Shown here: positions 1 to 64,000 of the stretch, piece by piece
Layout of the letters: every line of letters starts with the position of its first letter
Numbering within the stretch: the first letter of the stretch is position 1
NCBI RefSeq assembly: GCF_029688845.1
Contig: NZ_JARUKW010000001.1
Coordinates: 310,001-374,000 of the forward strand
Length of the DNA stretch: 64,000 bases
From: Natronococcus sp. A-GB1
GTDB taxonomy: Archaea; Halobacteriota; Halobacteria; Halobacteriales; Natrialbaceae
Direction of reading: 5' to 3'
The notes under the pieces: model-generated
Seen by the model: only the letters and a program-made list of their open reading frames with translations
Database searches by the model: none
What the model was told of the DNA's origin: nothing
Program-made: the position numbers and the translations under genes

Positions 1-144
1 CAGGGCGAACGCGCCGACCGCGAGCGTCGTGGTGTCGACGCCGAGCAGCGAGTCACCGACGGCGGCGCCGTAGCCGAGGAGCGCGATCGCGACCACCGTT
101 CCGACGCCGATTGTCATCGCCTGCACGTCGACCGTCTCGTCCAT
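1..144 (-). CDS. membrane protein, N-terminal fragment cut by window edge
   Basis: The complement reads from an ATG at 144 leftwards out of the window, so only the first 48 residues are visible. They begin MDETVDVQAM and are strongly hydrophobic from about residue 10 to 30 and again from about 35 to 48, which suggests two membrane helices. No family can be named from so little. The stop codon and the rest of the gene lie before position 1. Confidence 0.6.
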   Translation of the reverse strand, partial: MDETVDVQAMTIGVGTVVAIALLGYGAAVGDSLLGVDTTTLAVGAFAL

Positions 145-217
145 TGTCGTTCCGTACCGACTGCGGGTGCAAAGAACTGCCGCTCGAGGGCCGTGGCCGC
201 GGAGCAGGGCGTCGCGC

Positions 218-742
218 TCAGAGCCGACGATACCGCCCCTGACTTTCGCTCACCTTACCGCGCCTGGTGAGTTTCTCGAGGGCGTCCTCGACGTAGCCGG
301 CCGATACGCCGCGTTCGCCCGCGTAGTCGACGACCTCGCTCTCGGTCGGTCGCTCGAGGTCCTCGAGTGCGCGCTCGACGATCTCCTTTTTGCTGCCGCT
401 GTTCGTCGAACCGCGAGGATCGCGCTCGCCCGCCGCTTCGAGTTCGTCGGTGTCCAGTCCCGACGCCTCGAGGTACTCCTCGTCGTCGACGACGCCGTCG
501 GCGACGTCGCGCTCGAGATCCGAAAAGGAATCCAGCTTCGCGAAGGCCTCGCCCTCCCCCTGGCGGTTCGCGAGCATCGAGGCCCGGACGTCCCGGGCGT
601 GGTCGGCGTCGTCGGTCTCGACGAACTTCTTGCGGCGCTCGTAGGCCTTTCTGGAACCGCAGCGGGGACACTGGGTCGTCTCCGAGCGGCCCTCGATCAT
701 CCAGAGGTGCGAACAGTCGCTACAGCCGACGACGGCGTACAT
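218..742 (-). CDS. DUF5817-like zinc-ribbon protein with C-terminal winged helix
   Basis: A 174-residue protein. Residues 7-10 (CSDC) and 25-28 (CPRC) form a four-cysteine zinc ribbon at the very N-terminus, followed by an RRKKF basic patch. The middle is acidic and helical. Residues about 115-174 (TESEVVDYAGERGVSAGYVE and following helix) look like a winged helix-turn-helix. This arrangement matches the haloarchaeal DUF5817 family, so nucleic acid binding is likely but no function is established. The start chosen is MYAVVGCSDC at 742 because the longer open frame upstream antisenses the cupin gene and has no coding character. Confidence 0.75.
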   Translation of the reverse strand: MYAVVGCSDCSHLWMIEGRSETTQCPRCGSRKAYERRKKFVETDDADHARDVRASMLANRQGEGEAFAKLDSFSDLERDVADGVVDDEEYLEASGLDTDELEAAGERDPRGSTNSGSKKEIVERALEDLERPTESEVVDYAGERGVSAGYVEDALEKLTRRGKVSESQGRYRRL

Positions 743-813
743 GCTAGCTCGAGGTGGGACCGGACTGCAGTTCAAGGTTCGGTACGCGGAGCGAAAGTAG
801 TCGTCGAGGCGTA

Positions 814-821
814 GGACTATT
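814..821 (+). promoter_or_regulatory. TATA-like box of cupin gene
   Basis: The octamer actattag is centred about 30 bp before the ATG at 848, the spacing expected for a leaderless haloarchaeal transcript. It supports the start chosen for the cupin gene. Confidence 0.4.
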
Positions 822-847
822 AGCTCCGCCCTCGCCTCTCGAGACGT

Positions 848-1186
848 ATGGAACGCGTTTCCCTGTCCGATAGCGAGATCTCGGAAGCTGCAGACGGCGT
901 CCACCTCGCGATCATGGCCGGTGCCGAGGAGATGAACGTCCAGCACTTCGAGATCGAGCCGGGTGCCGCCGTCGAGGAGCACAGCCACCCCCACGAACAG
1001 ACGGGGTTCATCTACGAGGGCGAACTGACCTTCCGGAGCGACGGGGACGAGACCGTCTGCGGTCCGGGCGACTCCTACGCGATCCCCGCCGACCAGCCCC
1101 ACGCCGCCGAGAACCGCGGCGACGAGACGGTTCGGGGCGTCGACATCTTCAGCCCGCCCCGCGAGAATCCGACCTGGCAGGAGTAG
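848..1186 (+). CDS. small single-domain cupin protein
   Basis: A 112-residue protein with one cupin barrel. The first cupin motif is seen at residues 43-58 (EEHSHPHEQTGFIYEG) and the second at about 74-89, ending in P, H and N (IPADQPHAAEN). The three histidines of the first motif plus the glutamate and the histidine of the second form a typical metal site. Single-domain cupins of this type include mannose-6-phosphate isomerase-like and quercetinase-like proteins, but the substrate cannot be read from sequence. It is monocistronic, divergent from the zinc-ribbon gene at 218-742. Confidence 0.85.
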   Translation: MERVSLSDSEISEAADGVHLAIMAGAEEMNVQHFEIEPGAAVEEHSHPHEQTGFIYEGELTFRSDGDETVCGPGDSYAIPADQPHAAENRGDETVRGVDIFSPPRENPTWQE

Positions 1187-1275
1187 CGAAGAGACGGCCG
1201 ACCGGCTCGTTCTCCGGCGATACCGCTCGACAGCGGCGACACCCATTTTACTCGAGGCTCGAGGGGCGGCCTTCA

Positions 1276-1340
1276 GTCAATCTCTTGTGTAATAACTAAC
1301 CCGACAAGGTTATTAAGAAATACTAATTTATTAGATTTAA
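1276..1340 (+). promoter_or_regulatory. AT-rich promoter region of DoxX gene
   Basis: This 65-bp stretch is sharply AT-rich against the surrounding GC-rich DNA. It contains ttattaaga (about 1312-1320, roughly 25-30 bp before the ATG) and a further tactaatttattag closer to the start. A TATA box and BRE for the gene at 1341 are the simplest reading. Confidence 0.5.
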
Positions 1341-2729
1341 ATGCTAAATTCTCGGAACACCGAGACGGAGTCACTGACCGACGAACGAGCGGGATCGTGG
1401 ATCGCGTTCGCCCGAATCTTCGCGGGTCTGTTGGTCCTGTACGAACTGACCCTCGGCGGCTGGTGGAAACTTGGCTGGATCACGACCGGGCCGAACCCCG
1501 AGTGGGTCGGCGCCGACGCCGGCGCGGAGGTGTACGGGGTCTCCGAACAGGCGATCGAGGAGGGAACGTTTGGCTGGTTCGCGGCGCTGCTCGAGGCCGT
1601 CGTCCTTCCGGCTCCCGAGCTCTGGACCGTCCTCGCGCTGGCGGCACAGATCGCCACCGCCGTCGGGCTGATTCTCGGTCTCTGGACGCGGCCCGCCGCC
1701 CTGCTCGGCATCGTCTACTTCCTCCCGGTGTTTCATCTCGGGATGATCCGGACGTCGCCGCTGTTTACCGTCCCGATCGCGTTCGCCTTCGTGGCGAACG
1801 CCGGACGATACTACGGGCTCGACGCCGTCCTCTGGAACCGTCCCGACGTGGTCGGGCGGCTCACGCGGGCCGTCAACGCACCGCTGCCGATCCGGCGGAC
1901 CTGGTACCCGCCGCTAGCCGCAGCGGTTGCCGTCGTCGGCGCGTACTACCTGCTTTCGATTCCCGAAACTGTCGACACCCGCGTCCACGTCACGAGCCTC
2001 GAGCTGACTGTCTTCGCCGGACTCGCCGCCGGGGGCCTCTCCTACGTCTATCGCGGAGCGAACCCGACGGCAGTCGCCGCAGACGCGCTCCGGGTCTTCG
2101 TCGGCTACCGGTTCCTCCAGGAGATTGTCGTCCGATCCGAGCCGGGCGCGAACGCCCTCCCGGGCTGGGCGAGCGCCGACGCCCAGGCCGAGGTGTTCGA
2201 GGGGATCGCCGCGTCGCACGTCGCTCCGGTGAGCGCGTTCATCGAACTGGCGGTGCTGCCGGCGATGAGCGCGTGGGTCCTCGCGTTCGCCGCGGTTCAG
2301 ACTGCGATCGGAATCGCGCTGCTCGTCGGCTATCGCACGCGAGCCGCGGGGGTCGCTGCTGTCAGCTACCTCGCGCTGCTGACGGCGCTCGGACTCGTTC
2401 GCCTCGCTCCCCTCGTCTTCGCGAGCGCGATCGTCGCCGCCACCCTCGCCGGCCGTCACGCGAGCCTGGACGCCGTCGCCGGGCGCGTCCCTCGACCGCC
2501 AGCGATTCCGGCTCGAGGCTCGCTCCCAGCCGCCGTCGTCGCTGTCGCGTTCCTGGGCGGCGCCGCCGCGATCGGAATCGATCCCGAGGCCGGCTACGGC
2601 GAGGTCGCCGGCCCGGTCGCGCTGGTGATGTTCGCCTTCGGACTCCTCGCGTTCGCGTTCGTCTCTCGGCCGTCCGCGGCGCTCGCGTCGGACGTCTCCC
2701 AGACGGACCGGATCCCAGGCGACGACTAA
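1341..2729 (+). CDS. DoxX-like membrane protein with internal duplication
   Basis: A 462-residue integral membrane protein with about ten hydrophobic helices. The first half starts with FARIFAGLLVLYE and later WTRPAALLGIVYF, the pattern of the DoxX/DoxD family. The second half repeats it: LRVFVGYRFLQE, then YRTRAAGVAAVSYL. Typical DoxX proteins have only four helices and about 130-180 residues, so this is a fused or duplicated version. DoxX relatives serve as quinone-interacting subunits or membrane oxidoreductase partners. No partner gene is adjacent and the role here is unknown. The start is the only ATG that follows the AT-rich promoter. Confidence 0.75.
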   Translation: MLNSRNTETESLTDERAGSWIAFARIFAGLLVLYELTLGGWWKLGWITTGPNPEWVGADAGAEVYGVSEQAIEEGTFGWFAALLEAVVLPAPELWTVLALAAQIATAVGLILGLWTRPAALLGIVYFLPVFHLGMIRTSPLFTVPIAFAFVANAGRYYGLDAVLWNRPDVVGRLTRAVNAPLPIRRTWYPPLAAAVAVVGAYYLLSIPETVDTRVHVTSLELTVFAGLAAGGLSYVYRGANPTAVAADALRVFVGYRFLQEIVVRSEPGANALPGWASADAQAEVFEGIAASHVAPVSAFIELAVLPAMSAWVLAFAAVQTAIGIALLVGYRTRAAGVAAVSYLALLTALGLVRLAPLVFASAIVAATLAGRHASLDAVAGRVPRPPAIPARGSLPAAVVAVAFLGGAAAIGIDPEAGYGEVAGPVALVMFAFGLLAFAFVSRPSAALASDVSQTDRIPGDD

Positions 2730-2771
2730 CGAGCGTCGGACCACCCTCTCCCAACTGACGAATACCACGGA

Positions 2772-2779
2772 GTTATACC
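2772..2779 (+). promoter_or_regulatory. TATA-like box of Nramp-like gene
   Basis: gttatacc lies about 27 bp before the ATG at 2802 and is the only AT-rich element in the 72-bp gap after the DoxX-like gene. Confidence 0.4.
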
Positions 2780-2801
2780 CGTCTCGGCGAAAAGGACACC
2801 G

Positions 2802-4184
2802 ATGGGAACGGAGACGCGATCGTCGGATCGCTGGGGAATCGGACGTGTGACCGGCTATCTCGAGCGTCTGGGGCCGACCTGGCTCGCGGGCGCGATCGCC
2901 GCGGGGCCGGCGACGATGGTCAGTCTGCTCGTCGCGGGCGCGAGCTTCGGCTACACGCTGCTGTGGGTCGTCGTCCTCTCGGCGATCCTGGGAACGTTCG
3001 GCCAGTACCTCGCAATGCGCCTCGGCCTGCTCACCAAGGCGGGGATCGTCGCCGTCGTCGAGGACCGCCTCGGCTCGTTCTGGGCATGGGTGCTCGTGAT
3101 CGACGTCGTGCTCGCGGCAGGGCTCGCACAACTGGTGATCATGAAGACGCTGGCCGACGTCAGCGCGACGATCGTCGGGAGCGCAGGCGTCGCCGCCCTG
3201 GCCGATCCCCGACTGTGGGGCGTGACGTGGGCGGTAATTCTCTCGCTTGGACTCGCGGGCGGGGGGTACAGGGTCGCGGAACTTGGCGCGAAGCTGCTCG
3301 TCTCGCTCGTGGTACTCGCGTTCGTCGCCTCGGCGTTCGTCGTCCCGATTGATCCGACCGAGGCCGCGACCGGACTGGTTCCCTCGATGCCGGCCGGCGT
3401 CGGCGGCGCGGTCGTCGCCGCGGGCGTCCTCGGCGGAGCCGTCCACATCACGCTGCTGACGATGCAGAGCTACACGATGCGCGCTCGAGGGTGGACCGAG
3501 CGCGACCGCGGGATCGCGCGCTTCGACGTCGTGAGTTCGATGCTCGTCGCCTTCGGAATATTCAGCCTCGCGGTTTTTCTCGTGGCGGCGAGCGTCCTCC
3601 CCGAGGCCGGCGTCGATCCCGCGACCATCGACGAGATCCAGGCTGCGCAGGCGCTGGGGCCGGTTGCGGGCGAGTACGCGACCTGGCTGTTCCTGTTCGG
3701 ACTCTGGGGCGCCGCGGTCTCGACGCTCGGGGGGAACACGATCGTTCCGCCGTACCTGCTGGCTGACAAGCTCGGCTGGGAGCAGTCCGTCGAGGACCCG
3801 CGCTACCGGGTCGCACTCGTCGTCGTCGCGCTCGCCTCGTCGATCGGCGCCTTCCTCGAGGGCGCCTTCTTCGAACTGCTCGTGCTCGTCCTCGCCTTCG
3901 GTCTCGTCGGGACTCCCTTCGCGCTCGCAGTGATCCTCGTCCTGTTGAACGACGCCGACGTCGTCGGCGAGACCAACTCCGTCCTCGAGAACGTCGGCGG
4001 GCTCGTCCTGTTCGCGGTGGCGGTCGTGCTGGCGGGCGAGTTCGTCCTCGAGGAGCTGCCGGCGGCGTCGGCGGGCGATCCGACCGCGCTGTTCGTCGTC
4101 GCCTTCGCCGCGGCGATGGCGCTCGCGATCGTCGGACTCGTCGGAACCGCGGTTCGGGATCGGCTCCGTGCTCACTCGCGGTAG
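2802..4184 (+). CDS. Nramp-family transporter with atypical metal-binding site
   Basis: A 460-residue protein with about eleven membrane helices. The block AGASFGYTLLWVVV (residues about 45-58) aligns with the conserved end of helix 1 in Mn/Fe Nramp transporters such as MntH. In canonical members helix 1 carries D-P-G-N and helix 6 M-P-H, which coordinate the transition metal. Here the aligned residues read G-P-A-T in helix 1 (AIAAGPATMV) and H-I-T in helix 6 (GGAVHITLL). The fold is therefore Nramp-like, but the canonical ligands are missing. Transport of another ion such as Mg2+, or proton-linked transport of something else, is possible. The gene stands alone, convergent with the acetyltransferase at 4203. 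Confidence 0.85.
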   Translation: MGTETRSSDRWGIGRVTGYLERLGPTWLAGAIAAGPATMVSLLVAGASFGYTLLWVVVLSAILGTFGQYLAMRLGLLTKAGIVAVVEDRLGSFWAWVLVIDVVLAAGLAQLVIMKTLADVSATIVGSAGVAALADPRLWGVTWAVILSLGLAGGGYRVAELGAKLLVSLVVLAFVASAFVVPIDPTEAATGLVPSMPAGVGGAVVAAGVLGGAVHITLLTMQSYTMRARGWTERDRGIARFDVVSSMLVAFGIFSLAVFLVAASVLPEAGVDPATIDEIQAAQALGPVAGEYATWLFLFGLWGAAVSTLGGNTIVPPYLLADKLGWEQSVEDPRYRVALVVVALASSIGAFLEGAFFELLVLVLAFGLVGTPFALAVILVLLNDADVVGETNSVLENVGGLVLFAVAVVLAGEFVLEELPAASAGDPTALFVVAFAAAMALAIVGLVGTAVRDRLRAHSR

Positions 4185-4202
4185 CGACGGGCCCGCTCGC
4201 AG

Positions 4203-4631
4203 CTACAGCTTCTTTCGCATCCGTACGTGGGGGATGCCGGCTTCCTCGAACTCCTCGCCGTACCGCTCGTACTCCACCTCCGCGTAGAAGCCGGCCGCGT
4301 GCGTCTGGGAGTGGAGTTTCAGCTCGTCGAACCCGTCCGCTCGAGCTCGCTTCTCGAGGACGGCCATCAGCTTCCGGCCGATCCCCTCGCCCCGTCGCGG
4401 TTCGAGGACGGCCACGCGCTCGACCTTGCCGGCGCCGTCCTCGAGTTCTCGAAGTCGCGCGGCACCAACGGGATCGCTCCCGTCGTAGGCGACGACGTGG
4501 ACGGCGTTGGCGTCGTACTCGTCGTACTCGAGGTCCTCGTCGACGCCCTGCTCCTCGACGAACACCGCGTGACGAACGGCGAGGGCGTCCTCGTGCTCGG
4601 TGTCCGAGTCGACGATCCGGGTTTCGATCAT
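4203..4631 (-). CDS. GNAT family N-acetyltransferase
   Basis: A 142-residue single GNAT domain. The acetyl-CoA pyrophosphate loop is visible as PRRGEGIGRKLM at about residues 78-89, preceded by the beta-4 strand VERVAVL. The N-terminus (LAVRHAVFVEEQGVDEDLE) matches the YjcF/ElaA-type subgroup, in which FVEEQ is conserved. The acceptor substrate is unknown. It is convergent with the Nramp-like gene. Confidence 0.9.
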   Translation of the reverse strand: MIETRIVDSDTEHEDALAVRHAVFVEEQGVDEDLEYDEYDANAVHVVAYDGSDPVGAARLRELEDGAGKVERVAVLEPRRGEGIGRKLMAVLEKRARADGFDELKLHSQTHAAGFYAEVEYERYGEEFEEAGIPHVRMRKKL

Positions 4632-4683
4632 GGCAGGCGGCTACGGCGAGGCGACTCGAGAGCGTTACGGTCCGATCAGACGG

Positions 4684-5757
4684 TTACAGGTACCCCAGCT
4701 CCGCGAGCGCCTCGTCGAGCGTGACGATCGCCAGATCGTTCTCGAGGGCGGCTTCGATGGTGTACTCGAGGCGTTCCTCGGTGAACGTTTCGAACTGGGA
4801 GTGGGCGCCGACGATCGAGAGTACCCGCTCGTCCGCAGCGGTTTGCATGAACTCGTCGATCTCTTCCTCGCTCGTCTTGTCGGTCTCGATGTACATCCGT
4901 TGCATCGTCGTCGGGTCGAGGTCGTCGATCTCGTTGTGGCCGCCGCCGTACCGATGGTTCGCGACGGCGTCGTACTGATCGCGGACGATCTCCTCGACGA
5001 CGCCGTGGTAGCGGTCGTACGTATAGACGAACCCGGTGACGTCGATCCCCCACTCGGCGAGTCGGTCGTCGGTCCGATCGAGGATATCCTGTATAAACTC
5101 CTCCGGATGTCTGAGATAGCCGTCGGCGCTGACCGTTTCGGTCAGTGGCTCCTCGAGATCGACGTACGCATCGGTCGAATCGGTGCCGCCGCCGGCGACC
5201 GACGTCGTGTTGTAGGCGCCGTCGTCGTCGAACACGACGAGTGGATCCGATTCGAACTCGCCGTGTCGACCCCACTCGACGGAGACCCGGTCGTCGCCCT
5301 CGTCTGCAGCTTCGGTTAGGGGCGTGTGTCCCAGCGCCCGGTGTTCGTAGGTGTGGGACATGACGGTCCACCCAGCCTCGTAGATCTCGACCAGCTGATC
5401 GGGTTCGAGATACGCGTCAGAATCCTGTTCCATCAGACCGGGACAGACGGCGAGACAGCCCGGAACCTCGTACTCCTGGTGAACCTGGTAAGTGAACGTG
5501 TAATCCTCGATCGGGCTGTCGTCGTACGTGAAGACGAGCATCCCCTCGCTGCCCTCGAGCCGTTCCTCGAGGTCGTCGGCCCGTTCGTCGTCGGCTTCCT
5601 CGTCCGCCGACTCGCCGTCCCCGTCTCCGTCCGACTCGTTCCGACCGTCGTCGCTGTCACCGTCTTCGTCCGTATCCCGCTGTGAGACTCCGTACGCGGT
5701 AGCGGCGCCGCCGGCTGCGGTGACCCCGGCGACCGCCAGCAGATTCCGGCGGCGCAT
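4684..5757 (-). CDS. exported polysaccharide deacetylase (NodB fold), copy 1
   Basis: A 357-residue protein. The N-terminus MRRRNLLAVAG with a following hydrophobic stretch is a Tat-type signal. Residues about 28-66 are a D/E/S-rich linker, as usual for haloarchaeal surface proteins. The catalytic domain starts at about residue 72: TYDDS (D79-D80) is NodB motif 1 and SHTYEH (H135, H139) is the metal-binding motif 2. Motif 3 is not obvious because an inserted beta-rich segment follows. It likely deacetylates an N-acetylated glycan outside the cell. It is a tandem paralogue of the gene at 6051-7139, including the upstream region. Its ATG directly follows the TAG of a 53-codon leader ORF. Confidence 0.85.
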   Translation of the reverse strand: MRRRNLLAVAGVTAAGGAATAYGVSQRDTDEDGDSDDGRNESDGDGDGESADEEADDERADDLEERLEGSEGMLVFTYDDSPIEDYTFTYQVHQEYEVPGCLAVCPGLMEQDSDAYLEPDQLVEIYEAGWTVMSHTYEHRALGHTPLTEAADEGDDRVSVEWGRHGEFESDPLVVFDDDGAYNTTSVAGGGTDSTDAYVDLEEPLTETVSADGYLRHPEEFIQDILDRTDDRLAEWGIDVTGFVYTYDRYHGVVEEIVRDQYDAVANHRYGGGHNEIDDLDPTTMQRMYIETDKTSEEEIDEFMQTAADERVLSIVGAHSQFETFTEERLEYTIEAALENDLAIVTLDEALAELGYL

Positions 5758-5919
5758 CTACGGTTCACCTCGAGTCGGCCACCGATTCGAGGCGGCTTCG
5801 GTCCTGGTACCCGTTGATCGCCCGTTCGCGTCGTCTTCGGTTCGTTCGAGCCGGTCGGTTCTGGTCGAACGGTATCGCTCCCCCTTCGAGATCCGACTGC
5901 ATACCCCCTCGGGTGTCAT
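5758..5919 (-). CDS. putative 53-aa leader peptide upstream of deacetylase copy 1
   Basis: An ATG at 5919 opens a 53-codon frame that ends in TAG immediately before the deacetylase ATG (TAGATG). Residues start MTPEGVCSRISKGERYRS and end RGEP. The second deacetylase has a leader of exactly the same length with M-x-x-EG-x-x-SRIS-x-GE-x-YRS at its start and RGEP at its end. A TATA-like box lies about 35 bp before this ATG at both loci, so transcription should begin just in front of it. Codon differences between the copies are not biased to third positions, so a conserved non-coding leader remains possible. Confidence 0.4.
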   Translation of the reverse strand: MTPEGVCSRISKGERYRSTRTDRLERTEDDANGRSTGTRTEAASNRWPTRGEP

Positions 5920-5948
5920 ATCCTTGTTCAGACAGTTCACCTGCGCGA

Positions 5949-5975
5949 CGTTATAATGCTCTCCATATCTCTCGT
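5949..5975 (-). promoter_or_regulatory. conserved promoter block, deacetylase copy 1
   Basis: On the complement this block contains ATTATAAC preceded by an ACGAG-GATAT element. It aligns base by base with 7331-7357 in front of the second deacetylase. Both sit the same distance from the leader ORF start, so it is most likely the BRE/TATA region plus an upstream activator site. Confidence 0.5.
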
Positions 5976-6050
5976 GGCGTTCGTCGAGCCCGAGAGAACT
6001 GACGTTGATCCGTCGACACGGCCGAGCCAAAGTGATCGTCGAAATCGGTG

Positions 6051-7139
6051 TTAACGGAGTTCGAGTTCGTCGAGCGCCTCCTCCATCGTGACGATCGCGA
6101 GATCGTGTTCGAGAGCGGTCTCGATCGTATACTGGAGTCGCTCCTCGGTGATCGTCTCGAAGTGTGAGTGGCCGCCGACGACCGAGAGCACGTCGTCCTC
6201 GGCGGCGGTCTGCATGAACTCCTCGATCTCCTCCTCGGTTGCCCGATCGGTTTCGATGTACATCCGCTGCATCGTCGTCGGATCGAGGCCGTCGATCTCG
6301 TTGTGGCCGCCGCCGAAGCGGTGGTTCGCGACGGCGTCGTAGTGATCCCGAACGAGATCTTCGATGAGTCCGTGGTAGCGCGTGTACGTGTAGACGAATC
6401 CGACGACCGTGAGCCCCCACTCCTCGAGCTGTGCGTCCGTGTCGTCGAGGATATCCTGCATGAACTCCTCCGGATACCTGACGTGGCCCGAGGCGTCGAT
6501 CGTCTCCTCGAGGGGCTCGGCGAGTTCGACGTACTCCCCGGTGGAGTCGCTCCCCCCGCCGGCGACGGTCGCGGTCGCTCTGTTCTCGTCGTCGAAGATC
6601 ACCAGCGGATCCTCCTCGATGTCCGCGTGTCGGTTCGCCTCGACGTAGATGCGGTCGTCTCCCTCCTGAGCCGTTTCGGTCAGCTCTATCTCGCCGAGTG
6701 CACGGTGGTAGTAGGTGTGGGACATGACCCCCCAGCCGTCGTCGTACATCTCGCGAAGCTGGTCCGGAGAGAGGTACTCGCCGCCGCCGTCGTCTTGCAT
6801 CCAGCCGGGACAGGCCGCGACGCAGCCGGGAACGTCGTACTCCTTGTGGACCTGGTAGGTGAGCGTGTAGTCCTCGATCGGACTGTCGTCGTACGTGAAG
6901 ACGAGCATCCCCTCGCTGCCCTCGAGGCGTTCCTCGAGGTCGTCCGCCTGTTCGTCGTCGGCCGACTCGTCGCTCGACTCCTCGCTTCCCGACTCGTCAT
7001 CCCCGTTTCCGTCCGACCCGTTTTGATCGTCGTCGGCCCCACTGTTCTCGTCGGAATCGCGCTGAGAAACCCCGTATGCGGTAGCGGCGCCGCCGGCCGC
7101 AGTGACCCCCAGGACCGCCAGCAGGTTCCGCCGACGCAT
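6051..7139 (-). CDS. exported polysaccharide deacetylase (NodB fold), copy 2
   Basis: A 362-residue tandem paralogue of the gene at 4684-5757, similar along its whole length. It has the same Tat-type start (MRRRNLLAVLG), an even longer D/E/S/N linker to about residue 70, TYDDS as NodB motif 1 and SHTYYH as motif 2. The C-terminal half conserves a VGGHSHFET block that is VGAHSQFET in copy 1, and this may supply the third catalytic histidine. The pair arose by local duplication that also copied the leader ORF and promoter. Separate promoters mean the two could be differently regulated. Substrate is not known; cell-surface glycan or a secreted polysaccharide is likely. Confidence 0.85.
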   Translation of the reverse strand: MRRRNLLAVLGVTAAGGAATAYGVSQRDSDENSGADDDQNGSDGNGDDESGSEESSDESADDEQADDLEERLEGSEGMLVFTYDDSPIEDYTLTYQVHKEYDVPGCVAACPGWMQDDGGGEYLSPDQLREMYDDGWGVMSHTYYHRALGEIELTETAQEGDDRIYVEANRHADIEEDPLVIFDDENRATATVAGGGSDSTGEYVELAEPLEETIDASGHVRYPEEFMQDILDDTDAQLEEWGLTVVGFVYTYTRYHGLIEDLVRDHYDAVANHRFGGGHNEIDGLDPTTMQRMYIETDRATEEEIEEFMQTAAEDDVLSVVGGHSHFETITEERLQYTIETALEHDLAIVTMEEALDELELR

Positions 7140-7301
7140 CTACGGCTCACCTCGAGCCGACAGCCAGCTCGGAGGTCCTCCGACTCCGATGGCCGTTCGT
7201 CGCTCGGACGCGTTGTCCACGGTTCGCTCGGCCTCGCTGGCGCCGACCGATCGGTAGCCTTCCCCCGTCGAGATCCGACTGTGTGCTCCCTCGAGTATCA
7301 T
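7140..7301 (-). CDS. putative 53-aa leader peptide upstream of deacetylase copy 2
   Basis: Same length and position as the leader at 5758-5919: ATG at 7301, TAG abutting the deacetylase ATG. It begins MILEGAHSRISTGEGYRS and ends ARGEP. The middle is poorly conserved between copies. The overlap-like TAGATG junction would couple translation of the deacetylase to the leader. No known family was recognised. Confidence 0.4.
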   Translation of the reverse strand: MILEGAHSRISTGEGYRSVGASEAERTVDNASERRTAIGVGGPPSWLSARGEP

Positions 7302-7583
7302 GTCTTCGTTCCGATGTCTCTTCGGCGCTACTTCATAATCTTCTCTATATCCCTCGTAATACTCGACGAAACTGATAGATATGAGATCGATCTTCGGAGT
7401 GGTCGAACGTATCTACCCAGTTAATATGGTTTCTGTAAGGAATCCCTCGTCCTGAATTTTGAAATTCGTCCCTATGCCGTCTCTAAAACGGAACCGCGTA
7501 CCCCGGCGATTCGGCCGTGGCGAGGCTATCCCCTACTTAAACTGCTTGTCGAGCACCGTCAGATCAAAAAAGCAGACCAGAAC
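7302..7583. other. intergenic region between leader ORF and hairpin array
   Basis: This stretch has lower GC than its neighbours. It holds the promoter block of the second deacetylase (7331-7357). The rest, about 7360-7583, has no supportable reading frame and no recognised RNA. A tcaaaaaag run at 7564-7572 gives a T-tract on the complement behind icd and may end its transcript. Confidence 0.4.
7331..7357 (-). promoter_or_regulatory. conserved promoter block, deacetylase copy 2
   Basis: On the complement it reads ACGAGGGATATAGAGAAGAT followed by TATGAAG. It matches 5949-5975 with conserved spacing of about 35 bp to the leader ATG. This is consistent with a TATA box and an upstream element retained after duplication. 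Confidence 0.5.
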
Positions 7584-7706
7584 GCTGTCTACGACAGCTC
7601 CTCGATATCATCAGCTGCAAGGGCAGCTGATTGCTTGAAAAGCTCTCTACGAGAGCTTTTCACTGTCGTCGGATTCTGTCGAATCCGACTGCTCGAAAAA
7701 CTGGCT

Positions 7707-7721
<15 letters not shown>
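7584..7721 (-). repeat. array of five perfect stem-loops with degenerate copies of a gene 3' end
   Basis: Five perfect inverted repeats follow each other: 7584-7598 (6-bp stem), 7610-7631 (9), 7636-7662 (12), 7668-7689 (9) and 7695-7721 (11). The last one carries the icd stop codon in its loop. On the icd strand, two further reading-frame ends follow the real one. They are 17-residue strings ending DDSEKLS and DDIEELS with TAG in the hairpin loop, parallel to the icd end NIEKLA-TAA. Both share F-x-Q-S nine residues before the end. The array looks like a serially duplicated gene-end/terminator unit. Confidence 0.6.
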
Positions 7722-8969
<1,248 letters not shown>

Positions 8970-9166
8970 CTCGTCTGTACCGTGCTCCGATGGGGCTAAA
9001 AGGGCTCCCATTTCCGCCGATGTTGCATCCGATTTCCACCGTCAATCGGTCGACCGAAGCCGATCGTCGAAAAATCCGCTCGAGCACCCCTCATACCGGT
9101 AAAACACAGTTTCGATCGTGACACACTCGTTCGTCGGCTGTCGAACCCGTCTCCGACGAACGGCGA

Positions 9167-9457
9167 TCACCCCATGGGATCGCGCGCCCCGTCGGCCGCC
9201 GTCCCCCAGTACCGGGCGAGAAGGACGGCACCGACAACCGCGACGGCGACGCCGCTCGCCCCGAGCAGCGCTCGCCCCGTTTCCGTCGACCACCCCATCC
9301 TGATCGCGCTCCAGAGACCGGCCAGTAGCGTGATCCCGAGTGCAAGGAGCGCGATCCCACCCTGGTAGGGAGTCGGCTCGTCGCCGGTCAGTAGCCGACC
9401 GACGGCGACTACGGTCATCGCGGCGCAGAACCCGGCGAGCAGGAGGGCCGACGTCAT
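9167..9457 (-). CDS. small integral membrane protein, unknown function
   Basis: A 96-residue protein with three predicted membrane helices at about residues 4-22, 34-52 and 64-86, joined by short loops (GRLLTGDEPTPYQGG between the first two). It ends in a short polar tail DGARDPMG. No known family was recognised. It stands alone between icd and the divergent isoaspartyl peptidase gene. The reading frame has normal haloarchaeal codon use. Confidence 0.6.
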   Translation of the reverse strand: MTSALLLAGFCAAMTVVAVGRLLTGDEPTPYQGGIALLALGITLLAGLWSAIRMGWSTETGRALLGASGVAVAVVGAVLLARYWGTAADGARDPMG

Positions 9458-9550
9458 CTTCGACGTTGCTACTCAGTCCCCGCTGGTAAGTGTGTAGGGT
9501 TTCCAGGCCGTCGCGAAACCGTTACCGTGTTCGCCTCACCAGAGGTCGGT

Positions 9551-10468
9551 ATGCAGCTACTCGTCCACGGCGGCGCCGGGAGCACACCCGAAGAGCCGGA
9601 ACGGAGACGGAAAGTACTCGAGCGGGCGGCCGAAACCGGTGCCGAGCGACCGACCCCGGTCGGCGCCGTCGAGGCCGCGGTCGGCGTCCTCGAGTCCTCA
9701 CCACGGTTCAACGCGGGCGTCGGCAGCGCGGTCCAGAGCGACGGCCGCATCCGAACCGATGCGGGGATCATGACCGACGACCGCTCTGTCGGTGCGGCCT
9801 GCTCGATGCCCGACGTCGAACACGCGGTCGAGGTCGCCCGGATCGTCATGGAGGAGACGCCCCACGGGTTCGTCTCGGGCGAGCACGCCGTCTCGCTGGC
9901 CGAGGCGTTCGGCGTCGAGACGGGTGTCGACCTCTGGTCGGAACGCACGCGCGAGAAGTGGGCTGACCTCGAGCCACCCGCCGGCGGTACCGAGAGCGAA
10001 CTCGAGTGGATCCGAGAACGCTACGGCCGAACGGATCCCGACGGGCGCGACGAGCAGGGGGCCGAGATCGATGCGGACGCCGCGGACCTCGACCACGACA
10101 CGGTGGGTGCGGTCGCTTTCGACGGTAAGTCCCTCGCCGCCGCGACGTCGACGGGCGGACGCTGGCTCGCGCTGGCCGGTCGCGTCGGGGACGTCCCGCA
10201 GGTCGGCTCCGGCTTCTACTGCTGTCCCTCGACCGCGGTGAGCGCGACCGGTGCCGGCGAGGACATCGCACGGGTAACCCTCTCGAAACGGGTCGCCGGC
10301 CACGTCGAGCGCGGCCTCGACGCCGACGCCGCCGCGGAGCTCGCGATCGAGGAGTTCGCCGAACTCACCGGCGCGACCGCCGGTGTCATCGCCATCGACG
10401 CTCGGGGTCGGCTGGGCTCGGCATACAACAGCGACGGAATGCAAACCGCTCGAGCGACCGACCGATAA
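9551..10468 (+). CDS. isoaspartyl peptidase / L-asparaginase (Ntn hydrolase)
   Basis: A 305-residue protein of the plant-type asparaginase family. The N-terminus MQLLVHGGAGS is the canonical strand and Gly-rich loop. The autocleavage site is HDTVGAVAFD at about residues 179-188, where the Thr becomes the N-terminal nucleophile of the beta subunit. TSTGG (about 198-202) and GAGEDI (about 236-241) are the substrate-binding motifs. It removes isoaspartyl residues from dipeptides or hydrolyses asparagine in the cytoplasm. The ATG at 9551 is chosen because the family starts with the beta strand right before HGGAG. Confidence 0.9.
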   Translation: MQLLVHGGAGSTPEEPERRRKVLERAAETGAERPTPVGAVEAAVGVLESSPRFNAGVGSAVQSDGRIRTDAGIMTDDRSVGAACSMPDVEHAVEVARIVMEETPHGFVSGEHAVSLAEAFGVETGVDLWSERTREKWADLEPPAGGTESELEWIRERYGRTDPDGRDEQGAEIDADAADLDHDTVGAVAFDGKSLAAATSTGGRWLALAGRVGDVPQVGSGFYCCPSTAVSATGAGEDIARVTLSKRVAGHVERGLDADAAAELAIEEFAELTGATAGVIAIDARGRLGSAYNSDGMQTARATDR

Positions 10469-10690
10469 CGACCCCCGGGGAGTCGTTACGCCGGGTGCGA
10501 ACCGTCGACCCCGAGGATCGGTCGGCGCGTGCGGTACCCGAACTGGCGTCTCTCACGCCGCGAGCACGGACGCTCTCGAGCGATAAAACTGCGACGACCG
10601 TTTCGCGCAGTTGCGCCTGGTTACTCCACGTAACGGCTGGTTCATCGGTACCACTTCACTCGGGCGGCTGATATCGACGATTGTCGTGAA
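10469..10690. other. intergenic stretch without recognised feature
   Basis: No reading frame with haloarchaeal codon pattern, RNA gene or strong hairpin was seen between the isoaspartyl peptidase gene and the small zinc-finger gene. Confidence 0.4.
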
Positions 10691-10705
10691 TACTTTTATT
10701 TATTG
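10691..10705 (+). promoter_or_regulatory. TATA box of the 41-aa zinc-finger gene
   Basis: tacttttatttattg is a sharp AT-rich island about 21-35 bp before the ATG at 10726. The spacing fits a leaderless transcript and supports the reality of the small gene. Confidence 0.5.
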
Positions 10706-10725
10706 TCGTACCGAGTTCCGAGTCG

Positions 10726-10851
10726 ATGCTCGAACCACCCCACCACGGCGCTCGGCAGTGCCCCGAGTGCGAGACCACCCTCTCGAACGTTCAGGGTCTC
10801 GAGACCTGTCCGGCGTGTCGCTGGATCGCGTCGTCGGCGTCCGAACGGTAG
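10726..10851 (+). CDS. 41-aa double CxxC zinc-finger microprotein
   Basis: An ATG at 10726 opens 41 codons ending at TAG 10851. The protein has CPEC at residues 12-15 and CPAC at 28-31, i.e. two CPxC knuckles 12 residues apart, as in the small CPxCG-type zinc-finger proteins widespread in haloarchaea. The N-terminus is [11 protein letters not shown], and the C-terminus after the second knuckle is short ([10 protein letters not shown]). A strong TATA box precedes it. It lies 58 bp in front of the methionine aminopeptidase gene, which has its own TATA-like box. Function is unknown; zinc binding is inferred from the cysteines. Confidence 0.65.
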
Positions 10852-10909
10852 AACGCCTCGCCCGTCGGGAGACGGAACCTCTTTTTGCCAACCGGTGTAA
10901 CTCGGGTAC

Positions 10910-11806
10910 ATGGCCGAATCCGAGGTGGACTTCGACTCCGAGAAGTACGAGAAGCTCCGCGAAGCGGGGGAGATCCTCTCGCAGGTGCGCGCAGAGACCG
11001 CAGACCGCGTCGAGGTCGGCGCGAGCCACCTCGAAATCGCAGAGTACGCCGAAGACCGCATCAGGGAACTGGGCGCCAAGCCGGCGTTTCCCGTGAATAT
11101 CTCGATCGACGAGGAGGCAGCCCACGCGACCCCCTCGATCGACGACGAGTCGACGTTCGGCGAGGAGATGATCAACCTCGATATCGGCGTCTGTATCGAC
11201 GGCTGGCTCGCCGACACCGCGATCACCGTCGACCACTCGGGCAACCCCGAACTCGCCGAGGCACCCGAACAGGCCCTCGAGGCCGCGATCGACATGGTCG
11301 AACCGGGTGTCGAGACCGGCGAGATCGGCGCGGAGATCGAGGACGTCATCACCAGCTACGGCTACAACCCTGTCGTCAACCTCACCGGTCACGGGCTGGG
11401 TCACTGGGAGCAACACACCAGTCCGACGATCCCGAACCGCGCGGTCTCGCAGGGGACGACCCTGGAGGTCGGCGACGTCGTCGCGATCGAGCCGTTCGCG
11501 ACCGACGGCGGCGGGAAGGTCACCGAGGGGGCAAGCGAGGAGATCTTCGCCCTCGAGCGCGAGGGATCGGTTCGAAACCGGGACGCCCGCAAGGCCTTAG
11601 AACAGATCACCGAGGAGTTCCGCACGCTGCCGTTTGCCACCCGCTGGCTCGAGACCAGCCGGCCGGAGATGGCGCTGCGCCGACTCAAACGAAACGACAT
11701 CGTCCATGGCTATCCGGTGTTGAAAGAGGACGAGGGCTGTCTCGTCAGTCAGAAAGAACACACGGTCATCGTCACCGAGGACGGCTGCGAAGTGACGACG
11801 TCCTGA
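10910..11806 (+). CDS. map: type II methionine aminopeptidase
   Basis: A 298-residue cytosolic enzyme that removes the initiator methionine. The five metal ligands can be placed: the Asp pair in INLDIGVCIDGWLADTAIT, the His in LTGHGLGHWEQH, the Glu in VVAIEPFAT and the last Glu in SQKEHTVIV. The helical insert between about residues 190 and 255 (RNRDARKALEQITEEFRTLP) marks the type II (archaeal/eukaryotic) class. An in-frame TATA-like ctttttgcc lies 27 bp before the ATG. Confidence 0.95.
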   Translation: MAESEVDFDSEKYEKLREAGEILSQVRAETADRVEVGASHLEIAEYAEDRIRELGAKPAFPVNISIDEEAAHATPSIDDESTFGEEMINLDIGVCIDGWLADTAITVDHSGNPELAEAPEQALEAAIDMVEPGVETGEIGAEIEDVITSYGYNPVVNLTGHGLGHWEQHTSPTIPNRAVSQGTTLEVGDVVAIEPFATDGGGKVTEGASEEIFALEREGSVRNRDARKALEQITEEFRTLPFATRWLETSRPEMALRRLKRNDIVHGYPVLKEDEGCLVSQKEHTVIVTEDGCEVTTS

Positions 11807-11819
11807 TCGTTTCGGATCG

Positions 11820-12020
11820 CTAGGCGTTGTTCATCCGTTGACTGGTCCGCGTGCCACAGCGTTTGCACTCGGCGACGCGGTAGGGTTCCCGGGAGAACTG
11901 TGCGTTCTCCTCCTTTCGGCTCTCGGTTCGGAGCTGGACCGACACCTCGTGTGGGGTGTCGAGGCCGCAGTCCTCGCAGTGTTCGGTCAGCCCGTTGAAC
12001 GAGTCGTCTGTGGTTGCCAT
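11820..12020 (-). CDS. DUF7835-like zinc beta-ribbon protein, 66 aa
   Basis: A 66-residue protein with two cysteine pairs, CEDCG at about residue 15 and CKRCG at about 52, flanking an antiparallel strand region with THEVSVQL-like pattern. This spacing is that of a zinc beta-ribbon and matches the small haloarchaeal DUF7835 family. It converges on map. A role in nucleic acid binding is guessed from the fold only. Confidence 0.75.
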   Translation of the reverse strand: MATTDDSFNGLTEHCEDCGLDTPHEVSVQLRTESRKEENAQFSREPYRVAECKRCGTRTSQRMNNA

Positions 12021-12240
12021 TACTTCTCTCTTCTCGGAGTACCATCTTAAACCTCTGTATCGTTTCGAGAAGTATACTGACGTGTTCGTCGACCGGCTCT
12101 CGTCCCCGATAAGTCCTCAAATCCGCTTATATCGTTCATCGCCCCTTCTCCGAAACGTTTCCCACCCGGTGCCACGTTCCGTCATACAACCGGGATACTG
12201 TGGTTCGTCTCTCGAACGGCCTCCCCGCCGTCCTTCGATC
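12021..12240. other. intergenic stretch, no gene seen
   Basis: Neither strand has a frame with plausible codon use and no tRNA-like cloverleaf was found. It contains the divergent start regions of the zinc beta-ribbon gene and the HIT gene. Confidence 0.4.
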
Positions 12241-12249
12241 CGACTATAG
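12241..12249 (+). promoter_or_regulatory. TATA-like box of HIT gene
   Basis: gactatagg is centred 28 bp before the ATG at 12273 and only about 16 bp before the alternative ATG at 12261. It therefore decides the start in favour of 12273. Confidence 0.45.
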
Positions 12250-12272
12250 GGATCCCTCGAGTGTACCGGGAT

Positions 12273-12806
12273 ATGCAACAAGTGTTCGCACCGTGGCGGA
12301 TCGAGTGGGTCGAACGGGACGAGCGAGACCCTGACGACAGCTGCGTGTTCTGTACGTTCTCGGCGGACGACGCCGACCGAGAGAACCTGGTCGTCGCGCG
12401 CAGCGAGCACGCCCTCGTTTTGTTGAACAACTACCCGTACAACCCCGGCCACGCGATGGTAATTCCCGACGCACACACCGGCGACTACGGCGAACTCGAC
12501 GACCAGCAGCTGCTCGATCACGCCCGGCTGAAACAGCGCACCTTCGACGCCCTCGAGATCGCACTCGGCCCCGACGGGTTTAACGCTGGACTCAACCTGG
12601 GCGACGGCGCGGGCGGTTCGATCGACGACCATCTCCACACCCACGTCGTCCCGCGCTGGGAGGGCGACACCAACTTCATGCCGGTCATCGGCGACACGTC
12701 GGTGATCGTCGAGGCCCTCGAGGACACCTACGAGCGCGTCCGCGAGGCGTTCGCCGACCAGGAGGGTGCGACCGTTCCCGATACTGGTGCCGTCGTCTTC
12801 GAGTAG
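12273..12806 (+). CDS. HIT (histidine triad) family nucleotide hydrolase
   Basis: A 177-residue protein. The histidine triad HLHTHVV is at residues 120-126, with H122 and H124 inside, and the Zn pair CVFC is at 24-27. The order (CxxC, then NNYPYNPGH, then triad) is that of the AP4A hydrolase/FHIT-like branch, which cleaves dinucleoside polyphosphates or adenylylated molecules. The start MQQVFAPWRIEWV at 12273 is preferred to MYRD at 12261 because of the TATA spacing and the usual family N-terminus. Confidence 0.9.
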   Translation: MQQVFAPWRIEWVERDERDPDDSCVFCTFSADDADRENLVVARSEHALVLLNNYPYNPGHAMVIPDAHTGDYGELDDQQLLDHARLKQRTFDALEIALGPDGFNAGLNLGDGAGGSIDDHLHTHVVPRWEGDTNFMPVIGDTSVIVEALEDTYERVREAFADQEGATVPDTGAVVFE

Positions 12807-12841
12807 CGACGCGATCGAACCACAGCAAGTGTGGTCCCGTC

Positions 12842-12853
12842 CGTATGCTTTTT
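12842..12853 (+). promoter_or_regulatory. TATA-like box of cupin gene 2
   Basis: gtatgctttttg lies 28-39 bp upstream of the ATG at 12881. An earlier ATG (12845) sits inside this box and is therefore an unlikely start. Confidence 0.4.
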
Positions 12854-12880
12854 GAGCTGCCGCTCCGTGGCTCGGGTCAC

Positions 12881-13291
12881 ATGGAGTACGAGGTGGTACA
12901 CACCGACGACGTCCCGCTGACCGATCTCTCGGAGATCGACGAGGTACCCTCGGATCTACAGATGCGGGCGATCGACGACTTCCTCCCGAGCGAGCACGTC
13001 CAGCTCAAGCTCTGGTACTTCGAGCCCGGCGAGGAGATCCGGTACCACGCCCACGCCGAACAGGAGGAGCTGTACTTCGCACTCGAGGGGGAGTTCGAGC
13101 TGACGCTCGGCCGTGACGGCGACACCGAGCGCCGCGAGATCGAGGCCGGCGCGTTCTGGCTGGCCAGACCCGAGGTCGGCCACGGCCACCGCAACGTCGG
13201 CGACGAGGAGGGGATCGTACTCGCGGTCGGCGCGCCGAACGTCGAGGACCCGGGGCGGGATCCCGGCGAGTTCGACGAGGGGAGCGAGTAG
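12881..13291 (+). CDS. cupin domain protein
   Basis: A 136-residue cupin. Motif 1 is IRYHAHAEQEELYFALEGEF (His, His, Glu and Gly all present) and motif 2 is ARPEVGHGHRNVG near residue 103. The intact metal-binding residues indicate a functional metal site. Its substrate is unknown; related proteins are sugar isomerase-like or dioxygenase-like cupins. It follows the HIT gene by 74 bp with its own TATA-like box. Confidence 0.85.
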   Translation: MEYEVVHTDDVPLTDLSEIDEVPSDLQMRAIDDFLPSEHVQLKLWYFEPGEEIRYHAHAEQEELYFALEGEFELTLGRDGDTERREIEAGAFWLARPEVGHGHRNVGDEEGIVLAVGAPNVEDPGRDPGEFDEGSE

Positions 13292-13315
13292 CGGTCGCCC
13301 GCTTCGCGCTGCCGT

Positions 13316-13552
13316 TCAGGCGTACGTCGACTCGAGGAACTCCAGGATGCGCTCGGACTCGGCCATCGTCACGCCGTAGGCCTCGTCGACAACGACGGGA
13401 ACCCCGCGCTGGCCGGAGACCCGTTTTACCTCGTCGCGTTCGGAGTGGAGCGCTTCGACCCAGACGCTCTCGTAGTCGACCTCGAGTTCGTCGAGCCGGT
13501 CGGCGACGACCTCGCAGTACGGACAGCCCTCGAGCTGGTAGAGTTCGAGCAT
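13316..13552 (-). CDS. glutaredoxin-like protein
   Basis: A 78-residue thioredoxin-fold protein with the active-site CPYC at residues 10-13 (LEGCPYCEVV) and the cis-proline segment GQRGVPVVVDE at about 47-57. It is like glutaredoxin/GST N-terminal domains and should act as a cytosolic thiol-disulfide carrier. Haloarchaea use gamma-glutamylcysteine rather than glutathione. It follows the methylthiotransferase gene on the same strand by 76 bp and may be cotranscribed. Confidence 0.9.
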   Translation of the reverse strand: MLELYQLEGCPYCEVVADRLDELEVDYESVWVEALHSERDEVKRVSGQRGVPVVVDEAYGVTMAESERILEFLESTYA

Positions 13553-13628
13553 CGCGTGCGGGTACGGACGGGTGTGCCAAAAGTGTCGGTGGCGCCCGGG
13601 AGAGGACAGTCGAGCGGGTCGAAGCGGT

Positions 13629-14882
13629 TCAGACGGGCTCGCCGAAGGCGTACATCGTCTCGTGGGCCGTGACCTCGAGGTCGACGAAGTCGCCGGGCTC
13701 TATGCCGTGGTCGCTGGCGTTCTGGACGATTATCTGTCTGTACGCCGAGTCGCGACACTTCACCGAGTCGGCAGTTCCGTCCTCGACGACGAGACAGTCC
13801 TCGCGGACTTCGCCGACCATCGACGCGTGGGCCTCGCCGACGATCTCTCGCTTCGCTGCGCTCATCTCCTTCGACCGTTCCTTCTTGATCGTCCCGCCGA
13901 GGCCCTTCATTTCGGCTGCATCGGTGCCGGGCCGCTTCGAGAAGCGAGTGACGTTTACCTTCTCGGGGCGGGTCTCGCGGAGCAGCGCCATCGACTGGGC
14001 GTGGTCGTGATCCGTTTCGGTCGGGAAGCCGACAATGAAGTCCGTCGACAGCGTCCAGTAGTCGAGGTGGTCGTCGAACGTCTCGACGACCTCGAGGTAC
14101 TCCTCGACCTGGTGCTGGCGGCGCATATCGCCGAGCACGTCGTCCGATCCGGACTGCACCGGGGCGTGCAGGAAGTCGTACAGTTCGTCGTTCGCGGCGA
14201 AGACCCCGGCAAGCTCCTCGCGGATGCCGTGAACGCCCTTCGGGTTGGCCATTCCGACGCGGACTCGAAAGTCGCCCTCGAGGTCGCAGATCTCGGAGAG
14301 CAGGCGATGCAGCTTTCGCTCGCCCTCGTCCCAGCCGTAGACGCCGGTGTCCTGGCCCGTGATCCGAAGTTCCTTCGCACCGGCGTGGATGAGTGCCCGG
14401 GCCTTCTCGACGTTCTCCTCGATGCTCGGGGAGTCGATCTTCCCCGTCGCGCGCTTGGTGATACAGTACGAGCAGTCGGACATACAGCCCCGCGCGATCG
14501 GGAGGATGCCGACGACGCCGTCGAGGATCGGCTCGGCGTCGGGGGTCGTCGTCGGACACTCGCCGTTGGTGACCGCCTCGGGGACCTCGTCCCAGTGGAG
14601 CACTCGCCCGTCGACGTCGGCCGCGGCGAACTCCTCGCCCTGGGCCAGCGCCATACAGCCCGTGATGTAGAGGTCGGCGGTCTCGTCGGCCAACTCGTCG
14701 GCCCGGCGGAGCATGTTGCGCTCGGTCTTCTCGACGACCGTGCAGGTGTTGAGGATGGCCACGTCGGCCTCGTCCGGGCCGTCGACCCGGTGGTGGCCCG
14801 CGTCGCGAAGCCGTCGCTCGATCTCGCGGCTCTCCCCGCGATTGGACGTGCAGCCGTACGTCTCGATGTGATACCGGGCCAT
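13629..14882 (-). CDS. tRNA t6A methylthiotransferase (archaeal MtaB/CDKAL1 type)
   Basis: A 417-residue radical SAM enzyme that adds a methylthio group to t6A at position 37 of tRNAs. The N-terminal cluster domain has C11 (YGCTSN), C47 (NTCTV) and C76 (TGCMA). The radical SAM cluster is C133-x3-C137-x2-C140 (RGCMSDCSYC). The C-terminal 60 residues look like a TRAM RNA-binding domain. The start MARYHIETYGC at 14882 puts the first strand at the usual place; an in-frame ATG 11 codons earlier is less likely. It is probably cotranscribed with the downstream glutaredoxin-like gene. Confidence 0.92.
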   Translation of the reverse strand: MARYHIETYGCTSNRGESREIERRLRDAGHHRVDGPDEADVAILNTCTVVEKTERNMLRRADELADETADLYITGCMALAQGEEFAAADVDGRVLHWDEVPEAVTNGECPTTTPDAEPILDGVVGILPIARGCMSDCSYCITKRATGKIDSPSIEENVEKARALIHAGAKELRITGQDTGVYGWDEGERKLHRLLSEICDLEGDFRVRVGMANPKGVHGIREELAGVFAANDELYDFLHAPVQSGSDDVLGDMRRQHQVEEYLEVVETFDDHLDYWTLSTDFIVGFPTETDHDHAQSMALLRETRPEKVNVTRFSKRPGTDAAEMKGLGGTIKKERSKEMSAAKREIVGEAHASMVGEVREDCLVVEDGTADSVKCRDSAYRQIIVQNASDHGIEPGDFVDLEVTAHETMYAFGEPV

Positions 14883-15055
14883 CGTCGTTGTCACCCTTCG
14901 GGCCCCGCGAGCCAAAAGCCCGACGGATCGGGGTCGGTCTCGAGCGGACGGGCGCTCGCCCCGCCGACCGTGACGATGCGGCGCTCGCGCGAGCCGGTGG
15001 ACACGCGCATACAGGCCTCGAGCGCAAACCCCTCGTCCTCGTTGGGACGATACTG

Positions 15056-16111
15056 ATGCTCCGACGACTTACCGGCGGACGAGAGATCGAGACCGAGCCG
15101 AAACCGCTCGAGGAGCAGGTGCTCGTGATCACCGGCGCCTCGTCGGGAATCGGACTGACGACCGCGCGGATGGCCGCCGAGCGCGGGGCGCGGGTCGTCC
15201 TGGCCGCCCGCAGCGAGGACGCCCTGCGCGAGGCCGTCGCGGGGATCGAGGCCGACGGTGGCGACGCCACCTCCGTCGTCGCCGACGTCGGCGACCGGGA
15301 GGACGTCCGCGAGATCGCCCGCGTCGCCGAGGAGAGCTACGGCGGCGTCGACACCTGGATCAACGGCGCCGCGGTCTCGATCTACGGCCGCCTCGAGGAG
15401 ATCCCCGTCGAGGAGATGCGCGAGCAGTTCGACACCAACGTCTGGGGCCTGCTGTACGGCTCGCTCGAGGCCCTCGACGTCCTCGAAGACGGCGGGACGA
15501 TCATCAACGTCGGCAGCATCGTCTCCGATCGCTCGATCATGCTGCAGGGCAGCTACTCGGCGTCGAAACAGGCGGTCAAGGCCTTCACCGACGCCCTGCG
15601 GGTGGAGTTCGAGGAGGAGGGGGGACCGATCACCGTAACGCTGGTCAAACCGGGCGCGATCGACACGCCCTACCCGCAAAACGCGGAGAACCACATGGAC
15701 GAGGCGGCGACGGTACCGGCGCCGGTGTACGCGCCCGACACGGTCGCGCGGGCGATCCTCCACGCCGCGGAACACCCCCAGCGGGAGGTTACCGTCGGCG
15801 GCGGGGGGAAACAGTTCACGCTTCTCGGGAAGTACACCCCGGAGCTGATGGATACACTGATGAAGACTGTCTTCGGCCCCCAGCAGCGAAAGGGCGAACC
15901 CCCGCGTCCGGACGCCCAGAGCGGGCTCGAGGTGCCTGCGGGTGACCTCGAGGAACGCGGCGACTACGAGGGGTACGTCGCCGAGTCGAGTCTTTACACC
16001 AGGCTGCGACAGCGCGGGCGAACGCCCGGGAAGGCGACGTTCGGGTTCGGGCTCGGGCTCGCCGGACTCGCGTACGCCGGTTACAGGACGATGCGGCACC
16101 GAGCGCGGTAG
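15056..16111 (+). CDS. SDR family oxidoreductase with C-terminal membrane segment
   Basis: A 351-residue classical short-chain dehydrogenase. The cofactor loop TGASSGIG is at about residues 25-32, NGAAVS replaces the usual NNAG, and the catalytic Ser-Tyr-Lys is seen in GSIVSD and YSASK. The catalytic core ends at about residue 260. A linker follows, then a hydrophobic Gly-rich stretch (GFGLGLAGLAYAGY) near the C-terminus that may tether the enzyme to the membrane. Substrate unknown. The start at 15056 gives the standard short N-terminus; the open frame extends 56 codons further upstream without coding character. Confidence 0.88.
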   Translation: MLRRLTGGREIETEPKPLEEQVLVITGASSGIGLTTARMAAERGARVVLAARSEDALREAVAGIEADGGDATSVVADVGDREDVREIARVAEESYGGVDTWINGAAVSIYGRLEEIPVEEMREQFDTNVWGLLYGSLEALDVLEDGGTIINVGSIVSDRSIMLQGSYSASKQAVKAFTDALRVEFEEEGGPITVTLVKPGAIDTPYPQNAENHMDEAATVPAPVYAPDTVARAILHAAEHPQREVTVGGGGKQFTLLGKYTPELMDTLMKTVFGPQQRKGEPPRPDAQSGLEVPAGDLEERGDYEGYVAESSLYTRLRQRGRTPGKATFGFGLGLAGLAYAGYRTMRHRAR

Positions 16112-16126
16112 CCGTCTCCGTGACCT

Positions 16127-17146
16127 TTACCTCGATCCCGACTCCGCCCCGAGCCGGTCGTAGTTTTCGTCGAGAACGTTGACGGCGGCGATGAACGCAC
16201 CGACGACGACGGGACCGAAGAACACGCCCATCATGCCGAAGGCATAGATACCCCCGAGCACGCCGAGGATGATCACGGCAGGGCTGATCTCGGCGTAGCG
16301 ATCGACGACGACCGGCCGGAGGTAGTCGTCACAGATACCGACGACGACCGCGCTGTAGATGGCAAGCGCCGCGGCGAGGACGGGCTCGCCGGTCGCAAAG
16401 AGGTACAGCGAGGCGGGAACCCAGACGAACGGCGCGCCGATCAGCGGCACCAGCGAGAGAATCACCATGATGAACGTCCAGAACGCGGCGTTGGGGATGC
16501 CGACCGCGAACAGCCCCAGGCCGGCGATGACGCCCTCGATAATCGCGATCAGGACGTGGCCGGCGAGTACTGCCCACGTGACCTCGTTGAGATCGCCGTA
16601 GAGGTCGTCCTGGACGTCGTCGGGGAGGGGCGTCCGGGCGCGAATCCAGTCCATGAGATCGTCCCCGCTCTTGAGCAGATAAAACAGCAGGAACAGCGCC
16701 AGCCCGAAGCCGATCAGCGCGCTGGCGAGCGCGCTGAACCACTCCGTCGCCTGCTCGAGGACGATCGAGCCGATCTGTTGGGCGGAGTCGGCGACCGTTC
16801 CGACGATGTCGACCTCCATTCCCGTTTCTTCCTCGATCAGCGCCTCGATCTCGGCGATCTGGAGGTCGTCGGGATCGGTGTCCTGGATGAGGTTCGCCGC
16901 GTCCTCGGCGACCACCGCGGCGACGAGCACGAACGGAACGATGAAGCCGACGATCGCCAGTAAGACGAGCGAGAGCGCGGCGATCGTCGGCGAGACGTAC
17001 TCCTCGAGCCGTTGCTGGAGCGGGAACAGGACGAACCCGAGCAACAGCGCGAGCAACACGTACTGGAAGAACGGGACGACGAGCTGCCAGGAGAGATAGG
17101 CAAATATCACGACGAGAACGAGTAGATACCCTTTGCTGCGGTTCAC
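16127..17146 (-). CDS. AI-2E family transporter (PerM/TqsA-like)
   Basis: A 339-residue membrane protein with seven to eight predicted helices. It starts MNRSKGYLLVLVVIFAYLSW, has a soluble helical segment at about 85-130, and has the conserved C-terminal half GVIAGLGLFAVGIPNAAFW followed by PLIGAPFVWVPASL. This is the AI-2E exporter superfamily, whose members export small molecules or act as Na+/H+ antiporters. The transported solute cannot be predicted. It is convergent with the SDR gene, 15 bp apart. Confidence 0.9.
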   Translation of the reverse strand: MNRSKGYLLVLVVIFAYLSWQLVVPFFQYVLLALLLGFVLFPLQQRLEEYVSPTIAALSLVLLAIVGFIVPFVLVAAVVAEDAANLIQDTDPDDLQIAEIEALIEEETGMEVDIVGTVADSAQQIGSIVLEQATEWFSALASALIGFGLALFLLFYLLKSGDDLMDWIRARTPLPDDVQDDLYGDLNEVTWAVLAGHVLIAIIEGVIAGLGLFAVGIPNAAFWTFIMVILSLVPLIGAPFVWVPASLYLFATGEPVLAAALAIYSAVVVGICDDYLRPVVVDRYAEISPAVIILGVLGGIYAFGMMGVFFGPVVVGAFIAAVNVLDENYDRLGAESGSR

Positions 17147-17261
17147 GACTTACTGTTCCGGCGTCGTGAAGATAAAGCCGGACCCGACATATTCCGACAG
17201 CGGAGTGTCGTAGCCAGTCGCAACACGCCTTCAAGAAGCTGGTTCACCTAGCCTAGTTCGG

Positions 17262-17987
17262 ATGTCGACCCAGCTCGATCCCCTCTCGTTGTCGGCCGAT
17301 CTTCTCTACACGGTCAAAACCGAGGGCGACCACGACTGGTTGCGAACGCACCTGGCGACCCTCGAGCGCTCCCGGCTCGAGCGGGCGCTGTCGAGTCGCA
17401 AGCGCCGACTGGCGTTCTGGTTCAACTGCTACAACGCCTATGCGCAGTTGCTACTCGAGGAGTCGCCCGAACTCCTCGAGGGCGGGCTCGTCGACCGCTG
17501 GACGTTCTTCGGCCGGGACCGGATCCCCGTCGGCGGCGTCTGGCTGAGTCTCAACGATATTCAACACGGGATGCTCCGCCGATCGAAACATCCCTGGGGC
17601 TTCGGCTACGTCCCGCGGCCGTTTCCCTCCCGGTTCGAGCGCCGATTCCGACTCGAGGAGTGCGATCCGCGGATCCACTTCGCGCTGAGTCGTGGCGGCG
17701 ACCACTGTCCGCCGATCGCCGTCTACTCGGCGGCCGACGTCGACGAGGAGCTGGACATCTCGATCCGCTGGCACCTGGAGGAAACCGTCGGCTACGATCC
17801 CGACGACGAGACGGCGACGGTTCCCCGCCTCTTCTGGCGGTACCGCGGCGACTTCGGCGGCAAGCGCGGCATCCTGTCGTTCCTCCGGGAGTACGAGTCG
17901 ATCCCGGAGTCGGCGACGCCGACCCTCGAGTACGAGCGGGCGCCCCGTCGCGAGACCCTGAAACTCGAGGAGACGCTCGAGCGCTGA
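17262..17987 (+). CDS. DUF547 domain protein
   Basis: A 241-residue protein with the DUF547 core: RLAFWFNCYNAYAQLLL (residues about 47-63), the internal LNDIQHGMLRR and HFALSRGGDHCPPI with conserved His and Cys. The family resembles cysteine/papain-like folds with Cys-His pairs, but its activity is unknown. No signal peptide is visible, unlike many bacterial members. It is transcribed away from the AI-2E gene. Confidence 0.88.
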   Translation: MSTQLDPLSLSADLLYTVKTEGDHDWLRTHLATLERSRLERALSSRKRRLAFWFNCYNAYAQLLLEESPELLEGGLVDRWTFFGRDRIPVGGVWLSLNDIQHGMLRRSKHPWGFGYVPRPFPSRFERRFRLEECDPRIHFALSRGGDHCPPIAVYSAADVDEELDISIRWHLEETVGYDPDDETATVPRLFWRYRGDFGGKRGILSFLREYESIPESATPTLEYERAPRRETLKLEETLER

Positions 17988-17998
17988 GCCGCTCCCAG

Positions 17999-18547
17999 TT
18001 AGCCGTCGAGACGTTCGATCCGCGCGCTCGGAGCGTTCCGCATGACCCCCCGTACGGCCCGTTCGGCGTTCGACCGGGAGGCGTACCCCTCGCCGCTGTC
18101 GGCGATCACGTTCCCGTTCCAGTGGACGAGTCGCCAGCGCCACTCCTCCGCGCGGTCCTCGTACACCTCGAATCGGCTCCGTCGGCCCGGGGACTCGCTC
18201 GTCTCGACGCGGTCGCTCGCCTCGTCAGCGTCTGCGTCCGCACTCTCGTCTGCGGCGGGCGTCCGGTCGTCTTCGGCACCCTCCTCTGCCCCGGCGTCCG
18301 TGATGCGAATGCCGGAGCCGTCCGGATCGTCCCACTCCAGTTCGAACTCGAGTTCGGTCCGTCCGTCCTCATGTTCGCCTTCGAGCTCGGCGACGACGTC
18401 CGCGGGGACGTCGATCGTGAGCCGGCGCTTGCCGCTATGCAGTTCGACGGGGGTCTCGGCCTCGAGGGCGGCAGCGAACTCGCGGAAAATGGCGGCCAGC
18501 TCGTCGCGGTCGTAGGCGTGCTCGAGTTCGAACAGTGTGTCTCGCAT
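17999..18547 (-). CDS. amphi-Trp domain protein fused to DUF1508-like domain
   Basis: A 182-residue two-domain protein. Residues 1-90 are an amphi-Trp domain (MRDTLFELEHAYDRDELA, later ELEFELEWDD), common in haloarchaea. After an acidic Ala/Asp/Glu linker, residues about 127-182 form a YegP/DUF1508-type module with FEVYEDRAEEWRWRLVHWNG and the closing ERAVRGVMRNAP. Both modules are small beta-rich units of unknown function. The gene is convergent with the DUF547 gene and is the outermost in the minus-strand run ending here. Confidence 0.82.
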   Translation of the reverse strand: MRDTLFELEHAYDRDELAAIFREFAAALEAETPVELHSGKRRLTIDVPADVVAELEGEHEDGRTELEFELEWDDPDGSGIRITDAGAEEGAEDDRTPAADESADADADEASDRVETSESPGRRSRFEVYEDRAEEWRWRLVHWNGNVIADSGEGYASRSNAERAVRGVMRNAPSARIERLDG

Positions 18548-18593
18548 ACGCCCGGTACAACCCGTAACGGGTTAGGGTTTCACCAGGAACTGC

Positions 18594-19322
18594 TTAGAGT
18601 TGGGTCGTCGCCTCGAGCGCAATGTCGATCGCGCGGCCGACGTTGTTCTTGGCCTTTTCCGGCAGTTCGTCGTCCTCGGTGTCGGTCCCCTTCTGGGTAC
18701 CCTCGACGAGGTTGCCGTCGACGGTACAGATGGCGCCCGCGCTGAGTCCGCGCCGTCGGGCCAGCGTGAAGACGGCGGCGGCCTCCATTTCGACGCAGAG
18801 CAAGCCAGCGTTCTCCCAGTCGGCGACGTGTTCGTCGGTTTCGGCGTAGTAGGCGTCGTCGGAGACGATCGGACCAATGTGAACGTCCTCGTCGTTGGCT
18901 TCCGCCGAGTCGACCAGCGAGGACAGCACCTCGTAATCGGGAACGGCGGGGTACTCCGCGTCCTCGTATCGCTTCGAGGTTCCCTCGTTCTTCGCGGCGC
19001 CGGTCGCGACGATCATGTCGCCGATCTCGATATCGGACTGGAGCGCACCGGTGGTTCCGACGCGGATGAACGTCTCGACGCCGACGTTTGCCATCTCTTC
19101 GATTGCGATCGCCGCGGAGGGGCAGCCGATCCCCGTCGAGCAGATCGTCAGCTCGCGGTCGCCGTAGGTGGCGTTGACGACCTTGTACTCGCGGTTTTCG
19201 GCGACGGTCTCGGATTCGTCGCAGTGGTCGGCGATCCGATCGACGCGACCCGGATCCCCCGGAATCAGCGCGACGTCCGTCAGGTCTCCCTCCTCGACCA
19301 GCAGGTGTGGCTGCGTTGCCAT
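18594..19322 (-). CDS. udp: uridine phosphorylase-type nucleoside phosphorylase
   Basis: A 242-residue enzyme of the nucleoside phosphorylase I family that splits nucleosides with phosphate to base plus ribose-1-phosphate. Phosphate loop LIPGDPGRVDRIA is at residues about 19-31, TGIGCPSAAIA at about 63-73, and the ribose/base motif LCVEMEAAAVFTLA at about 173-186. It heads towards the DUF1508 gene and lies downstream of HalOD1, kinase, DUF63 and ribose-1,5-bisphosphate isomerase genes on the same strand. These neighbours suggest that the ribose-1-phosphate product is passed to the kinase at 19906. A TATA-like T-run lies about 28 bp before the ATG. Confidence 0.92.
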   Translation of the reverse strand: MATQPHLLVEEGDLTDVALIPGDPGRVDRIADHCDESETVAENREYKVVNATYGDRELTICSTGIGCPSAAIAIEEMANVGVETFIRVGTTGALQSDIEIGDMIVATGAAKNEGTSKRYEDAEYPAVPDYEVLSSLVDSAEANDEDVHIGPIVSDDAYYAETDEHVADWENAGLLCVEMEAAAVFTLARRRGLSAGAICTVDGNLVEGTQKGTDTEDDELPEKAKNNVGRAIDIALEATTQL

Positions 19323-19421
19323 AGCCTCGCGTTCCGCGGGCGACGAGAAAAAAGATTCGAGGCCGGCACGGCCTCGAGGGCACCCCCGGAGCCCCCGTCG
19401 ACCCTCGAGCGCGCAGTCGGC

Positions 19422-19718
19422 CTACCCGGTTACCTCTACCTGGTCCGGGCTGACGGTGACGGTGACGTCGTCGACGTCAAAGACGACCGTCCCGGCCGAC
19501 CGATCGCCGCCGCCGTACGTACGAACGAACAGCGAGTCGAGCGCCTCGGGATCGATGTAGTCGTACAGCCGGATGCTCGAGTCGGTGACCTCTTCACCGT
19601 GGTAGGTCGCGAGTGCCGTCGCGACGGCGATACTGGGCGGTTCGTTGTCGTCTCGGTCGTACTGGACGCGCTGACCGAACCCACATCCAGGGGTGTTGGG
19701 TGTCGTTCGTTCGTTCAT
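19422..19718 (-). CDS. HalOD1 output-domain protein
   Basis: A 98-residue stand-alone HalOD1 domain: PPSIAVATALATYHGEE, then LYDYIDPEALDSLF and the closing strands VVFDVDDVTVTVSPDQV. The domain is found alone or at the end of haloarchaeal signalling proteins and its binding partner is unknown. It sits between the uridine phosphorylase and the sugar kinase genes on the same strand, so it might be a regulator of the nucleoside cluster, but gaps of 100-190 bp allow separate transcription. Confidence 0.85.
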   Translation of the reverse strand: MNERTTPNTPGCGFGQRVQYDRDDNEPPSIAVATALATYHGEEVTDSSIRLYDYIDPEALDSLFVRTYGGGDRSAGTVVFDVDDVTVTVSPDQVEVTG

Positions 19719-19905
19719 GTCTCTCAGTCACGTCGCCGTGACTCCCTAGACCACTGGCCAACGGCACTCGACAAATAGGTACCGCCGGGAAACACTCGAT
19801 GAGAACCGCCGGACGCGGACGCTCTCATCCGCTCGTCATACAGCCGTCATTCGTATGTCAGACATCTACCGTCATCTACCATACTTGATCATATAAAATA
19901 ACCCA

Positions 19906-20799
19906 TCAGTGGCGTTCGCTGAGAAACGCCTCGACCTCGGCGGCCGACGGGACGCTTCGTGCTCCCTTCCGTCCGGCAGTCAGCGCACCGCAGGCGTTCG
20001 CGTACTCGAGTGCTCGCTCGGGGTCGAACTCGCCGTCGCCGGTAGCGGCCATCGTTGCGAGGAAGCCGGCGGCGAAGGCATCGCCGGCGCCCGCGGTGTC
20101 GACCGTCTCGACCTCGAACCCGGGGTGAACGTGGTCGCCGTCGGGCGTGTGGAGCAACGCGCCGTCGGCACCGTGTTTGACGACGACGAACCGGTCGTCG
20201 AACGCCGAATCGTTGTACTCGGCCTCGAGCATCGCCTCGGCCTCGCGGTCGTTGACGAAGATCACGTCGGCGAGCGCGAGCGCGTCGCCGAAGTCCCGCT
20301 CGCCGAGGCGACGTCCTGGATCGAAGCTGACGGTGACGCCGGCCTCGCTGGCGATCGACGCGATCTCGGCGGCGGTGTCGGGACGCTGGCTCGTCAGGTG
20401 GACGTGACTCGCCGCCCGGATTCGCTCGGGCTCGAGGTCGGCCGGCTCGACGGCCTCGTTGACACCGTCGTTGCCGAGGACGGCGACCTCGCCGCTGTCC
20501 TCGACCAGCAGGTACTTGACGGCCGTCTCGGCGTCCTCGACGATCCGAACGCCGTCGATCGAGACCCCGGTCTCCTCGAGTTCGTGACGGGCGAGCAGTC
20601 CGTTGTCGTCGTCGCCGACGCTGCCGACGAGACCGACGTCGACCTCGAGTCCGGCCAGCGTCGCGGCGACGTTCGCCGCGCTGCCGCCACCGGACTGCTG
20701 CTGGGAGCGGATCGAGGCCTCGCCGTCGGCGACCGGGAGTCGATCGATACGGAGCGTCACGTCCCAGTTGACGTGACCCGCGGTGAGGACGGTAACCAT
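19906..20799 (-). CDS. PfkB family sugar kinase, probable ribose-1-phosphate/nucleoside kinase
   Basis: A 297-residue ribokinase-fold enzyme. The N-terminal signature is SGGGSAANVAATLAGLEVDV (residues about 37-56) and the catalytic C-terminal signature DTAGAGDAFAAGFLA at about 238-252 contains the anion hole GAGD. In haloarchaea, PfkB enzymes encoded beside ribose-1,5-bisphosphate isomerase phosphorylate ribose-1-phosphate to ribose-1,5-bisphosphate in the non-carboxylating pentose bisphosphate pathway. The neighbours here (phosphorylase downstream, isomerase upstream) make this the likely role. A ribokinase or nucleoside kinase activity remains possible. Confidence 0.85.
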   Translation of the reverse strand: MVTVLTAGHVNWDVTLRIDRLPVADGEASIRSQQQSGGGSAANVAATLAGLEVDVGLVGSVGDDDNGLLARHELEETGVSIDGVRIVEDAETAVKYLLVEDSGEVAVLGNDGVNEAVEPADLEPERIRAASHVHLTSQRPDTAAEIASIASEAGVTVSFDPGRRLGERDFGDALALADVIFVNDREAEAMLEAEYNDSAFDDRFVVVKHGADGALLHTPDGDHVHPGFEVETVDTAGAGDAFAAGFLATMAATGDGEFDPERALEYANACGALTAGRKGARSVPSAAEVEAFLSERH

Positions 20800-20836
20800 A
20801 ACAGATTATCAACAGAGGGCGCGGGGGGCAAAAAGT

Positions 20837-21649
20837 CTAGGTGACGAGAAACAGGAGCACGTTGTGCGCGCCCGGTCCGAGACCGACTGCAGCGAGGAGG
20901 GCGAGCAGCGCCCGACCCTGTCGCGGGGCGTCCTCGACGTACGCCCGGAACAGGCCGACGATAACCACTGCGAGTGCGACCTTCACGACGGCGAACAGCC
21001 AGCCGCCGCCGATGTAGTCGGCCGTCGGGAGGGCGTGGCCGGCCTCGAGGATCATGAGCGAGAGCGGAACCTCCTCGCTGGCCCCGAGAACGTCGAAGCC
21101 GATCGCCGTCGAGATCCCGTCTAGGGTGTGGCCGAAGACGACCAGCGCGCCGGTCGCGCCCGTGACTGCGGCGACTCGGTCGTAGCGCCGGCCGAGCGCG
21201 GCCCAGACGCCGGCCGTGACCAGCACCGTCAGGACGACCGAGAGCAGCGGCCAGAAGACGTTGCCGAACCCGCCCTGAACGCTGACGGCGGTCGCTGCAG
21301 CGCCGACGAAGCCGAGCGTACCGACGGCGGCGACGAGGGACTCGCTCGAGACGGCTCCGGTTCGCTCGAGCGCGATCCCACCGAGCCAGACGGCGCCGCC
21401 GACGGTCCCCGTTATCACGTAGACGCTCGGCGTTCCGAACAGCACGGCGAGGTCGTCGGGGTAGGCCTCGAGCCGGTGGAGAACGTGCAGGCTCGAGCCG
21501 AACACCATCCAGGGGACGAAGGCGAGCACCGTCCGATCGGTTACGGGCGGATCGGCCGACCACAGCGCCGCGGCGACGGCGACGGCTGCCACTGCGAGCG
21601 GGACGAGAAACTGCGCGGGCGGGAGCGCGAACCCCTCGGGAAGCACCAT
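20837..21649 (-). CDS. DUF63 family membrane protein
   Basis: A 270-residue membrane protein with seven to eight helices. The family signature WMVFGSSLHVLHRLEAYPD (about residues 47-65) and the later FGHTLDGISTAIG and ILEAGHALPTADYI are conserved polar motifs inside helices, which is unusual and suggests a catalytic or transport site. Function is unknown. It is wedged between the PfkB kinase (38 bp) and the ribose-1,5-bisphosphate isomerase (70 bp) in the same direction, so it is probably in one operon with them. Confidence 0.88.
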   Translation of the reverse strand: MVLPEGFALPPAQFLVPLAVAAVAVAAALWSADPPVTDRTVLAFVPWMVFGSSLHVLHRLEAYPDDLAVLFGTPSVYVITGTVGGAVWLGGIALERTGAVSSESLVAAVGTLGFVGAAATAVSVQGGFGNVFWPLLSVVLTVLVTAGVWAALGRRYDRVAAVTGATGALVVFGHTLDGISTAIGFDVLGASEEVPLSLMILEAGHALPTADYIGGGWLFAVVKVALAVVIVGLFRAYVEDAPRQGRALLALLAAVGLGPGAHNVLLFLVT

Positions 21650-21718
21650 ACTCGAGTTGGAACACAGCAGCGACTAACCGCTTCCGATCCCGACCGCCTC
21701 GAGGTGCCGTCGTCCCGT

Positions 21719-22699
21719 CTACACCTCCCAGGGTTCGCCGGTCGTCTCGCCGAACAGCTCCCGCATGAGCGTGACGATGCTTTCCGGCGGGAACTGGCCC
21801 CGTTCGGTGACGATCGCGTCGACGTGTCTCGGCGGCGTGACGTCGAACGCCGGGTTCTCCACCGTGAGGCCGTCGTCGGCGCGGTCGCCGCCGGTGATGT
21901 CGGCGTACTCCGTCTCGGAGAGTACCTCCGACTCGTCGCGCATCTCAATCTCGACGGTGTGGCCCGTCATCGTGTCGGGGTGGAGCTTGATCGTCTGGGC
22001 GGCGACCATCACCGGAACGCCGCGCTCGCGGGCGTTGACCGCCAGTCCGCTGGTCCCGATCTTGTTGATGACGCTGCCGTCGGCCGCGATGCTGTCGGCG
22101 CCGACCAGCACGTGATCGGCGTCGTCGAGGTAGCGCCGGGCCGCGTTGTCGACGACCAGCGTCACGGGAACGTCCCACTCCCGGAGCTGTTCGGCCGTGA
22201 TGTGGCCCTGCTTTCGCGGTCGGGTCTCCTTGACGATCGCCTCGACGTGTTTGCCCGCATCCAGCGCCGCCTCGACGCAGGACAGCGCGTCGGTCGAGTG
22301 ACAGTGGGTCATCACGACGTCGCCGTCCCGCAAGCGGTTCGCCCCGACCTCGCCGAGTCGTTCCTGGGCCTGCTCGAGGTCGGCCTGGAACTCCCGGGCC
22401 TGTCCGATCGTCGACTCCCGAAGCTCCGGGACGGTCTCGCCCTCGATCCCTCTCAGGACGTACCGGAGGGCGTTCGGGAGGCTCACGGCGGTCGGCCGGG
22501 TCTCGTACAGTTCCTTGGCGGCGGCGCGAAGCTGGTCGCGAAACGCCGCCGGGGTCGACGCGTCGGAGCGCTCGGCCTGGGTTGCAAGCGCCTCTGCCGC
22601 GGCGTCCCCGATCGCCGCCGCGCCGCGGATCTCCATCGTCGCGATATCGTCGGCCGTCGCCTCGACGACGGGGGCGACGTCGGGTTGCTCCTCGTCCAT
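21719..22699 (-). CDS. ribose 1,5-bisphosphate isomerase
   Basis: A 326-residue member of the eIF2B/MTNA fold that converts ribose-1,5-bisphosphate to ribulose-1,5-bisphosphate. The catalytic Cys133 (VMTHCHS) and Asp202 (VGADSI) occur at the same numbers as in the studied Thermococcus enzyme. The segment ETRPRKQGHI binds phosphate. The gene likely leads the operon with DUF63 and the PfkB kinase. No RuBisCO gene is in view, so ribulose-1,5-bisphosphate may be consumed by a phosphatase/aldolase route, as described in haloarchaea. The TATA box (ccaaataagg on the plus strand) is 26 bp from the start. Confidence 0.93.
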   Translation of the reverse strand: MDEEQPDVAPVVEATADDIATMEIRGAAAIGDAAAEALATQAERSDASTPAAFRDQLRAAAKELYETRPTAVSLPNALRYVLRGIEGETVPELRESTIGQAREFQADLEQAQERLGEVGANRLRDGDVVMTHCHSTDALSCVEAALDAGKHVEAIVKETRPRKQGHITAEQLREWDVPVTLVVDNAARRYLDDADHVLVGADSIAADGSVINKIGTSGLAVNARERGVPVMVAAQTIKLHPDTMTGHTVEIEMRDESEVLSETEYADITGGDRADDGLTVENPAFDVTPPRHVDAIVTERGQFPPESIVTLMRELFGETTGEPWEV

Positions 22700-22770
22700 G
22701 GCGGCCAGTAGCCACCGAACCCAAATAAGGGATCGGACGGATTTTTGACCGTTCGGCGAGTCGGGTCGGT
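22700..22770. promoter_or_regulatory. divergent promoter between R15P isomerase and deoC
   Basis: The 71-bp gap holds two TATA-like elements. ccaaataagg (22720-22729) serves the leftward isomerase gene, 26 bp from its ATG, and gatttttgac (22739-22748) serves deoC, 28 bp from its ATG. They are nearly back to back, so one regulator bound here could control both ends of nucleoside catabolism. Confidence 0.5.
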
Positions 22771-23406
22771 ATGGATCGCGACGAACTCGCTCCCCTGATC
22801 GACCACACCGTCCTCGGCCCCGAAACGACGATCGCCGACGTCGAGGCCGTCCTCGACGTCGCAGCCGAACACGGGATGAACGCCTGTATCCCGCCGTACG
22901 CCGTCGAACACGCCGCCGACTACGCCCCCGAGGTCACCGTCGCGACCGTAATCGGCTTTCCCCACGGTCAGAACGCCCCCGACGTGAAACGCCGCGAGGG
23001 CGTCCTCGCCTGGAAGGCCGGCGCCGACGAGCTCGACGTCGTCCTCAACGTTGCGGACGTCAAAACGGGCCGGCTCGAGGCCGTCGAAAACGAACTCGCC
23101 GAGCTCGTCGCGGCCGTCCCGATCCCCGTCAAGGTGATCATCGAGACGGCCCTGCTGACCGACGACGAGAAACGCGACGCCTGCGAGGCCGCCCGCGAGG
23201 CCGACGCCGCGATGGTCAAAACGTCGACCGGGTTCGCCGACGGCGGCGCGACGGTCGCGGACGTCGAACTCATGAGCGAGTATCTTCCAGTCAAGGCAAG
23301 CGGCGGCGTCGGCAGCTACGAGGAGGCGATGGCGATGATCGACGCCGGTGCCGAACGGATCGGCGCCTCGAGCGGGGTCGAGATCCTCGAGGGCGCGCCG
23401 GAGTAG
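22771..23406 (+). CDS. deoC: deoxyribose-phosphate aldolase
   Basis: A 211-residue TIM-barrel class I aldolase that splits 2-deoxyribose-5-phosphate into acetaldehyde and glyceraldehyde-3-phosphate. The Schiff-base lysine is K150 in [10 protein letters not shown], the second lysine K175 is in PVKASGGV, and D89 in ADELDVVLN completes the site. GFPHGQN is the conserved substrate loop. It is divergent from the ribose-1,5-bisphosphate isomerase operon and provides the deoxynucleoside branch of the same catabolism. The length is typical of archaeal short-form DeoC. Confidence 0.95.
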
Positions 23407-23477
23407 CACGGCAGCGTTTCGGTTTCTGCCGATCGAATCGTCGAAAAGGCGTCGTTGACGGTGCCGCGATGGACCCG

Positions 23478-25514
23478 CTAGTTCGTGGGTTCGTCCGCGG
23501 ATTCTCCCTTTTCGTTCATCGACTCCGCCGACGTGTCGGCTGCGGCCCGTCGGCGGAGCCACTCGAGCCCTAACGCACCGCCCGCGATACCCGCACCGGT
23601 AGTAAACCCGGGGACGGAGTCGGACTCGTCGTCGGTTTCGGTGTCCGTGTCGTCATCGTCGTCCGTATCGGCTTCATCGTCTTCGTCGTCGGCGTCCGGC
23701 TCGTCCTCGCTTTCGACTTCGTCGTCTCCGTTCGGGTCGTCGTCACCCGTTTCATCGTCTCCCTCTTCGCCGATACCGTCGTCCTCGTCGGTGTCGCCGG
23801 CGCCGTCATCACGCTCGGCTTCGTCCTCGTCTCCTTCTTCCCCGCCGTACTGCTCGTCGTCCTCGTCGGCGTCGTCTTCCTCATCTCCATCGTCAGCGCT
23901 CTCCTCCTCGTCGTCATGCTCTTGATCGTCGCCGTTCGGCTCTTCGTCGTCGTCGGCTTCACTTTCGTCCTCGCCATCGCCTTCCGGCTCTCCCTGGTCG
24001 TCATCGTCCGGATCCTCGTCGTCTTCATCCTGTTCGTCCCCGCTGTCATCCTCCTCGCTACCGTCGTCTTGCTCGTCTTCGTCACCGTCGCCATCTTCGT
24101 CTTCGTCGCCGTTGTCTCCGTCGTCTTCGCCGTCTTCCTCCGGCCCCTCCCGCTCGTCCTCATCGGTACCGTCCTCTTCATCCTCACTGTCTTCCTGTCC
24201 ATCGTCATCCTCCTGCTGACCGTCTTCGTCGGTTTCCTCGCGAAGTGCCACGAGGCCCTCGCCCTCGTTGTCGTCGTCTTCGACGTAAAGGGTCTCGTCG
24301 TCGATAGCCACAACATGGCCGATCGGCAGCTCGTCGGGCGAGATCGTCCACTGCTCGCTCCCGTCGTCCGTGTTCAAGGCGACGAGTTCGTCGTGGTACT
24401 CCGAGTGATCGAGCTCGTCGGCATCTGTGGTGTCGCCGGTCCCCGCGTTGTCGTTGATGTGCAGGTAGACGGTATCACCGCCGATGGCCGCCGCATGCTT
24501 AACGTTTCGAAGCACGTCGACACCCCAATCGTCAGCGTCGTCGGAAACCGACGTTGCGGTCAGCGCGTCGCCGTCGTAGCCGCCGATGTGGATCGCCTCG
24601 CCGAGCACGAGTGCGATTCCTTCGGCCCGTGCTTTCCCCTTTTCTTCGCCAGTCTGTGCGTCGAGGACGTCTCGTGCGTAGTGGCTTACCCCGCCGAGAG
24701 CGACGACAGTCGTGGTCGCACGTGCCCGCGGAATTCCGAAGCCGTCGTGTTGTATATACTCGGCCCGCCAGACCTCGTCGCCCGTTTCGGGGTCGAGCGC
24801 GAGGCGCGCGCCGCCGTCGTCGTCCGCCGCCAGCGCGTAGACGACGCCGTTCGCGGCGGCGGTCGTACTCCTGAACTCGAACTCCGCCTCCTCGTCGTCT
24901 GAGCCCTGGGTCTCGGCGGTGATCGACTCGAGCTCCCACCGAACCGAGCCGTCGTCGGTATCGAGGGCGTACAGCGTGCCGTCGGCGACGACGAACGCGC
25001 TCCCGTAGGCGATCGTCTGTGTCCCTGTCGAATCCTCGGGCTCGATCTCGGTCTGCCAGCGGACGTCTCCGTCGGCGGCGTCGAGCGCGTACAGTTCGTC
25101 ATCGACGACGTAGACGGTGTCGTCGACGACCGACGGCCTATTCGCGTCGGCGTCAGTGTACTCCCAGATCGTCGAGCCGTCCGCGGCGTCGAGCGCGACG
25201 ATTCCGTCCGGACTCGACGCGTAGACGACGCCGTCGACGACTGCCGCCTCTCCAGTGGCGCGTTCGAACGTCCAGGCCACCTCGAGGGCCTCGCCGTCGA
25301 ACTCGGGGGCACCGGCGGCGTATCTCGCGTGGCCGGCGTCGCCGTCGAACGACGGCCACACCGCGTCCGTCTCCGGATTCGGTTCGATAGCCGGGTCCGG
25401 GAGGTCGTTATCGTCGGCGTCGCCGTCGCCGTCGCCGGAGACGGTCGAGGAGAGTACGCCACCGGCAGCGAACGCTGCACCCGTCGTCAGCACTGACCGT
25501 CGTCGCCACGTCAT
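23478..25514 (-). CDS. exported PQQ-type beta-propeller protein with giant acidic linker, paralogue 1
   Basis: A 678-residue protein. The start MTWRRRSVLTTG is a twin-arginine signal. After WPSFDGDAGHARY, residues about 70-430 form PQQ-like propeller blades, with repeated DAADG or DTDDGS-x-x-W motifs (VALDAADGSTIWE, ALDAADGDVRWQ, ALDTDDGSVRWE). Residues about 432-635 are almost only D, E, G and some S/Q/N. The C-terminus has DSVPGFTTGAG, a hydrophobic stretch and LRRRA, resembling the PGF-CTERM archaeosortase signal, but followed by 20 more residues. It is probably a surface-anchored binding or scaffold protein. PQQ binding itself is not shown. Two paralogues follow in tandem. Confidence 0.8.
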   Translation of the reverse strand: MTWRRRSVLTTGAAFAAGGVLSSTVSGDGDGDADDNDLPDPAIEPNPETDAVWPSFDGDAGHARYAAGAPEFDGEALEVAWTFERATGEAAVVDGVVYASSPDGIVALDAADGSTIWEYTDADANRPSVVDDTVYVVDDELYALDAADGDVRWQTEIEPEDSTGTQTIAYGSAFVVADGTLYALDTDDGSVRWELESITAETQGSDDEEAEFEFRSTTAAANGVVYALAADDDGGARLALDPETGDEVWRAEYIQHDGFGIPRARATTTVVALGGVSHYARDVLDAQTGEEKGKARAEGIALVLGEAIHIGGYDGDALTATSVSDDADDWGVDVLRNVKHAAAIGGDTVYLHINDNAGTGDTTDADELDHSEYHDELVALNTDDGSEQWTISPDELPIGHVVAIDDETLYVEDDDNEGEGLVALREETDEDGQQEDDDGQEDSEDEEDGTDEDEREGPEEDGEDDGDNGDEDEDGDGDEDEQDDGSEEDDSGDEQDEDDEDPDDDDQGEPEGDGEDESEADDDEEPNGDDQEHDDEEESADDGDEEDDADEDDEQYGGEEGDEDEAERDDGAGDTDEDDGIGEEGDDETGDDDPNGDDEVESEDEPDADDEDDEADTDDDDDTDTETDDESDSVPGFTTGAGIAGGALGLEWLRRRAAADTSAESMNEKGESADEPTN

Positions 25515-25535
25515 ACGTGCCTAAAACTCAGACCG

Positions 25536-25570
25536 TGTGGATTACTACCGGGTTGTTATCACTGAATTGA
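25536..25570 (-). promoter_or_regulatory. duplicated promoter element of propeller paralogue 1
   Basis: The plus-strand block tgtggattactaccgggt and the following gttatcactgaattga recurs at 27557-27591 with only one internal base change. On the coding strand it lies about 20-55 bp before the ATG and includes a TAGTAATCC element that is also partly kept before paralogue 3. It is probably the core promoter copied with the gene. Confidence 0.45.
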
Positions 25571-25657
25571 TCGCACAACAACCGTCCCAAGATTGGATCT
25601 GGACTGCTCGACGGGGTCCGTCGGTTCGGCTGGCGGACCACCGATCCGACTTGCGGG

Positions 25658-27535
25658 TTACTCCGTTCGGTCCTCCGTAGCCTCCGTTGGCTCGTCTACG
25701 GTATCGTTCGCCCCCGCTTTCCGTCGGAGCCACTCGAGCCCTACCGCGCCGCCGACGAGGCCGGCACCGGTCGTGAACCCGGGAACGGAATCGGCATCGT
25801 CGTCGGTTTCGCCGTCCGTGTCTTCTGTGGTATCGTCTGGGTCGTCTCCAGTTCCAGTGCCATCAGTTTCGCCGTCGCCACCGTCGTCGATGTCACTCCG
25901 GCTATCGTCCCCGTCGCCGTCCGTATCATCCCGGTCACCGTCGTCGTCATCCGGTTCGCCGTCTCCCTCGGTGTCATCCGGCTCGTCATCTCCGTCGTCG
26001 GAGCCCTCCTCCTGGTCACCGTCGTCGACGTCATCCGATTCGTCGTCTCCGTCCTCCTCGCCCTCGTATTCGTCGTCGGTCTCTCCCCCTTCGTCGTCCG
26101 CATCCTCGTCGTCGCTCTCGGGATCCCTGTCGCCGTCCTCGTCTTCGTCGACAGATTCATCCTCGTCTTCCTCGGGAGTCTCGTCGTCTCTCTCGGTATC
26201 GCCCTCGTTCAGATCTTCTCGAAGCGCGACGAGGGCGTTACCGTCTTCGACGTAGAGCGTCTCGTCGTCGATGGCCACGACGTTTCCAACGGAGCGGTCG
26301 TCCGTCGAAACCGTCCAGCGTTCGCTCCCGTCGTCCTTCTCGAAGGCGACGAGCTCCCCGCTGTACCCGTCCCACTCGGAAGAGTCACTCGTGGCGAAGT
26401 AGACGTAAACGGTGTCGCCACCGATGACGGCCGCGTCGGTGACGTTTTCGTCCACCTCGATGTCCCAGCCGCCGTTCTCGTCGTCGTGAGAGTGGACGCT
26501 GATCTCGCTCTCGCCGTCGCCACCGATGGAGATCTCCTCGCCGAGGACGAGGTCGATCCCGTCGGCTGTTACCGTCTCCCGCTCGTCGCCCGTCACCGGA
26601 TCGTACAGATACCGGGCGTCGGACCCGGGCGTGTCGAGGGCGACACCCCCTGTCGTCGCCCTGATCTGGCCGACGCCTCGTGTCTCATCCAGATCGTCCT
26701 CGGTGTGCCAGATCACGTCACCGGAGTCCGGATTCAGCGCGACTACAATCTCCGCTGACTCGCTCCTCGCTGCGGTGTAGACGACGCCGTTTGCGGCAGC
26801 CGTCTCCCCAAACAGCTCGTACTCCTCGTCGTCCTCAGCTCCGATAGTAATCGACTCGCGTTCCCACCGGACCGAGCCGTCGTCCGCGTCCAGGGCGTAT
26901 AGCGTGGCGTCCATGTCCTCGGAGGCGGTGTCACCGGAGAGGGTAAAGACGGTCCCATAGGCGACGGTCAAGGTACCCACTTCGTCGAGGTCTTCCGCCC
27001 AACGGACGCTGCCGTCTGCAGCATCCAGTGCAACGACCACGTTGGGTTCGTAGACTCGGTCGCCGTACTCGTCCGCTTTGGGTTCCAGGCTGCGGAAGTA
27101 GACTGTGTCTCCGAGGACCGCTGGATCGCTCGTTTCGATCCCGTTGGCGGATCGTATCCAGTCATAGTCGTCATCCCCGTCAATCTCCCAGATGGTCGAG
27201 CCGTCCGCAGCGTCAAACGCGGCGATCCCGTCCAAGGTTTGCAGGTGGACGACGCCGTCGGCGACGGCCGGCTTTCCATCGGCACGTTCGACCGTCCATG
27301 CGGCCTCGAGCGCCTCGCCATCGAACTCGGGGGCGTCGGCGGCGTACCTCGCGTGGCCGGCATCGCCGTCGTTCGACGGCCACATCGCATCCGTCTCCGG
27401 GTTCGGGTCGATATCCGAGTCCGGAAGCTGTTCATCATCGTCCTCGCCGTCAGCGGAGGCGGCCGAGGAGAGTACGCCACCGGCAGCGAACACTGCGCCC
27501 GTCGTCAGCACTGACCGTCGTCGCCACGTCGTCAT
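25658..27535 (-). CDS. exported PQQ-type beta-propeller protein with giant acidic linker, paralogue 2
   Basis: A 625-residue paralogue of the genes on both sides. The signal MTTWRRRSVLTTG and WPSNDGDAGHARY are kept. Blades again show DAADGSTIWE, DAADGSVRWA and DADDGSVRWE, but an extra segment around the second and third blades makes the propeller longer. The acidic linker spans about residues 430-580 and contains TEGDGEPDDDDGD-like runs. The C-terminal DSVPGFTTGAG with hydrophobic stretch and LRRK is followed by about 20 further residues. The duplication with paralogue 1 includes the promoter and the downstream spacer, suggesting recent tandem amplification. Confidence 0.8.
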   Translation of the reverse strand: MTTWRRRSVLTTGAVFAAGGVLSSAASADGEDDDEQLPDSDIDPNPETDAMWPSNDGDAGHARYAADAPEFDGEALEAAWTVERADGKPAVADGVVHLQTLDGIAAFDAADGSTIWEIDGDDDYDWIRSANGIETSDPAVLGDTVYFRSLEPKADEYGDRVYEPNVVVALDAADGSVRWAEDLDEVGTLTVAYGTVFTLSGDTASEDMDATLYALDADDGSVRWERESITIGAEDDEEYELFGETAAANGVVYTAARSESAEIVVALNPDSGDVIWHTEDDLDETRGVGQIRATTGGVALDTPGSDARYLYDPVTGDERETVTADGIDLVLGEEISIGGDGESEISVHSHDDENGGWDIEVDENVTDAAVIGGDTVYVYFATSDSSEWDGYSGELVAFEKDDGSERWTVSTDDRSVGNVVAIDDETLYVEDGNALVALREDLNEGDTERDDETPEEDEDESVDEDEDGDRDPESDDEDADDEGGETDDEYEGEEDGDDESDDVDDGDQEEGSDDGDDEPDDTEGDGEPDDDDGDRDDTDGDGDDSRSDIDDGGDGETDGTGTGDDPDDTTEDTDGETDDDADSVPGFTTGAGLVGGAVGLEWLRRKAGANDTVDEPTEATEDRTE

Positions 27536-27556
27536 ACGTGGCCGGAAATTAGCCCA

Positions 27557-27591
27557 TGTGGATTACTACCGGGTCGTTATCACTGAATTGA
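27557..27591 (-). promoter_or_regulatory. duplicated promoter element of propeller paralogue 2
   Basis: Counterpart of 25536-25570. The high identity of this non-coding block compared with the diverged coding regions argues for functional constraint or recent gene conversion. Confidence 0.45.
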
Positions 27592-27679
27592 ACGCTCAAC
27601 AACCGTCTCAAAGGTCGGATCGGAACTGCTGGACGGAGCTCGTCGGTTCGGCTGGCGGAACACCGGCCCAAATTGCCGG

Positions 27680-29518
27680 TTACTCGGTTCGTTCCTCCCC
27701 AGACGTCGGCGGCTCGGCCGCGGCGTCAGCCTGTTCGTCTGCCGCGGCCCGTCGGCGCAGCCACTCGAGCCCTAACGCGCCGCTGACAAGGCCGGCACCG
27801 GTCGTAAAGCCGGGAACCGAGTCGGCCTCGTCGTCGTCGATATCGCCGTCCTCGTCGTCACTGTTGTCTTCGTCGCCGATATCGTCCTCCTCGGAGTCGT
27901 CGACGTCGTCTTCATCGCCGATATCGTCCTCATCTTCGTCGTCTATCTCGTCGTCGCCGTCGCCGTCGTCATCCGATTCGTCCTCATCTCCGTCGTACTC
28001 ATCTCCGTCGTACTGTTCGTCGTCTCCGTTTTCGCTCTCGTCTTCGTCGTCGGCCACCCCTTCGTTGTCATCCGCTTCGCCCTCCTCATCTCCGTCGTAC
28101 TGCTCGTCGTCTCCGTTTTCGCTCTCCTCCTCACCGTCGTCGTCATCCTCGTCGTCCCCATCTCCGCGATCATCGTCCGCCGTTTCCTCACTTTCGTCCT
28201 CGTCTCCGTCGTCGTCGCCGTTTTCTCCCTTATCTTCGTCTTCGTCACTCTCGTCGTCCTCGCCGGTCTCTTCGTCCCCATCATCCTCCTCGCGAAGCGC
28301 GACGAGACTGTCCTCGTGTTCGACGTAGAGCGTTTCGTCGCTGATACCCAGGACGTTGCCGACCGGCAGCTCCCCGGCTTGGATTGCCCAGCGCTCGCTC
28401 CCGTCGTCCTTGTCGAGGGCGACGAGTTCGCCGTCGTATTCTCCGTACGTCGCATCCGTTCCCCTGAAGTAGACGTAGACGGTGTCGCCGGCGATGATCG
28501 CGCGGCCGACGTTTCGAGACACGTCGACACCCCAGTCGTCCTCGTCGCCGTGATAGGCGCTTCCCGTGAGCTGGTCGGCCTCGTACCCGCTGAGGTAGCG
28601 CTCCTTGCCGAGCGTCACCGAGATCCCCTCCGCCGACACCTTCGCAATATGCTCGCCGGTCTGTGCGTCGAGGAGCACCCGGGCGTAGAAATCGACCCGG
28701 CTCACGACGACGGCGGTCGCCGTCGCCCGTGCCTGGGCGCCTCCGGTGTAAAACTTCGAATCCCCTCGCCAGACCTCATCACCCGTATCGGGGTCGAGTG
28801 CAACCGTTGCACCACCTTCCAGATCCCCCGCGCCGGCGTAGACGACGCCGTTCGCCGCGGCGGTCGTATCGAGGAAGTCGTACTCCTGCTCGCCCTCGTC
28901 ATCGTGTTGGGGTTCAGCGGTGAGCGTGTCGATCTCCCATCGCACCGAGCCGTCGTCGGTCTCGAGGGCGTACAGCGTGCCGTTGACGACGACGAAGACG
29001 CCTCCGTACGCGACGGTCTGACTCTGAATCGGATCCTCCGGCTCGAACTCGGTCTGCCACCGGACGCTTCCATCGGCGATGTCGAGCGCGAACAGTTCGT
29101 CGCCGGTAACGTAGACGGTGTCGTCGACAACCGACGGCGCGTTCGCGTCGACGTCGGTGTTCTCCCAGATAATCGAACCGTCGGCGACGTCGAGCGCGAC
29201 GACTCCGTTCGCATTCGTCGCGTAGACGACGTCGTCGGCGACGGCCACGCCGGCGTCTCGTCCGAAGCCGAAGTCGACCGACCAGGCTGCCTCGAGCGCG
29301 TCGCCGTCGAGCGCGGTCCCGTCGGGGACGTACCTCGAGTGCCCGGCGTCGCCGTCGAACGACGGCCAGTCCTCGTCCATCCCCGGGTTCGGATCGCGGT
29401 CCGGATCCGGTAGGTCGTCGTCGGCCGACTCCTCCCCGGCACCGACCGACGCGAGGGCCCCCCCTGCAGTGAGCGTTGCACCGGTCGCCAGCACCGAACG
29501 CCGTCGCCACTTCGTCAT
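27680..29518 (-). CDS. exported PQQ-type beta-propeller protein with giant acidic linker, paralogue 3
   Basis: A 612-residue paralogue, the first in transcription order. The Tat start is MTKWRRRSVLATG at 29518; an in-frame ATG 22 codons upstream is less likely because it would bury the RRR motif. Blade motifs DVADGSIIWE, DIADGSVRWQ and ETDDGSVRWE are visible. The acidic linker contains an exact internal repeat of SENGDDEQYDGDE, so the linker grows by slippage or unequal recombination. The C-terminal DSVPGFTTGAG motif and LRRR are followed by an Ala/Glu-rich tail. Role unknown, probably surface-bound like its two neighbours. Confidence 0.8.
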   Translation of the reverse strand: MTKWRRRSVLATGATLTAGGALASVGAGEESADDDLPDPDRDPNPGMDEDWPSFDGDAGHSRYVPDGTALDGDALEAAWSVDFGFGRDAGVAVADDVVYATNANGVVALDVADGSIIWENTDVDANAPSVVDDTVYVTGDELFALDIADGSVRWQTEFEPEDPIQSQTVAYGGVFVVVNGTLYALETDDGSVRWEIDTLTAEPQHDDEGEQEYDFLDTTAAANGVVYAGAGDLEGGATVALDPDTGDEVWRGDSKFYTGGAQARATATAVVVSRVDFYARVLLDAQTGEHIAKVSAEGISVTLGKERYLSGYEADQLTGSAYHGDEDDWGVDVSRNVGRAIIAGDTVYVYFRGTDATYGEYDGELVALDKDDGSERWAIQAGELPVGNVLGISDETLYVEHEDSLVALREEDDGDEETGEDDESDEDEDKGENGDDDGDEDESEETADDDRGDGDDEDDDDGEEESENGDDEQYDGDEEGEADDNEGVADDEDESENGDDEQYDGDEYDGDEDESDDDGDGDDEIDDEDEDDIGDEDDVDDSEEDDIGDEDNSDDEDGDIDDDEADSVPGFTTGAGLVSGALGLEWLRRRAAADEQADAAAEPPTSGEERTE

Positions 29519-29684
29519 ACGGGTGTCGACGATAGACCGTCCGATTACTATCCAGTTGCTACGGCTGATTTGTTCCTCCCGCAACTGTTTCGGACGGGCG
29601 AGATCGAGGTAATCGTCGGACGATACCTGCTGTATCGAGCTCTCGAGGACGGACTCGCTGGCTCGAGGGAGCGTTTCCCGGTCG

Positions 29685-30011
29685 CTACCACTCCTGGCCG
29701 GCGGGTTCGGCCTGCCGCGGTTCCCCCTCGTCCTCGGGCGTCTTCTCCCCGCGGACGACGAAGTACGCGATCGCGGCGACCACGCCGAGCGGGAAGAACA
29801 GGAACAACAGCCCGGCGGTGCCGAGCGCCCAGAGGAGTTCGTTGTTCTCCCGTTTCGAGGCGTCCTTGTAGATCCAGTAGGCGACGCCGATCGTGATCAC
29901 CAGGAAGACGAGCGAGACGGCCAGCGCGATGAGAACGAACGTCGACTCGTCTATCGGCAGCTCCTCGCCTTCCGCCTGAAGCACGAACGCGGCGTTGAGT
30001 AGCTGCAGCAT
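29685..30011 (-). CDS. small membrane protein with two helices
   Basis: A 108-residue protein with a possible third, weak N-terminal hydrophobic segment (LLNAAFVLQA) and two clear membrane helices at about 24-46 and 59-84, separated by the charged loop YKDASKRENNELLWALG. The C-terminal 20 residues are polar. YWIYKDASKR-type loops recur in small haloarchaeal membrane proteins of unknown function. No operon partner is close. Confidence 0.65.
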   Translation of the reverse strand: MLQLLNAAFVLQAEGEELPIDESTFVLIALAVSLVFLVITIGVAYWIYKDASKRENNELLWALGTAGLLFLFFPLGVVAAIAYFVVRGEKTPEDEGEPRQAEPAGQEW

Positions 30012-30220
30012 CTACGTTCCCTCCACCGGCTCGAGCGACGAGCGATTCGGTACGCCTCGTCTCGAACCGGGACCACCGATCCGGCTGACGATCCGTTCAC
30101 GTATCATTTGTGTCATGTCCTGTATACACACACTCATCCCCAGCGCACTATATTTTTTGCGGTGAGATTGGCTGTAATCGGATGGTCGAGTGACGTTACG
30201 CCGCTGCGGACGGGTTACGG
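30012..30220. other. intergenic region left of the insertion sequence
   Basis: No gene was recognised. A strong AT-rich element (ctatattttttgcg, about 30148-30161) could be a TATA box in either direction. About 60 bp after it begins the left end of the insertion sequence. Confidence 0.35.
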
Positions 30221-30361
30221 AGAGTCAAGGAGAAAGCCCCGCGCTTTAGGGCGGGGATGAATCCGACAATACCGTTCACAAACCGCCGTTTGATTGAACG
30301 GCAGGATATTCCACGCTGTGTAATCCGCACTTTCAAATAAATTTGTCTACATAGGTTACGT

Positions 30362-31698
30362 ATGGCCAAACAGGTCGTCACCCGCACCTACATTGCTTCC
30401 ATCAGGAATCAGCCACAGGTGTCTGACGACTTTGATTCGCTCGGGTTCGCCGCCTCGAAACTCTGGAACGTCGGACGATGGACGTGCAGTCGTGTCTGGG
30501 ACGAAATCAACTATATCCCAGAACATGACGAACTCACCGCGTACCTCAAGAGCCACGAACGCTACGATGACCTGCATTCTCAGTCAAGGCAGCGAGTCCT
30601 TCAAGAACTCGCTGAGGCGTTCGACGGCTGGTACGGCAAACGACAAAATGGAGACACACGGGCGAACCCGCCCGGCTACCGCAAACACGGCGACGAACAC
30701 CCGCAAGCACAGTCACGTTCAAAGCCGCCGGATTTGAACTCGACATCCGGTACGACCGTGTTCGACTCTCGAAAGGGTCGAACCTCAAGGAGTATTGGTC
30801 GGACTTCATTCTCTGTGAGTACCAGACTCGCCCTAACGTTGACCTCTCCACCGTGGAGAACGTCCAACAGGTTCGGGCAGTCTGGACGGGCGATGAATGG
30901 GAACTGCACTTCGTCTGCAAAGTTGAGGTCGAAGTGACTGAAACACTCGGAGAGAAGACCGTGGGTGTTGACCTTGGCATCAACAACTTCGCAGCACTCG
31001 CCTACGAGGACGGCCACAGCGAACTGTACCCGCTGAACTGTCTGAAGCAGGACGACTACTACTTCAGCAAGCGGATTTCCCGGTGTGACGACTCGGATTC
31101 CGAGCAGGCCACCAGGTTGAATCAGAAGAAGTCTCGACGGAGAAGTCACTACTTCCACACACTTTCCAAGCACATTGTTCAGCGGTGTGTTGAGGAGGGT
31201 GTTGGGACGATTGTGGTGGGAAATCTCTCCGGTATCCGCGAGGATGACGAGAACGGCGAAGCGAAAAACTGGGGTGAACACGGTAACCTCGACTTGCACT
31301 CGTGGGCGTTCGACCGGTTCACCTCGATGCTCGAATACAAGGTCGAAATGGAAGGTATTACGGTCGAAGAAGTGTCCGAGCGGGGTACGTCGAAGTCGTG
31401 TTCGTTCTGTGGTCGGGAACGAAAGGCTAACCGTGTTGAACGTGGGTTGTACGTGTGTGACGAGTGCGGGATGGTGGCGAACGCTGATGTGAACGGTGCT
31501 GAGGACATTCGACAGAAAGTATCTCCGAGTCCCGTCACGGATGGCGTTGACAAGACGCATCGCGTCTCGTCCGCACACCAGAACGTCTTACGTTCTGGGG
31601 ACGGTGATAGGAGTAACGGCTGGTTGGCACAGCCATCGACGTTCCTGTTTGACAAGGAAACTGGTGCGTTCGCACCGCAAGAACGGGTCACGTCGTAG
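30362..31698 (+). pseudogene. tnpB: TnpB (RNA-guided nuclease/transposase-associated), frameshifted
   Basis: The first part starts MAKQVVTRTYIASIRNQPQV and runs in frame to PGYRKHGDEHP. Near 30701-30706 (ccgcaagcac) one base is missing, after which the TnpB sequence continues in another frame (TVTFKAAGFELDIRYDRVRL onwards) to the stop at 31698. The C-terminal part has the RuvC-like GVDLGINNFAAL, then IVVGNLSGIRED, the zinc finger CSFCG/CDECG and the final NADVNGAEDI. Where most TnpBs have a Glu at the second RuvC motif, G-N is seen. The frameshift should abolish full-length protein unless it is a sequencing error or bypassed. Confidence 0.8.
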
Positions 31699-31752
31699 AC
31701 CGTAATATCCCAACGCGGGAATCCTCGCCCTTCAGGGCAGGGAGGATGTCAA
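31575..31752 (+). ncRNA. probable omega-RNA (sense-overlapping transcript) at 3' end of tnpB
   Basis: Haloarchaeal IS1341 tnpB genes make a sense-overlapping RNA from their 3' end that runs to the right end of the element and guides TnpB. Here that interval has a 9-bp perfect stem-loop at 31578-31598 (ccagaacgt/acgttctgg), a short one at 31663-31676 and the terminal hairpin at 31722-31746. The guide would start just after 31752 and match the 3' end of the channel gene. The 5' limit is a guess. Confidence 0.4.
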
Positions 31753-32930
31753 TCCGTCTCGAGCAATTGCGAGACGAGTGGCGACTCGTCGGTGCCGAGC
31801 GCCGACTGGACGAGTAGGTGCCCGCCGAGTTCGGCGAGGCTGATGACGTCGTCGGCACCGGCTCGCTCGAGCTTTCGCGTGTTCTGGCGATCCGTCGCGG
31901 CGGTGACGATCCGGACGTCGGGTCGGAGTTCGCGAGCTGTCAGCACCGCCATCGCATCCTGGGCGTCGTCGTCGGTTGCGACGAGGACGGCCTGGGCGTT
32001 CTCGATCCGCGCCCGGCGGAGGGGTTCCTCGTCGCTCGGATTGGCCGTCAGCACGCGGATGTCTCGATCGGAGAGCGCGCTGGCGGCCTCCTGATCCCGC
32101 GTAATGACCAGAAACTGGCGGTCCGCATCGTGGAGTTCGTTGACGATCGGTTCGGTCAGGTCCCCGTACCCAAGCACGAGGATGTGGTCGTCCAGCAAGT
32201 CGAGTTCTGAGTCTGTCATGATACCGAGGGTCTTGGAGAGGCGAGCCTGAATTGCAGGTCCGACGAGCGATCCGATGGCAATACCGAAGCTCGCGACGCC
32301 AAGCACAACGACGGACATCGTAAAGAGCATGGCGACCTCCGTTTCCGGCCCGATGTCGCCGTAGCCGACCGTACTCGAGGTGATCAGCGTGAAGTAGAAC
32401 GCGTCGAGCAGGTGGTCGATCCCGTCGAACTGCTCGCGTAAGGCGTACGAGCCGAACGTGCCGTAGGCCTGGACGCCGACGAGCGCGCCGCCGGCGGCCA
32501 GCTGCGTCGTCGTCAGCGCGAGCGAGCGGTCGAATTGCCGTCGGCTGAGCAGCAGGACCGGCAGTGCACACACCGAGAGGGCAACCAGCGGCAGCGAGTA
32601 CGGGCTCGCCTGTAACAGCCCCTGGATCGCCGTCAGCGGCAACAGCAGGAACGTTGCCCACCAGCCGGAACGCAGTCGCCGCCTGAGCGCGAGCGCGCTT
32701 GCGAGCATCAGAAACCCGGTTAGCGCTCCCGTAAAGCCGACCGCGTTCTGGACGATGATCGGCACGTGGGCCGCGAAGGGGCCGAAGTCCGCCGCCTGCT
32801 GATCGATTCTGAGGATCCCCGTCGCGACCGAGAGCAGGGCGACGAGCAAGGCTAGCGCGACGGCCGCCCGCGTCGTCACCACCCAGCGCCAGTTCTCGGG
32901 CAGCCGTTCCACGATGCGTTCGCCGACCAT
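31749..32930 (-). CDS. potassium channel with TrkA-N (RCK) regulatory domain
   Basis: A 393-residue protein. The N-terminal part has several membrane helices; the pore helix and selectivity filter TSSTVGYGDIGPETE lie at about residues 188-202. The cytoplasmic part from about 247 (DHILVLGYGDLTEPIV) is a Rossmann-type TrkA-N domain for ligand gating by nucleotides or ions, with typical ITRDQEAAS and DDDAQDAMAVL elements. The last residues LETD and stop TGA touch the right end of the insertion sequence, so the original C-terminus may have been longer. It is 24 bp downstream of the patatin gene on the same strand. Confidence 0.9.
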   Translation of the reverse strand: MVGERIVERLPENWRWVVTTRAAVALALLVALLSVATGILRIDQQAADFGPFAAHVPIIVQNAVGFTGALTGFLMLASALALRRRLRSGWWATFLLLPLTAIQGLLQASPYSLPLVALSVCALPVLLLSRRQFDRSLALTTTQLAAGGALVGVQAYGTFGSYALREQFDGIDHLLDAFYFTLITSSTVGYGDIGPETEVAMLFTMSVVVLGVASFGIAIGSLVGPAIQARLSKTLGIMTDSELDLLDDHILVLGYGDLTEPIVNELHDADRQFLVITRDQEAASALSDRDIRVLTANPSDEEPLRRARIENAQAVLVATDDDAQDAMAVLTARELRPDVRIVTAATDRQNTRKLERAGADDVISLAELGGHLLVQSALGTDESPLVSQLLETD

Positions 32931-32954
32931 ACCCCCGCTCGGAGGCGTGGCCGA

Positions 32955-33944
32955 TTAAACCTCTTCGTTCGCGGTCGCCTCTTGGTCGGCGAGGAACTCC
33001 GCCGCGGCCTCCTCGCCGTCTTCGAACAATCCCTCGAGGAAGTCCGGGCTCCGGTCGAGCTTCGTCCGCCAGCCCAGATCGGGCCGGCGAAAGCGGATGC
33101 GTTCGATCTCGGTGTGGGTGAACTTCTCGGGGAGATAGCCCGCATCGACCCAGTCGTTGAGCTGCTCGACGAAGCTCACCTCACTGTTCAGGGACTTGTT
33201 ACCCGAGAGTTCGTTTCGTCGGTCGGCGATCCCCTCCTGGGATTTCGGGACGCGGGGTCGTTCCTGCGGGTTGATCTTTATCACCCAGATCTCGTCGGGA
33301 TCGGCCGTCTCCCGGTTGCTCACGAAGTCCTTGATCGGCGGGTTCTTCGAGAACAGGCCGTCCCAGTAGTACTCGCCGCCGACTTCCTCGGCCGGGAAGG
33401 CGTAGGGGATAGCGGCCGATGCCAGGACCGCCTCCGCCGAGAGCTCGTCCTCGCGGAAGAGCTTGAACTCTCCAGAGAGCACGTTGGCGGCGCTAATCAA
33501 CAGCGCCGGCTCGCTCCCGTCGAGCAGCTCGGGGATCGCCTCGAAGTCGACGTGGCGCTCGAGCAGGTCGAGGAACTCCCGGCGACCCCAGAGCGCGGCG
33601 GGGGACTGGTAGGGGCTGACCTCGGGGGTGGGGACGCCCATCCGCTGGAGTCGTCCGGTCCAGCGAACTGTTTCGTTTGCCAGCCGGTCGATCGGCCCGT
33701 GGGCGGCCATGTCCGCCCAGTAGTCGGCCAGCAGCTGTCGGGGCTCGTGATCGGGGTGTTCGCGGCCGTACCACGCGAGCAACGCACAGACCGCCCCGCC
33801 GGAGGTCCCGCTGAAGCCGACAATTTCGACGTCGTCCGCGAGGGCTTCGTCCTCGAGTAGGCGAGAGAGTACGCCGGCGGTAAACGCCGTGTGGCTGCCG
33901 CCGCCCTGGCACGCGATTGCGACGCGCTGTGGATCTGAACTCAT
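32955..33944 (-). CDS. patatin-like phospholipase
   Basis: A 329-residue Ser/Asp lipid acyl hydrolase. The oxyanion loop is CQGGGSHTAFTAGVL at about residues 11-25, the nucleophile is in GFSGTSGGAVCALLAW (G-T-S-G-G), and the catalytic Asp in YYWDGLFSKNPP replaces the usual DGG/DGA with DGL. No signal peptide is visible, so it acts in the cytoplasm or at the inner membrane face. The start MSSDPQRVAIAC at 33944 places the first strand normally. It probably shares a transcript with the channel gene downstream. Confidence 0.9.
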   Translation of the reverse strand: MSSDPQRVAIACQGGGSHTAFTAGVLSRLLEDEALADDVEIVGFSGTSGGAVCALLAWYGREHPDHEPRQLLADYWADMAAHGPIDRLANETVRWTGRLQRMGVPTPEVSPYQSPAALWGRREFLDLLERHVDFEAIPELLDGSEPALLISAANVLSGEFKLFREDELSAEAVLASAAIPYAFPAEEVGGEYYWDGLFSKNPPIKDFVSNRETADPDEIWVIKINPQERPRVPKSQEGIADRRNELSGNKSLNSEVSFVEQLNDWVDAGYLPEKFTHTEIERIRFRRPDLGWRTKLDRSPDFLEGLFEDGEEAAAEFLADQEATANEEV

Positions 33945-34041
33945 CGTCGTTGCCGAGTGTTTCCGATCGCCCACCAAGTTCGTTCCGGCTGTGGTCCCGC
34001 GAGCCGGTAGCTGTTTAACGGTTCCGGCCGACCGGCCGATC

Positions 34042-35325
34042 ATGACGTTGCCGGTCGAAGTACTGCTCGGTCTCTACCTCGGTCTCCTGACCGGAATCGT
34101 GCCCGCGTTCGTCTCCGGCGCGCTCGGCTTTCTCGTTCGCTACGTGACCGGCGTTACGCTGCCCGGCTTCGGTGTGGTCGTGTTGGCGCTCTCGATCGCC
34201 AGCGTCCAGGGCGGCCTGCTCGGACTCGTCGAGCCCGACATCGCCCAATCTCCCCGGCTGCTGGTCGCTGTGCTGGTCGTCCTGATGCTCGCGCTGTACG
34301 CTCACAACGAGGGCGACAAACTTGGTGCCGAGCTGCCGCGGCGGCTCTCGCTGTCCGGGCTCCGTCAGCGGACCCTCTCGGCCGACGTGATCGAACTCGT
34401 CGGGGCCGCCGGACAGGTTACGATCCGACCTACTGGCGAGATCCGAGACATGGAGGGGTATCCCCCGCTGTCGGCCGATCTCCGCAGGACGCTCCGGACC
34501 GGCTCCTGGCGGCTCCCGGCCGATCTTCCACTCTCGGAACTCAAGATGCGCCTCGAGGAGCGCCTTCGAACCGACCACGAGCTCGCGGACGTCACCGCCT
34601 CGATCGACGAGCGAGGGCGCGCGACGATCGCCGCGGCGCCGTCGGCCGGCGGGCTCTCGCGGCGCGTGCCGGAGGGAAAGCGGGCGGTGTCGATCGCGAC
34701 GTTGGTGCCGACCGGGCTGGCGCGCGGGGATCGGGTGACCGTACAGGGGGGCTCCCGGTCGATCGCGGGAAGGGTACTGAGCGCGCGGATCGACCGGAAC
34801 GACGGCCGAGAGCAACCGGGGGCCCAGGAGCCGTCGGCGGCGTCCGACGCGAACCGGGTCGAGCCGGCCGCGTCGGACGCGGATCGGGAAGCGGCGAACT
34901 CCCCATCTCCGTCCTCGTCCCCGGCTCCGGGCGGCTCGAGCGTCGCGAGCCCCGGCGGCGTCGGCCTCGTCACGATCGCCGTCGACCGGTCGGCCGTGAA
35001 ACCGCTGCTCGAGGCCGAGGCACCCCGGCTGATCGTCCGCTCGCGGGGAACCAACCGGGATTTCGAGGCGTTTGCGCTGGTCAAACGCGCCGGGTACGCG
35101 ATCCGTCGGCTGACCGTGGGCGCGACCGCGGAGTCGGCGCCCGTCGATCCGCCGTCCGACGTGCGAGTACTCGCGGTCCGCAGACAGGACGCCGATCCCG
35201 ACGATCGTCGCCAGGGGTGGCGGTTCGTTCCGGGGGGAGGGGACCGACTCGAAGCCGGCGACGAGGTGTTCGTCGCCGGCCCCGAAGGGGTGACCGATGC
35301 CTTCGCGGAGGCGATCGGACGATGA
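34042..35325 (+). CDS. membrane TrkA-C-type potassium transport regulator, copy A
   Basis: A 427-residue protein with two to three N-terminal helices (MTLPVEVLLGLYLGLLTGIV; then PGFGVVVLALSIASVQGGLL and LLVAVLVVLMLALYAHNEG). A cytoplasmic region with two beta-rich RCK/TrkA-C-like modules is separated by a Ser/Pro/Ala/Gly linker near residue 255-305. The end LEAGDEVFVAGPEGVTDAF is the hallmark of a TrkA-C domain. Such proteins are annotated as TrkA-related in haloarchaea, with function inferred only. It is followed 37 bp later by a shorter relative in the same direction. Confidence 0.78.
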   Translation: MTLPVEVLLGLYLGLLTGIVPAFVSGALGFLVRYVTGVTLPGFGVVVLALSIASVQGGLLGLVEPDIAQSPRLLVAVLVVLMLALYAHNEGDKLGAELPRRLSLSGLRQRTLSADVIELVGAAGQVTIRPTGEIRDMEGYPPLSADLRRTLRTGSWRLPADLPLSELKMRLEERLRTDHELADVTASIDERGRATIAAAPSAGGLSRRVPEGKRAVSIATLVPTGLARGDRVTVQGGSRSIAGRVLSARIDRNDGREQPGAQEPSAASDANRVEPAASDADREAANSPSPSSSPAPGGSSVASPGGVGLVTIAVDRSAVKPLLEAEAPRLIVRSRGTNRDFEAFALVKRAGYAIRRLTVGATAESAPVDPPSDVRVLAVRRQDADPDDRRQGWRFVPGGGDRLEAGDEVFVAGPEGVTDAFAEAIGR

Positions 35326-35362
35326 GTTGCCCGACAATCGATCGTCGGCGGGGTGATCGTCC

Positions 35363-36511
35363 GTGATCGATCCGTTCGTCACGCAACTCGCCCAGCCCGA
35401 CCCCGCCGTCGACTCGCTGCTCGACGTCTTCGGCAGGATACTCGGCTTTGCCGTCCTCGCGGCCGGAACGGCGGCAGCCGCGGCCGTGACCTTCCGGTGG
35501 TACAGCGCCGACGAACTCCCCGAGGGGGTCGGCGTCCTCGCCGGTATTACGGCCGTCGCGATCTGGCTGAACACGAAGACAGCCCTCCAGGACGCGATCA
35601 TCGGCACGACGCCGCTGCTCGAGATCGAGACCGCGGTGTACACCGTCATCGTCTTCGCGACGAGTGCGATCGCCGCCGACGGTGGGCGACGGGTCGGAGA
35701 TTATCTCGGGCGGGACGTGTTCGCGCTCGCCGCGCCGCGGACGATCGACGACGTGGGCCAGCTCGTCCGCTCGGCCGGCCGCGTGACCGCGGTAGAGCTG
35801 CCGGAGACGATCGAGGACGTCGACGGCTACGATCCCGTCGACGCTGAGACGAAGGCGGCTCTCGCCGGCGGGACGTTTCTCTTCCCGCGACACCTGCCCG
35901 CCGGACAGCTGCGCGATCGGTTGACCGCGCGCCTCGAGCGCGACTACGGGATCGGCCACGTCGACGTCGAGCTCGGAGCTGACGGCGAAATCGAGTACCT
36001 CGGGCTGGGGAGCCGACCGGCGGGGATCGGGCCGACGCTGGCTCCCGGCACCGTCGCCCTCTCGATTCGTGCGGATCCCGCCGTGGACGCCAGCCCGGGT
36101 GACGCCGTCCAGATCTGGACCAGCGACGACGGACCTCGACCGCTCGCGGTCGGCGAACTGCGGGGAACGGCCGACGACGCGGCGACCGTCGCTGTCGACG
36201 CCGACGACGCTGGCGCGTTCGACGCCGACCGCCCGTACCGACTCGTCACGCTTCCGGGAACGCCCGACGCGGAACGGGAGCTGGTGTCCGCGCTCCGTGC
36301 GGCCGACGAGACGGTCACCGCGCTGGCCGTCGACGCCGGTGGCTCCCTCGACGGGACGACCGTCGACTCGCTGCCGGCACTGGTGCTCGCGGTCGACCGG
36401 GATGGTGACGACGCCGTCGCGCTCCCGTCCGACGACCTCCGTCTTGCTGCCGGCGACGTCGCGTACGTCCTCGGCCGTCCCGAGGCCCTCCGTCGGCTCC
36501 CGGAGCGGTAG
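35363..36511 (+). CDS. membrane TrkA-C-type potassium transport regulator, copy B
   Basis: A 382-residue protein starting at GTG 35363. It has an N-terminal hydrophobic region with two to three helices (GRILGFAVLAAGTAAAAAV; VGVLAGITAVAIWLN; TAVYTVIVFATSAIAA), followed by a beta-rich cytoplasmic domain and the TrkA-C ending LRLAAGDVAYVLGRPEALRR. Sequence and layout mirror copy A, so the pair may form one heteromeric regulator. It lies close to the channel and is probably in an operon with copy A. No NAD-binding TrkA-N motif is visible in either. Confidence 0.75.
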   Translation: MIDPFVTQLAQPDPAVDSLLDVFGRILGFAVLAAGTAAAAAVTFRWYSADELPEGVGVLAGITAVAIWLNTKTALQDAIIGTTPLLEIETAVYTVIVFATSAIAADGGRRVGDYLGRDVFALAAPRTIDDVGQLVRSAGRVTAVELPETIEDVDGYDPVDAETKAALAGGTFLFPRHLPAGQLRDRLTARLERDYGIGHVDVELGADGEIEYLGLGSRPAGIGPTLAPGTVALSIRADPAVDASPGDAVQIWTSDDGPRPLAVGELRGTADDAATVAVDADDAGAFDADRPYRLVTLPGTPDAERELVSALRAADETVTALAVDAGGSLDGTTVDSLPALVLAVDRDGDDAVALPSDDLRLAAGDVAYVLGRPEALRRLPER

Positions 36512-36542
36512 CTACTTGCCCGCGGCGCGGATAGCGCCATCC

Positions 36543-36821
36543 ATGACCGAGTGGAAGCTGTTCGCGGATCTCGCCGAGCGCGCAGGTGATAAACACGTCG
36601 CGGTCGAGGCCGACGCCGGCGACACCGTCGGCGACGCACTCGAGGAGCTCCTCGAGGGACGCCCCGAGCTCGAGGACCGTGTCCTCGAGGACGGCGAGCT
36701 GCGCTCCCAGATCAACGTGTTGCGCAACGGAACGAACGTCTTAGTCGAGGAGGAGGGTCTCGAGACCGAACTCGAGGAGGGAGACGAGCTGGCGCTGTTC
36801 CCGCCCGTCAGCGGCGGCTGA
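36543..36821 (+). CDS. samp1: ubiquitin-like small archaeal modifier protein SAMP1 (MoaD-like)
   Basis: A 92-residue beta-grasp protein that starts MTEWKLFADLAERAG and ends ELALFPPVSGG. The terminal Gly-Gly is the conjugation/thiocarboxylation site activated by the E1-like UbaA. In haloarchaea SAMP1 modifies proteins and also acts as MoaD in molybdopterin synthesis. Its stop codon overlaps the ATG of the acetyltransferase fragment (ctgatgg), the usual haloarchaeal neighbourhood. Confidence 0.95.
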   Translation: MTEWKLFADLAERAGDKHVAVEADAGDTVGDALEELLEGRPELEDRVLEDGELRSQINVLRNGTNVLVEEEGLETELEEGDELALFPPVSGG

Positions 36822-37036
36822 TGGAGCTCCGGCGTCTTCGGCCCGACGAGGCGGCCGTCCGTCGCTACGTCGAGGCGCTGTGGCTTCCGTACCACCGCGA
36901 GCTCGAGTCGATCGTCGACGGCCACGCGCTCGCCGACGACGTCGATCTCGTCGCTGCGGAGGTCGCACACCGGCTCGCGATTCATAGTGATGTCCAAAGT
37001 GACGCTCATCAAATAAATCGTCACTCGACAGGATGA
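36821..37036 (+). pseudogene. GNAT acetyltransferase, N-terminal fragment
   Basis: The frame starts with the ATG overlapping the SAMP1 stop and encodes MELRRLRPDEAAVRRYVEAL, then LWLPYHRELESIVDGHALAD and DDVDLVAAEVAHRLA, the usual beginning of a GNAT protein following SAMP1. After about 36980 the codon use changes and the sequence continues with SDVQSDAHQINRHSTG before a stop. The acetyl-CoA site is absent. The gene was broken by insertion of the accessory segment at its right. Confidence 0.7.
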
Positions 37037-37060
37037 AGTTTGCAGATCCGATGTAGGCCG

Positions 37061-37088
37061 TTAAAATGACTGTGCACCCGGTGCACAG
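37061..37088 (+). promoter_or_regulatory. TATA box and 19-bp palindromic operator of RHH gene
   Basis: ttaaaatgac (37061-37070) is followed by the perfect palindrome ctgtgcacc-c-ggtgcacag (37070-37088), which ends 20 bp before the ATG at 37109. Position between TATA and start is typical for an autoregulated ribbon-helix-helix repressor. Confidence 0.5.
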
Positions 37089-37108
37089 CGTTCTGAGAGG
37101 CGTTCAAA

Positions 37109-37384
37109 ATGGCCAGAGAAAAGTTTGGCGTGGCTCTTTCAGCGGAACTCGTTGACGAAGTTGAAGAACTGGTTTATGAGTGTGACGACCTCGGAGCGGC
37201 TGGCTCCGAGACCGTCGAAGCAGTCCTCACGCGCCTAAAGGCGCGGGTATTCTCCTTGCGTTTTATAACACCCTGGGCCGTCCAGTACGCCGCCGTCACC
37301 GCCAGGGCGTTCCTATCGCCTCCGCTTGGACGTCATGACCTACCCGGAGCGTACAGTCGGTCACCGGGGTGGCGACGCAGGTAA
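37109..37384 (+). pseudogene. truncated ribbon-helix-helix (CopG/Arc-like) regulator
   Basis: The first 41 codons encode MAREKFGVALSAELVDEVEE, then LVYECDDLGAAGSETVEAVL, a typical RHH domain in which the first strand (KFGVAL) binds DNA. After VLTR the frame enters a 6-bp stem-loop (37230-37245) and AT-rich sequence with no resemblance to the family, running antisense to the ferredoxin gene. It therefore appears cut at the end of its DNA-binding domain. Codon use is less GC-biased than the core genes, as expected for plasmid- or virus-derived DNA. Confidence 0.6.
37230..37260 (+). repeat. stem-loop, possible IS200/IS605-type end remnant
   Basis: cgcgcc-taaa-ggcgcg is a perfect 6-bp hairpin followed by ggtattctccttgcg. 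Ends of IS605-type elements in haloarchaea have this kind of tetraloop hairpin near a truncated gene. No transposase gene is left here. Confidence 0.3.
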
Positions 37385-37631
37385 GGACGTATCCGCCCTC
37401 GAGTACATCGTCTTTCAGCGCGCGCGGCGGCTCCTGGTGGGTACACGTTCCTTCGAGGAGCCGGGCGGTGCAGGTCCCACAGGCACCGTAGAGACAGCCG
37501 TAGGGGAGATCGATCCCGGCCGATTCGGCGGCGTCGACGATCGACTCCCCCGTCGGGATCCGGATAGACCCCACTGTCCCGTCAGCGTCACGGAGTTCAA
37601 CGACGTGGCTGGGGTCATCGCAGCAGGTCAT
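37296..37631 (-). CDS. plant-type [2Fe-2S] ferredoxin
   Basis: A 111-residue electron carrier with C46, C51, C54 (CLYGACGTC) and C85 (YVLTC), the standard C-x4-C-x2-C...C binding pattern. Its ATG overlaps the last four bases of the methanethiol oxidase gene (37628-37631), so the two are translationally coupled. A role as electron donor or acceptor for that oxidase is likely by context. The N-terminus MTCCDDPSHV adds two more cysteines not expected to bind the cluster. Confidence 0.9.
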   Translation of the reverse strand: MTCCDDPSHVVELRDADGTVGSIRIPTGESIVDAAESAGIDLPYGCLYGACGTCTARLLEGTCTHQEPPRALKDDVLEGGYVLTCVATPVTDCTLRVGHDVQAEAIGTPWR

Positions 37632-39034
37632 TGCCAGACATCGCTCGTGCAGTCACCGCCGGGCCAGCGGATCTCGTGAGCCCGGGCCGGACCGCCCGGC
37701 GCGTCGCCGAAGTCGACGAGGAACTCCTCGTCGAGTTCCATCCGCCCCTCATCGGGGTAGACGTCAGCCTTGAACATCAATGACCCCTCCTCAGCGATCT
37801 CTGGGAAGAACTGGTTGTCCCACGAGGAGAACAGCGAGGTCGTCCAGTAGAGCCGGCTGCCATCGCGTGAAAGCTGGAGCATCTGTGGGGATCCTCTGAT
37901 GTCGGTTCCCTGGACCTCCTGGCGATCGCCGAACAGCCCGCCAGCCCAGATCGTATCGACAAGTCGAGGGTTTCCCATGTCGCTTACGTCGTACATCCGA
38001 AGGTTACCGTGGAGCCAGTTCGCGTAGAACAGATACTGGTCATCGAGTGACAGCAGGGTATCGGTGATCAGCGACGGCACCGGCATATCCCAGTCGTCGT
38101 GTTCACGGGCCTCCTCCTCGATGACGACGTCCCAGTCCCACGTGCCGTTGTCCGTCTCGTAGAAGTGGATGATGTTCGAGGAAAGGGCCGCTCCCACGTA
38201 CCCCTGTGTCTCCTCGGGGTTGTGGCTCATCCGGACCTCGAGAGGGATCTGGCCCTCCTCGCCAAACTCGAGGGTCTGTTCGTGACGTTTCTCCGACCAG
38301 TCCCAGATATGAATGCTGTCGCCGTAGTTGCCCGCCTCGACATCCTCGAGGTCGAAACCCGGGTAATAGGTGTTCGGAGCGGCCCACTCCGTGGAAACTA
38401 ACACGTCGTGTCGAGGCTGATACCAGTAGTCGTAGTGCATCCCCTCCCATTCGCCGGTGTCGGCTTCCCACCGGCCGTCGATCGTGAAGTCCTCCTGATC
38501 GAGCTGGAGGAATCCGCCAGGGAGTTCACCGTCAGCGTTGCCAAGCATGCTGATGACGATTTTCCCACCTGGGACGCAGTGGACGGTATGGGGCGCCGAA
38601 AGATCGTACTCGAAGAGCTCCTCGGGCTCGATAATTTTCACGATCTGCGGATTCCGGGGATCTTCAGCGTCAATGATGTGAATGCGGGAGGATCGCTGTC
38701 CCGGAACTACGAGATACTGGCGGGCGAGTCCCTCTGCGTGACACGACGACGAACAGGCATTCCAGCCGAAATGATGGAGTTCGTCACCCTTGTTCGGCAT
38801 TTCCACTGTATCGATCAACTCGCTGTACGTCTCCGACTCGGGATCGAGATCGACGACGCCGACGAAATCCTTTCCGTCGGTTTCCATGCCGACGCGGGGG
38901 GCCATCACGTAGGCCGTTTTCTCCCGTTCGGATTCGGTCCGCATCGCCGCAGGCGTCGGATATCCGGGACCGTCGACGTCCTCGTGGTCGTGGATTGGCT
39001 GTTCATCTGTAGAATTTGATTGGTCTGTGCTCAT
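37628..39034 (-). CDS. selenium-binding protein 56 family / methanethiol oxidase
   Basis: A 468-residue beta-propeller of the SELENBP1 family, which oxidises methanethiol to formaldehyde, sulfide and hydrogen peroxide. The signature HHFGWNACSSSCHAE (about residues 87-101) carries the conserved cysteine site, and several His residues of the copper site are found, for example SAPHTVHCVPGG and MSHNPEE. No signal peptide is obvious; the protein starts with a Ser/Asp/His-rich tail. It is the front gene of a two-gene operon with the ferredoxin. Flanking truncated genes imply it arrived by horizontal transfer. Confidence 0.9.
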   Translation of the reverse strand: MSTDQSNSTDEQPIHDHEDVDGPGYPTPAAMRTESEREKTAYVMAPRVGMETDGKDFVGVVDLDPESETYSELIDTVEMPNKGDELHHFGWNACSSSCHAEGLARQYLVVPGQRSSRIHIIDAEDPRNPQIVKIIEPEELFEYDLSAPHTVHCVPGGKIVISMLGNADGELPGGFLQLDQEDFTIDGRWEADTGEWEGMHYDYWYQPRHDVLVSTEWAAPNTYYPGFDLEDVEAGNYGDSIHIWDWSEKRHEQTLEFGEEGQIPLEVRMSHNPEETQGYVGAALSSNIIHFYETDNGTWDWDVVIEEEAREHDDWDMPVPSLITDTLLSLDDQYLFYANWLHGNLRMYDVSDMGNPRLVDTIWAGGLFGDRQEVQGTDIRGSPQMLQLSRDGSRLYWTTSLFSSWDNQFFPEIAEEGSLMFKADVYPDEGRMELDEEFLVDFGDAPGGPARAHEIRWPGGDCTSDVWQ

Positions 39035-39061
39035 CCTAGATAAGGGATATCACTCCCCAAA

Positions 39062-39070
39062 CACTTATAG
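39062..39070 (-). promoter_or_regulatory. TATA box of the methanethiol oxidase operon
   Basis: cacttatag on the plus strand reads CTATAAGTG on the coding strand, about 32 bp before the ATG at 39034. It abuts the truncated HTH gene. Confidence 0.5.
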
Positions 39071-39535
39071 ATCGAGGCGCCAGCAGCCCTCGCTGAGGAC
39101 GCTCCCGAGTCCGCAGTCCACGTCTCCCTATCGACAGTCGATCGAGCAGCCGACGCAGCGACTGCGACGTGGATTCTGCAGTCCAAGGACCTCCGACTAA
39201 CCCGAGAGAGCGTTTCGTTGCTTCATACATTGGCTGGTTCGCCGTATGCCGCTGCTCAAGCACTGCAGCAACTCGCCGGCGAAGACGGCCGCCGAGAGCT
39301 TCGACCAGACGAACTCCGCTATGCGCTGGGAACACTCGAGCCTGAGCAGTTACTCTCCGATCTCCCGGCGACAGTTGGTCGAATAGCTCAGACACTACTC
39401 ACAGCTGAAAGGCGTCTCTCACAGTGTGAACTCGCCGATCGAGCGGATGTCTCGACACAGACGGTCCGGAACTACCGCGATCGACTCGAGGCGCTCGATC
39501 TCATTCGTGTCGACGAGAACGGGTGTCAGCTATAG
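39071..39535 (+). pseudogene. headless helix-turn-helix regulator
   Basis: An open frame begins right after the TAG inside the TATA box of the preceding operon and ends at 39535. It has no ATG; the first possible start is TTG at 39218. Its C-terminal third is a clear winged HTH (QCELADRADVSTQTVRNYRD, RLEALDLIRVDENG). The upstream part (VSLSTVDRAADAATATWILQ) has good coding character, so the protein was longer and lost its start. It is probably a fragment of a plasmid or transposon-linked regulator. Confidence 0.6.
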
Positions 39536-39554
39536 TAGCCACTGAAAGTCAGTG

Positions 39555-39592
39555 TGCACCCGATCGCACGACGGCTGTGCGATCGGTGTGCA
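39555..39592 (+). repeat. imperfect inverted repeat / terminator-like hairpin
   Basis: cgatcgcac (39561-39569) pairs with gtgcgatcg (39577-39585), extended outward with one bulge to 39555 and 39592. It is 20 bp behind the stop of the truncated HTH gene and may end its transcript or be a mobile-element end. It contains tgtgcacccg, a 10-mer also in the operator at 37071-37080. Confidence 0.45.
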
Positions 39593-39683
39593 AACAGTTT
39601 CAGTTGTTAGTATAGCGTTGTCGTTTCAGGCAACCACTGAGCGACGCGACCCCGTTGTTCCGGCTGTTCTCGAGGAGAGTCAG

Positions 39684-39935
39684 ATGCTCCTCAATGCAGC
39701 TGACGCACTCCTCGAGACGCTGCTCACACCAGGCCGTTACGGCAATCCCGATGATCCGCTTGGGAGTATGCTGTTCTGGCCACCGGATCCATCGCGACTG
39801 TTCGAGCATCCAATAATCGGCCCATGGATGCGGTTAGCCGCTGCACTCACAGCGACAGGACCTACCAAGGATAACCAGGCCGTTCAGTTGGGGCCACCGC
39901 TCGAGCAGCAGCCACTTTCTCACATAGCTCCGTAG
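39684..39935 (+). CDS. possible protein fragment, unknown family
   Basis: Within a longer frame, codons from about ATG 39684 read MLLNAADALLETLLTPGRYG, then NPDDPLGSMLFWPPDPSRLF and EHPIIGPWMRLAAALTATG before the stop at 39935. Codon use (CTCGAG pairs, GCxx Ala) is plausible for haloarchaea. No family was recognised and there is no promoter, so it may be a remnant of a larger gene. Confidence 0.25.
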   Translation: MLLNAADALLETLLTPGRYGNPDDPLGSMLFWPPDPSRLFEHPIIGPWMRLAAALTATGPTKDNQAVQLGPPLEQQPLSHIAP

Positions 39936-40262
39936 CAGCTGAGTCTCGTTTGATCCCCAATCTACTACCGGCGTAGTTAACCAATGAGGCCCCTCTACTG
40001 CACCCGTTGTTGGTTAAGCAGGAAATCTTGTGATTGGAGCCGGTCTGTTCTATACAGAGTATCTATGCAGCATTCGGTAGCTACTGACTTCATACAATCA
40101 CTACTGAACGAAGATGGGCCGTCGGTGTACTGTTTCCTATCGGAATGGTACAGTCGCGCGTGGTCGACGAGACTCTCGTACTCATACGTTGAGTTCCATA
40201 TCCTCCCCACCCGATCCACTCGATCGCGTCGTTCCCTCGCTCATCCACTCCAGTAGACCGTC

Positions 40263-41165
40263 TCAGAGGTCGATCCCGAGCACGAAGTCAGGCTCTTCCG
40301 AGATCTCCGTGCCCGCGTAGGAGGCGTCGCTGACGTACTCGGCAGTCTCGGGGATCAGTACCCGCGTTCGGTCCGCGCCGATGGCGGCGGCGTCCCGGGC
40401 GATCGCGCCGAACAGCGACCGCGCGGCGTCGACGTCGTCCCAGGCGCCGACGCCGTACTCGGCCCACGTTTCGGTTTCGCCGTCGTCGCCCTCGCGATCG
40501 TAGCTGCGGACGCGGTAGGACGTTCCGACCGATTCCGACTCCCGTTCGGCGACGAACACCGCTGTCTCGTCGGCGATGCGCTCGAAGTCCGCGCGCGTGA
40601 GTTCGCGCATCGCCCACGACTCCTCGGGGGCAAAACCCAGCCCCCGCAGGTGGTTGCGGGCGTCGCTGTGGGTCCAGTAGCGCCAGGCGCGTCGGGGATC
40701 GCTCGGGACGGGGTCCGGACTCGAGGCATCCGAATCAGGGTCGGGATGAGCGAAGCGAAACTCCGTCAGCGGCTCGAACCCGCCAGTGCGCGCGGCGCCC
40801 AGTGAGGCCGCGTTCCACGAGAAGATCATGATGCGACCGACGGTTGCCCCCTGATCGTGGGCCCACTCGAAGCAAGCCTCGTTGAGCCGACCGCTCAGCC
40901 CCTGGCGCTGGTAGGCGGGGTTGACCCGCATCCCCTGGAACCAGGCCTCGTCGTCCGAGAGCATCACGGCCTGGACGATCCCCGCGACCTCGTCGCCGGC
41001 GTCCGCGAGGAACGTCTTCTTTCGCTCGTCGCCGTCCTCGAGCCAGTCGTGGTAGATCTCGGGGATGTAGTCGCCGCCGCGGTCCTCCCAGAGATCCTCG
41101 GTGAACGCCTTTACGCCCTCGTAGTCGTCGTGGGTCGCTCGCCGGATCTCGATACCTACGGACAT
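40263..41165 (-). CDS. GNAT family N-acetyltransferase, two-domain
   Basis: A 300-residue protein. The N-terminal GNAT domain contains MRVNPAYQRQGLSGRLNEAC, where QRQGLSGRL is the acetyl-CoA pyrophosphate loop at about residues 86-94. The C-terminal half is a second, degenerate acetyltransferase-like domain with no clear loop. Such tandem GNATs use the second unit for dimerisation or substrate binding. The acceptor is unknown. It begins one base from the end of gatD and is probably translated from the same transcript. Confidence 0.88.
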   Translation of the reverse strand: MSVGIEIRRATHDDYEGVKAFTEDLWEDRGGDYIPEIYHDWLEDGDERKKTFLADAGDEVAGIVQAVMLSDDEAWFQGMRVNPAYQRQGLSGRLNEACFEWAHDQGATVGRIMIFSWNAASLGAARTGGFEPLTEFRFAHPDPDSDASSPDPVPSDPRRAWRYWTHSDARNHLRGLGFAPEESWAMRELTRADFERIADETAVFVAERESESVGTSYRVRSYDREGDDGETETWAEYGVGAWDDVDAARSLFGAIARDAAAIGADRTRVLIPETAEYVSDASYAGTEISEEPDFVLGIDL

Positions 41166-41166
41166 C

Positions 41167-42420
41167 TCACTCCCAGGGGGTCGACCGTTCCTGCAGTTCG
41201 CCGGCCAGCGACGTCTCCATCGCCTCCGGGACCGAGTCGGCGTTCGCGAGCGCCCACATCAGCTTGACTTTCGCCGTTCCCGGCAGCGTGTCGCCGGCCT
41301 CGATCACGCCGGCCTCGAGCAGGTCCCGGCCCGTGTCGTAGACGCGGTCACAGACCCGCCCCTCGAGACACTGGCTGGTCATGACGACCGTCGTGCCGTC
41401 CTCGATCAGCTCCTCGATACGAGGGATGAGGTCGGTGTGGACGTGGCCGAGTCCGGTCCCCTCGAGGACCAGTCCCTCGCTTCCCTCGACGATGTCGAGG
41501 AAGGCGGGGTCCATTCCGGGCGTGAACTTCAGCAGTTCGACGTCTTCCTCCAGGTCGGCCTCGAGCCCGAGGTCCACCTCGCTCTCGTTTCGCTGCTGGT
41601 AGTCCCGGCGAAACGAGACCGCCTCGGAGTCGTAGTCGACCTCGCCCAGCGGCTCGGCGCCGACCGTCTCGAAGGCGTCCCGCCGCGAGGTGTGGTTCTT
41701 CCGCACTCGAGTTCCCCGGTGGAGCGCACAGCGGTCGTCGCTCTCGGAGGCGTGCATACAGACCATGACCTCCGCGCAGTCGCTCTTGGCGGCCTCGACG
41801 GCGCAGACCGCGTTCATTACGTTGTCGGAGGACGGCCGATCCGCCGAGCGCTGGCTGCCCGTAAAGACGATCGGCACCGGCGTCTCGAGCATAAAGGCGA
41901 GCGCCGACGCGGAGTACTGCATCGTGTCGGTGCCGTGCATGACGACGACGCCGTCGGCGCCGTCTTCGATCTCATCGCGGACCGCACGGGCGAGATCCTG
42001 CCAGATCGGCGGCTCCATGTTCTCCGAGAGGATGTTGGCGACGACTCTCCCCCTGTAGTTCGCACGGCCCGCCAGGTCCGGGACCGCACGCAGGACGTCC
42101 TCGGCGTCGAACTGCGCCGTCACCGCGCCGGTGCGGTAGTCGACCGTCGAGGCGATCGTTCCCCCCGTCGAGATCAGTGCGATCGTCGGCAAGTCGGCGT
42201 CGAACTCGACCGCCGAGCCGCCCTCGTCGTCGGCGCCCGAGCCGTCGATCTCGTAGACGTCCTCCTCGAGCACGTCGACCGCAGCGTCCTCGCGGTCGAT
42301 TCCGACGTTGTACCCGCCCTCGAGTTTCACCACGAGCTGCTCGTCCGTACTCGAGGGCAACAGGACGCCCTCGTAGCTGCGGTCCGCGCGATCGACGCGA
42401 ACGCGGTCGCCTGGATTCAT
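41167..42420 (-). CDS. gatD: archaeal Glu-tRNA(Gln) amidotransferase subunit D
   Basis: A 417-residue asparaginase-like subunit that supplies ammonia for converting Glu-tRNA(Gln) to Gln-tRNA(Gln) together with GatE. Residues 1-58 form the Tudor-like N-terminal domain (VRVDRADRSYEGVLLPSS). The asparaginase core has STGGTIAS at about 84-91 and VVMHGTDTMQYSASALAF. The catalytic threonines of both motifs are present. GatE is not in the window. The acetyltransferase gene follows immediately. Confidence 0.95.
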   Translation of the reverse strand: MNPGDRVRVDRADRSYEGVLLPSSTDEQLVVKLEGGYNVGIDREDAAVDVLEEDVYEIDGSGADDEGGSAVEFDADLPTIALISTGGTIASTVDYRTGAVTAQFDAEDVLRAVPDLAGRANYRGRVVANILSENMEPPIWQDLARAVRDEIEDGADGVVVMHGTDTMQYSASALAFMLETPVPIVFTGSQRSADRPSSDNVMNAVCAVEAAKSDCAEVMVCMHASESDDRCALHRGTRVRKNHTSRRDAFETVGAEPLGEVDYDSEAVSFRRDYQQRNESEVDLGLEADLEEDVELLKFTPGMDPAFLDIVEGSEGLVLEGTGLGHVHTDLIPRIEELIEDGTTVVMTSQCLEGRVCDRVYDTGRDLLEAGVIEAGDTLPGTAKVKLMWALANADSVPEAMETSLAGELQERSTPWE

Positions 42421-42471
42421 ACCCCTCCGTTGCGCGGCGCCGGACTTGAAGGCACTCTTTCGGCGGCGAGT

Positions 42472-42669
42472 CTAGGTGAACAGACCGACCGCGACGAGTC
42501 CCATCCCCATCAGGAGGAGCACGCCGGCGATGACCGCCGTCAGCAGGCGGACGGTACTCAGCGCCTCACGGGTGAGATCGAGCCGCGGGTAGAGGTGGCG
42601 CCCGGCGTACAGCAACCCACCCCCGAGAGCGATCGAGATCACCCCGAAGACGATCAGCTCGGTAGTCAC
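42472..42669 (-). CDS. small membrane protein with two helices
   Basis: A 65-residue protein starting at GTG 42669 (VTTELIVFGVISIALGGGLL) with helices at about 4-20 and 42-64 and a central loop HLYPRLDLTREALSTVR. A TATA-like CTTTTTACC lies 23-31 bp in front of the GTG, favouring it over an ATG at 42730 that overlaps the divergent gene. No family was recognised. Confidence 0.55.
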   Translation of the reverse strand: MTTELIVFGVISIALGGGLLYAGRHLYPRLDLTREALSTVRLLTAVIAGVLLLMGMGLVAVGLFT

Positions 42670-42727
42670 TGCCACCCAGTACGTCGGGAGGGGTAAAAAG
42701 AACGCCCGTCGACTGTGGGAAAAGGCC

Positions 42728-43327
42728 ATGGTCTCGGAACGCTTCGACTCGCGTATGGGCGATCGTTCGGACGAGTTCGTCGAGGCCGACCGCGGGGAGC
42801 GTTCGACCGACGAGCTCCTCGAGGAGACGGAGCGACTGCTCTCGGGCTCCGACGCGGAGGTCGACACGGATTCGAGCGCTGACGCGCCCCCCGCGGCCTC
42901 GCCCGAGACGGAAGCGGAGGCGAACGCAACCAAGGGCAGCTCGCTCCGGTCGCGCCTGCCGTCGCTTCCCCGCCCCTCGCTCGAGACGGCGTTCTCCCCC
43001 AAGGCGTTTCTCGCGCTCGTCCTCGCCGTCGGGGTTGGCTTCTTCGCCGGCGAGCTAACGATTCCGATCGCCGGCCAGATCGTCGGCATGTTCGCCGTCG
43101 CGTTCGCGATCGGGCTCGCCACGTCGAAACGGCGCTACCTCGAGGTGGGGACGGCAGGCGCCTCGGTCGGCGGGATCGCCGCGGTGGTGAGCAACGCGGT
43201 GCTCGCGGTCGCCGGGTCGGGGCGGGCGGTGCTGGCCGTCGGCGTGACGGCCGGACTGGTCGCCTGTCTCGTCGGCTACTACCTCGGCCGGGACCTCCGA
43301 AACGGGCTGTTCCAGGATCTCGAGTGA
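42728..43327 (+). CDS. DUF456-like membrane protein
   Basis: A 199-residue protein. The first 90 residues are acidic and polar (ELLEETERLLSGSDAEVD), followed by three to four helices with Gly-rich packing (AVGVGFFAGELTIPIAGQIV, VGTAGASVGGIAAVVSNAVL). The helical part is like the DUF456 family. The start may also be ATG 42755 (MGDRSDEFVEADRG). It is divergent from the small membrane protein gene. Function unknown. Confidence 0.7.
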   Translation: MVSERFDSRMGDRSDEFVEADRGERSTDELLEETERLLSGSDAEVDTDSSADAPPAASPETEAEANATKGSSLRSRLPSLPRPSLETAFSPKAFLALVLAVGVGFFAGELTIPIAGQIVGMFAVAFAIGLATSKRRYLEVGTAGASVGGIAAVVSNAVLAVAGSGRAVLAVGVTAGLVACLVGYYLGRDLRNGLFQDLE

Positions 43328-43513
43328 GCGGTTAGATGGAGAAGCGAGCGTTCGCCGGTAGCTATCGGGAGCGTGTTCGAGCAGCCCTAGACCTATTTCA
43401 GTACTCGTGCCGTTCGATAGCCTCGGCAGGCACCGTAATCGACACGTACTGCATGAACAGAATTTCGAAGACAGACGACCAGTTCGCAATACGCGACTGA
43501 GTCCCGAAACCGA

Positions 43514-45172
43514 ATGATCGACACAGGCCGACCCGAAAAGACGCTGTCGGTCAGCCACACCCCTTCCTCGAGTTCTCGACGGCGCGTATTGAAGCAGCTT
43601 GCGACCGGCGGAGTACTCGGCGTTGCTGGCCGTTCCGGGGCGGGACACGACCGTCCCGATACCGACCGCCAGCACGGCGAGGCGCGATTCGAGAGCGGGG
43701 ACGAGAGACGGCAGGTGAGAAGCGTCGACGAGGCGCGAGACGCGGTCGTGCGGATCAGTACGGAACGAACGGGCGGCGAGTACGGCGACGATCCGATACC
43801 AGTTGACGGCTCCGGCTTCCTCATCGATGCCTCAGGGATCGTCGTAACGAACGGTCACGTCGTGACCGGTGTCGACTCGCTCGAACTGTTCGTCGGTCGA
43901 GCGCAGGCCTCGCCCGCTGCGACCGTGCTTGGTGTCTCGGAGTGTGCCGACCTCGCCGTGCTCGGGATCACGGGCGAGGGCTACACACCCCTTACGTGGT
44001 ACACCGACGAGCCCGAACCAGAACTCGACGTGTGGGCGCTTGGTTTTCCGGACGGCGAGTCGTACACGACGACCGACGGCTCGATTTCGAGGACCACCGA
44101 GACGGCGAATCGGTGGATTGCCGTCGATTCCGAGATCGAACACACGGCCCGGCTTCGCGGCGGACACTCGGGCGGTCCACTGGTCACCGTCGACGGCCGC
44201 ACCGTAGGCGTCAACTATGCGGTCAGCAATCCGTTCACTCCGGTCGACGAGACGGAGCAGTTCGCGATCAGTGCGACGGTCACGAGCACGGTTGTCGAGG
44301 AAATCCGAGCCGGGACGGCTACGGCATCGATCGGCATCCACGGTACTGCCGTTCCCGCCGACGACCGTTCTCCGGCCGGAGTTCACGTATTGGCGGTGGA
44401 GTCCAACGGTCCAGCCAGCAACGCCACCATCCAGCCCGGCGACGTGCTCACCGCGATTGGGAACACACACGTCGGGACGGGCGGAACCGTTCGCGAGTAC
44501 TGTAACGTATTAGACGTACACGACTCCGCCGACGAACTGCCGATTCAGGTCTACCGCGATGGCATCCTCCTCACCGGAACGCTCGACGGACGTCCGCTCG
44601 AACCAGTCCTCGGGCACCCTGCGTCGGCGCACGCACGAACTGACGACCCGTATCCGGAGTACACGACGCTCACTGACGAGACAGGGACGATCTGGACCGA
44701 CGTGCCGAGCGAGTGGGCCGACCGACGTTATCGGCGGACCGGGCTGGGCCCATGCTTGATCGCTGCACCCGATGTCGAGCGATTCCGGAAGACCATCGAG
44801 GCGCCAGGACTCCTGGTCTTGCGTTCTTCGGACCTCGAATACGGGACTGATGGGGTTCTCGGCGACCGTCGGTATCGGGACTGTCCGGTCACCAAACTGG
44901 GTCCGTACGACGACGGGCTCTATCGAGGGGACTCTCGATCATCGACGGGCTGTGGTGATACCCGGACAGCAACCTTCTTCACCGTTGCCGAACCGCGGGA
45001 CCAGTCGTTCGCGCTCGTGATTTACGTCCAACTCGCCACCGAGCGCGACCGAGCCGCCCTCGAGCGCATTCTGGCCGGGCTGCACCACAGAACGGACGGT
45101 CAGCCACCGCTACTCCCCGCTGAAGCACGCGTCGTTTCCCGAGTGAGGGACACGCAATCGCCGGCCCCGTAA
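43514..45172 (+). CDS. Tat-exported HtrA-like serine protease with PDZ and orphan C-terminal domain
   Basis: A 552-residue protein. The N-terminus SSSSRRRVLKQLATGGVLGV is a twin-arginine signal. The S1C domain has H115 (TNGHVV), D146 (CADLAVL) and S219 (GGHSGGPL), so the triad is intact. A PDZ domain spans about 285-375 (GVHVLAVESNGPASNATIQP then GDVLTAIG). Residues about 385-552 have no similarity I recognise to protease modules; several cysteines occur there (CLIAAP, DCPVTK, STGCGD). It probably degrades or chaperones exported proteins. A 54-codon frame (43336-43500) precedes it without coding evidence. Confidence 0.88.
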   Translation: MIDTGRPEKTLSVSHTPSSSSRRRVLKQLATGGVLGVAGRSGAGHDRPDTDRQHGEARFESGDERRQVRSVDEARDAVVRISTERTGGEYGDDPIPVDGSGFLIDASGIVVTNGHVVTGVDSLELFVGRAQASPAATVLGVSECADLAVLGITGEGYTPLTWYTDEPEPELDVWALGFPDGESYTTTDGSISRTTETANRWIAVDSEIEHTARLRGGHSGGPLVTVDGRTVGVNYAVSNPFTPVDETEQFAISATVTSTVVEEIRAGTATASIGIHGTAVPADDRSPAGVHVLAVESNGPASNATIQPGDVLTAIGNTHVGTGGTVREYCNVLDVHDSADELPIQVYRDGILLTGTLDGRPLEPVLGHPASAHARTDDPYPEYTTLTDETGTIWTDVPSEWADRRYRRTGLGPCLIAAPDVERFRKTIEAPGLLVLRSSDLEYGTDGVLGDRRYRDCPVTKLGPYDDGLYRGDSRSSTGCGDTRTATFFTVAEPRDQSFALVIYVQLATERDRAALERILAGLHHRTDGQPPLLPAEARVVSRVRDTQSPAP

Positions 45173-45258
45173 CTGGGGAGTCACGCATCCTCGAACGCCC
45201 TCGAGCCACGTTGCGGCGTCTCTCGAGCGAAGCGGCCGTGCTACCGACTGCGGCTCGG

Positions 45259-45927
45259 CTACGATTCCTCGGGCTCGGGAACGAGCTCCCAGCCGCGTCT
45301 CGTCCGTCGGACCATTCCCTCGTCGGCCATCAGCTCGAGGATCTCGGCGACGACCTCGCGGGGCGCGTCGACGTCCTCGCCCAGCTCGGAGACCGATTTT
45401 GGCTCGGAGCGGATGCTTGCGAGGACGTCGGCGTAGATCCGGCTCTCGGGACCGGTGCCGACCGTCTCGGAGATTCGATCGAGCACGTCACAGACGTGGC
45501 GCTGGACCCACCGCTGGGCCAGCGACAGCTCGTTTTCGAGCTGCTCGAGCTGCTCTAAGGACGCCAGAAGTTCCTCTAAGTCGTCAGTGTCGTCCCAGGA
45601 GACGTCGATCTCGAGGTGGCGACAGGTCGCGATGTCGAAGCTGCTGTTCGCCGGGTAGGCGCTCTTGCTCACGTAGCCGTACGGCGAGAGGCTCACCTCG
45701 AGGCGAAGGTTGCGGGCGATGTGGAAGTACTTCCGGCGCTGGTCGTCGATCCGGCTCTCGATCAGGCCGGCCTCTTCGAGCTTGCGCAGGTGTTCGATCA
45801 CCGCCTTGGGACTCACGCCGAGGTACTCCGAGATCTCGGTCACGTAGCAGGGTTTTCGCGCAAGCAGTCGGAGGATGCGTCTCCGGTTTTCGTTCCCGAG
45901 GAGGTCCAACAGGGCGGCAGAGTCCAT
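45259..45927 (-). CDS. ArsR-like winged-helix transcription regulator
   Basis: A 222-residue regulator. Residues 1-75 form a winged helix (MDSAALLDLLGNENRRRILR, LARKPCYVTEISEYLGVSPK and ESRIDDQRRKYFHIA). A central acidic region (DDTDDLEELLASLEQLEQLE) may form a coiled coil for dimerisation. A second HTH-like unit ends the protein (VSELGEDVDAPREVVAEILE). This two-wing form is widespread in haloarchaea; the target is not known. It may regulate itself. Confidence 0.88.
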   Translation of the reverse strand: MDSAALLDLLGNENRRRILRLLARKPCYVTEISEYLGVSPKAVIEHLRKLEEAGLIESRIDDQRRKYFHIARNLRLEVSLSPYGYVSKSAYPANSSFDIATCRHLEIDVSWDDTDDLEELLASLEQLEQLENELSLAQRWVQRHVCDVLDRISETVGTGPESRIYADVLASIRSEPKSVSELGEDVDAPREVVAEILELMADEGMVRRTRRGWELVPEPEES

Positions 45928-46000
45928 TCGTAGCAGCGTTTGGGTGGCGCCGCTGAAAAGCGTGTCTTCTCAGCGGGTCGCTCGGTCCCGTGGGTCGCAG

Positions 46001-46618
46001 TTACTCCCCGCCGTCCGCAGCGTCCGTCTCGTCGCCGCCGTCATCGACCGGTTCTCCCTCGAGATAGCCCTCGAAGCCCAGCAGCTCCGTCGCGACAGCC
46101 GCGATCTGTTCGCTGCCGAGGTCGACGACGTTCTCCTCGAGGACCTCGAGGCGGTCGACGCCGACCTCCTTGTCGTCCGCGAACGGGATGGTCTGTTCGA
46201 TCGCCCGCTCCAAGGCCACGATCTCGACGGTCAACCGGGTCATCCGGGCCTGGTACTGCGGCGTCGAGAGTTCGTTGCCGTGTTCGCGGAGTTCGTCGCG
46301 CTCGTACTCGAGGCTCTCGAGTTGCGCTTCAAGGCCGTCCGCTCGCTCGTCGACGAGCCGTTCCCGGACGTCGTCGTCGGCGGCTTCGTACTTCGCTTCG
46401 AACATCTCAGATTCGACCGTGCTCGAGGTGTCCGTCGCGCTCGACTGCATGAACGTGGTGACGCCGCGTTCGACTTCCGAATCGTGTTGCTCGTCGTCCT
46501 GTTCGTCCGACCGATCGTCGGCGCCGACGCTCGCGAAGGCTCCGCTGGCAACGGGGGCGACCGTCAGCCCGACGAGGAGGACCGCAGCGAGGAGGGCGGC
46601 CGACCGGGTGGAGTTCAT
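46001..46618 (-). CDS. exported helical protein (DUF7096-like)
   Basis: A 205-residue protein with a Sec-type signal (MNSTRSAALLAAVLLVGLTV ending near APVASGAFA). The remainder is acidic with long amphipathic helices (ERADGLEAQLESLEYERDEL, ERAIEQTIPFADDKEVG) likely to form coiled coils, and a D/E/G tail. It resembles haloarchaeal DUF7096-type exported proteins. Role unknown. It is transcribed towards the ArsR-like gene, 73 bp away. Confidence 0.72.
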   Translation of the reverse strand: MNSTRSAALLAAVLLVGLTVAPVASGAFASVGADDRSDEQDDEQHDSEVERGVTTFMQSSATDTSSTVESEMFEAKYEAADDDVRERLVDERADGLEAQLESLEYERDELREHGNELSTPQYQARMTRLTVEIVALERAIEQTIPFADDKEVGVDRLEVLEENVVDLGSEQIAAVATELLGFEGYLEGEPVDDGGDETDAADGGE

Positions 46619-47001
46619 TATCCTGTTCGACCGTCGACCAGCCTAAAAAGTCGGGCCTTCGTTCGGAACCGTTTACGCCCTCGGTTCAGTCGTTCGGAAG
46701 ACCCGGTGAATTTACACTGGCTTTAGTCGCGTTGCAGCGGTCGTACGTAGCGGGTGACTCGTCGTCGACGGCTCGAAACGATCCGTCTGAAGCCGGATCG
46801 TTCAAACCGTTTATCCGCCGGGAAGTCGGGATTTACCGCCGTCAGATGCCGTTTTCGTCGCGTTTATCGTCGGCGTTATGAACTGTTGTGGTCGCGCGAC
46901 GGTCCGCCCGACCGTCCGAAACGATTGGTTGACGATTGCACTACATGCACGGAGCAGCTCGCAGAAAAGTTATACCGCCTCGGTCCGTGGTATCTAGTGA
47001 C
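46619..47001. other. intergenic region between DUF7096-like and DUF5802 genes
   Basis: About 380 bp with no acceptable reading frame. A perfect 9-bp hairpin (aacgatccg/cggatcgtt, about 46778-46803) is the only structure. The promoter of the DUF5802 gene (aaaagttata, about 46969-46978) is at its right end, about 27 bp from the ATG. Confidence 0.4.
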
Positions 47002-47385
47002 ATGTTCGAAGTGTTTTCCGGAAGCTACTACCTCGGTCGCCTCTACGTGACCCCGACCGACCGGCAACACGCCCTCATACACGACGAACAGCACGAACGC
47101 CTGAACGAGGAAGTGTACACGACCGGCGAGGGCGTCGAACGGCTCGACGCCCCGCTGGTGATGAAACTCGAGTCCCACCACTTCCCGGTCCACGGCGATT
47201 CAGCCGTCCCGACGAACACCCTTGCCCTCCCGCAGTCGATGCTCGAGGACACCGACGTTCGGAGCCCGCCCTCATTGCAGGAGGTGTTGCTCGCACGCCG
47301 CGAACGGGCCCGACAGCTGCTTTCTTTCGCCGGCTGGGAGCCCTCCGGTCCCGACACCGACGACTACCCCGGCGCCGGAACCTAG
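47002..47385 (+). CDS. DUF5802-like protein
   Basis: A 127-residue protein that begins MFEVFSGSYYLGRLYVTPTD, the signature start of the haloarchaeal DUF5802 family. It ends in a polar tail. A helix segment SLQEVLLARRERARQLLS is near the C-terminus. The start at 47002 fits both the family and the TATA spacing; the open frame extends 22 codons upstream. Function unknown. Confidence 0.82.
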   Translation: MFEVFSGSYYLGRLYVTPTDRQHALIHDEQHERLNEEVYTTGEGVERLDAPLVMKLESHHFPVHGDSAVPTNTLALPQSMLEDTDVRSPPSLQEVLLARRERARQLLSFAGWEPSGPDTDDYPGAGT

Positions 47386-47414
47386 AAGTACTCCCGCTTC
47401 GCGTGTTTGGTCAG

Positions 47415-48326
47415 ATGCTCGATGAGTTGCTCGGCCGCGCCCCGCTGAAGGCGCGCATCGACGAACTCGAGGAGGAAAACGAGCGGCTGCGGGAGCGGTA
47501 CGAGGCCGAATCCGAACGACGAGCCGACGCGGCGACGGCCCGCCAGGAAGCCGAGGAGCAACAGAATCGGCTCGAGGACCGTATCGCCCAGCTCGAGGGC
47601 GAACTCGAGCGCGTCGAGGCCGACGACGCCGGGCCGACCGTCCGCCGACGCGTCGACCTGCGCGGCGTCCGCCTCGAGGACGTTCTCGAGCGGCTCCGGT
47701 CGATCCGAACGGCTCCGGAGGGCGCGCTCACCGCGAGTCTCGAGGACGCCCTCACCGATTCCGTCCGGGAGGATCTCTCGGACGTCCTCGGCGAGCGGAC
47801 CGCGTTGCTCGAGGACGCCGCGCCCTGTCTGTGCTGTGTCGACGACGCCGGCCTCGTCTCGGTCGCGCTCGACTCGCCCGTGCGGCCGTCCCTCGAGGCG
47901 ACCTGGGACGACCGGTTCGACCTCGAGCGGGAGTGGTTCCTGCCGACTGGGCGCCACGCCCTCGCGCTCGTGCGCGCTGACCTGTTCGCGCTCGGGACCT
48001 ACGAGGACGACGAGCGCGTCGACTACCGCGGATTCGAGAGCGACGTCAAGGGCAACCACTCGAAGGGAGGGTTCTCGCAGGCCCGCTTCGAACGGATCCG
48101 CGACGACCAGATCGACGACCACCTCGAGCGCTGCCGGGACGCCCTCGCGGAGCGCGACGCCGACCGCCTCTACGTCGTCGGCCAGCGCGGCGTCGTCGAT
48201 ACGCTGGTCGAGGAGGCCGACCTCGAGCCCGCCGCGACCGCCGCCGTCGACGCGACGGGGAACCCGAAGCCGGCGCTCGAGGACGCCTACCGATCGTTCT
48301 GGACGACGACGCTGACGGTGATCTAA
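47415..48326 (+). CDS. Vms1/Ankzf1-type peptidyl-tRNA hydrolase-like protein
   Basis: A 303-residue protein. Residues about 5-75 form a coiled coil (ARIDELEEENERLRERYEAE). The C-terminal domain has KGGFSQARFERIR with the conserved Gln of the Vms1/eRF1-like hydrolase loop, then YVVGQRGVVDTL. Eukaryotic Vms1 releases nascent chains from stalled 60S ribosomes; archaeal relatives are thought to act on stalled ribosomes too. The start is ambiguous between ATG 47415 and GTG 47403. The family normally starts near the coiled coil, so 47415 was chosen. Confidence 0.8.
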   Translation: MLDELLGRAPLKARIDELEEENERLRERYEAESERRADAATARQEAEEQQNRLEDRIAQLEGELERVEADDAGPTVRRRVDLRGVRLEDVLERLRSIRTAPEGALTASLEDALTDSVREDLSDVLGERTALLEDAAPCLCCVDDAGLVSVALDSPVRPSLEATWDDRFDLEREWFLPTGRHALALVRADLFALGTYEDDERVDYRGFESDVKGNHSKGGFSQARFERIRDDQIDDHLERCRDALAERDADRLYVVGQRGVVDTLVEEADLEPAATAAVDATGNPKPALEDAYRSFWTTTLTVI

Positions 48327-48745
48327 CAGTAGTTGTTACAGTGTTGCTGTTCAGGTTTGAATTGCCGAACTGCTACGTAGGGTTGCACACGTCCCCGTCG
48401 ATCTCGAGCGGCGGCGGTGGCAGGGGTGGTTCCTGCCCGTTGTCATCTCACTCCCGCAGAGTCCATCGATGCGCTCGTCGATCCGCGCTTTCACGTCCTC
48501 TTCGTCCGCGGCGTCGCGAAACCGCCGGAGCGATTCGACCGCCACTCCAATCTCTCTACAGAGAGACAGCGAGAGTGCCTCGGGGCTTGTCCCCGAGGTA
48601 CTTCACAGTGTCTGTGCTGCGGGTGAGGCTTACCCTTTGCCGACACAGAGACCTAATCCTGTCCCGAATAGAGGACGCAACTCGTGCAGCGGGCTATCTT
48701 CGACAGGCTACAGCGTCACCGTCTTTCCGATCCGTCGGAGGCCGT
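48327..48745. other. intergenic region with decayed coding remnant
   Basis: On the complement, about 48440-48600, an ATG-less frame reads EIGVAVESLRRFRDAADEED, then VKARIDERIDGLC. It has good helical coding character, no start and no family assignment, and looks like a fragment of a lost gene. The remainder carries no feature. Low GC bias at 48560-48680 fits decayed DNA. Confidence 0.35.
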
Positions 48746-49204
48746 TCACCCCGCCTTGTCGGGGACGACCATCACTGGCCGGTCAGTGTCGAGGATCACC
48801 GCCTGGGCGACGCTACCGAACAGCACCTTCCCCACTGGGGTGTGTTTCGAGACGCCGAGAACGATCTCGTCGCTGTCGAGCTCCGCTGCGGTCTCAATGA
48901 TCGCCTCGGCTGGCGTTCCAACGGTCTCGTGGACCGCGTACTCGATCCCGGCGTCCTCGAGGACTTCGACGGCGGCCTCGACCGACTCTGGCAGTCGGTC
49001 GACCTCCCGGATCGCGTCGGCCATCTCCTCGGCGTAGGTCTCGAAGAAGCCACCGACCGCCCATTCGGCGTCGGGCAGCGACACCCTCTCGTGGACGTGG
49101 AGGACGTCGACCACGTGGTCGTCGGCCGCACTTTTGGCGATCGCTTCGGCCTGTGCGCGTGCCCGCGAGACCCTCTCATCAGCGGTGAGCAACACCCGGT
49201 ACAT
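48746..49204 (-). CDS. universal stress protein (UspA fold)
   Basis: A 152-residue protein starting MYRVLLTADERVSRARAQAE at 49204. The ATP-binding/dimer motif LGVSKHTPVGKVLFGSVAQA appears at the C-terminus in the G-x2-G-x9-G(S/T) style. The bulge TPAEAIIETA is typical of nucleotide-binding members. It likely acts as a small ATP-binding stress or signalling protein. An in-frame ATG 13 codons earlier exists, but the family starts at the first beta strand. Confidence 0.9.
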   Translation of the reverse strand: MYRVLLTADERVSRARAQAEAIAKSAADDHVVDVLHVHERVSLPDAEWAVGGFFETYAEEMADAIREVDRLPESVEAAVEVLEDAGIEYAVHETVGTPAEAIIETAAELDSDEIVLGVSKHTPVGKVLFGSVAQAVILDTDRPVMVVPDKAG

Positions 49205-49315
49205 GCGTCGTCGTACCACCTCCAGTGATAAAGCTCTCGTCACGAGATACCGGTGTAGACGTTCAAGGCTCTCTCAGTTTCAGAGGATCCTGTCGAACCG
49301 CCATAGAAGCTCTAT

Positions 49316-49345
49316 ATGTATCCCCAAATACTATATGTATCAATC
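49316..49345 (+). promoter_or_regulatory. TATA region of DASS transporter gene
   Basis: tgtatccccaaatactatatgtatcaatc contains actatatg about 15-25 bp before the ATG at 49346. It is AT-rich against flanking sequence. It favours 49346 over an ATG at 49316 that lies in the element itself. Confidence 0.4.
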
Positions 49346-51154
49346 ATGCACGACGTGTTCGAGGCGTGTCGCCGCGGTACTCGTGGCGTTCGGTTGGCCC
49401 TCTGGCGATCGAGTGTTCGAACGAAAGCGTATCTCACCCTCGACGGACCGAAGATCGCCGCCGACATCGCAGACGGGGAACTCCGCGCCGACGTGCCGGA
49501 CGATCCGACGGCTCGACGACGGCTCGAGGACGACCGCGGCGACGACCCGCGCGACCTCCCCGCTGGTGACTCGCGGGACCCGGACGATCCAGAAGACGGG
49601 GGCGACGACGACTCGCCGTTCGACGTGGGCGGCAGCTACGGCCCGCGCCAGCAGATCAGTTTCCTGCTCGGTCCGCTCCTGTTCGCGTTGATCTACTTCT
49701 CGCCGACGCCGGCGGGGCTCCCGCCGGAGGGGGAGGCCGTCGCCGCCGTCACCGCCTGGGTGGCCGTCTGGTGGGTGGGTGAGTCGATCCCGATCCCGGC
49801 GACGTCGCTGTTGCCGATCGTGCTCTTCCCGCTGACCGGTGCCTTGCCGGTCGCCGAGACGACGCCGTCGTACGCCAGCCCACTGATCTTCCTCTTTATG
49901 GGTGGTTTCTTCCTCGCGATGGCGATGCAGCGCTGGGGGCTCCACCGCCGGATCGCCCTCCGGACGATCGCGTTCGTCGGGAACTCGCCCTCCCGACTCA
50001 TTCTCGGCTTTATGATCGCGACGGCGTTTCTCTCGATGTGGGTCTCGAACAGCGCGACCGTGATGATGATGGTGCCGATCGCGCTGGCAGTGATCTACCA
50101 GACCGCGGATCTAATCGACGAGACCGGCCTCGACGTCCCCACCGAGGAGGGTGAGTTCTCCTTCGGCATCGCCCTGATGCTGTGTATCGCCTACGGCGCC
50201 TCCGTCGGCGGCGTCGGCACCCTCATCGGCACGCCGCCGAACATCCTCTTTGCGGGCCAGGCCGGCGAGCTGTTCGGGGAGACGGTCGGCTTCGCCGAGT
50301 GGATGCTCTACGGCGTGCCCATCTCCATCGTCGGGATCGTGACCGTCTACGTCTACGTCACGCGCGCGGCGATGCGCCCGCAGTTCTCCGAGCTGCCGGT
50401 CGGCGGAGAGACGATCGAACAGCAGCTCGCGGAGCTCGGCCCGATGTCGAGCCAGGAGCGGCTGGTCCTCGTCGTCTTCGTCGGGATGGCCGCGAGCTGG
50501 ATCGGCGCGAGCCTGCTCGATCAGGCCGGGGTGATCGCGGCACCCGACGACGTCGACTCGATCATCGCGATCGGGGGCGCGCTCGTGCTCTTTACCCTGC
50601 CCACGAGAACCGAGGACGGCGAGCACACGTTCGTCCTCGACTGGACGAGCGCGGTCGAGATTCCCTGGGGCGTAATCCTGCTGTTCGGCGGCGGGCTCGC
50701 GATCGCCGCCGGATTCGGGGAGACCGGCCTCGCCGTCTGGATCGGCGAGAGCCTTCGCGCCCTCGAGGGCGTCTCGATGGTGCTCATCCTGCTCGCGGTC
50801 GTCACGATGACGATCTTTCTCACCGAGGTCACCTCGAACACGGCGACGACAGCCATGTTGATGCCGATCCTCGCGGGCGTCGCGGTCGGCATCGGCGTCC
50901 ACCCCTACGGGCTGATGATCGCTGCGGCGACGGCGGCCTCGTTCGCGTTCATGCTCCCGGTCGCGACGCCGCCGAACGCGATCGTCTTCGGCAGCGGCTA
51001 CATCACCCTCCCGCAGATGGCCCGCGTCGGTGTCGGCCTCAACGTCATCGGGATCATCCTGATCACGATCGTGGCGGTGCTGTGGCTCCCCCTTGCTTGG
51101 GGAATCGACGTAACGACGCTGCCAGGGGAGTTCCTCGAGGCGTGGGGATCGTGA
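49346..51154 (+). CDS. DASS/SLC13-type Na+-coupled anion or dicarboxylate transporter
   Basis: A 602-residue protein. About 100 N-terminal residues are charged (DDPTARRRLEDDRGDDPRD), then twelve or so helices. Two SNT signatures mark the substrate and sodium sites: WVSNSATVMMMVPIAL and TEVTSNTATTAMLMPI. Helix pair IGTPPNILFAGQ and VATPPNAIVFG are repeats of the inverted domains. It probably imports dicarboxylates or sulfate using Na+. No catabolic genes adjoin it. Confidence 0.9.
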   Translation: MHDVFEACRRGTRGVRLALWRSSVRTKAYLTLDGPKIAADIADGELRADVPDDPTARRRLEDDRGDDPRDLPAGDSRDPDDPEDGGDDDSPFDVGGSYGPRQQISFLLGPLLFALIYFSPTPAGLPPEGEAVAAVTAWVAVWWVGESIPIPATSLLPIVLFPLTGALPVAETTPSYASPLIFLFMGGFFLAMAMQRWGLHRRIALRTIAFVGNSPSRLILGFMIATAFLSMWVSNSATVMMMVPIALAVIYQTADLIDETGLDVPTEEGEFSFGIALMLCIAYGASVGGVGTLIGTPPNILFAGQAGELFGETVGFAEWMLYGVPISIVGIVTVYVYVTRAAMRPQFSELPVGGETIEQQLAELGPMSSQERLVLVVFVGMAASWIGASLLDQAGVIAAPDDVDSIIAIGGALVLFTLPTRTEDGEHTFVLDWTSAVEIPWGVILLFGGGLAIAAGFGETGLAVWIGESLRALEGVSMVLILLAVVTMTIFLTEVTSNTATTAMLMPILAGVAVGIGVHPYGLMIAAATAASFAFMLPVATPPNAIVFGSGYITLPQMARVGVGLNVIGIILITIVAVLWLPLAWGIDVTTLPGEFLEAWGS

Positions 51155-51436
51155 ACCTGTCAACGACTCCGGTGGGAAGCTACGCTTGCGGAGCCGATTG
51201 TCCGTAGTTGCCGGAAACTGATCAGTTGCCCGACCTTCGAGAATCTAAACCTCTGTCTGGAAGGACACGCCAAACCGTCACGGTCCACCGCAGAATCGGT
51301 CATACTCTATCGCAATACATCCCCATCTGTACGGAACGCGAGTTCCACACGAGCTCGGATCAAAGAACGACGACCAACTGTTGGCAAACGGGCGGACATC
51401 AGGGCATTCATTAGCGCGCCGTCCGAGACTCGAGTG

Positions 51437-52150
51437 ATGAGTATCCCGTCGTTCGTCATCGGCATCGCCGGCGGCACGGGCGCCGGAAAGACGACGGTCT
51501 CCCGGACCGTCGCCGAGACGGTCGGCGAGGCCGTCACGCGGATCCCGCTTGACAACTACTACGAGGACCTCTCCCACCTCGACTACGAGGAGCGCGCCGA
51601 GGTCAACTACGACCACCCCGACGCCTTCGAGTGGGAGCTCCTGCGCGAGCAGCTCGACAGCCTGTTGATGGGCCAATCCATCGAGATGCCCCAGTACGAC
51701 TTCGAGCTCCACAACCGCAAGGACGAGCGCGTCACCGTCGCCCCCTCCGACGTGATCGTTCTCGAGGGGATCCTCTCGCTGTTCGACGAGCAGGTCCTCG
51801 AGATGCTCGACCTGAAGGTGTACGTGATGACCGACGCCGACGTCCGCATCCTCCGGCGGATCGAGCGCGACGTCATCGATCGGGGCCGCGGGCTCGAGGG
51901 CGTCATCGACCAGTACCTCGAGACGGTGAAGCCGATGCACGAGCAGTTCGTCGCGCCGACGAAGAAAAACGCCGACGTCATCATCCCCGAGGGGGCAAAC
52001 CGGATGGCCGTCGACCTGTTAGTCGAGAAGGTCGAGGCCGAACTCGCGCCCGGCGATCCCGACGAGAACGACCGCGCGTTTCCCCTCGAGGTCGGCGAGG
52101 ATCGGCCGACGCGGGTCGACCTAGAATCGACGAACCGTTCCGACGGCTGA
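51437..52150 (+). CDS. udk: uridine kinase
   Basis: A 237-residue P-loop kinase that phosphorylates uridine (and cytidine) to the monophosphate. Walker A is GGTGAGKTT at residues 12-20, the base/ribose site includes PLDNYYEDLSHLDYEERAEV and the lid RRIERDVIDRGRG. It provides salvage of pyrimidine nucleosides and may compete with the phosphorylase route encoded at 18594-22699. The C-terminal 30 residues are an acidic haloarchaeal tail. ATG 51437 is preferred to GTG 51434. Confidence 0.93.
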   Translation: MSIPSFVIGIAGGTGAGKTTVSRTVAETVGEAVTRIPLDNYYEDLSHLDYEERAEVNYDHPDAFEWELLREQLDSLLMGQSIEMPQYDFELHNRKDERVTVAPSDVIVLEGILSLFDEQVLEMLDLKVYVMTDADVRILRRIERDVIDRGRGLEGVIDQYLETVKPMHEQFVAPTKKNADVIIPEGANRMAVDLLVEKVEAELAPGDPDENDRAFPLEVGEDRPTRVDLESTNRSDG

Positions 52151-52224
52151 TACTACGGCGGTCCGGACGACGCGGGCCGGCGTAATTCTCTACCGTTAAG
52201 TAGTCGGTCGACCGATGGCCCGGT

Positions 52225-53241
52225 ATGCAGATCGCGATTCTCGCCCACGAGAAGTTCCCGGACCGGGCCAAGACGGCTCTCGGAGTACTGCGCTACGCCG
52301 ACTACGACGTCGAGGCCGTCCTCGACCGCGACAGCGCCGGCAGCCGAGTACAGGATCACGTCTCCGACGTCCAGGACGCCCCGATCGTCGAGGGGATGGA
52401 CGACGTCGGGAACGTCGACGCCCTCCTGATCGGGATCGCCCCCATCGGCGGCGGCTTCGACGAGAGCTGGCGCGAGGACGTCCGGACCGCACTCGAGCGC
52501 GGCTGCGACGTCATCTCCGGGCTCCACTTCTTCCTCGCCGAGGACGAGGAGTTCGCCGCCCTCGCCGAGGAGAACGACTGCGAGCTGTGGGACGTCCGCA
52601 AACCCCACGACGAGCTGACGGTCGCCGACGGCGTCGCCGGCGACGTCGACGCCGAGGTCATCCTGACAGTCGGCACCGACTGCTCGGTCGGCAAGATGAC
52701 CGTCTCGATGGAGCTGGCCCGCGACGCCCGCGAGGCCGGCTACGACGCCGCCGTGATCCCGACTGGTCAGACCGGCATCATGATTGAGGGCTGGGGGAAC
52801 CCGATCGACCGCGTCGTCTCGGACTTCACCGCGGGCGCCGTCGAGGAGATGATCCTCGAGAAGGGCGACGAGCACGACTACCTCTTCGTCGAGGGCCAGG
52901 GTAGCATCGTCCACCCGGCGTACTCGGCGGTCACCTGCGGTATCCTCCACGGCTCGATGGCCGACCAGCTCGTGCTCTGTCACGAGGCCGGCAAGGAGTC
53001 GATCCACGGCTACGAGGACTTCGAGCTGCCCTCGATTCAGGCGTACGTCGACCTCTACGAGGACCTCGCCGAGCCCGTTGCCGACGCCACGATCACCGCG
53101 GGCGCGATCAACACGAGCCACCTCGAGGACGACGACGAGGCGAAACGGGCCGTCGACGAGTACGTCGAGGAACTCGGCGCGCCCGCAAGCGACGTGATCC
53201 GGTTCGGCACGGACGACTTGCTGGAGGCGCTGCTCGAATGA
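52225..53241 (+). CDS. dgcN: D-glutamate N-acetyltransferase-type protein DgcN (DUF1611)
   Basis: A 338-residue DUF1611 protein. The C-terminal P-loop-like region has TVGTDCSVGKMTVSMELARD at about residues 149-168, and GIMIEGWGNPIDRVVSDF and EGQGSIVHPAYS are family motifs. In marine bacteria and haloarchaea DgcN acetylates D-glutamate to N-acetyl-D-glutamate, which the racemase DgcA turns to the L form. The next gene overlaps by four bases and encodes the matching racemase, which supports the assignment. Acetyl transfer is known from family studies, not visible here. Confidence 0.85.
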   Translation: MQIAILAHEKFPDRAKTALGVLRYADYDVEAVLDRDSAGSRVQDHVSDVQDAPIVEGMDDVGNVDALLIGIAPIGGGFDESWREDVRTALERGCDVISGLHFFLAEDEEFAALAEENDCELWDVRKPHDELTVADGVAGDVDAEVILTVGTDCSVGKMTVSMELARDAREAGYDAAVIPTGQTGIMIEGWGNPIDRVVSDFTAGAVEEMILEKGDEHDYLFVEGQGSIVHPAYSAVTCGILHGSMADQLVLCHEAGKESIHGYEDFELPSIQAYVDLYEDLAEPVADATITAGAINTSHLEDDDEAKRAVDEYVEELGAPASDVIRFGTDDLLEALLE

Positions 53242-54278
53242 GCCTCGAGACCACGTTCGAACGCCACAGTCTTCCACTCGAGTTCCCCTTCGGCATCGCC
53301 CGGGGAACGGCGACCGAGGCCGAGGTCGTCACCGTCCGGATCGAGGACGACGAGGGCCGGGTCGGGGTCGGCGGTGCGGGTCCCTCGCCGCACTACGGCG
53401 AGACACCCGAGACCGTCGCCGCCGTTCTTCCGGAGCTGCTCGCGGTCGTCGAGGACGTCGGCGACCCCCACGAACTCGAGCGGATCGAGCGCCGCATGCG
53501 CGAGACCGTCAACCGAAATCCGGCGGCCCGCTGTGCGGTCAGCATTGCGCTCCACGACCTTGCAGCCAAGCGCCTGGGGGTACCGCTCTACCGATACTGG
53601 GGGCTCGATCCCGAGGAAACGCTCGAGACCTCCTATACGATCGGGCTCGACGATCCCGAGACAATGCGCGAGAAGACTGAGACGGCCCTCGAGCGCGGCC
53701 ACGGACGGCTGAAGGTCAAGCTCGGCACCGACCGCGACGTCGAAATCGTCCGGACGATTCGCTCGGTCGCACCCGATGTCGACCTGTTCGTCGACGCCAA
53801 CGAGGCCTGGACGCCCCGCGAGGCGGTGTCGAAAATCGACCGCCTCGCTGAGTTCGACCTCGAGTTCGTCGAACAGCCCGTCGCCGCCGAGGACCCGGAG
53901 GGGCTACGGTTCGTCTACGAGCGCTCGTCGCTGCCGATCGCGGCCGACGAGTCCTGCGTTAGCCTCGAGGACGTTCCACAGATCGCCGACCGGTGTGACA
54001 TCGCGAACCTGAAGCTGATGAAGTGCGGGGGCCTCCGCGAGGCCAAACGGATGATCCACACCGCCCGCGCCCACGGGCTCGAGGTGATGTGTGGCTGCAT
54101 GACCGAATCGAACGCCTCCATCGCGGCGGCCTGTCACCTCGCGCCGCTGCTCGACTACGCCGATCTGGACGGCTCCCTGCTGCTCGAGGAGGACCCGTAC
54201 TCGGGGGTTGCGATGCCCGGCGGCGAGATCGATCTGGCGGGGCTCGAGCGAGCCGGCACCGGCGCCGCGCTCGAGTAG
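53238..54278 (+). CDS. dgcA: enolase-superfamily epimerase, N-acetyl-D-glutamate racemase-type DgcA
   Basis: A 346-residue MLE-subgroup enzyme. The first catalytic lysine is in GRLKVKLG, the metal ligands are in LFVDANEAW (Asp), LEFVEQPV (Glu) and AADESCVS (Asp), and the opposite lysine is in NLKLMKCGG. The Lys-Lys arrangement is that of 1,1-proton transfer racemases such as dipeptide epimerase. The four-base overlap with dgcN implies translational coupling and a shared pathway from D-glutamate to L-glutamate. Dipeptide epimerase activity is the alternative. Confidence 0.88.
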   Translation: MSLETTFERHSLPLEFPFGIARGTATEAEVVTVRIEDDEGRVGVGGAGPSPHYGETPETVAAVLPELLAVVEDVGDPHELERIERRMRETVNRNPAARCAVSIALHDLAAKRLGVPLYRYWGLDPEETLETSYTIGLDDPETMREKTETALERGHGRLKVKLGTDRDVEIVRTIRSVAPDVDLFVDANEAWTPREAVSKIDRLAEFDLEFVEQPVAAEDPEGLRFVYERSSLPIAADESCVSLEDVPQIADRCDIANLKLMKCGGLREAKRMIHTARAHGLEVMCGCMTESNASIAAACHLAPLLDYADLDGSLLLEEDPYSGVAMPGGEIDLAGLERAGTGAALE

Positions 54279-54280
54279 CG

Positions 54281-55054
54281 TCAGAGCACGAGGTAGATCC
54301 CGGTCGGAACGAGGACGATCCCCAGGACCAGCTCGAGTCGGGACGGATCGACCCGGTGGGCGACCAGCCAGCCGGCGACGGCGCCGACGGCGATCGGCAC
54401 CGCGAGTAGTCCCGCGAGCGCGACCGAAACGGCGTCCTGCAGGTAGTAGCCACCGACGGCGAAGCCGGAGATGAAGATCGCCTGGAGCTGTGCGACCCCC
54501 AGCGCCGCGAGCATCGGGACGCCCAGTAGGACGAGCGCCGGCACGGCGAGGACGGGACCGCCGACGCCGACTAGCCCGCCGACGGCGCCCAACGCGAGCC
54601 CGAGCCCAGCAAAGACGAGCCGTCCGCCCCTCGATTCCGGGCCGACGGCGGCCAGCGACGGCAGCCCTCGGAGTCGACGGTACGCCAGTAAGATCCCGGT
54701 ACAGACGATGAGGAGCCCCAGCAGGATCCCAAACAGTCGTCGCGAGACGAACGCGTTTAGGACGGACCCGGCCAGCGCACCCAGCACGCTCGAGCCCGCG
54801 AGGACCGTCGCCAGCGCTCGTCCCTCCCGTCCGACCAGCTCGCCCGAGCGCGCGTAGCCGACGACGCCGATCACTCCCACGAGAACGAACAGCACGTGGG
54901 CGGTGCCCGCGATCTCCGCCGAGGACAGCGGCGTCAGCAGGTAGAGCGCGATCGTCACGAAGATCCCGCCTGCGCCGACCGTCGTGCAGCCGATCCCCGA
55001 CAGCAGGGCGACGAGGAGCAACGCGAGGAGGACCTCGAACGGGACGGGGACCAT
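54281..55054 (-). CDS. TauE/SafE family exporter
   Basis: A 257-residue membrane protein with seven to eight helices and two repeats, each with Gly-rich packing (GIGCTTVGAGGIFVTIALYL; GAVGGLVGVGGPVLAVPALV). The family exports sulfite or organosulfonates. It converges on dgcA with two bases in between. The ATG at 55054 starts with MVPVPFEVLLALLLVAL; the open frame runs a further 173 codons upstream with no coding character. Confidence 0.88.
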   Translation of the reverse strand: MVPVPFEVLLALLLVALLSGIGCTTVGAGGIFVTIALYLLTPLSSAEIAGTAHVLFVLVGVIGVVGYARSGELVGREGRALATVLAGSSVLGALAGSVLNAFVSRRLFGILLGLLIVCTGILLAYRRLRGLPSLAAVGPESRGGRLVFAGLGLALGAVGGLVGVGGPVLAVPALVLLGVPMLAALGVAQLQAIFISGFAVGGYYLQDAVSVALAGLLAVPIAVGAVAGWLVAHRVDPSRLELVLGIVLVPTGIYLVL

Positions 55055-55205
55055 CGCGTACGGACGGCTACGCTCGCCCTGTGTGAAGTGTCCAGGGGTC
55101 CGCGATCGGTCAGGGCGTCGGCGTACACTCGATTCCGTATCGTGCACTCCGCGAGCGGTTCGAAGCGACGACAGTCGTTTCGACCGCCAAAATCGCTTAA
55201 CACGA

Positions 55206-55261
55206 CGTGAGTCGTGCGACGTACTGCCATGAGCGATAGCGATGGCGGTACACGACTCACG
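55206..55261 (+). repeat. 11-bp inverted repeat flanking the start codon of the His-rich gene
   Basis: cgtgagtcgtg (55206-55216) and cacgactcacg (55251-55261) are perfect inverted copies. The ATG at 55229 lies in the loop. In RNA this could hide or expose the start; in DNA it could be an operator pair. Confidence 0.45.
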
Positions 55262-56272
55262 CGACGAGCACTGCTGGGGGCCGGCGCCGGAACGGTCGCA
55301 CTCTCGACGGTCGGCACCGCACAGGCCGACGGAGAGCGCGAACGCGGACTGCTTTCCGGACGGTGTCCCGAGTCGACGCTCCGACCGAGTATGGGCCACT
55401 GCGCAGGTGCGAGCATGGAGGGGTGTGCCGACGATCACCCCGTTACGATCGAGCTCCGGGAGGCCGTCGAGGAGACCCTCGAGCACCGGTATCCCGACGC
55501 TGGCGCCCTGCTCGAGGCGGGGTTCAAACCCTACTTCGATACGCTCGACGGCGACGACGACGGCTGGTCCCACTGGCTGAATCCGGAGTACATCGGCGAC
55601 GACGCCGTCCTCGATCCGGAGCGTCCGGAGTCGGTGCTGGTCGACAACGACTCCTGGCGCTCGATCGGGGTCATGTTCATCGCGACCCGCGACGGCGAGC
55701 CGATCTCACCGCCGCCGGCGGTGTACGAGGCCGACGACGAGACCTGGGAGGGGCCACCCGAGGACGGGGACTACCACGAAGACCACGACCGTCACCCGGA
55801 CGACGATCGCGACCATCATCACCCAGAGGACGATCACGACCACCCGCACGACGATCGCGACCATCATCACCCAGAGGACGATCACGACCACCCGCACGAC
55901 GACCACGATCACCACCCCGACGGCGATCCTGACCGCTGCTCGCCGTGGCACTACCACGCCGGCGCGCCGGGACGACTCGCCTGGTGGTACTATCGGACGG
56001 TATACGAGGGGTCCTACCGCGAGGGCGAGCTGGCGCCACCCTGCCGGACGCCCTGTATGATGCACGTCTGGACCGTCGACCACCCCGAGGGCGTCTACGC
56101 TCACGGCGGGCCCCCGCCGGAGTACCGCGAACGCGAGCCGGCCGACGATCCGGGGTTCGACACCGACTCCGAGCCCGGCGAGGACGAGCTCGGCTGGGAC
56201 GTACTCCCCGACGAGGAGGTCCCGGATCGGCTCCCCGAGTCGTTCTCGCTGGCCGACGGGCTCGGGCTGTAG
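55229..56272 (+). CDS. Tat-exported His-rich protein with tandem repeat
   Basis: A 347-residue protein. The signal is TRLTRRALLGAGAGTVALST with a cleavage-like site after GTAQA. Cysteines occur in the conserved-looking GRCPESTLRPSMGHCAGASM and EGCADDH. Residues about 180-232 are a His/Asp-rich region built of a 16-residue unit with DHHHPEDDHDHPH, twice perfect plus a partial third. Further His/Cys follow (CSPWHYHAGAPGR, PPCRTPCMMHVW). This suggests binding of zinc, copper or nickel outside the cell. No family was recognised. It is separated by 174 bp from the divergent TauE gene. Confidence 0.7.
   Translation: MSDSDGGTRLTRRALLGAGAGTVALSTVGTAQADGERERGLLSGRCPESTLRPSMGHCAGASMEGCADDHPVTIELREAVEETLEHRYPDAGALLEAGFKPYFDTLDGDDDGWSHWLNPEYIGDDAVLDPERPESVLVDNDSWRSIGVMFIATRDGEPISPPPAVYEADDETWEGPPEDGDYHEDHDRHPDDDRDHHHPEDDHDHPHDDRDHHHPEDDHDHPHDDHDHHPDGDPDRCSPWHYHAGAPGRLAWWYYRTVYEGSYREGELAPPCRTPCMMHVWTVDHPEGVYAHGGPPPEYREREPADDPGFDTDSEPGEDELGWDVLPDEEVPDRLPESFSLADGLGL
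55802..55897 (+). repeat. perfect 48-bp tandem repeat, two copies
   Basis: 55802-55849 and 55850-55897 are identical copies of a 48-bp unit starting gacgatcgcgaccatcatca and ending cacccgcac. A partial third unit follows to about 55921. It encodes the His-rich repeats and is prone to copy-number change. Confidence 0.9.
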
Positions 56273-56284
56273 CCGCCCCGCTCG

Positions 56285-56734
56285 CTACGCCGAGCGCCAC
56301 CGATCGAGCGCCTCGAGTACCCGTTCGACCGCTTCCGTAGCCGACAGCTCGTCGGTGTCGACCTCGAGATCGGCCGCGGGCTCGTCGAACTCCCGGTAGA
56401 CGACGTGGACGCCCTGCTCGTCGATCGCGTCCTCGCGACGACGGTTTCGCTCGAGGCAGGTCTCGAGGCTCGCGGTCACGAGGACGAACCGAACGTCGCC
56501 GAAGGTTCGGAACTGGTCCTGCCACTCCCGCCGGTAGAAGGTGCCGTCGACCAGCCAGGTGACGTCGTCGGGTCCGGCGACGACTCGCTTGAAGAGGCGC
56601 TCGTAGGTCCGCCTCGAGAAGTCGTCGGAGTGGAGCAGGCGAACCGACTCGCCGTGGGCCTCGAGTCGGTCGGCGACGCGGGTCGCGACGGTCGTCTTGC
56701 CCGCACCAGGTGGCCCGCAGATGACGACGGTCAC
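56285..56734 (-). CDS. small P-loop kinase (adenylylsulfate kinase/PSTK-like)
   Basis: A 149-residue P-loop NTPase: Walker A CGPPGAGKTT at residues 6-15, then RLLHSDDFSRRTYERLF, TWLVDGTFYRREWQD and FVLVTASLETCLERNRRRED as lid. Such small kinases act on adenylylsulfate, on L-seryl-tRNA or on other small molecules. The short length and the LVDGTF segment fit the PSTK/AAA33-like family, but the substrate remains open. It is convergent with the His-rich gene by 12 bp. Confidence 0.82.
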   Translation of the reverse strand: MTVVICGPPGAGKTTVATRVADRLEAHGESVRLLHSDDFSRRTYERLFKRVVAGPDDVTWLVDGTFYRREWQDQFRTFGDVRFVLVTASLETCLERNRRREDAIDEQGVHVVYREFDEPAADLEVDTDELSATEAVERVLEALDRWRSA

Positions 56735-56836
56735 GGGCTCGGAGAGGTGCCGAACGCCCTTCCGCGTTCGGATCGTCGAGACGGATCAGGCGACGCGCGT
56801 CACAGCCATATCGAAACTGGCGATCGACGAACCGTT

Positions 56837-57874
56837 TCAGTCCCAGTCGATCTCCTCGTTGCGGTTCGACTCCCGGAGGATGAACGGGCCGATCGCCAGC
56901 GTCCGCTTGGCCATCGTTCCGAGCCGCAACACGAACGCGACCAGCAGGAGGAAGGGTACGATCGAGACCGTCGCCGCCGCCACGACGACCCAGACGACGG
57001 CGTCGATTCCGAGGGCGGTACCCGACACCGCGTCGGCGTCAAAGAAGGCAATCATCGACATCGCCACGATCAGTGAGGGTACCGAGACGTACATGATCCC
57101 CCGCGAGAGGTTGATCAACTCCCACTGGAAGTACAGCGTCTTGAAATGTTCACGGGCGAGCCCGAACAGCTTCAGCGACTCGAGCAGCTGGTCGTGGGCT
57201 TCCCGGGCCTCGTCGGTAAAGGAGTCGGCGTGGACGTTGCGCAGCCGACGAGCGCGGAAGATCTTCCAGGAGTAGTTGTAGTCGAGCGCCGATTTGATGA
57301 CCTCGTAGGTGCCGAACTGGGCGTCGTCCAGTTCGTCGTGGACCGTCTCCGCGTGGCTCGTGACGTTGTCGACGAAGTCGTCCACCCGCTCCTCGAACTC
57401 CTCGTCGCGACTGTCGTCGACGGCCTCGCGGAACTCGGCCGCCCGGTCCTGCGAGGCGTCAATGATCGCCTGCAGGAACGACGCGGGATCCGGCGGACTG
57501 ATCGGCGCGTCGATCACGTTCTCGACATCCTCGTGGAACTCGAGCGACCCCTCGAGGCGCCCGCGCTGATCGTCGACGGCGCCCAGCTCCTGGGAGAGGA
57601 CGAGCTGGTTGATCGTCAGGACGAGCGTGACACCGGTGATCAGCGAGGTCACGAGCGCCTGAAACAGGAAGTGGACCGGTTCCTTCTCTCCCATCAGCGC
57701 CCGCAGGGAGACCGGACTCACCTGGCTGATCACGAGCAGCCCGACGAACGCGAACGCGGCGAGCAAGACCGTGACGAACCACCGGTTGCCGTTCAGCAGG
57801 AGCCACAGCTTCCATCTCGGGTTCGAACTCCGTTCGACCATCGTATCGGCGGGCTGCGAACTGTCGTCGCTCAT
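56837..57874 (-). CDS. four-helix membrane protein with large helical loop, paralogue 1
   Basis: A 345-residue protein. Two membrane helices at about 32-54 and 68-94 (ending INQLVLSQE) are followed by about 150 residues of soluble helical sequence (EFHEDVENVIDAP, RDEEFEERVDDFVDN, REHFKTLYFQWEL). Two further helices lie at about 240-265 and 280-310. The related gene at 57940-59022 has the same layout and the signatures INQLILSRE and REHFKTTYLQREL. No known family was recognised. The long acidic cytosolic or external domain may bind a partner. Confidence 0.7.
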   Translation of the reverse strand: MSDDSSQPADTMVERSSNPRWKLWLLLNGNRWFVTVLLAAFAFVGLLVISQVSPVSLRALMGEKEPVHFLFQALVTSLITGVTLVLTINQLVLSQELGAVDDQRGRLEGSLEFHEDVENVIDAPISPPDPASFLQAIIDASQDRAAEFREAVDDSRDEEFEERVDDFVDNVTSHAETVHDELDDAQFGTYEVIKSALDYNYSWKIFRARRLRNVHADSFTDEAREAHDQLLESLKLFGLAREHFKTLYFQWELINLSRGIMYVSVPSLIVAMSMIAFFDADAVSGTALGIDAVVWVVVAAATVSIVPFLLLVAFVLRLGTMAKRTLAIGPFILRESNRNEEIDWD

Positions 57875-57939
57875 CGCTTCGAACGGTGGTAGGAGTATCG
57901 GTCAAAAATACGTGCGGCCGGCAGCGAGCAGGTGCCGGC

Positions 57940-59022
57940 TCAGTCCGACTGTGACGCCGACGAGCCGGGTTCGGAGTCCTCACCGTACGTCACCTCGAAC
58001 GGTCCCTCGGAGGGGTCCTTCTGGGGGACCATCGGTCCCGTCGACGCCGTCCGACGGGTGATCGTCGCCGTCCGGAGGATGAACGTCGTGAGGAGCGCGA
58101 GCGGAAGGACGACAACCGAGATGAGCCCGGCGACGACGTACGGAAGGTAGACGAGGCTGATCGAGGGACCCGCGAAGTCCGCGTAGATGAACCCGAGCAG
58201 CATCGCCGAGAAGATCGAGGGGATGCCACAGTAGATCGTCAGCTGTGAGAACCGGGTGAGCTCTCGCTGCAGGTAGGTCGTCTTGAAGTGTTCGCGGGCA
58301 ATGTCGAACAGCATCAGCGTCTCGACCAGGTCGTCTATCGCGTCGTGGGCCGCCTCGGGAAGCTCGTCGTGGTGTCGGTCACAGAGGTGTCTGGCGACGT
58401 AGAGGTGCCAGGACTCGTCGTAACTGATCGTCGCAGCGACGGTGTTGAACGTCCCGAACGCCGTTTCCTCGAGCGTCTCGTCCATCAGCTCGGTGCTCTC
58501 TTTGACGTCGGCTGCGTACTGCGTCACTTGGTTCTTGACGTCGTCGTCCTCGATGCCGGCGACGGCGTCCTCGAGGTCGCCGGCGCGGTCGTGCATCGCG
58601 TTGACGAGCAGCCGGATGAGTCGCGTGGGTGAGGCCGGACTCGCCGGCACCGACGTGACCCTGGCGACGTCTTCGCGAAACGACATCACGCCCTCGAGTT
58701 TGTCCTTCGACTCGCTGGCCGAGGTGAACTCCCGTGAGAGGATGAGCTGGTTGATCGAGACGACGAGCGTGACCAGCGAGAACGTGCCCGCGATCATACC
58801 GCCAGCCGCCCGCGTGATGGAGTCGTCGTTGACGATGCTGATGATGCCGATATCCTGAAGCACGAGAAACGTGAGAAACACCGCGGCAGAGATCCCGATT
58901 GCAAGGAACAGCCGATCCCCATCGACCAGAAACCAGTCACGGACGCGCGCCCACGAACTCGTCCATCTCCCGACCTCCGCCCCGTAGGACTCGAGGGACT
59001 CGTCGGACTGCGACGAACTCAT
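57940..59022 (-). CDS. four-helix membrane protein with large helical loop, paralogue 2
   Basis: A 360-residue paralogue of the gene 65 bp downstream. The start MSSSQSDESLESYG at 59022 is chosen because the N-terminus is short in the paralogue; the open frame runs 17 codons further. The layout is two helices (YLSI-type GISAAVFLTFLVLQDIGI and GTFSLVTLVVSINQ), a helical domain with SYDESWHLYVARH and REHFKTTYLQRELTR, and two more helices. The pair are likely expressed together and might form a heteromer. Function unknown. Confidence 0.7.
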   Translation of the reverse strand: MSSSQSDESLESYGAEVGRWTSSWARVRDWFLVDGDRLFLAIGISAAVFLTFLVLQDIGIISIVNDDSITRAAGGMIAGTFSLVTLVVSINQLILSREFTSASESKDKLEGVMSFREDVARVTSVPASPASPTRLIRLLVNAMHDRAGDLEDAVAGIEDDDVKNQVTQYAADVKESTELMDETLEETAFGTFNTVAATISYDESWHLYVARHLCDRHHDELPEAAHDAIDDLVETLMLFDIAREHFKTTYLQRELTRFSQLTIYCGIPSIFSAMLLGFIYADFAGPSISLVYLPYVVAGLISVVVLPLALLTTFILRTATITRRTASTGPMVPQKDPSEGPFEVTYGEDSEPGSSASQSD

Positions 59023-59213
59023 AACTACAGGTTCAGCGCGCCCGGCAATAAGGTACCCCGTTGCACACGACAACCCGATGTGACGGGCTCACACAACCGT
59101 ACGCGGTTGGTCGCCCGTCAGACGGATCCATCAGGCTTCAGACTGAAATACGCTCGCACCGTCGGTTCGGTCATGATCAGTTACGACGGGCGCCCTCGAA
59201 CGTGGTGTTGCCG

Positions 59214-59711
59214 ATGATGAGCGGCACCCGATCGACGCGACGGCGCGTGCTCGGTGCCGTCGGTGCGGGCGCCGTGATCACCCTCGCGGGATGTGGTGAC
59301 ATTACGGGGAGCGACGCGCCGGACTACGAGTCCGGCGAAATCGGCGAGATCGACGGCGAGGACCGATCGGCGGAGGAGATGACCGCCGCCGAATCGCTCG
59401 CCGAAATCGAGCCCAACGAGGGCGTGACGACGCTCGAGTCACTCTCGCTCGAGTCCCACGAATTCGTTATGGAGGACGACTACCGGGGGCCGACCGTACA
59501 GGGAACCGTCGAGAACACCGGCGACGACCGGATCCAGCTGATCGAGATCCGCGTGCGGGTGTACAACGACGAGGGCGAACAGGTCGGTCGGTACCTCGAC
59601 GTCGGGGGTGACCTCGACCCCGGTGCCAGCTGGTCGTTTACCGTCATCATCCTTGAACCGCTGGCGGACATCGACGACTACGAGGTCGCCGCGATCGGTA
59701 CCCCGGCGTAG
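59214..59711 (+). CDS. Tat lipoprotein with FxLYD domain, copy A
   Basis: A 165-residue lipoprotein. TRRRVLGAVGAGAVITLAGC is a Tat signal ending in a lipobox with Cys at about position 27. The C-terminal FxLYD domain shows DDYRGPTVQGTVEN followed by IEIRVRVYNDEGEQVGRYLD. Such domains are small immunoglobulin-like units on the cell surface. A paralogue with nearly the same domain lies at 61176. ATG 59217 is an equal candidate for the start. Confidence 0.82.
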   Translation: MMSGTRSTRRRVLGAVGAGAVITLAGCGDITGSDAPDYESGEIGEIDGEDRSAEEMTAAESLAEIEPNEGVTTLESLSLESHEFVMEDDYRGPTVQGTVENTGDDRIQLIEIRVRVYNDEGEQVGRYLDVGGDLDPGASWSFTVIILEPLADIDDYEVAAIGTPA

Positions 59712-59752
59712 GTCCTTCCCGGCCGTCTCTGGATGGACTACCGGGCGAGCGG

Positions 59753-60304
59753 CTACTCGTGAGCCTCCGTCAGCACCTCCCGAATCCGATCGTTCTGGTA
59801 CTCGAGCTCCTCGCGTACGACGTCGGGATAATCCACAGAGACGGGCTCGAGAGCCGGCTGTTCGTCCGGATCCGGGAGACCGACGAGGACCGTACCGACC
59901 AATCCCTCCGGCTCGTGGACCGTACACGCGTAGTTGTAGACACCTTCGCCGTCGAAGACCCGGTCGAACGGGTTCGACGTCGTGACCTCGCTCGCCCACG
60001 GCTCGCTGTTCTCGGAAGTCCGTCGCTGATCACGGTGAGTCTCCGGGTGATAGCTCGTCGTATCGTGGACGCCGCTTTCGGCGATCCACTCGACGGTGCC
60101 GCCGTCGACGACGTGGGCGATCGGCGGATCGAGACGGGGCTCGCCGCCCTCATCCGCCAGTTCGACCTCCACGTGGGCCTCGGGGTCGCCTATCAGGGGA
60201 TCGTCTACCCCAAGCTCGTCGTCGATGCAACCGGCGATCCCGGTCGCGGAGAGCGTGCCGACGGCCGTCAACAGCCGCCGCCGACTCGACTGCAGTCCGC
60301 TCAT
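59753..60304 (-). CDS. Tat lipoprotein cupredoxin (halocyanin/plastocyanin-like) with Met-to-Leu axial site
   Basis: A 183-residue protein starting MSGLQSSRRRLLTAVGTLSA, with lipobox Cys26. Type I copper fold: H80 or H86 (GVHDTTSYHPE) and the ligand loop YACTVHEPEGLVG with C127 and H130. The position five after His130, where halocyanins have the axial Met, is Leu135. The copper site would therefore have a raised potential, as in fungal laccases. It faces the FxLYD lipoprotein gene convergently and is likely a cell-surface electron carrier. Confidence 0.82.
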   Translation of the reverse strand: MSGLQSSRRRLLTAVGTLSATGIAGCIDDELGVDDPLIGDPEAHVEVELADEGGEPRLDPPIAHVVDGGTVEWIAESGVHDTTSYHPETHRDQRRTSENSEPWASEVTTSNPFDRVFDGEGVYNYACTVHEPEGLVGTVLVGLPDPDEQPALEPVSVDYPDVVREELEYQNDRIREVLTEAHE

Positions 60305-60434
60305 TACCGCCTCGTCGGGCCCGAAACGATAAAGCACATCGGATCACCTTCCTCCGGCGGCCCGGACTGACCGCCTGCCCCAAATAAATCCACGCCTACA
60401 AGGTAGAAAAATAGCTGCAGAGTGAGTCCTTTTA

Positions 60435-61037
60435 GTGGTGCGTTTCGTTGCTCAGCGTACGTTGCTGGGGTTTAGCTTCGATCCGGACGACCCAGACTAC
60501 GTCCTGAACCTCGAGGACGAGTACAGCGCGACGGTCAACGTCTTTCTGCATTTCACCGTCCTCGGCGTGATCGCGCTGGTGACGGGTCGTCCGTTTCTGT
60601 TTCCGAGTCTGGGGCCGTCGGCGTACCTGATCGCGACCGGCGAGCAGCCTCGAGCCGAAGGTGCCTACCACGTCATCGGCGGGCACACCGTCGCGGTCGT
60701 CGGCGGGCTGATCGCCTACGCGCTGTTCGGCAACGAGGTCAGCGCGTACGTGGTGTTCGCCCGCCCCGATCCCGCCTTCAGTATAGAGGTCGTCTACCTC
60801 TGGGCCAGCGGGACGGTCGCGATGATGCTGACGACGACGGCAATGTTGCTGACGAAGACGAACCACGCCGCGGCGTGTGCGACGACGCTGATCGTCGCGC
60901 TGGGGCTGATGGGCGGCCTCGAGGACGGGGTCATCATCGTGGTGGCCGTCGCTATCCTGTGGTACTTCCACGACAAGGTCATCTCGCCGCTGGCCCACCG
61001 ATACGGCTTCGTCCCCCGGGACGCCCGGGCGGAGTGA
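60435..61037 (+). CDS. HPP family membrane protein
   Basis: A 200-residue protein with four to five helices starting at GTG 60435 (MVRFVAQRTLLGFSFDPDDP). The family hallmark near the start of the helical part reads PSLGPSAYLIATGEQ and is followed by YHVIGGHTVAVVGG and ILWYFHDKVISPL. HPP proteins are proposed transporters of nitrite or other anions, with few experimental data. It starts 130 bp from the divergent cupredoxin gene. Confidence 0.85.
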   Translation: MVRFVAQRTLLGFSFDPDDPDYVLNLEDEYSATVNVFLHFTVLGVIALVTGRPFLFPSLGPSAYLIATGEQPRAEGAYHVIGGHTVAVVGGLIAYALFGNEVSAYVVFARPDPAFSIEVVYLWASGTVAMMLTTTAMLLTKTNHAAACATTLIVALGLMGGLEDGVIIVVAVAILWYFHDKVISPLAHRYGFVPRDARAE

Positions 61038-61175
61038 TCATCCCTGGAGTCCGTCCGCAAGCGCCTCGAGGACGGGTCGAGCAAGGCCCACGTTGAAATG
61101 CGGTCACGTCCTCCGTTCTGTCATGAGCAGCCGTCGCAACTGTAAAGAGCGCGTTCGTCGCCGGAGGACATCGCG

Positions 61176-61727
61176 ATGACCGAACGGGGCCGACCGAGTC
61201 GACGCACCGTGCTCGCGTCGCTTGGAACCGGGGTCACGCTGTCCCTCGCCGGCTGTGCCGATGCCGTCGACGAGATCGAGGACGTCGACGTCGGCGGCGT
61301 CGACCTCGTCGACGGCGTTGGGTTGGGTGGTACCGATCCGGAGTACCGGAGCGGAACCGTCGACGTCGACGGCGAGGAGCGAACCGACGAGGAGCAGTCG
61401 ATCGCCGAACAGTTCGCCGACCAGGAAATCGACGAGGACGTCGCGCCGCGGGACAACCTCGTGGTCGCGGACCACGAGTTCGTCCTCGAGGACGACTACC
61501 GGGGGCCGACCGTGCAGGGGACCGTCGAGAACAATCGGGACAACCGCCTCGAGACCGTCGAGGTTCGGGTCCGCGTGTACGACGACGCCGGGGCGCGGCT
61601 CGGCCACTACCTCGACAGCACCGTCGACCTCGACGACGGCTCGGAGTGGGAGTTCGAGGTTATTCTGCTGGAGTCCCCCGAGGACGTCGCCGAGTACGAC
61701 ATCGCGGTGCTTGGGACGCCGTCGTAG
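61176..61727 (+). CDS. Tat lipoprotein with FxLYD domain, copy B
   Basis: A 183-residue paralogue of the lipoprotein at 59214. PSRRTVLASLGTGVTLSLAGC is the Tat/lipobox region, then an acidic spacer and the FxLYD block DDYRGPTVQGTVEN with VEVRVRVYDDAGARLGHYLD. The two copies are separated by the cupredoxin and HPP genes. Their conserved surface suggests a common binding partner. Confidence 0.82.
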   Translation: MTERGRPSRRTVLASLGTGVTLSLAGCADAVDEIEDVDVGGVDLVDGVGLGGTDPEYRSGTVDVDGEERTDEEQSIAEQFADQEIDEDVAPRDNLVVADHEFVLEDDYRGPTVQGTVENNRDNRLETVEVRVRVYDDAGARLGHYLDSTVDLDDGSEWEFEVILLESPEDVAEYDIAVLGTPS

Positions 61728-61739
61728 CTCGAGGGCAAA

Positions 61740-62072
61740 TCATAACAGCCGGTCGGAAACGTCCTCGTAGACCGTCTCTGCCGATCCGGAGAGCGCGTAG
61801 CTCGGCCGTCCCTTCCCCGTCGGTGACCGTTCCCCGGTCCCGACCTCCTCGACGACCCCCGCGTCCTCGAGGCGGTACAGCGAGCGCATGACGTCGGCCT
61901 CCGTGACCGTGCCGACGACCTCGGACTCGAGGTCATCGAGCCGCGTTCGGCAGCTCCGACGGACCTCGTGGGTCTGTGCGGGCGTTTCGTCGTTTCGATG
62001 GGCGTCGGCGACGGCGAGCAGTACCAGCTGTTCGGTCAGCGAGAGCGAGTCGATCGCTTCTGATGCCACCAT
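61740..62072 (-). CDS. winged-helix DNA-binding protein (Orc1/Cdc6 C-domain-like)
   Basis: A 110-residue protein with SLTEQLVLLAVADAHRNDE, a basic turn RSCRTRLDDL, the recognition helix region EADVMRSLYRLEDAGVVEEV and a wing with TGKGRPSYAL. It resembles the winged-helix domain of haloarchaeal Orc1/Cdc6 proteins, without the ATPase part. It could be a free-standing DNA-binding regulator. Convergent with the second lipoprotein gene. Confidence 0.75.
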   Translation of the reverse strand: MVASEAIDSLSLTEQLVLLAVADAHRNDETPAQTHEVRRSCRTRLDDLESEVVGTVTEADVMRSLYRLEDAGVVEEVGTGERSPTGKGRPSYALSGSAETVYEDVSDRLL

Positions 62073-62169
62073 ACGCGGTCGTATGAACTGACGGATGGTA
62101 GCAGTTGCCCTTGCTCTACGGTCGTGAAAATACGTCTACTTTACCGGGACTCCGCTCGAAGTCCGTCGA

Positions 62170-63003
62170 TCAGGCGTTCTCCTCTTCTTGGAGCTCCTCG
62201 AGTTCGGCGTCGATCTCGGTGTCGTCGACGTCGGCCTCGAGATCCTCGAGCTCCTCGTCGTCGACCGACTCGGGCTCGGGCTCGGGTTCGGCGTCCGCTT
62301 CGGCGCCGCCGCCGACCTCCGATCTGAGCGTCTCGAGTTCGGCCTCGACGCCGCTGTCGGTCGAGAGCTCCTCGAGTTCGCGGTCGATCGAGTCCTTATC
62401 GGACATGACGTCCTCGAACGCACCCGACTCCTGCAGTTCGTCGAGCGCGGCGGCGCGGGCCTCCATGTCCTCGGTCTGTTCCTCGGCGCGCTCGATGGCG
62501 CGGCCGACGTCCTCGAACTCGTCTCCGGTAGCGGTCATCGCCTCCGACACCGTCGAGCTCGCCTTGGCGGCCTCGTGACGGGCCTTCATCGTCTCCTTTT
62601 TCGTGCGGAACTCCTCGATGCGGTTCTGGAGCTCGTCCTTCTGGTCGATCAGACTGTCCTGCTGGCTCTGGAGCTTCGAGATCTGGCGCTCCAGATCCTC
62701 GATCTGGTTCATCTTCGTCTTCTTCTTCTCGAGGGCGCGCCGGGCCAGGTCCTCCCGGTCCTGCTGGACTGCGGTCCGGGCCTGGTCGTTGTGTTTCTCG
62801 ACGTTCTCCTCGAGGCGCTTTTTCTGCATTTCGAGGCGCTTTTTTTGCGTTGTGAGATCCGCGATCCCGCGTTTGACCTGCTGGAGCTGATCGCGCATCT
62901 GCTCGTAGGAGTAGTCGAGCGTCTCGGTCGGGTCCTCGGCCCGGTTGAGCACCGAGTTGATCTTCGAGCGGATGACGTAGGAGGTCCGAGAGAGGATGCC
63001 CAT
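62170..63003 (-). CDS. PspA/IM30 family membrane stress protein
   Basis: A 277-residue coiled-coil protein. It starts MGILSRTSYVIRSKINSVLN, the amphipathic helix of the family, then long heptad repeats (ETLDYSYEQMRDQLQQVKRG, KKRLEMQKKRLEENVEKHND). The tail after residue 220 is acidic (GGGAEADAEPEPEPE). Members form ESCRT-III-like polymers on membranes under stress. No psp partner genes adjoin it. A high TATA-like box is not evident at its start. Confidence 0.92.
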   Translation of the reverse strand: MGILSRTSYVIRSKINSVLNRAEDPTETLDYSYEQMRDQLQQVKRGIADLTTQKKRLEMQKKRLEENVEKHNDQARTAVQQDREDLARRALEKKKTKMNQIEDLERQISKLQSQQDSLIDQKDELQNRIEEFRTKKETMKARHEAAKASSTVSEAMTATGDEFEDVGRAIERAEEQTEDMEARAAALDELQESGAFEDVMSDKDSIDRELEELSTDSGVEAELETLRSEVGGGAEADAEPEPEPESVDDEELEDLEADVDDTEIDAELEELQEEENA

Positions 63004-63160
63004 ACGCCTACGTATGGTTCCCCGCCCTTAAAAACATCACATCGGCGACAGTCGTCGGGAGAGCGACGCCGTGTGAGGTTTCTCGCCGACGATTTCTCGA
63101 GTAGCACGGTCCGATCGAGATCCGGCGTTCGGGCGGGTTGGAGAGCCGATTGCAGTACCT

Positions 63161-63166
63161 ACTATA
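63161..63166 (+). promoter_or_regulatory. TATA-like box of hydrolase gene
   Basis: actata lies 24-29 bp before the ATG at 63190, the spacing expected for a leaderless transcript. It fixes the start of the hydrolase. Confidence 0.45.
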
Positions 63167-63189
63167 GGGCCCGAACACGACCAACGACT

Positions 63190-63816
63190 ATGACCGACGT
63201 ACTCGTCCCCGGCGCTCGAGACGTCCGAGGAACGCTCGAGGAGCCCGACGGCGAACCGGAGGCCGTCGTCGTCGCCTGCCCACCCCATCCCCAACACGGT
63301 GGCTCCCGTAGCGACGGACGACTAGTGGCGGTGAGCGAGGCGCTCTGCGAGGCGGGTATCGCCTGTCTGCGCTTCGACTACGGGCCGTGGGACGACGGTA
63401 ACGGCGAGCGCGAGGACGTCCGCAACGCGATCCGATGGGCGGACGAGCGGTACGAACGGGTCGGCGTCTTCGGCTACAGCTTCGGCGCGTCCCAGGCGCT
63501 GCTGGCGGCCGCGGCCGTCGATCGGCCGCTTCTCGGGGTTGCCTCGCTGGCGCCCACCGCGTCGCTGGCGACGGGCGCCGACGGTAACGGGAACGATCTC
63601 GACGCGGTCGCCGCGCTGTCGACCCTCGAGGTGCCGACCCTGATCCTCTACGGCGAACGCGACACGACCGTCGACTGGGAGCCCGTCGTCGAACAGGTCC
63701 GCGAACGGGGCGACGAGACCGTGGCGCTCCCGGCCGATCACTTCTTCCTCGGAACGCGCGACGAAATCACCCGCCGGGTCCGGGAGTTCTTCGCTGAACG
63801 GCTCGCGACGGCGTGA
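63190..63816 (+). CDS. alpha/beta hydrolase (dienelactone hydrolase-like)
   Basis: A 208-residue hydrolase. The nucleophile elbow is GVFGYSFGASQALL (Ser in G-Y-S-F-G) at about residues 92-105; the acid is in LYGERDTTVDWE and the His in LPADHFFLG. ACPPHPQHGGSRSD near residue 30-43 forms the oxyanion loop. It could be a carboxylesterase or a dienelactone hydrolase-type enzyme; the substrate is unknown. It is divergent from the pspA gene. Confidence 0.9.
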   Translation: MTDVLVPGARDVRGTLEEPDGEPEAVVVACPPHPQHGGSRSDGRLVAVSEALCEAGIACLRFDYGPWDDGNGEREDVRNAIRWADERYERVGVFGYSFGASQALLAAAAVDRPLLGVASLAPTASLATGADGNGNDLDAVAALSTLEVPTLILYGERDTTVDWEPVVEQVRERGDETVALPADHFFLGTRDEITRRVREFFAERLATA

Positions 63817-64000
63817 CTCGATCGAGGTCGATCCCGGAGAAACGACCGATTACGCCGGAGTAGCCGCGGCCTGCGTTTCGCCGACCGGTCCGTACGAGCG
63901 CCCAATTGGCGAGTTCCCGACACGAGACTCGTCGATCCGCGTTACGCGGTGACATCCGTCTCCTGGTGAGTCTTCCTCGAGCGCTTAACAATAGTTCCGG
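63817..64000. other. right end of window, no feature seen
   Basis: The last 184 bp show no frame with coding character and no recognised RNA or repeat. Confidence 0.35.

Follow-up and report, generated by a model that had tools for sequence, protein, structure and literature searches.

The window analysed here is a stretch of 64,000 nucleotides from Natronococcus sp. A-GB1. On its minus strand, a gene for isocitrate dehydrogenase (IDH) is followed by two tandem NodB-type deacetylase genes and a GNAT gene, and each deacetylase is preceded by a short upstream open reading frame (uORF), its leader. In gene order, the features of the locus are:

7707-9011, minus strand: isocitrate dehydrogenase (TIGR00183)
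7333..7338, minus strand: TATA-like TTATGA; predicted transcript start at 7309, best position -8 from the leader ATG
7140..7301, minus strand: leader uORF of the IDH-side deacetylase, 53 codons, ATG...TAG; of the same length and open in N. amylolyticus and Natronococcus sp. A-GB7
7147..7153, minus strand: Shine-Dalgarno (SD) sequence GAGGTGA in the leader end, 7 nt before the deacetylase ATG, within the RGEP codons; duplex -15.3 kcal/mol, top 1.3% of leading genes
6051..7139, minus strand: IDH-side deacetylase, Polysacc_deac_1 (NodB-type), 362 aa; Pfam PF01522, E 7.4e-10
5951..5956, minus strand: TATA-like TTATAA; predicted transcript start at 5926, best position -7 from the leader ATG
5758..5919, minus strand: leader uORF of the GNAT-side deacetylase, 53 codons, ATG...TAG; the same in A-GB7
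5765..5771, minus strand: SD sequence GAGGTGA in the leader end, 7 nt before the deacetylase ATG; duplex -15.3 kcal/mol
4684..5757, minus strand: GNAT-side deacetylase, Polysacc_deac_1 (NodB-type), 357 aa; Pfam PF01522, E 2.3e-9
4203-4631, minus strand: GNAT gene

Both deacetylases are secreted sugar-deacetylase genes. Their PF01522 scores (37.7 and 39.3 bits) passed the Pfam gathering score of 23.1, the two neighbours are 73% identical, and the protein encoded at 6051..7139 begins with the twin-arginine-like sequence MRRRNLL. A literature search returned no paper naming both Natronococcus and polysaccharide deacetylase.

The initial annotation of this DNA had described twin 53-codon frames with a TAG directly before each deacetylase ATG, and these were found at 5758-5919 and 7140-7301 of the minus strand. 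Each leader is in frame with its own deacetylase, with 0 nt between stop and start codon (TAG/ATG). Such a junction is rare, as a stop codon abutted the first ATG in only 7 of 300 genes from a 400 kb sample of the genome, two of the seven being the deacetylase genes. The two leaders share M-x-x-EG-x-x-SRIS-x-GE-x-YRS at the start and RGEP at the end, as had been stated; the RGEP likeness is the SD sequence read as codons. The near-identical TATA block, expected about 35 bp upstream, was recovered as a TTAT 37 nt before each leader ATG. From the TATA block through the ATG, the two leader regions can be aligned without gaps, and the 162-nt leaders are 68% identical (110/162). Since the two leaders of the window are copies, their mutual likeness does not amount to two observations.

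Leaders across Natronococcus

The syntenic slot was defined as IDH - deacetylase(s) - GNAT, and all slot members were taken in. It was covered in seven genomes, namely this genome, N. amylolyticus, Natronococcus sp. A-GB7, N. pandeyae, N. jeotgali, a MAG and G003 (occ). The same design was found in the slot of the six other genomes, where the leader ORF is open in every copy and ends at the start of the gene. Frameshifts and stops in homologous leaders, which the initial annotation had named as evidence against a translated leader, were looked for, and all slot leaders of the seven genomes are open. The leaders in the slot have 53 codons (five loci), 30 codons (two), 56, 63 and 48 codons (two), while two further N. 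jeotgali copies outside the slot carry leaders of 44 codons. The distance from stop to start is 0 (TAG/ATG) in 12 loci and +1 in one, inside the range of about -8 to +6 nt of haloarchaeal termination-reinitiation pairs. The exception is an N. jeotgali copy that reads TAGAGTG, with the TAG one base before a GTG start and the leader frame open up to the TAG.

The leaders fall into three types, between which no reliable alignment was obtained. Type A comprises the leaders of this genome, N. amylolyticus and A-GB7; type B those of the GNAT-side copies of G003 and N. jeotgali, of the MAG and of N. pandeyae; and type C those of the IDH-side copies of G003 and N. jeotgali and of the extra N. jeotgali copies. 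The persistence of the layout in leaders of other Natronococcus species that can no longer be aligned is stronger evidence than the likeness of the twins.

Among deacetylase paralogues elsewhere in the genomes, the arrangement is mostly absent. The deacetylase phylogeny was not resolved, with the N. jeotgali copies clustering as if homogenised and leaderless paralogues interspersed with leader-bearing ones, and the tree gave no demonstration of a single origin for the TAG/ATG leaders. Several near-copies of the gene are present in the N. jeotgali sequences (L039:1450-4129, L040, L041), which also contain assembly gaps (N) and show signs of homogenisation between copies. Other Natronococcus deacetylase paralogues (L036, L038, ~2600-2760) have an upstream TTTAAAGCTTATCACAG block, which resembles the AAAAGCTTAT promoter-like block of type B leaders.

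Promoter positions were predicted with a matrix trained on 234 leading genes of this genome, in which the TATA signal peaks at -29 to -26. The best predicted transcript start lies at -7 or -8 from the leader ATG in type A (5/5) and at -9 to -11 in type B (4/4), while the matrix gives no such layout for type C (occ_2, jeo_2, jeo_3). For the window, the best positions (5926 and 7309) agree with the transcript starts of 5927 and 7309 that had been proposed earlier. The term leaderless, used in that proposal, is better replaced by near-leaderless, as the predicted 5' UTR has a length of about 7-11 nt. A leaderless promoter directly at the deacetylase ATG scored negative in all loci, and a leaderless deacetylase start was rejected as an alternative on these predictions.

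An SD sequence lies inside the end of the leader in 13 of 13 loci, with duplex energies of -10.0 to -15.7 kcal/mol that belong to the top 0.4-6% of leading genes. The median is -9.3 for coupled genes and -4.5 for leading genes, and the deacetylase loci are typical of coupled genes. The energies are those of duplexes with the anti-SD sequence.

Multiplied over six leaders of independent length, the chance of an open frame is 4e-4, and about 2e-6 when the in-frame ATG-TAG distance is added, both figures being rough because start codons were picked after the ORFs had been seen and because jeo_3 has no clear promoter. Each pairwise openness test was unremarkable (0.23-0.86), GC-rich DNA often being open by chance. 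What appears to be kept across the leaders is a first AUG located 7-11 nt downstream of the predicted transcript start (nine loci), an open frame, an abutting stop and an SD.

Peptide, RNA structure and translation of the leader

A comparison of dN/dS over the homologues, suggested by the initial annotation, gave values around 1 for the leaders (0.72-1.58) and of 0.15-0.29 for the deacetylases (type A orthologues and paralogues). The changes in type A leaders are scattered over the three codon positions (e.g. 10/13/9), and synonymous changes in the leaders are at or below the expectation from random placement. The GC content at third positions, 0.33-0.72, is not gene-like, as would be expected of a peptide-neutral uORF and equally of untranslated DNA. 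A family search with the leader peptides gave no match. These data bear on the proposal that the leader codes for a functional small protein that partners the deacetylase. An equal length and a common N-terminal motif in five related loci would fit such a partner, but the substitution pattern, with no synonymous excess, largely refutes it as far as sequence comparison can tell, and in other species the leaders have lengths of 30-63 codons and unrelated sequences. We consider a small protein partner very improbable. A conserved small protein gene was likewise rejected as a candidate, as neither dN/dS nor the codon-position counts showed purifying selection on the peptide.

The initial annotation had also considered attenuation. 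In that reading, a regulatory leader peptide or attenuator would sense a signal through the speed or arrest of the ribosome on the leader and would set deacetylase expression. Regulatory uORFs are known in other prokaryotes (e.g. PMC8092293), and in the own_1/own_2 leaders changes are fewest in the initial 54 nt and the final 27 nt. Against this, no codon run or peptide conserved across the leader types was found, the folds of four leaders were no better than those of shuffled sequences (z-scores -0.90, -0.35, +0.84 and +0.11), and an Rfam search of the deacetylase leaders gave no match. A structured RNA leader or riboswitch was rejected on the same folds and the lack of a known family, and the structure-based form of attenuation fell with it. 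With no peptide conservation and no unusual fold, the leaders lend no support to a small protein partner or to a structural attenuator, and a regulatory leader peptide seems improbable to us.

Readthrough of the TAG would yield an N-terminally extended deacetylase. The leader is in the frame of the gene and nearly all copies use TAG; however, the extension would sit before the twin-arginine-like signal, and in one copy the stop is out of frame with the gene. No pyrrolysyl-tRNA synthetase scored above the cut-off in the genome, and TAG as a pyrrolysine codon was rejected on this ground. Of all the readings, we give readthrough the least credence.

The main rival to a translated leader is a plain 5' untranslated region with an SD, in which the ORF would be fortuitous in GC-rich DNA, and TAG and ATG would be kept as initiation context or by shared descent. 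It would agree with a leader that changes about as fast as the synonymous sites of the gene (JC 0.06/0.23/0.42, compared with dS 0.10/0.26/0.69), with other reading frames that are also open in some cases, and with the third-position GC. Luck would be needed, however, for an open frame, a first AUG and an abutting stop in leaders that can no longer be aligned, and one N. jeotgali leader is open to its TAG despite the gene start being offset by one base. Moreover, in Haloferax volcanii SDs have been reported to be non-functional for de novo initiation at 5' UTRs and to be used in termination-reinitiation (PMC6728339). We therefore regard an untranslated region as rather unlikely, although it is the strongest competitor.

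Since haloarchaeal SDs are reported to be active in termination-reinitiation and not in de novo initiation, we read the leaders as peptide-neutral uORFs that probably carry ribosomes to the deacetylase start. The deacetylase mRNA would begin at the predicted position 7-8 nt before the leader ATG. A ribosome would initiate at this first AUG and translate the short ORF, whose peptide would be irrelevant; it would then terminate at the TAG and reinitiate at the abutting ATG, assisted by the SD in the last leader codons. The leader would thus be a ribosome-delivery (termination-reinitiation) uORF with the peptide as a by-product, and deacetylase output would depend on initiation at the uORF and on the efficiency of reinitiation. 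The sequences themselves show the layout and its retention throughout the genus, the lack of constraint on the peptide, a strong SD and a matching promoter; we infer the transcript start, the translation of the uORF and the reinitiation. The interpretation suggested by the initial annotation is partly supported: a translated, coupled leader is favoured by frame, ATG, stop and SD being kept in all slot leaders and by the leader ATG being the predicted first AUG in nine loci, whereas its small protein and structural attenuator find no support.

The strong SD, a leader of 90-190 nt, an AUG near the predicted transcript start and the abutting stop would fit the reinitiation mechanism described for H. 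volcanii. There, translation of the downstream gene was abolished when the upstream ORF carried a premature stop (PMC6728339), and coupling was clearly reduced at a spacing of 13-14 nt, near zero at 22-23 nt and lost by about 20 nt (PMC10666635). Two observations in H. volcanii count against the proposed layout: 5' UTRs of 7-11 nt are uncommon, and coupled pairs mostly overlap by 4 or 1 nt, a distance of 0 being less common.

Further leader ORFs and known systems

In 1.17 Mb of this genome with 686 leading genes, we counted uORFs ending at coupling distance (-4, -1 to +2) from the gene. ATG-uORFs at a predicted promoter did so in 24 of 88 cases and promoter-less control ATGs in 45 of 373 (odds ratio 2.7, P = 7e-4), where some of the promoter uORFs counted are ordinary small genes. 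A first, overwhelming excess at -4 was discarded, as the promoter-less control cut the effect to this odds ratio; it is partly mechanical because ATGA itself contains a stop. The median SD energy was -9.8 for promoter-placed coupled uORFs, -5.4 for coupled promoter-less ATGs and -3.6 for non-coupled uORFs. Several promoter-proximal ORFs of 11-15 codons that overlap the starts of large genes (ATGA) and have a strong SD were seen in this sample, for example at C34:128789, C34:145383 and C1:401398, and are candidates for launchers of the same class.

Two further leader ORFs were found:

30012-30116, minus strand: second TAG/ATG leader ORF, 34 codons, before a 108-aa membrane-like gene at 29685-30011
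L134:1501-1871 (own genome C12:298790-299160) and L135-L142: leader of glmS (TIGR01135)

The uORF at 30012-30116 is open and of equal length in four genomes (this one and three relatives), but G003 (L133) lacks it in this form; of six dN/dS comparisons, five gave values of 0.5-1.0 and that of the closest pair a higher one. Ahead of glmS, each of the nine Natronococcus genomes has an ORF of 37-43 codons that ends in TAATG or TGATG and has indels in multiples of three. This leader is strongly conserved and consists of a TATA-like block, a hairpin-rich stretch (CCGGGTC...GACCCGG) and the ORF, with GGAGGT before the glmS start; an Rfam search gave no match. The ORF mostly begins with MTRYRTAR, and the start of the peptide is more conserved here. 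Given this conserved start and the hairpin-rich region upstream, it may be a different case, and it could be a regulatory leader of glucosamine-6-phosphate synthase.

As haloarchaeal SDs would be unable to recruit ribosomes de novo, a general class of peptide-neutral launcher uORFs might serve the genes that have a 5' UTR, as near-leaderless mini-ORFs with the sole role of ferrying ribosomes to an internal SD and start codon. We put this generalisation to haloarchaea forward tentatively; its members would be the deacetylase leaders, the uORF at 30012-30116 and perhaps the glmS leader. If true, it would give one answer to how translation takes place behind 5' leaders in organisms whose mRNAs are mostly leaderless and whose SDs recruit no ribosomes de novo, namely by making the leader itself a translatable, sequence-free ORF. 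Many unannotated short ORFs would then be real translation events without a functional protein, which would bear on small-protein annotation and on ribosome profiling.

Short ORFs before larger haloarchaeal genes are known from H. volcanii, where uORFs of 15-31 aa occur in long 5' UTRs (PMC4983044, Table 2). That study presented them as small proteins with a low isoelectric point, coupling not being part of its description, whereas the deacetylase leaders are rich in Arg, Ser and Gly and abut the start codon. A synthetic leaderless bicistronic design in Corynebacterium glutamicum likewise combines a leaderless promoter, a short leader ORF and a main gene (PMC10367133); that design is engineered and bacterial, while the deacetylase leaders are natural and archaeal. 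In the termination-reinitiation (TeRe) pairs of H. volcanii (PMC6728339, PMC10666635), the upstream ORF is itself a genuine gene and most junctions are at -4 or -1, whereas the deacetylase leaders are mini-ORFs without peptide constraint and with a junction of 0 (TAG/ATG). Both have adjoining stop and start codons and an SD inside the upstream ORF, and both come from haloarchaea.
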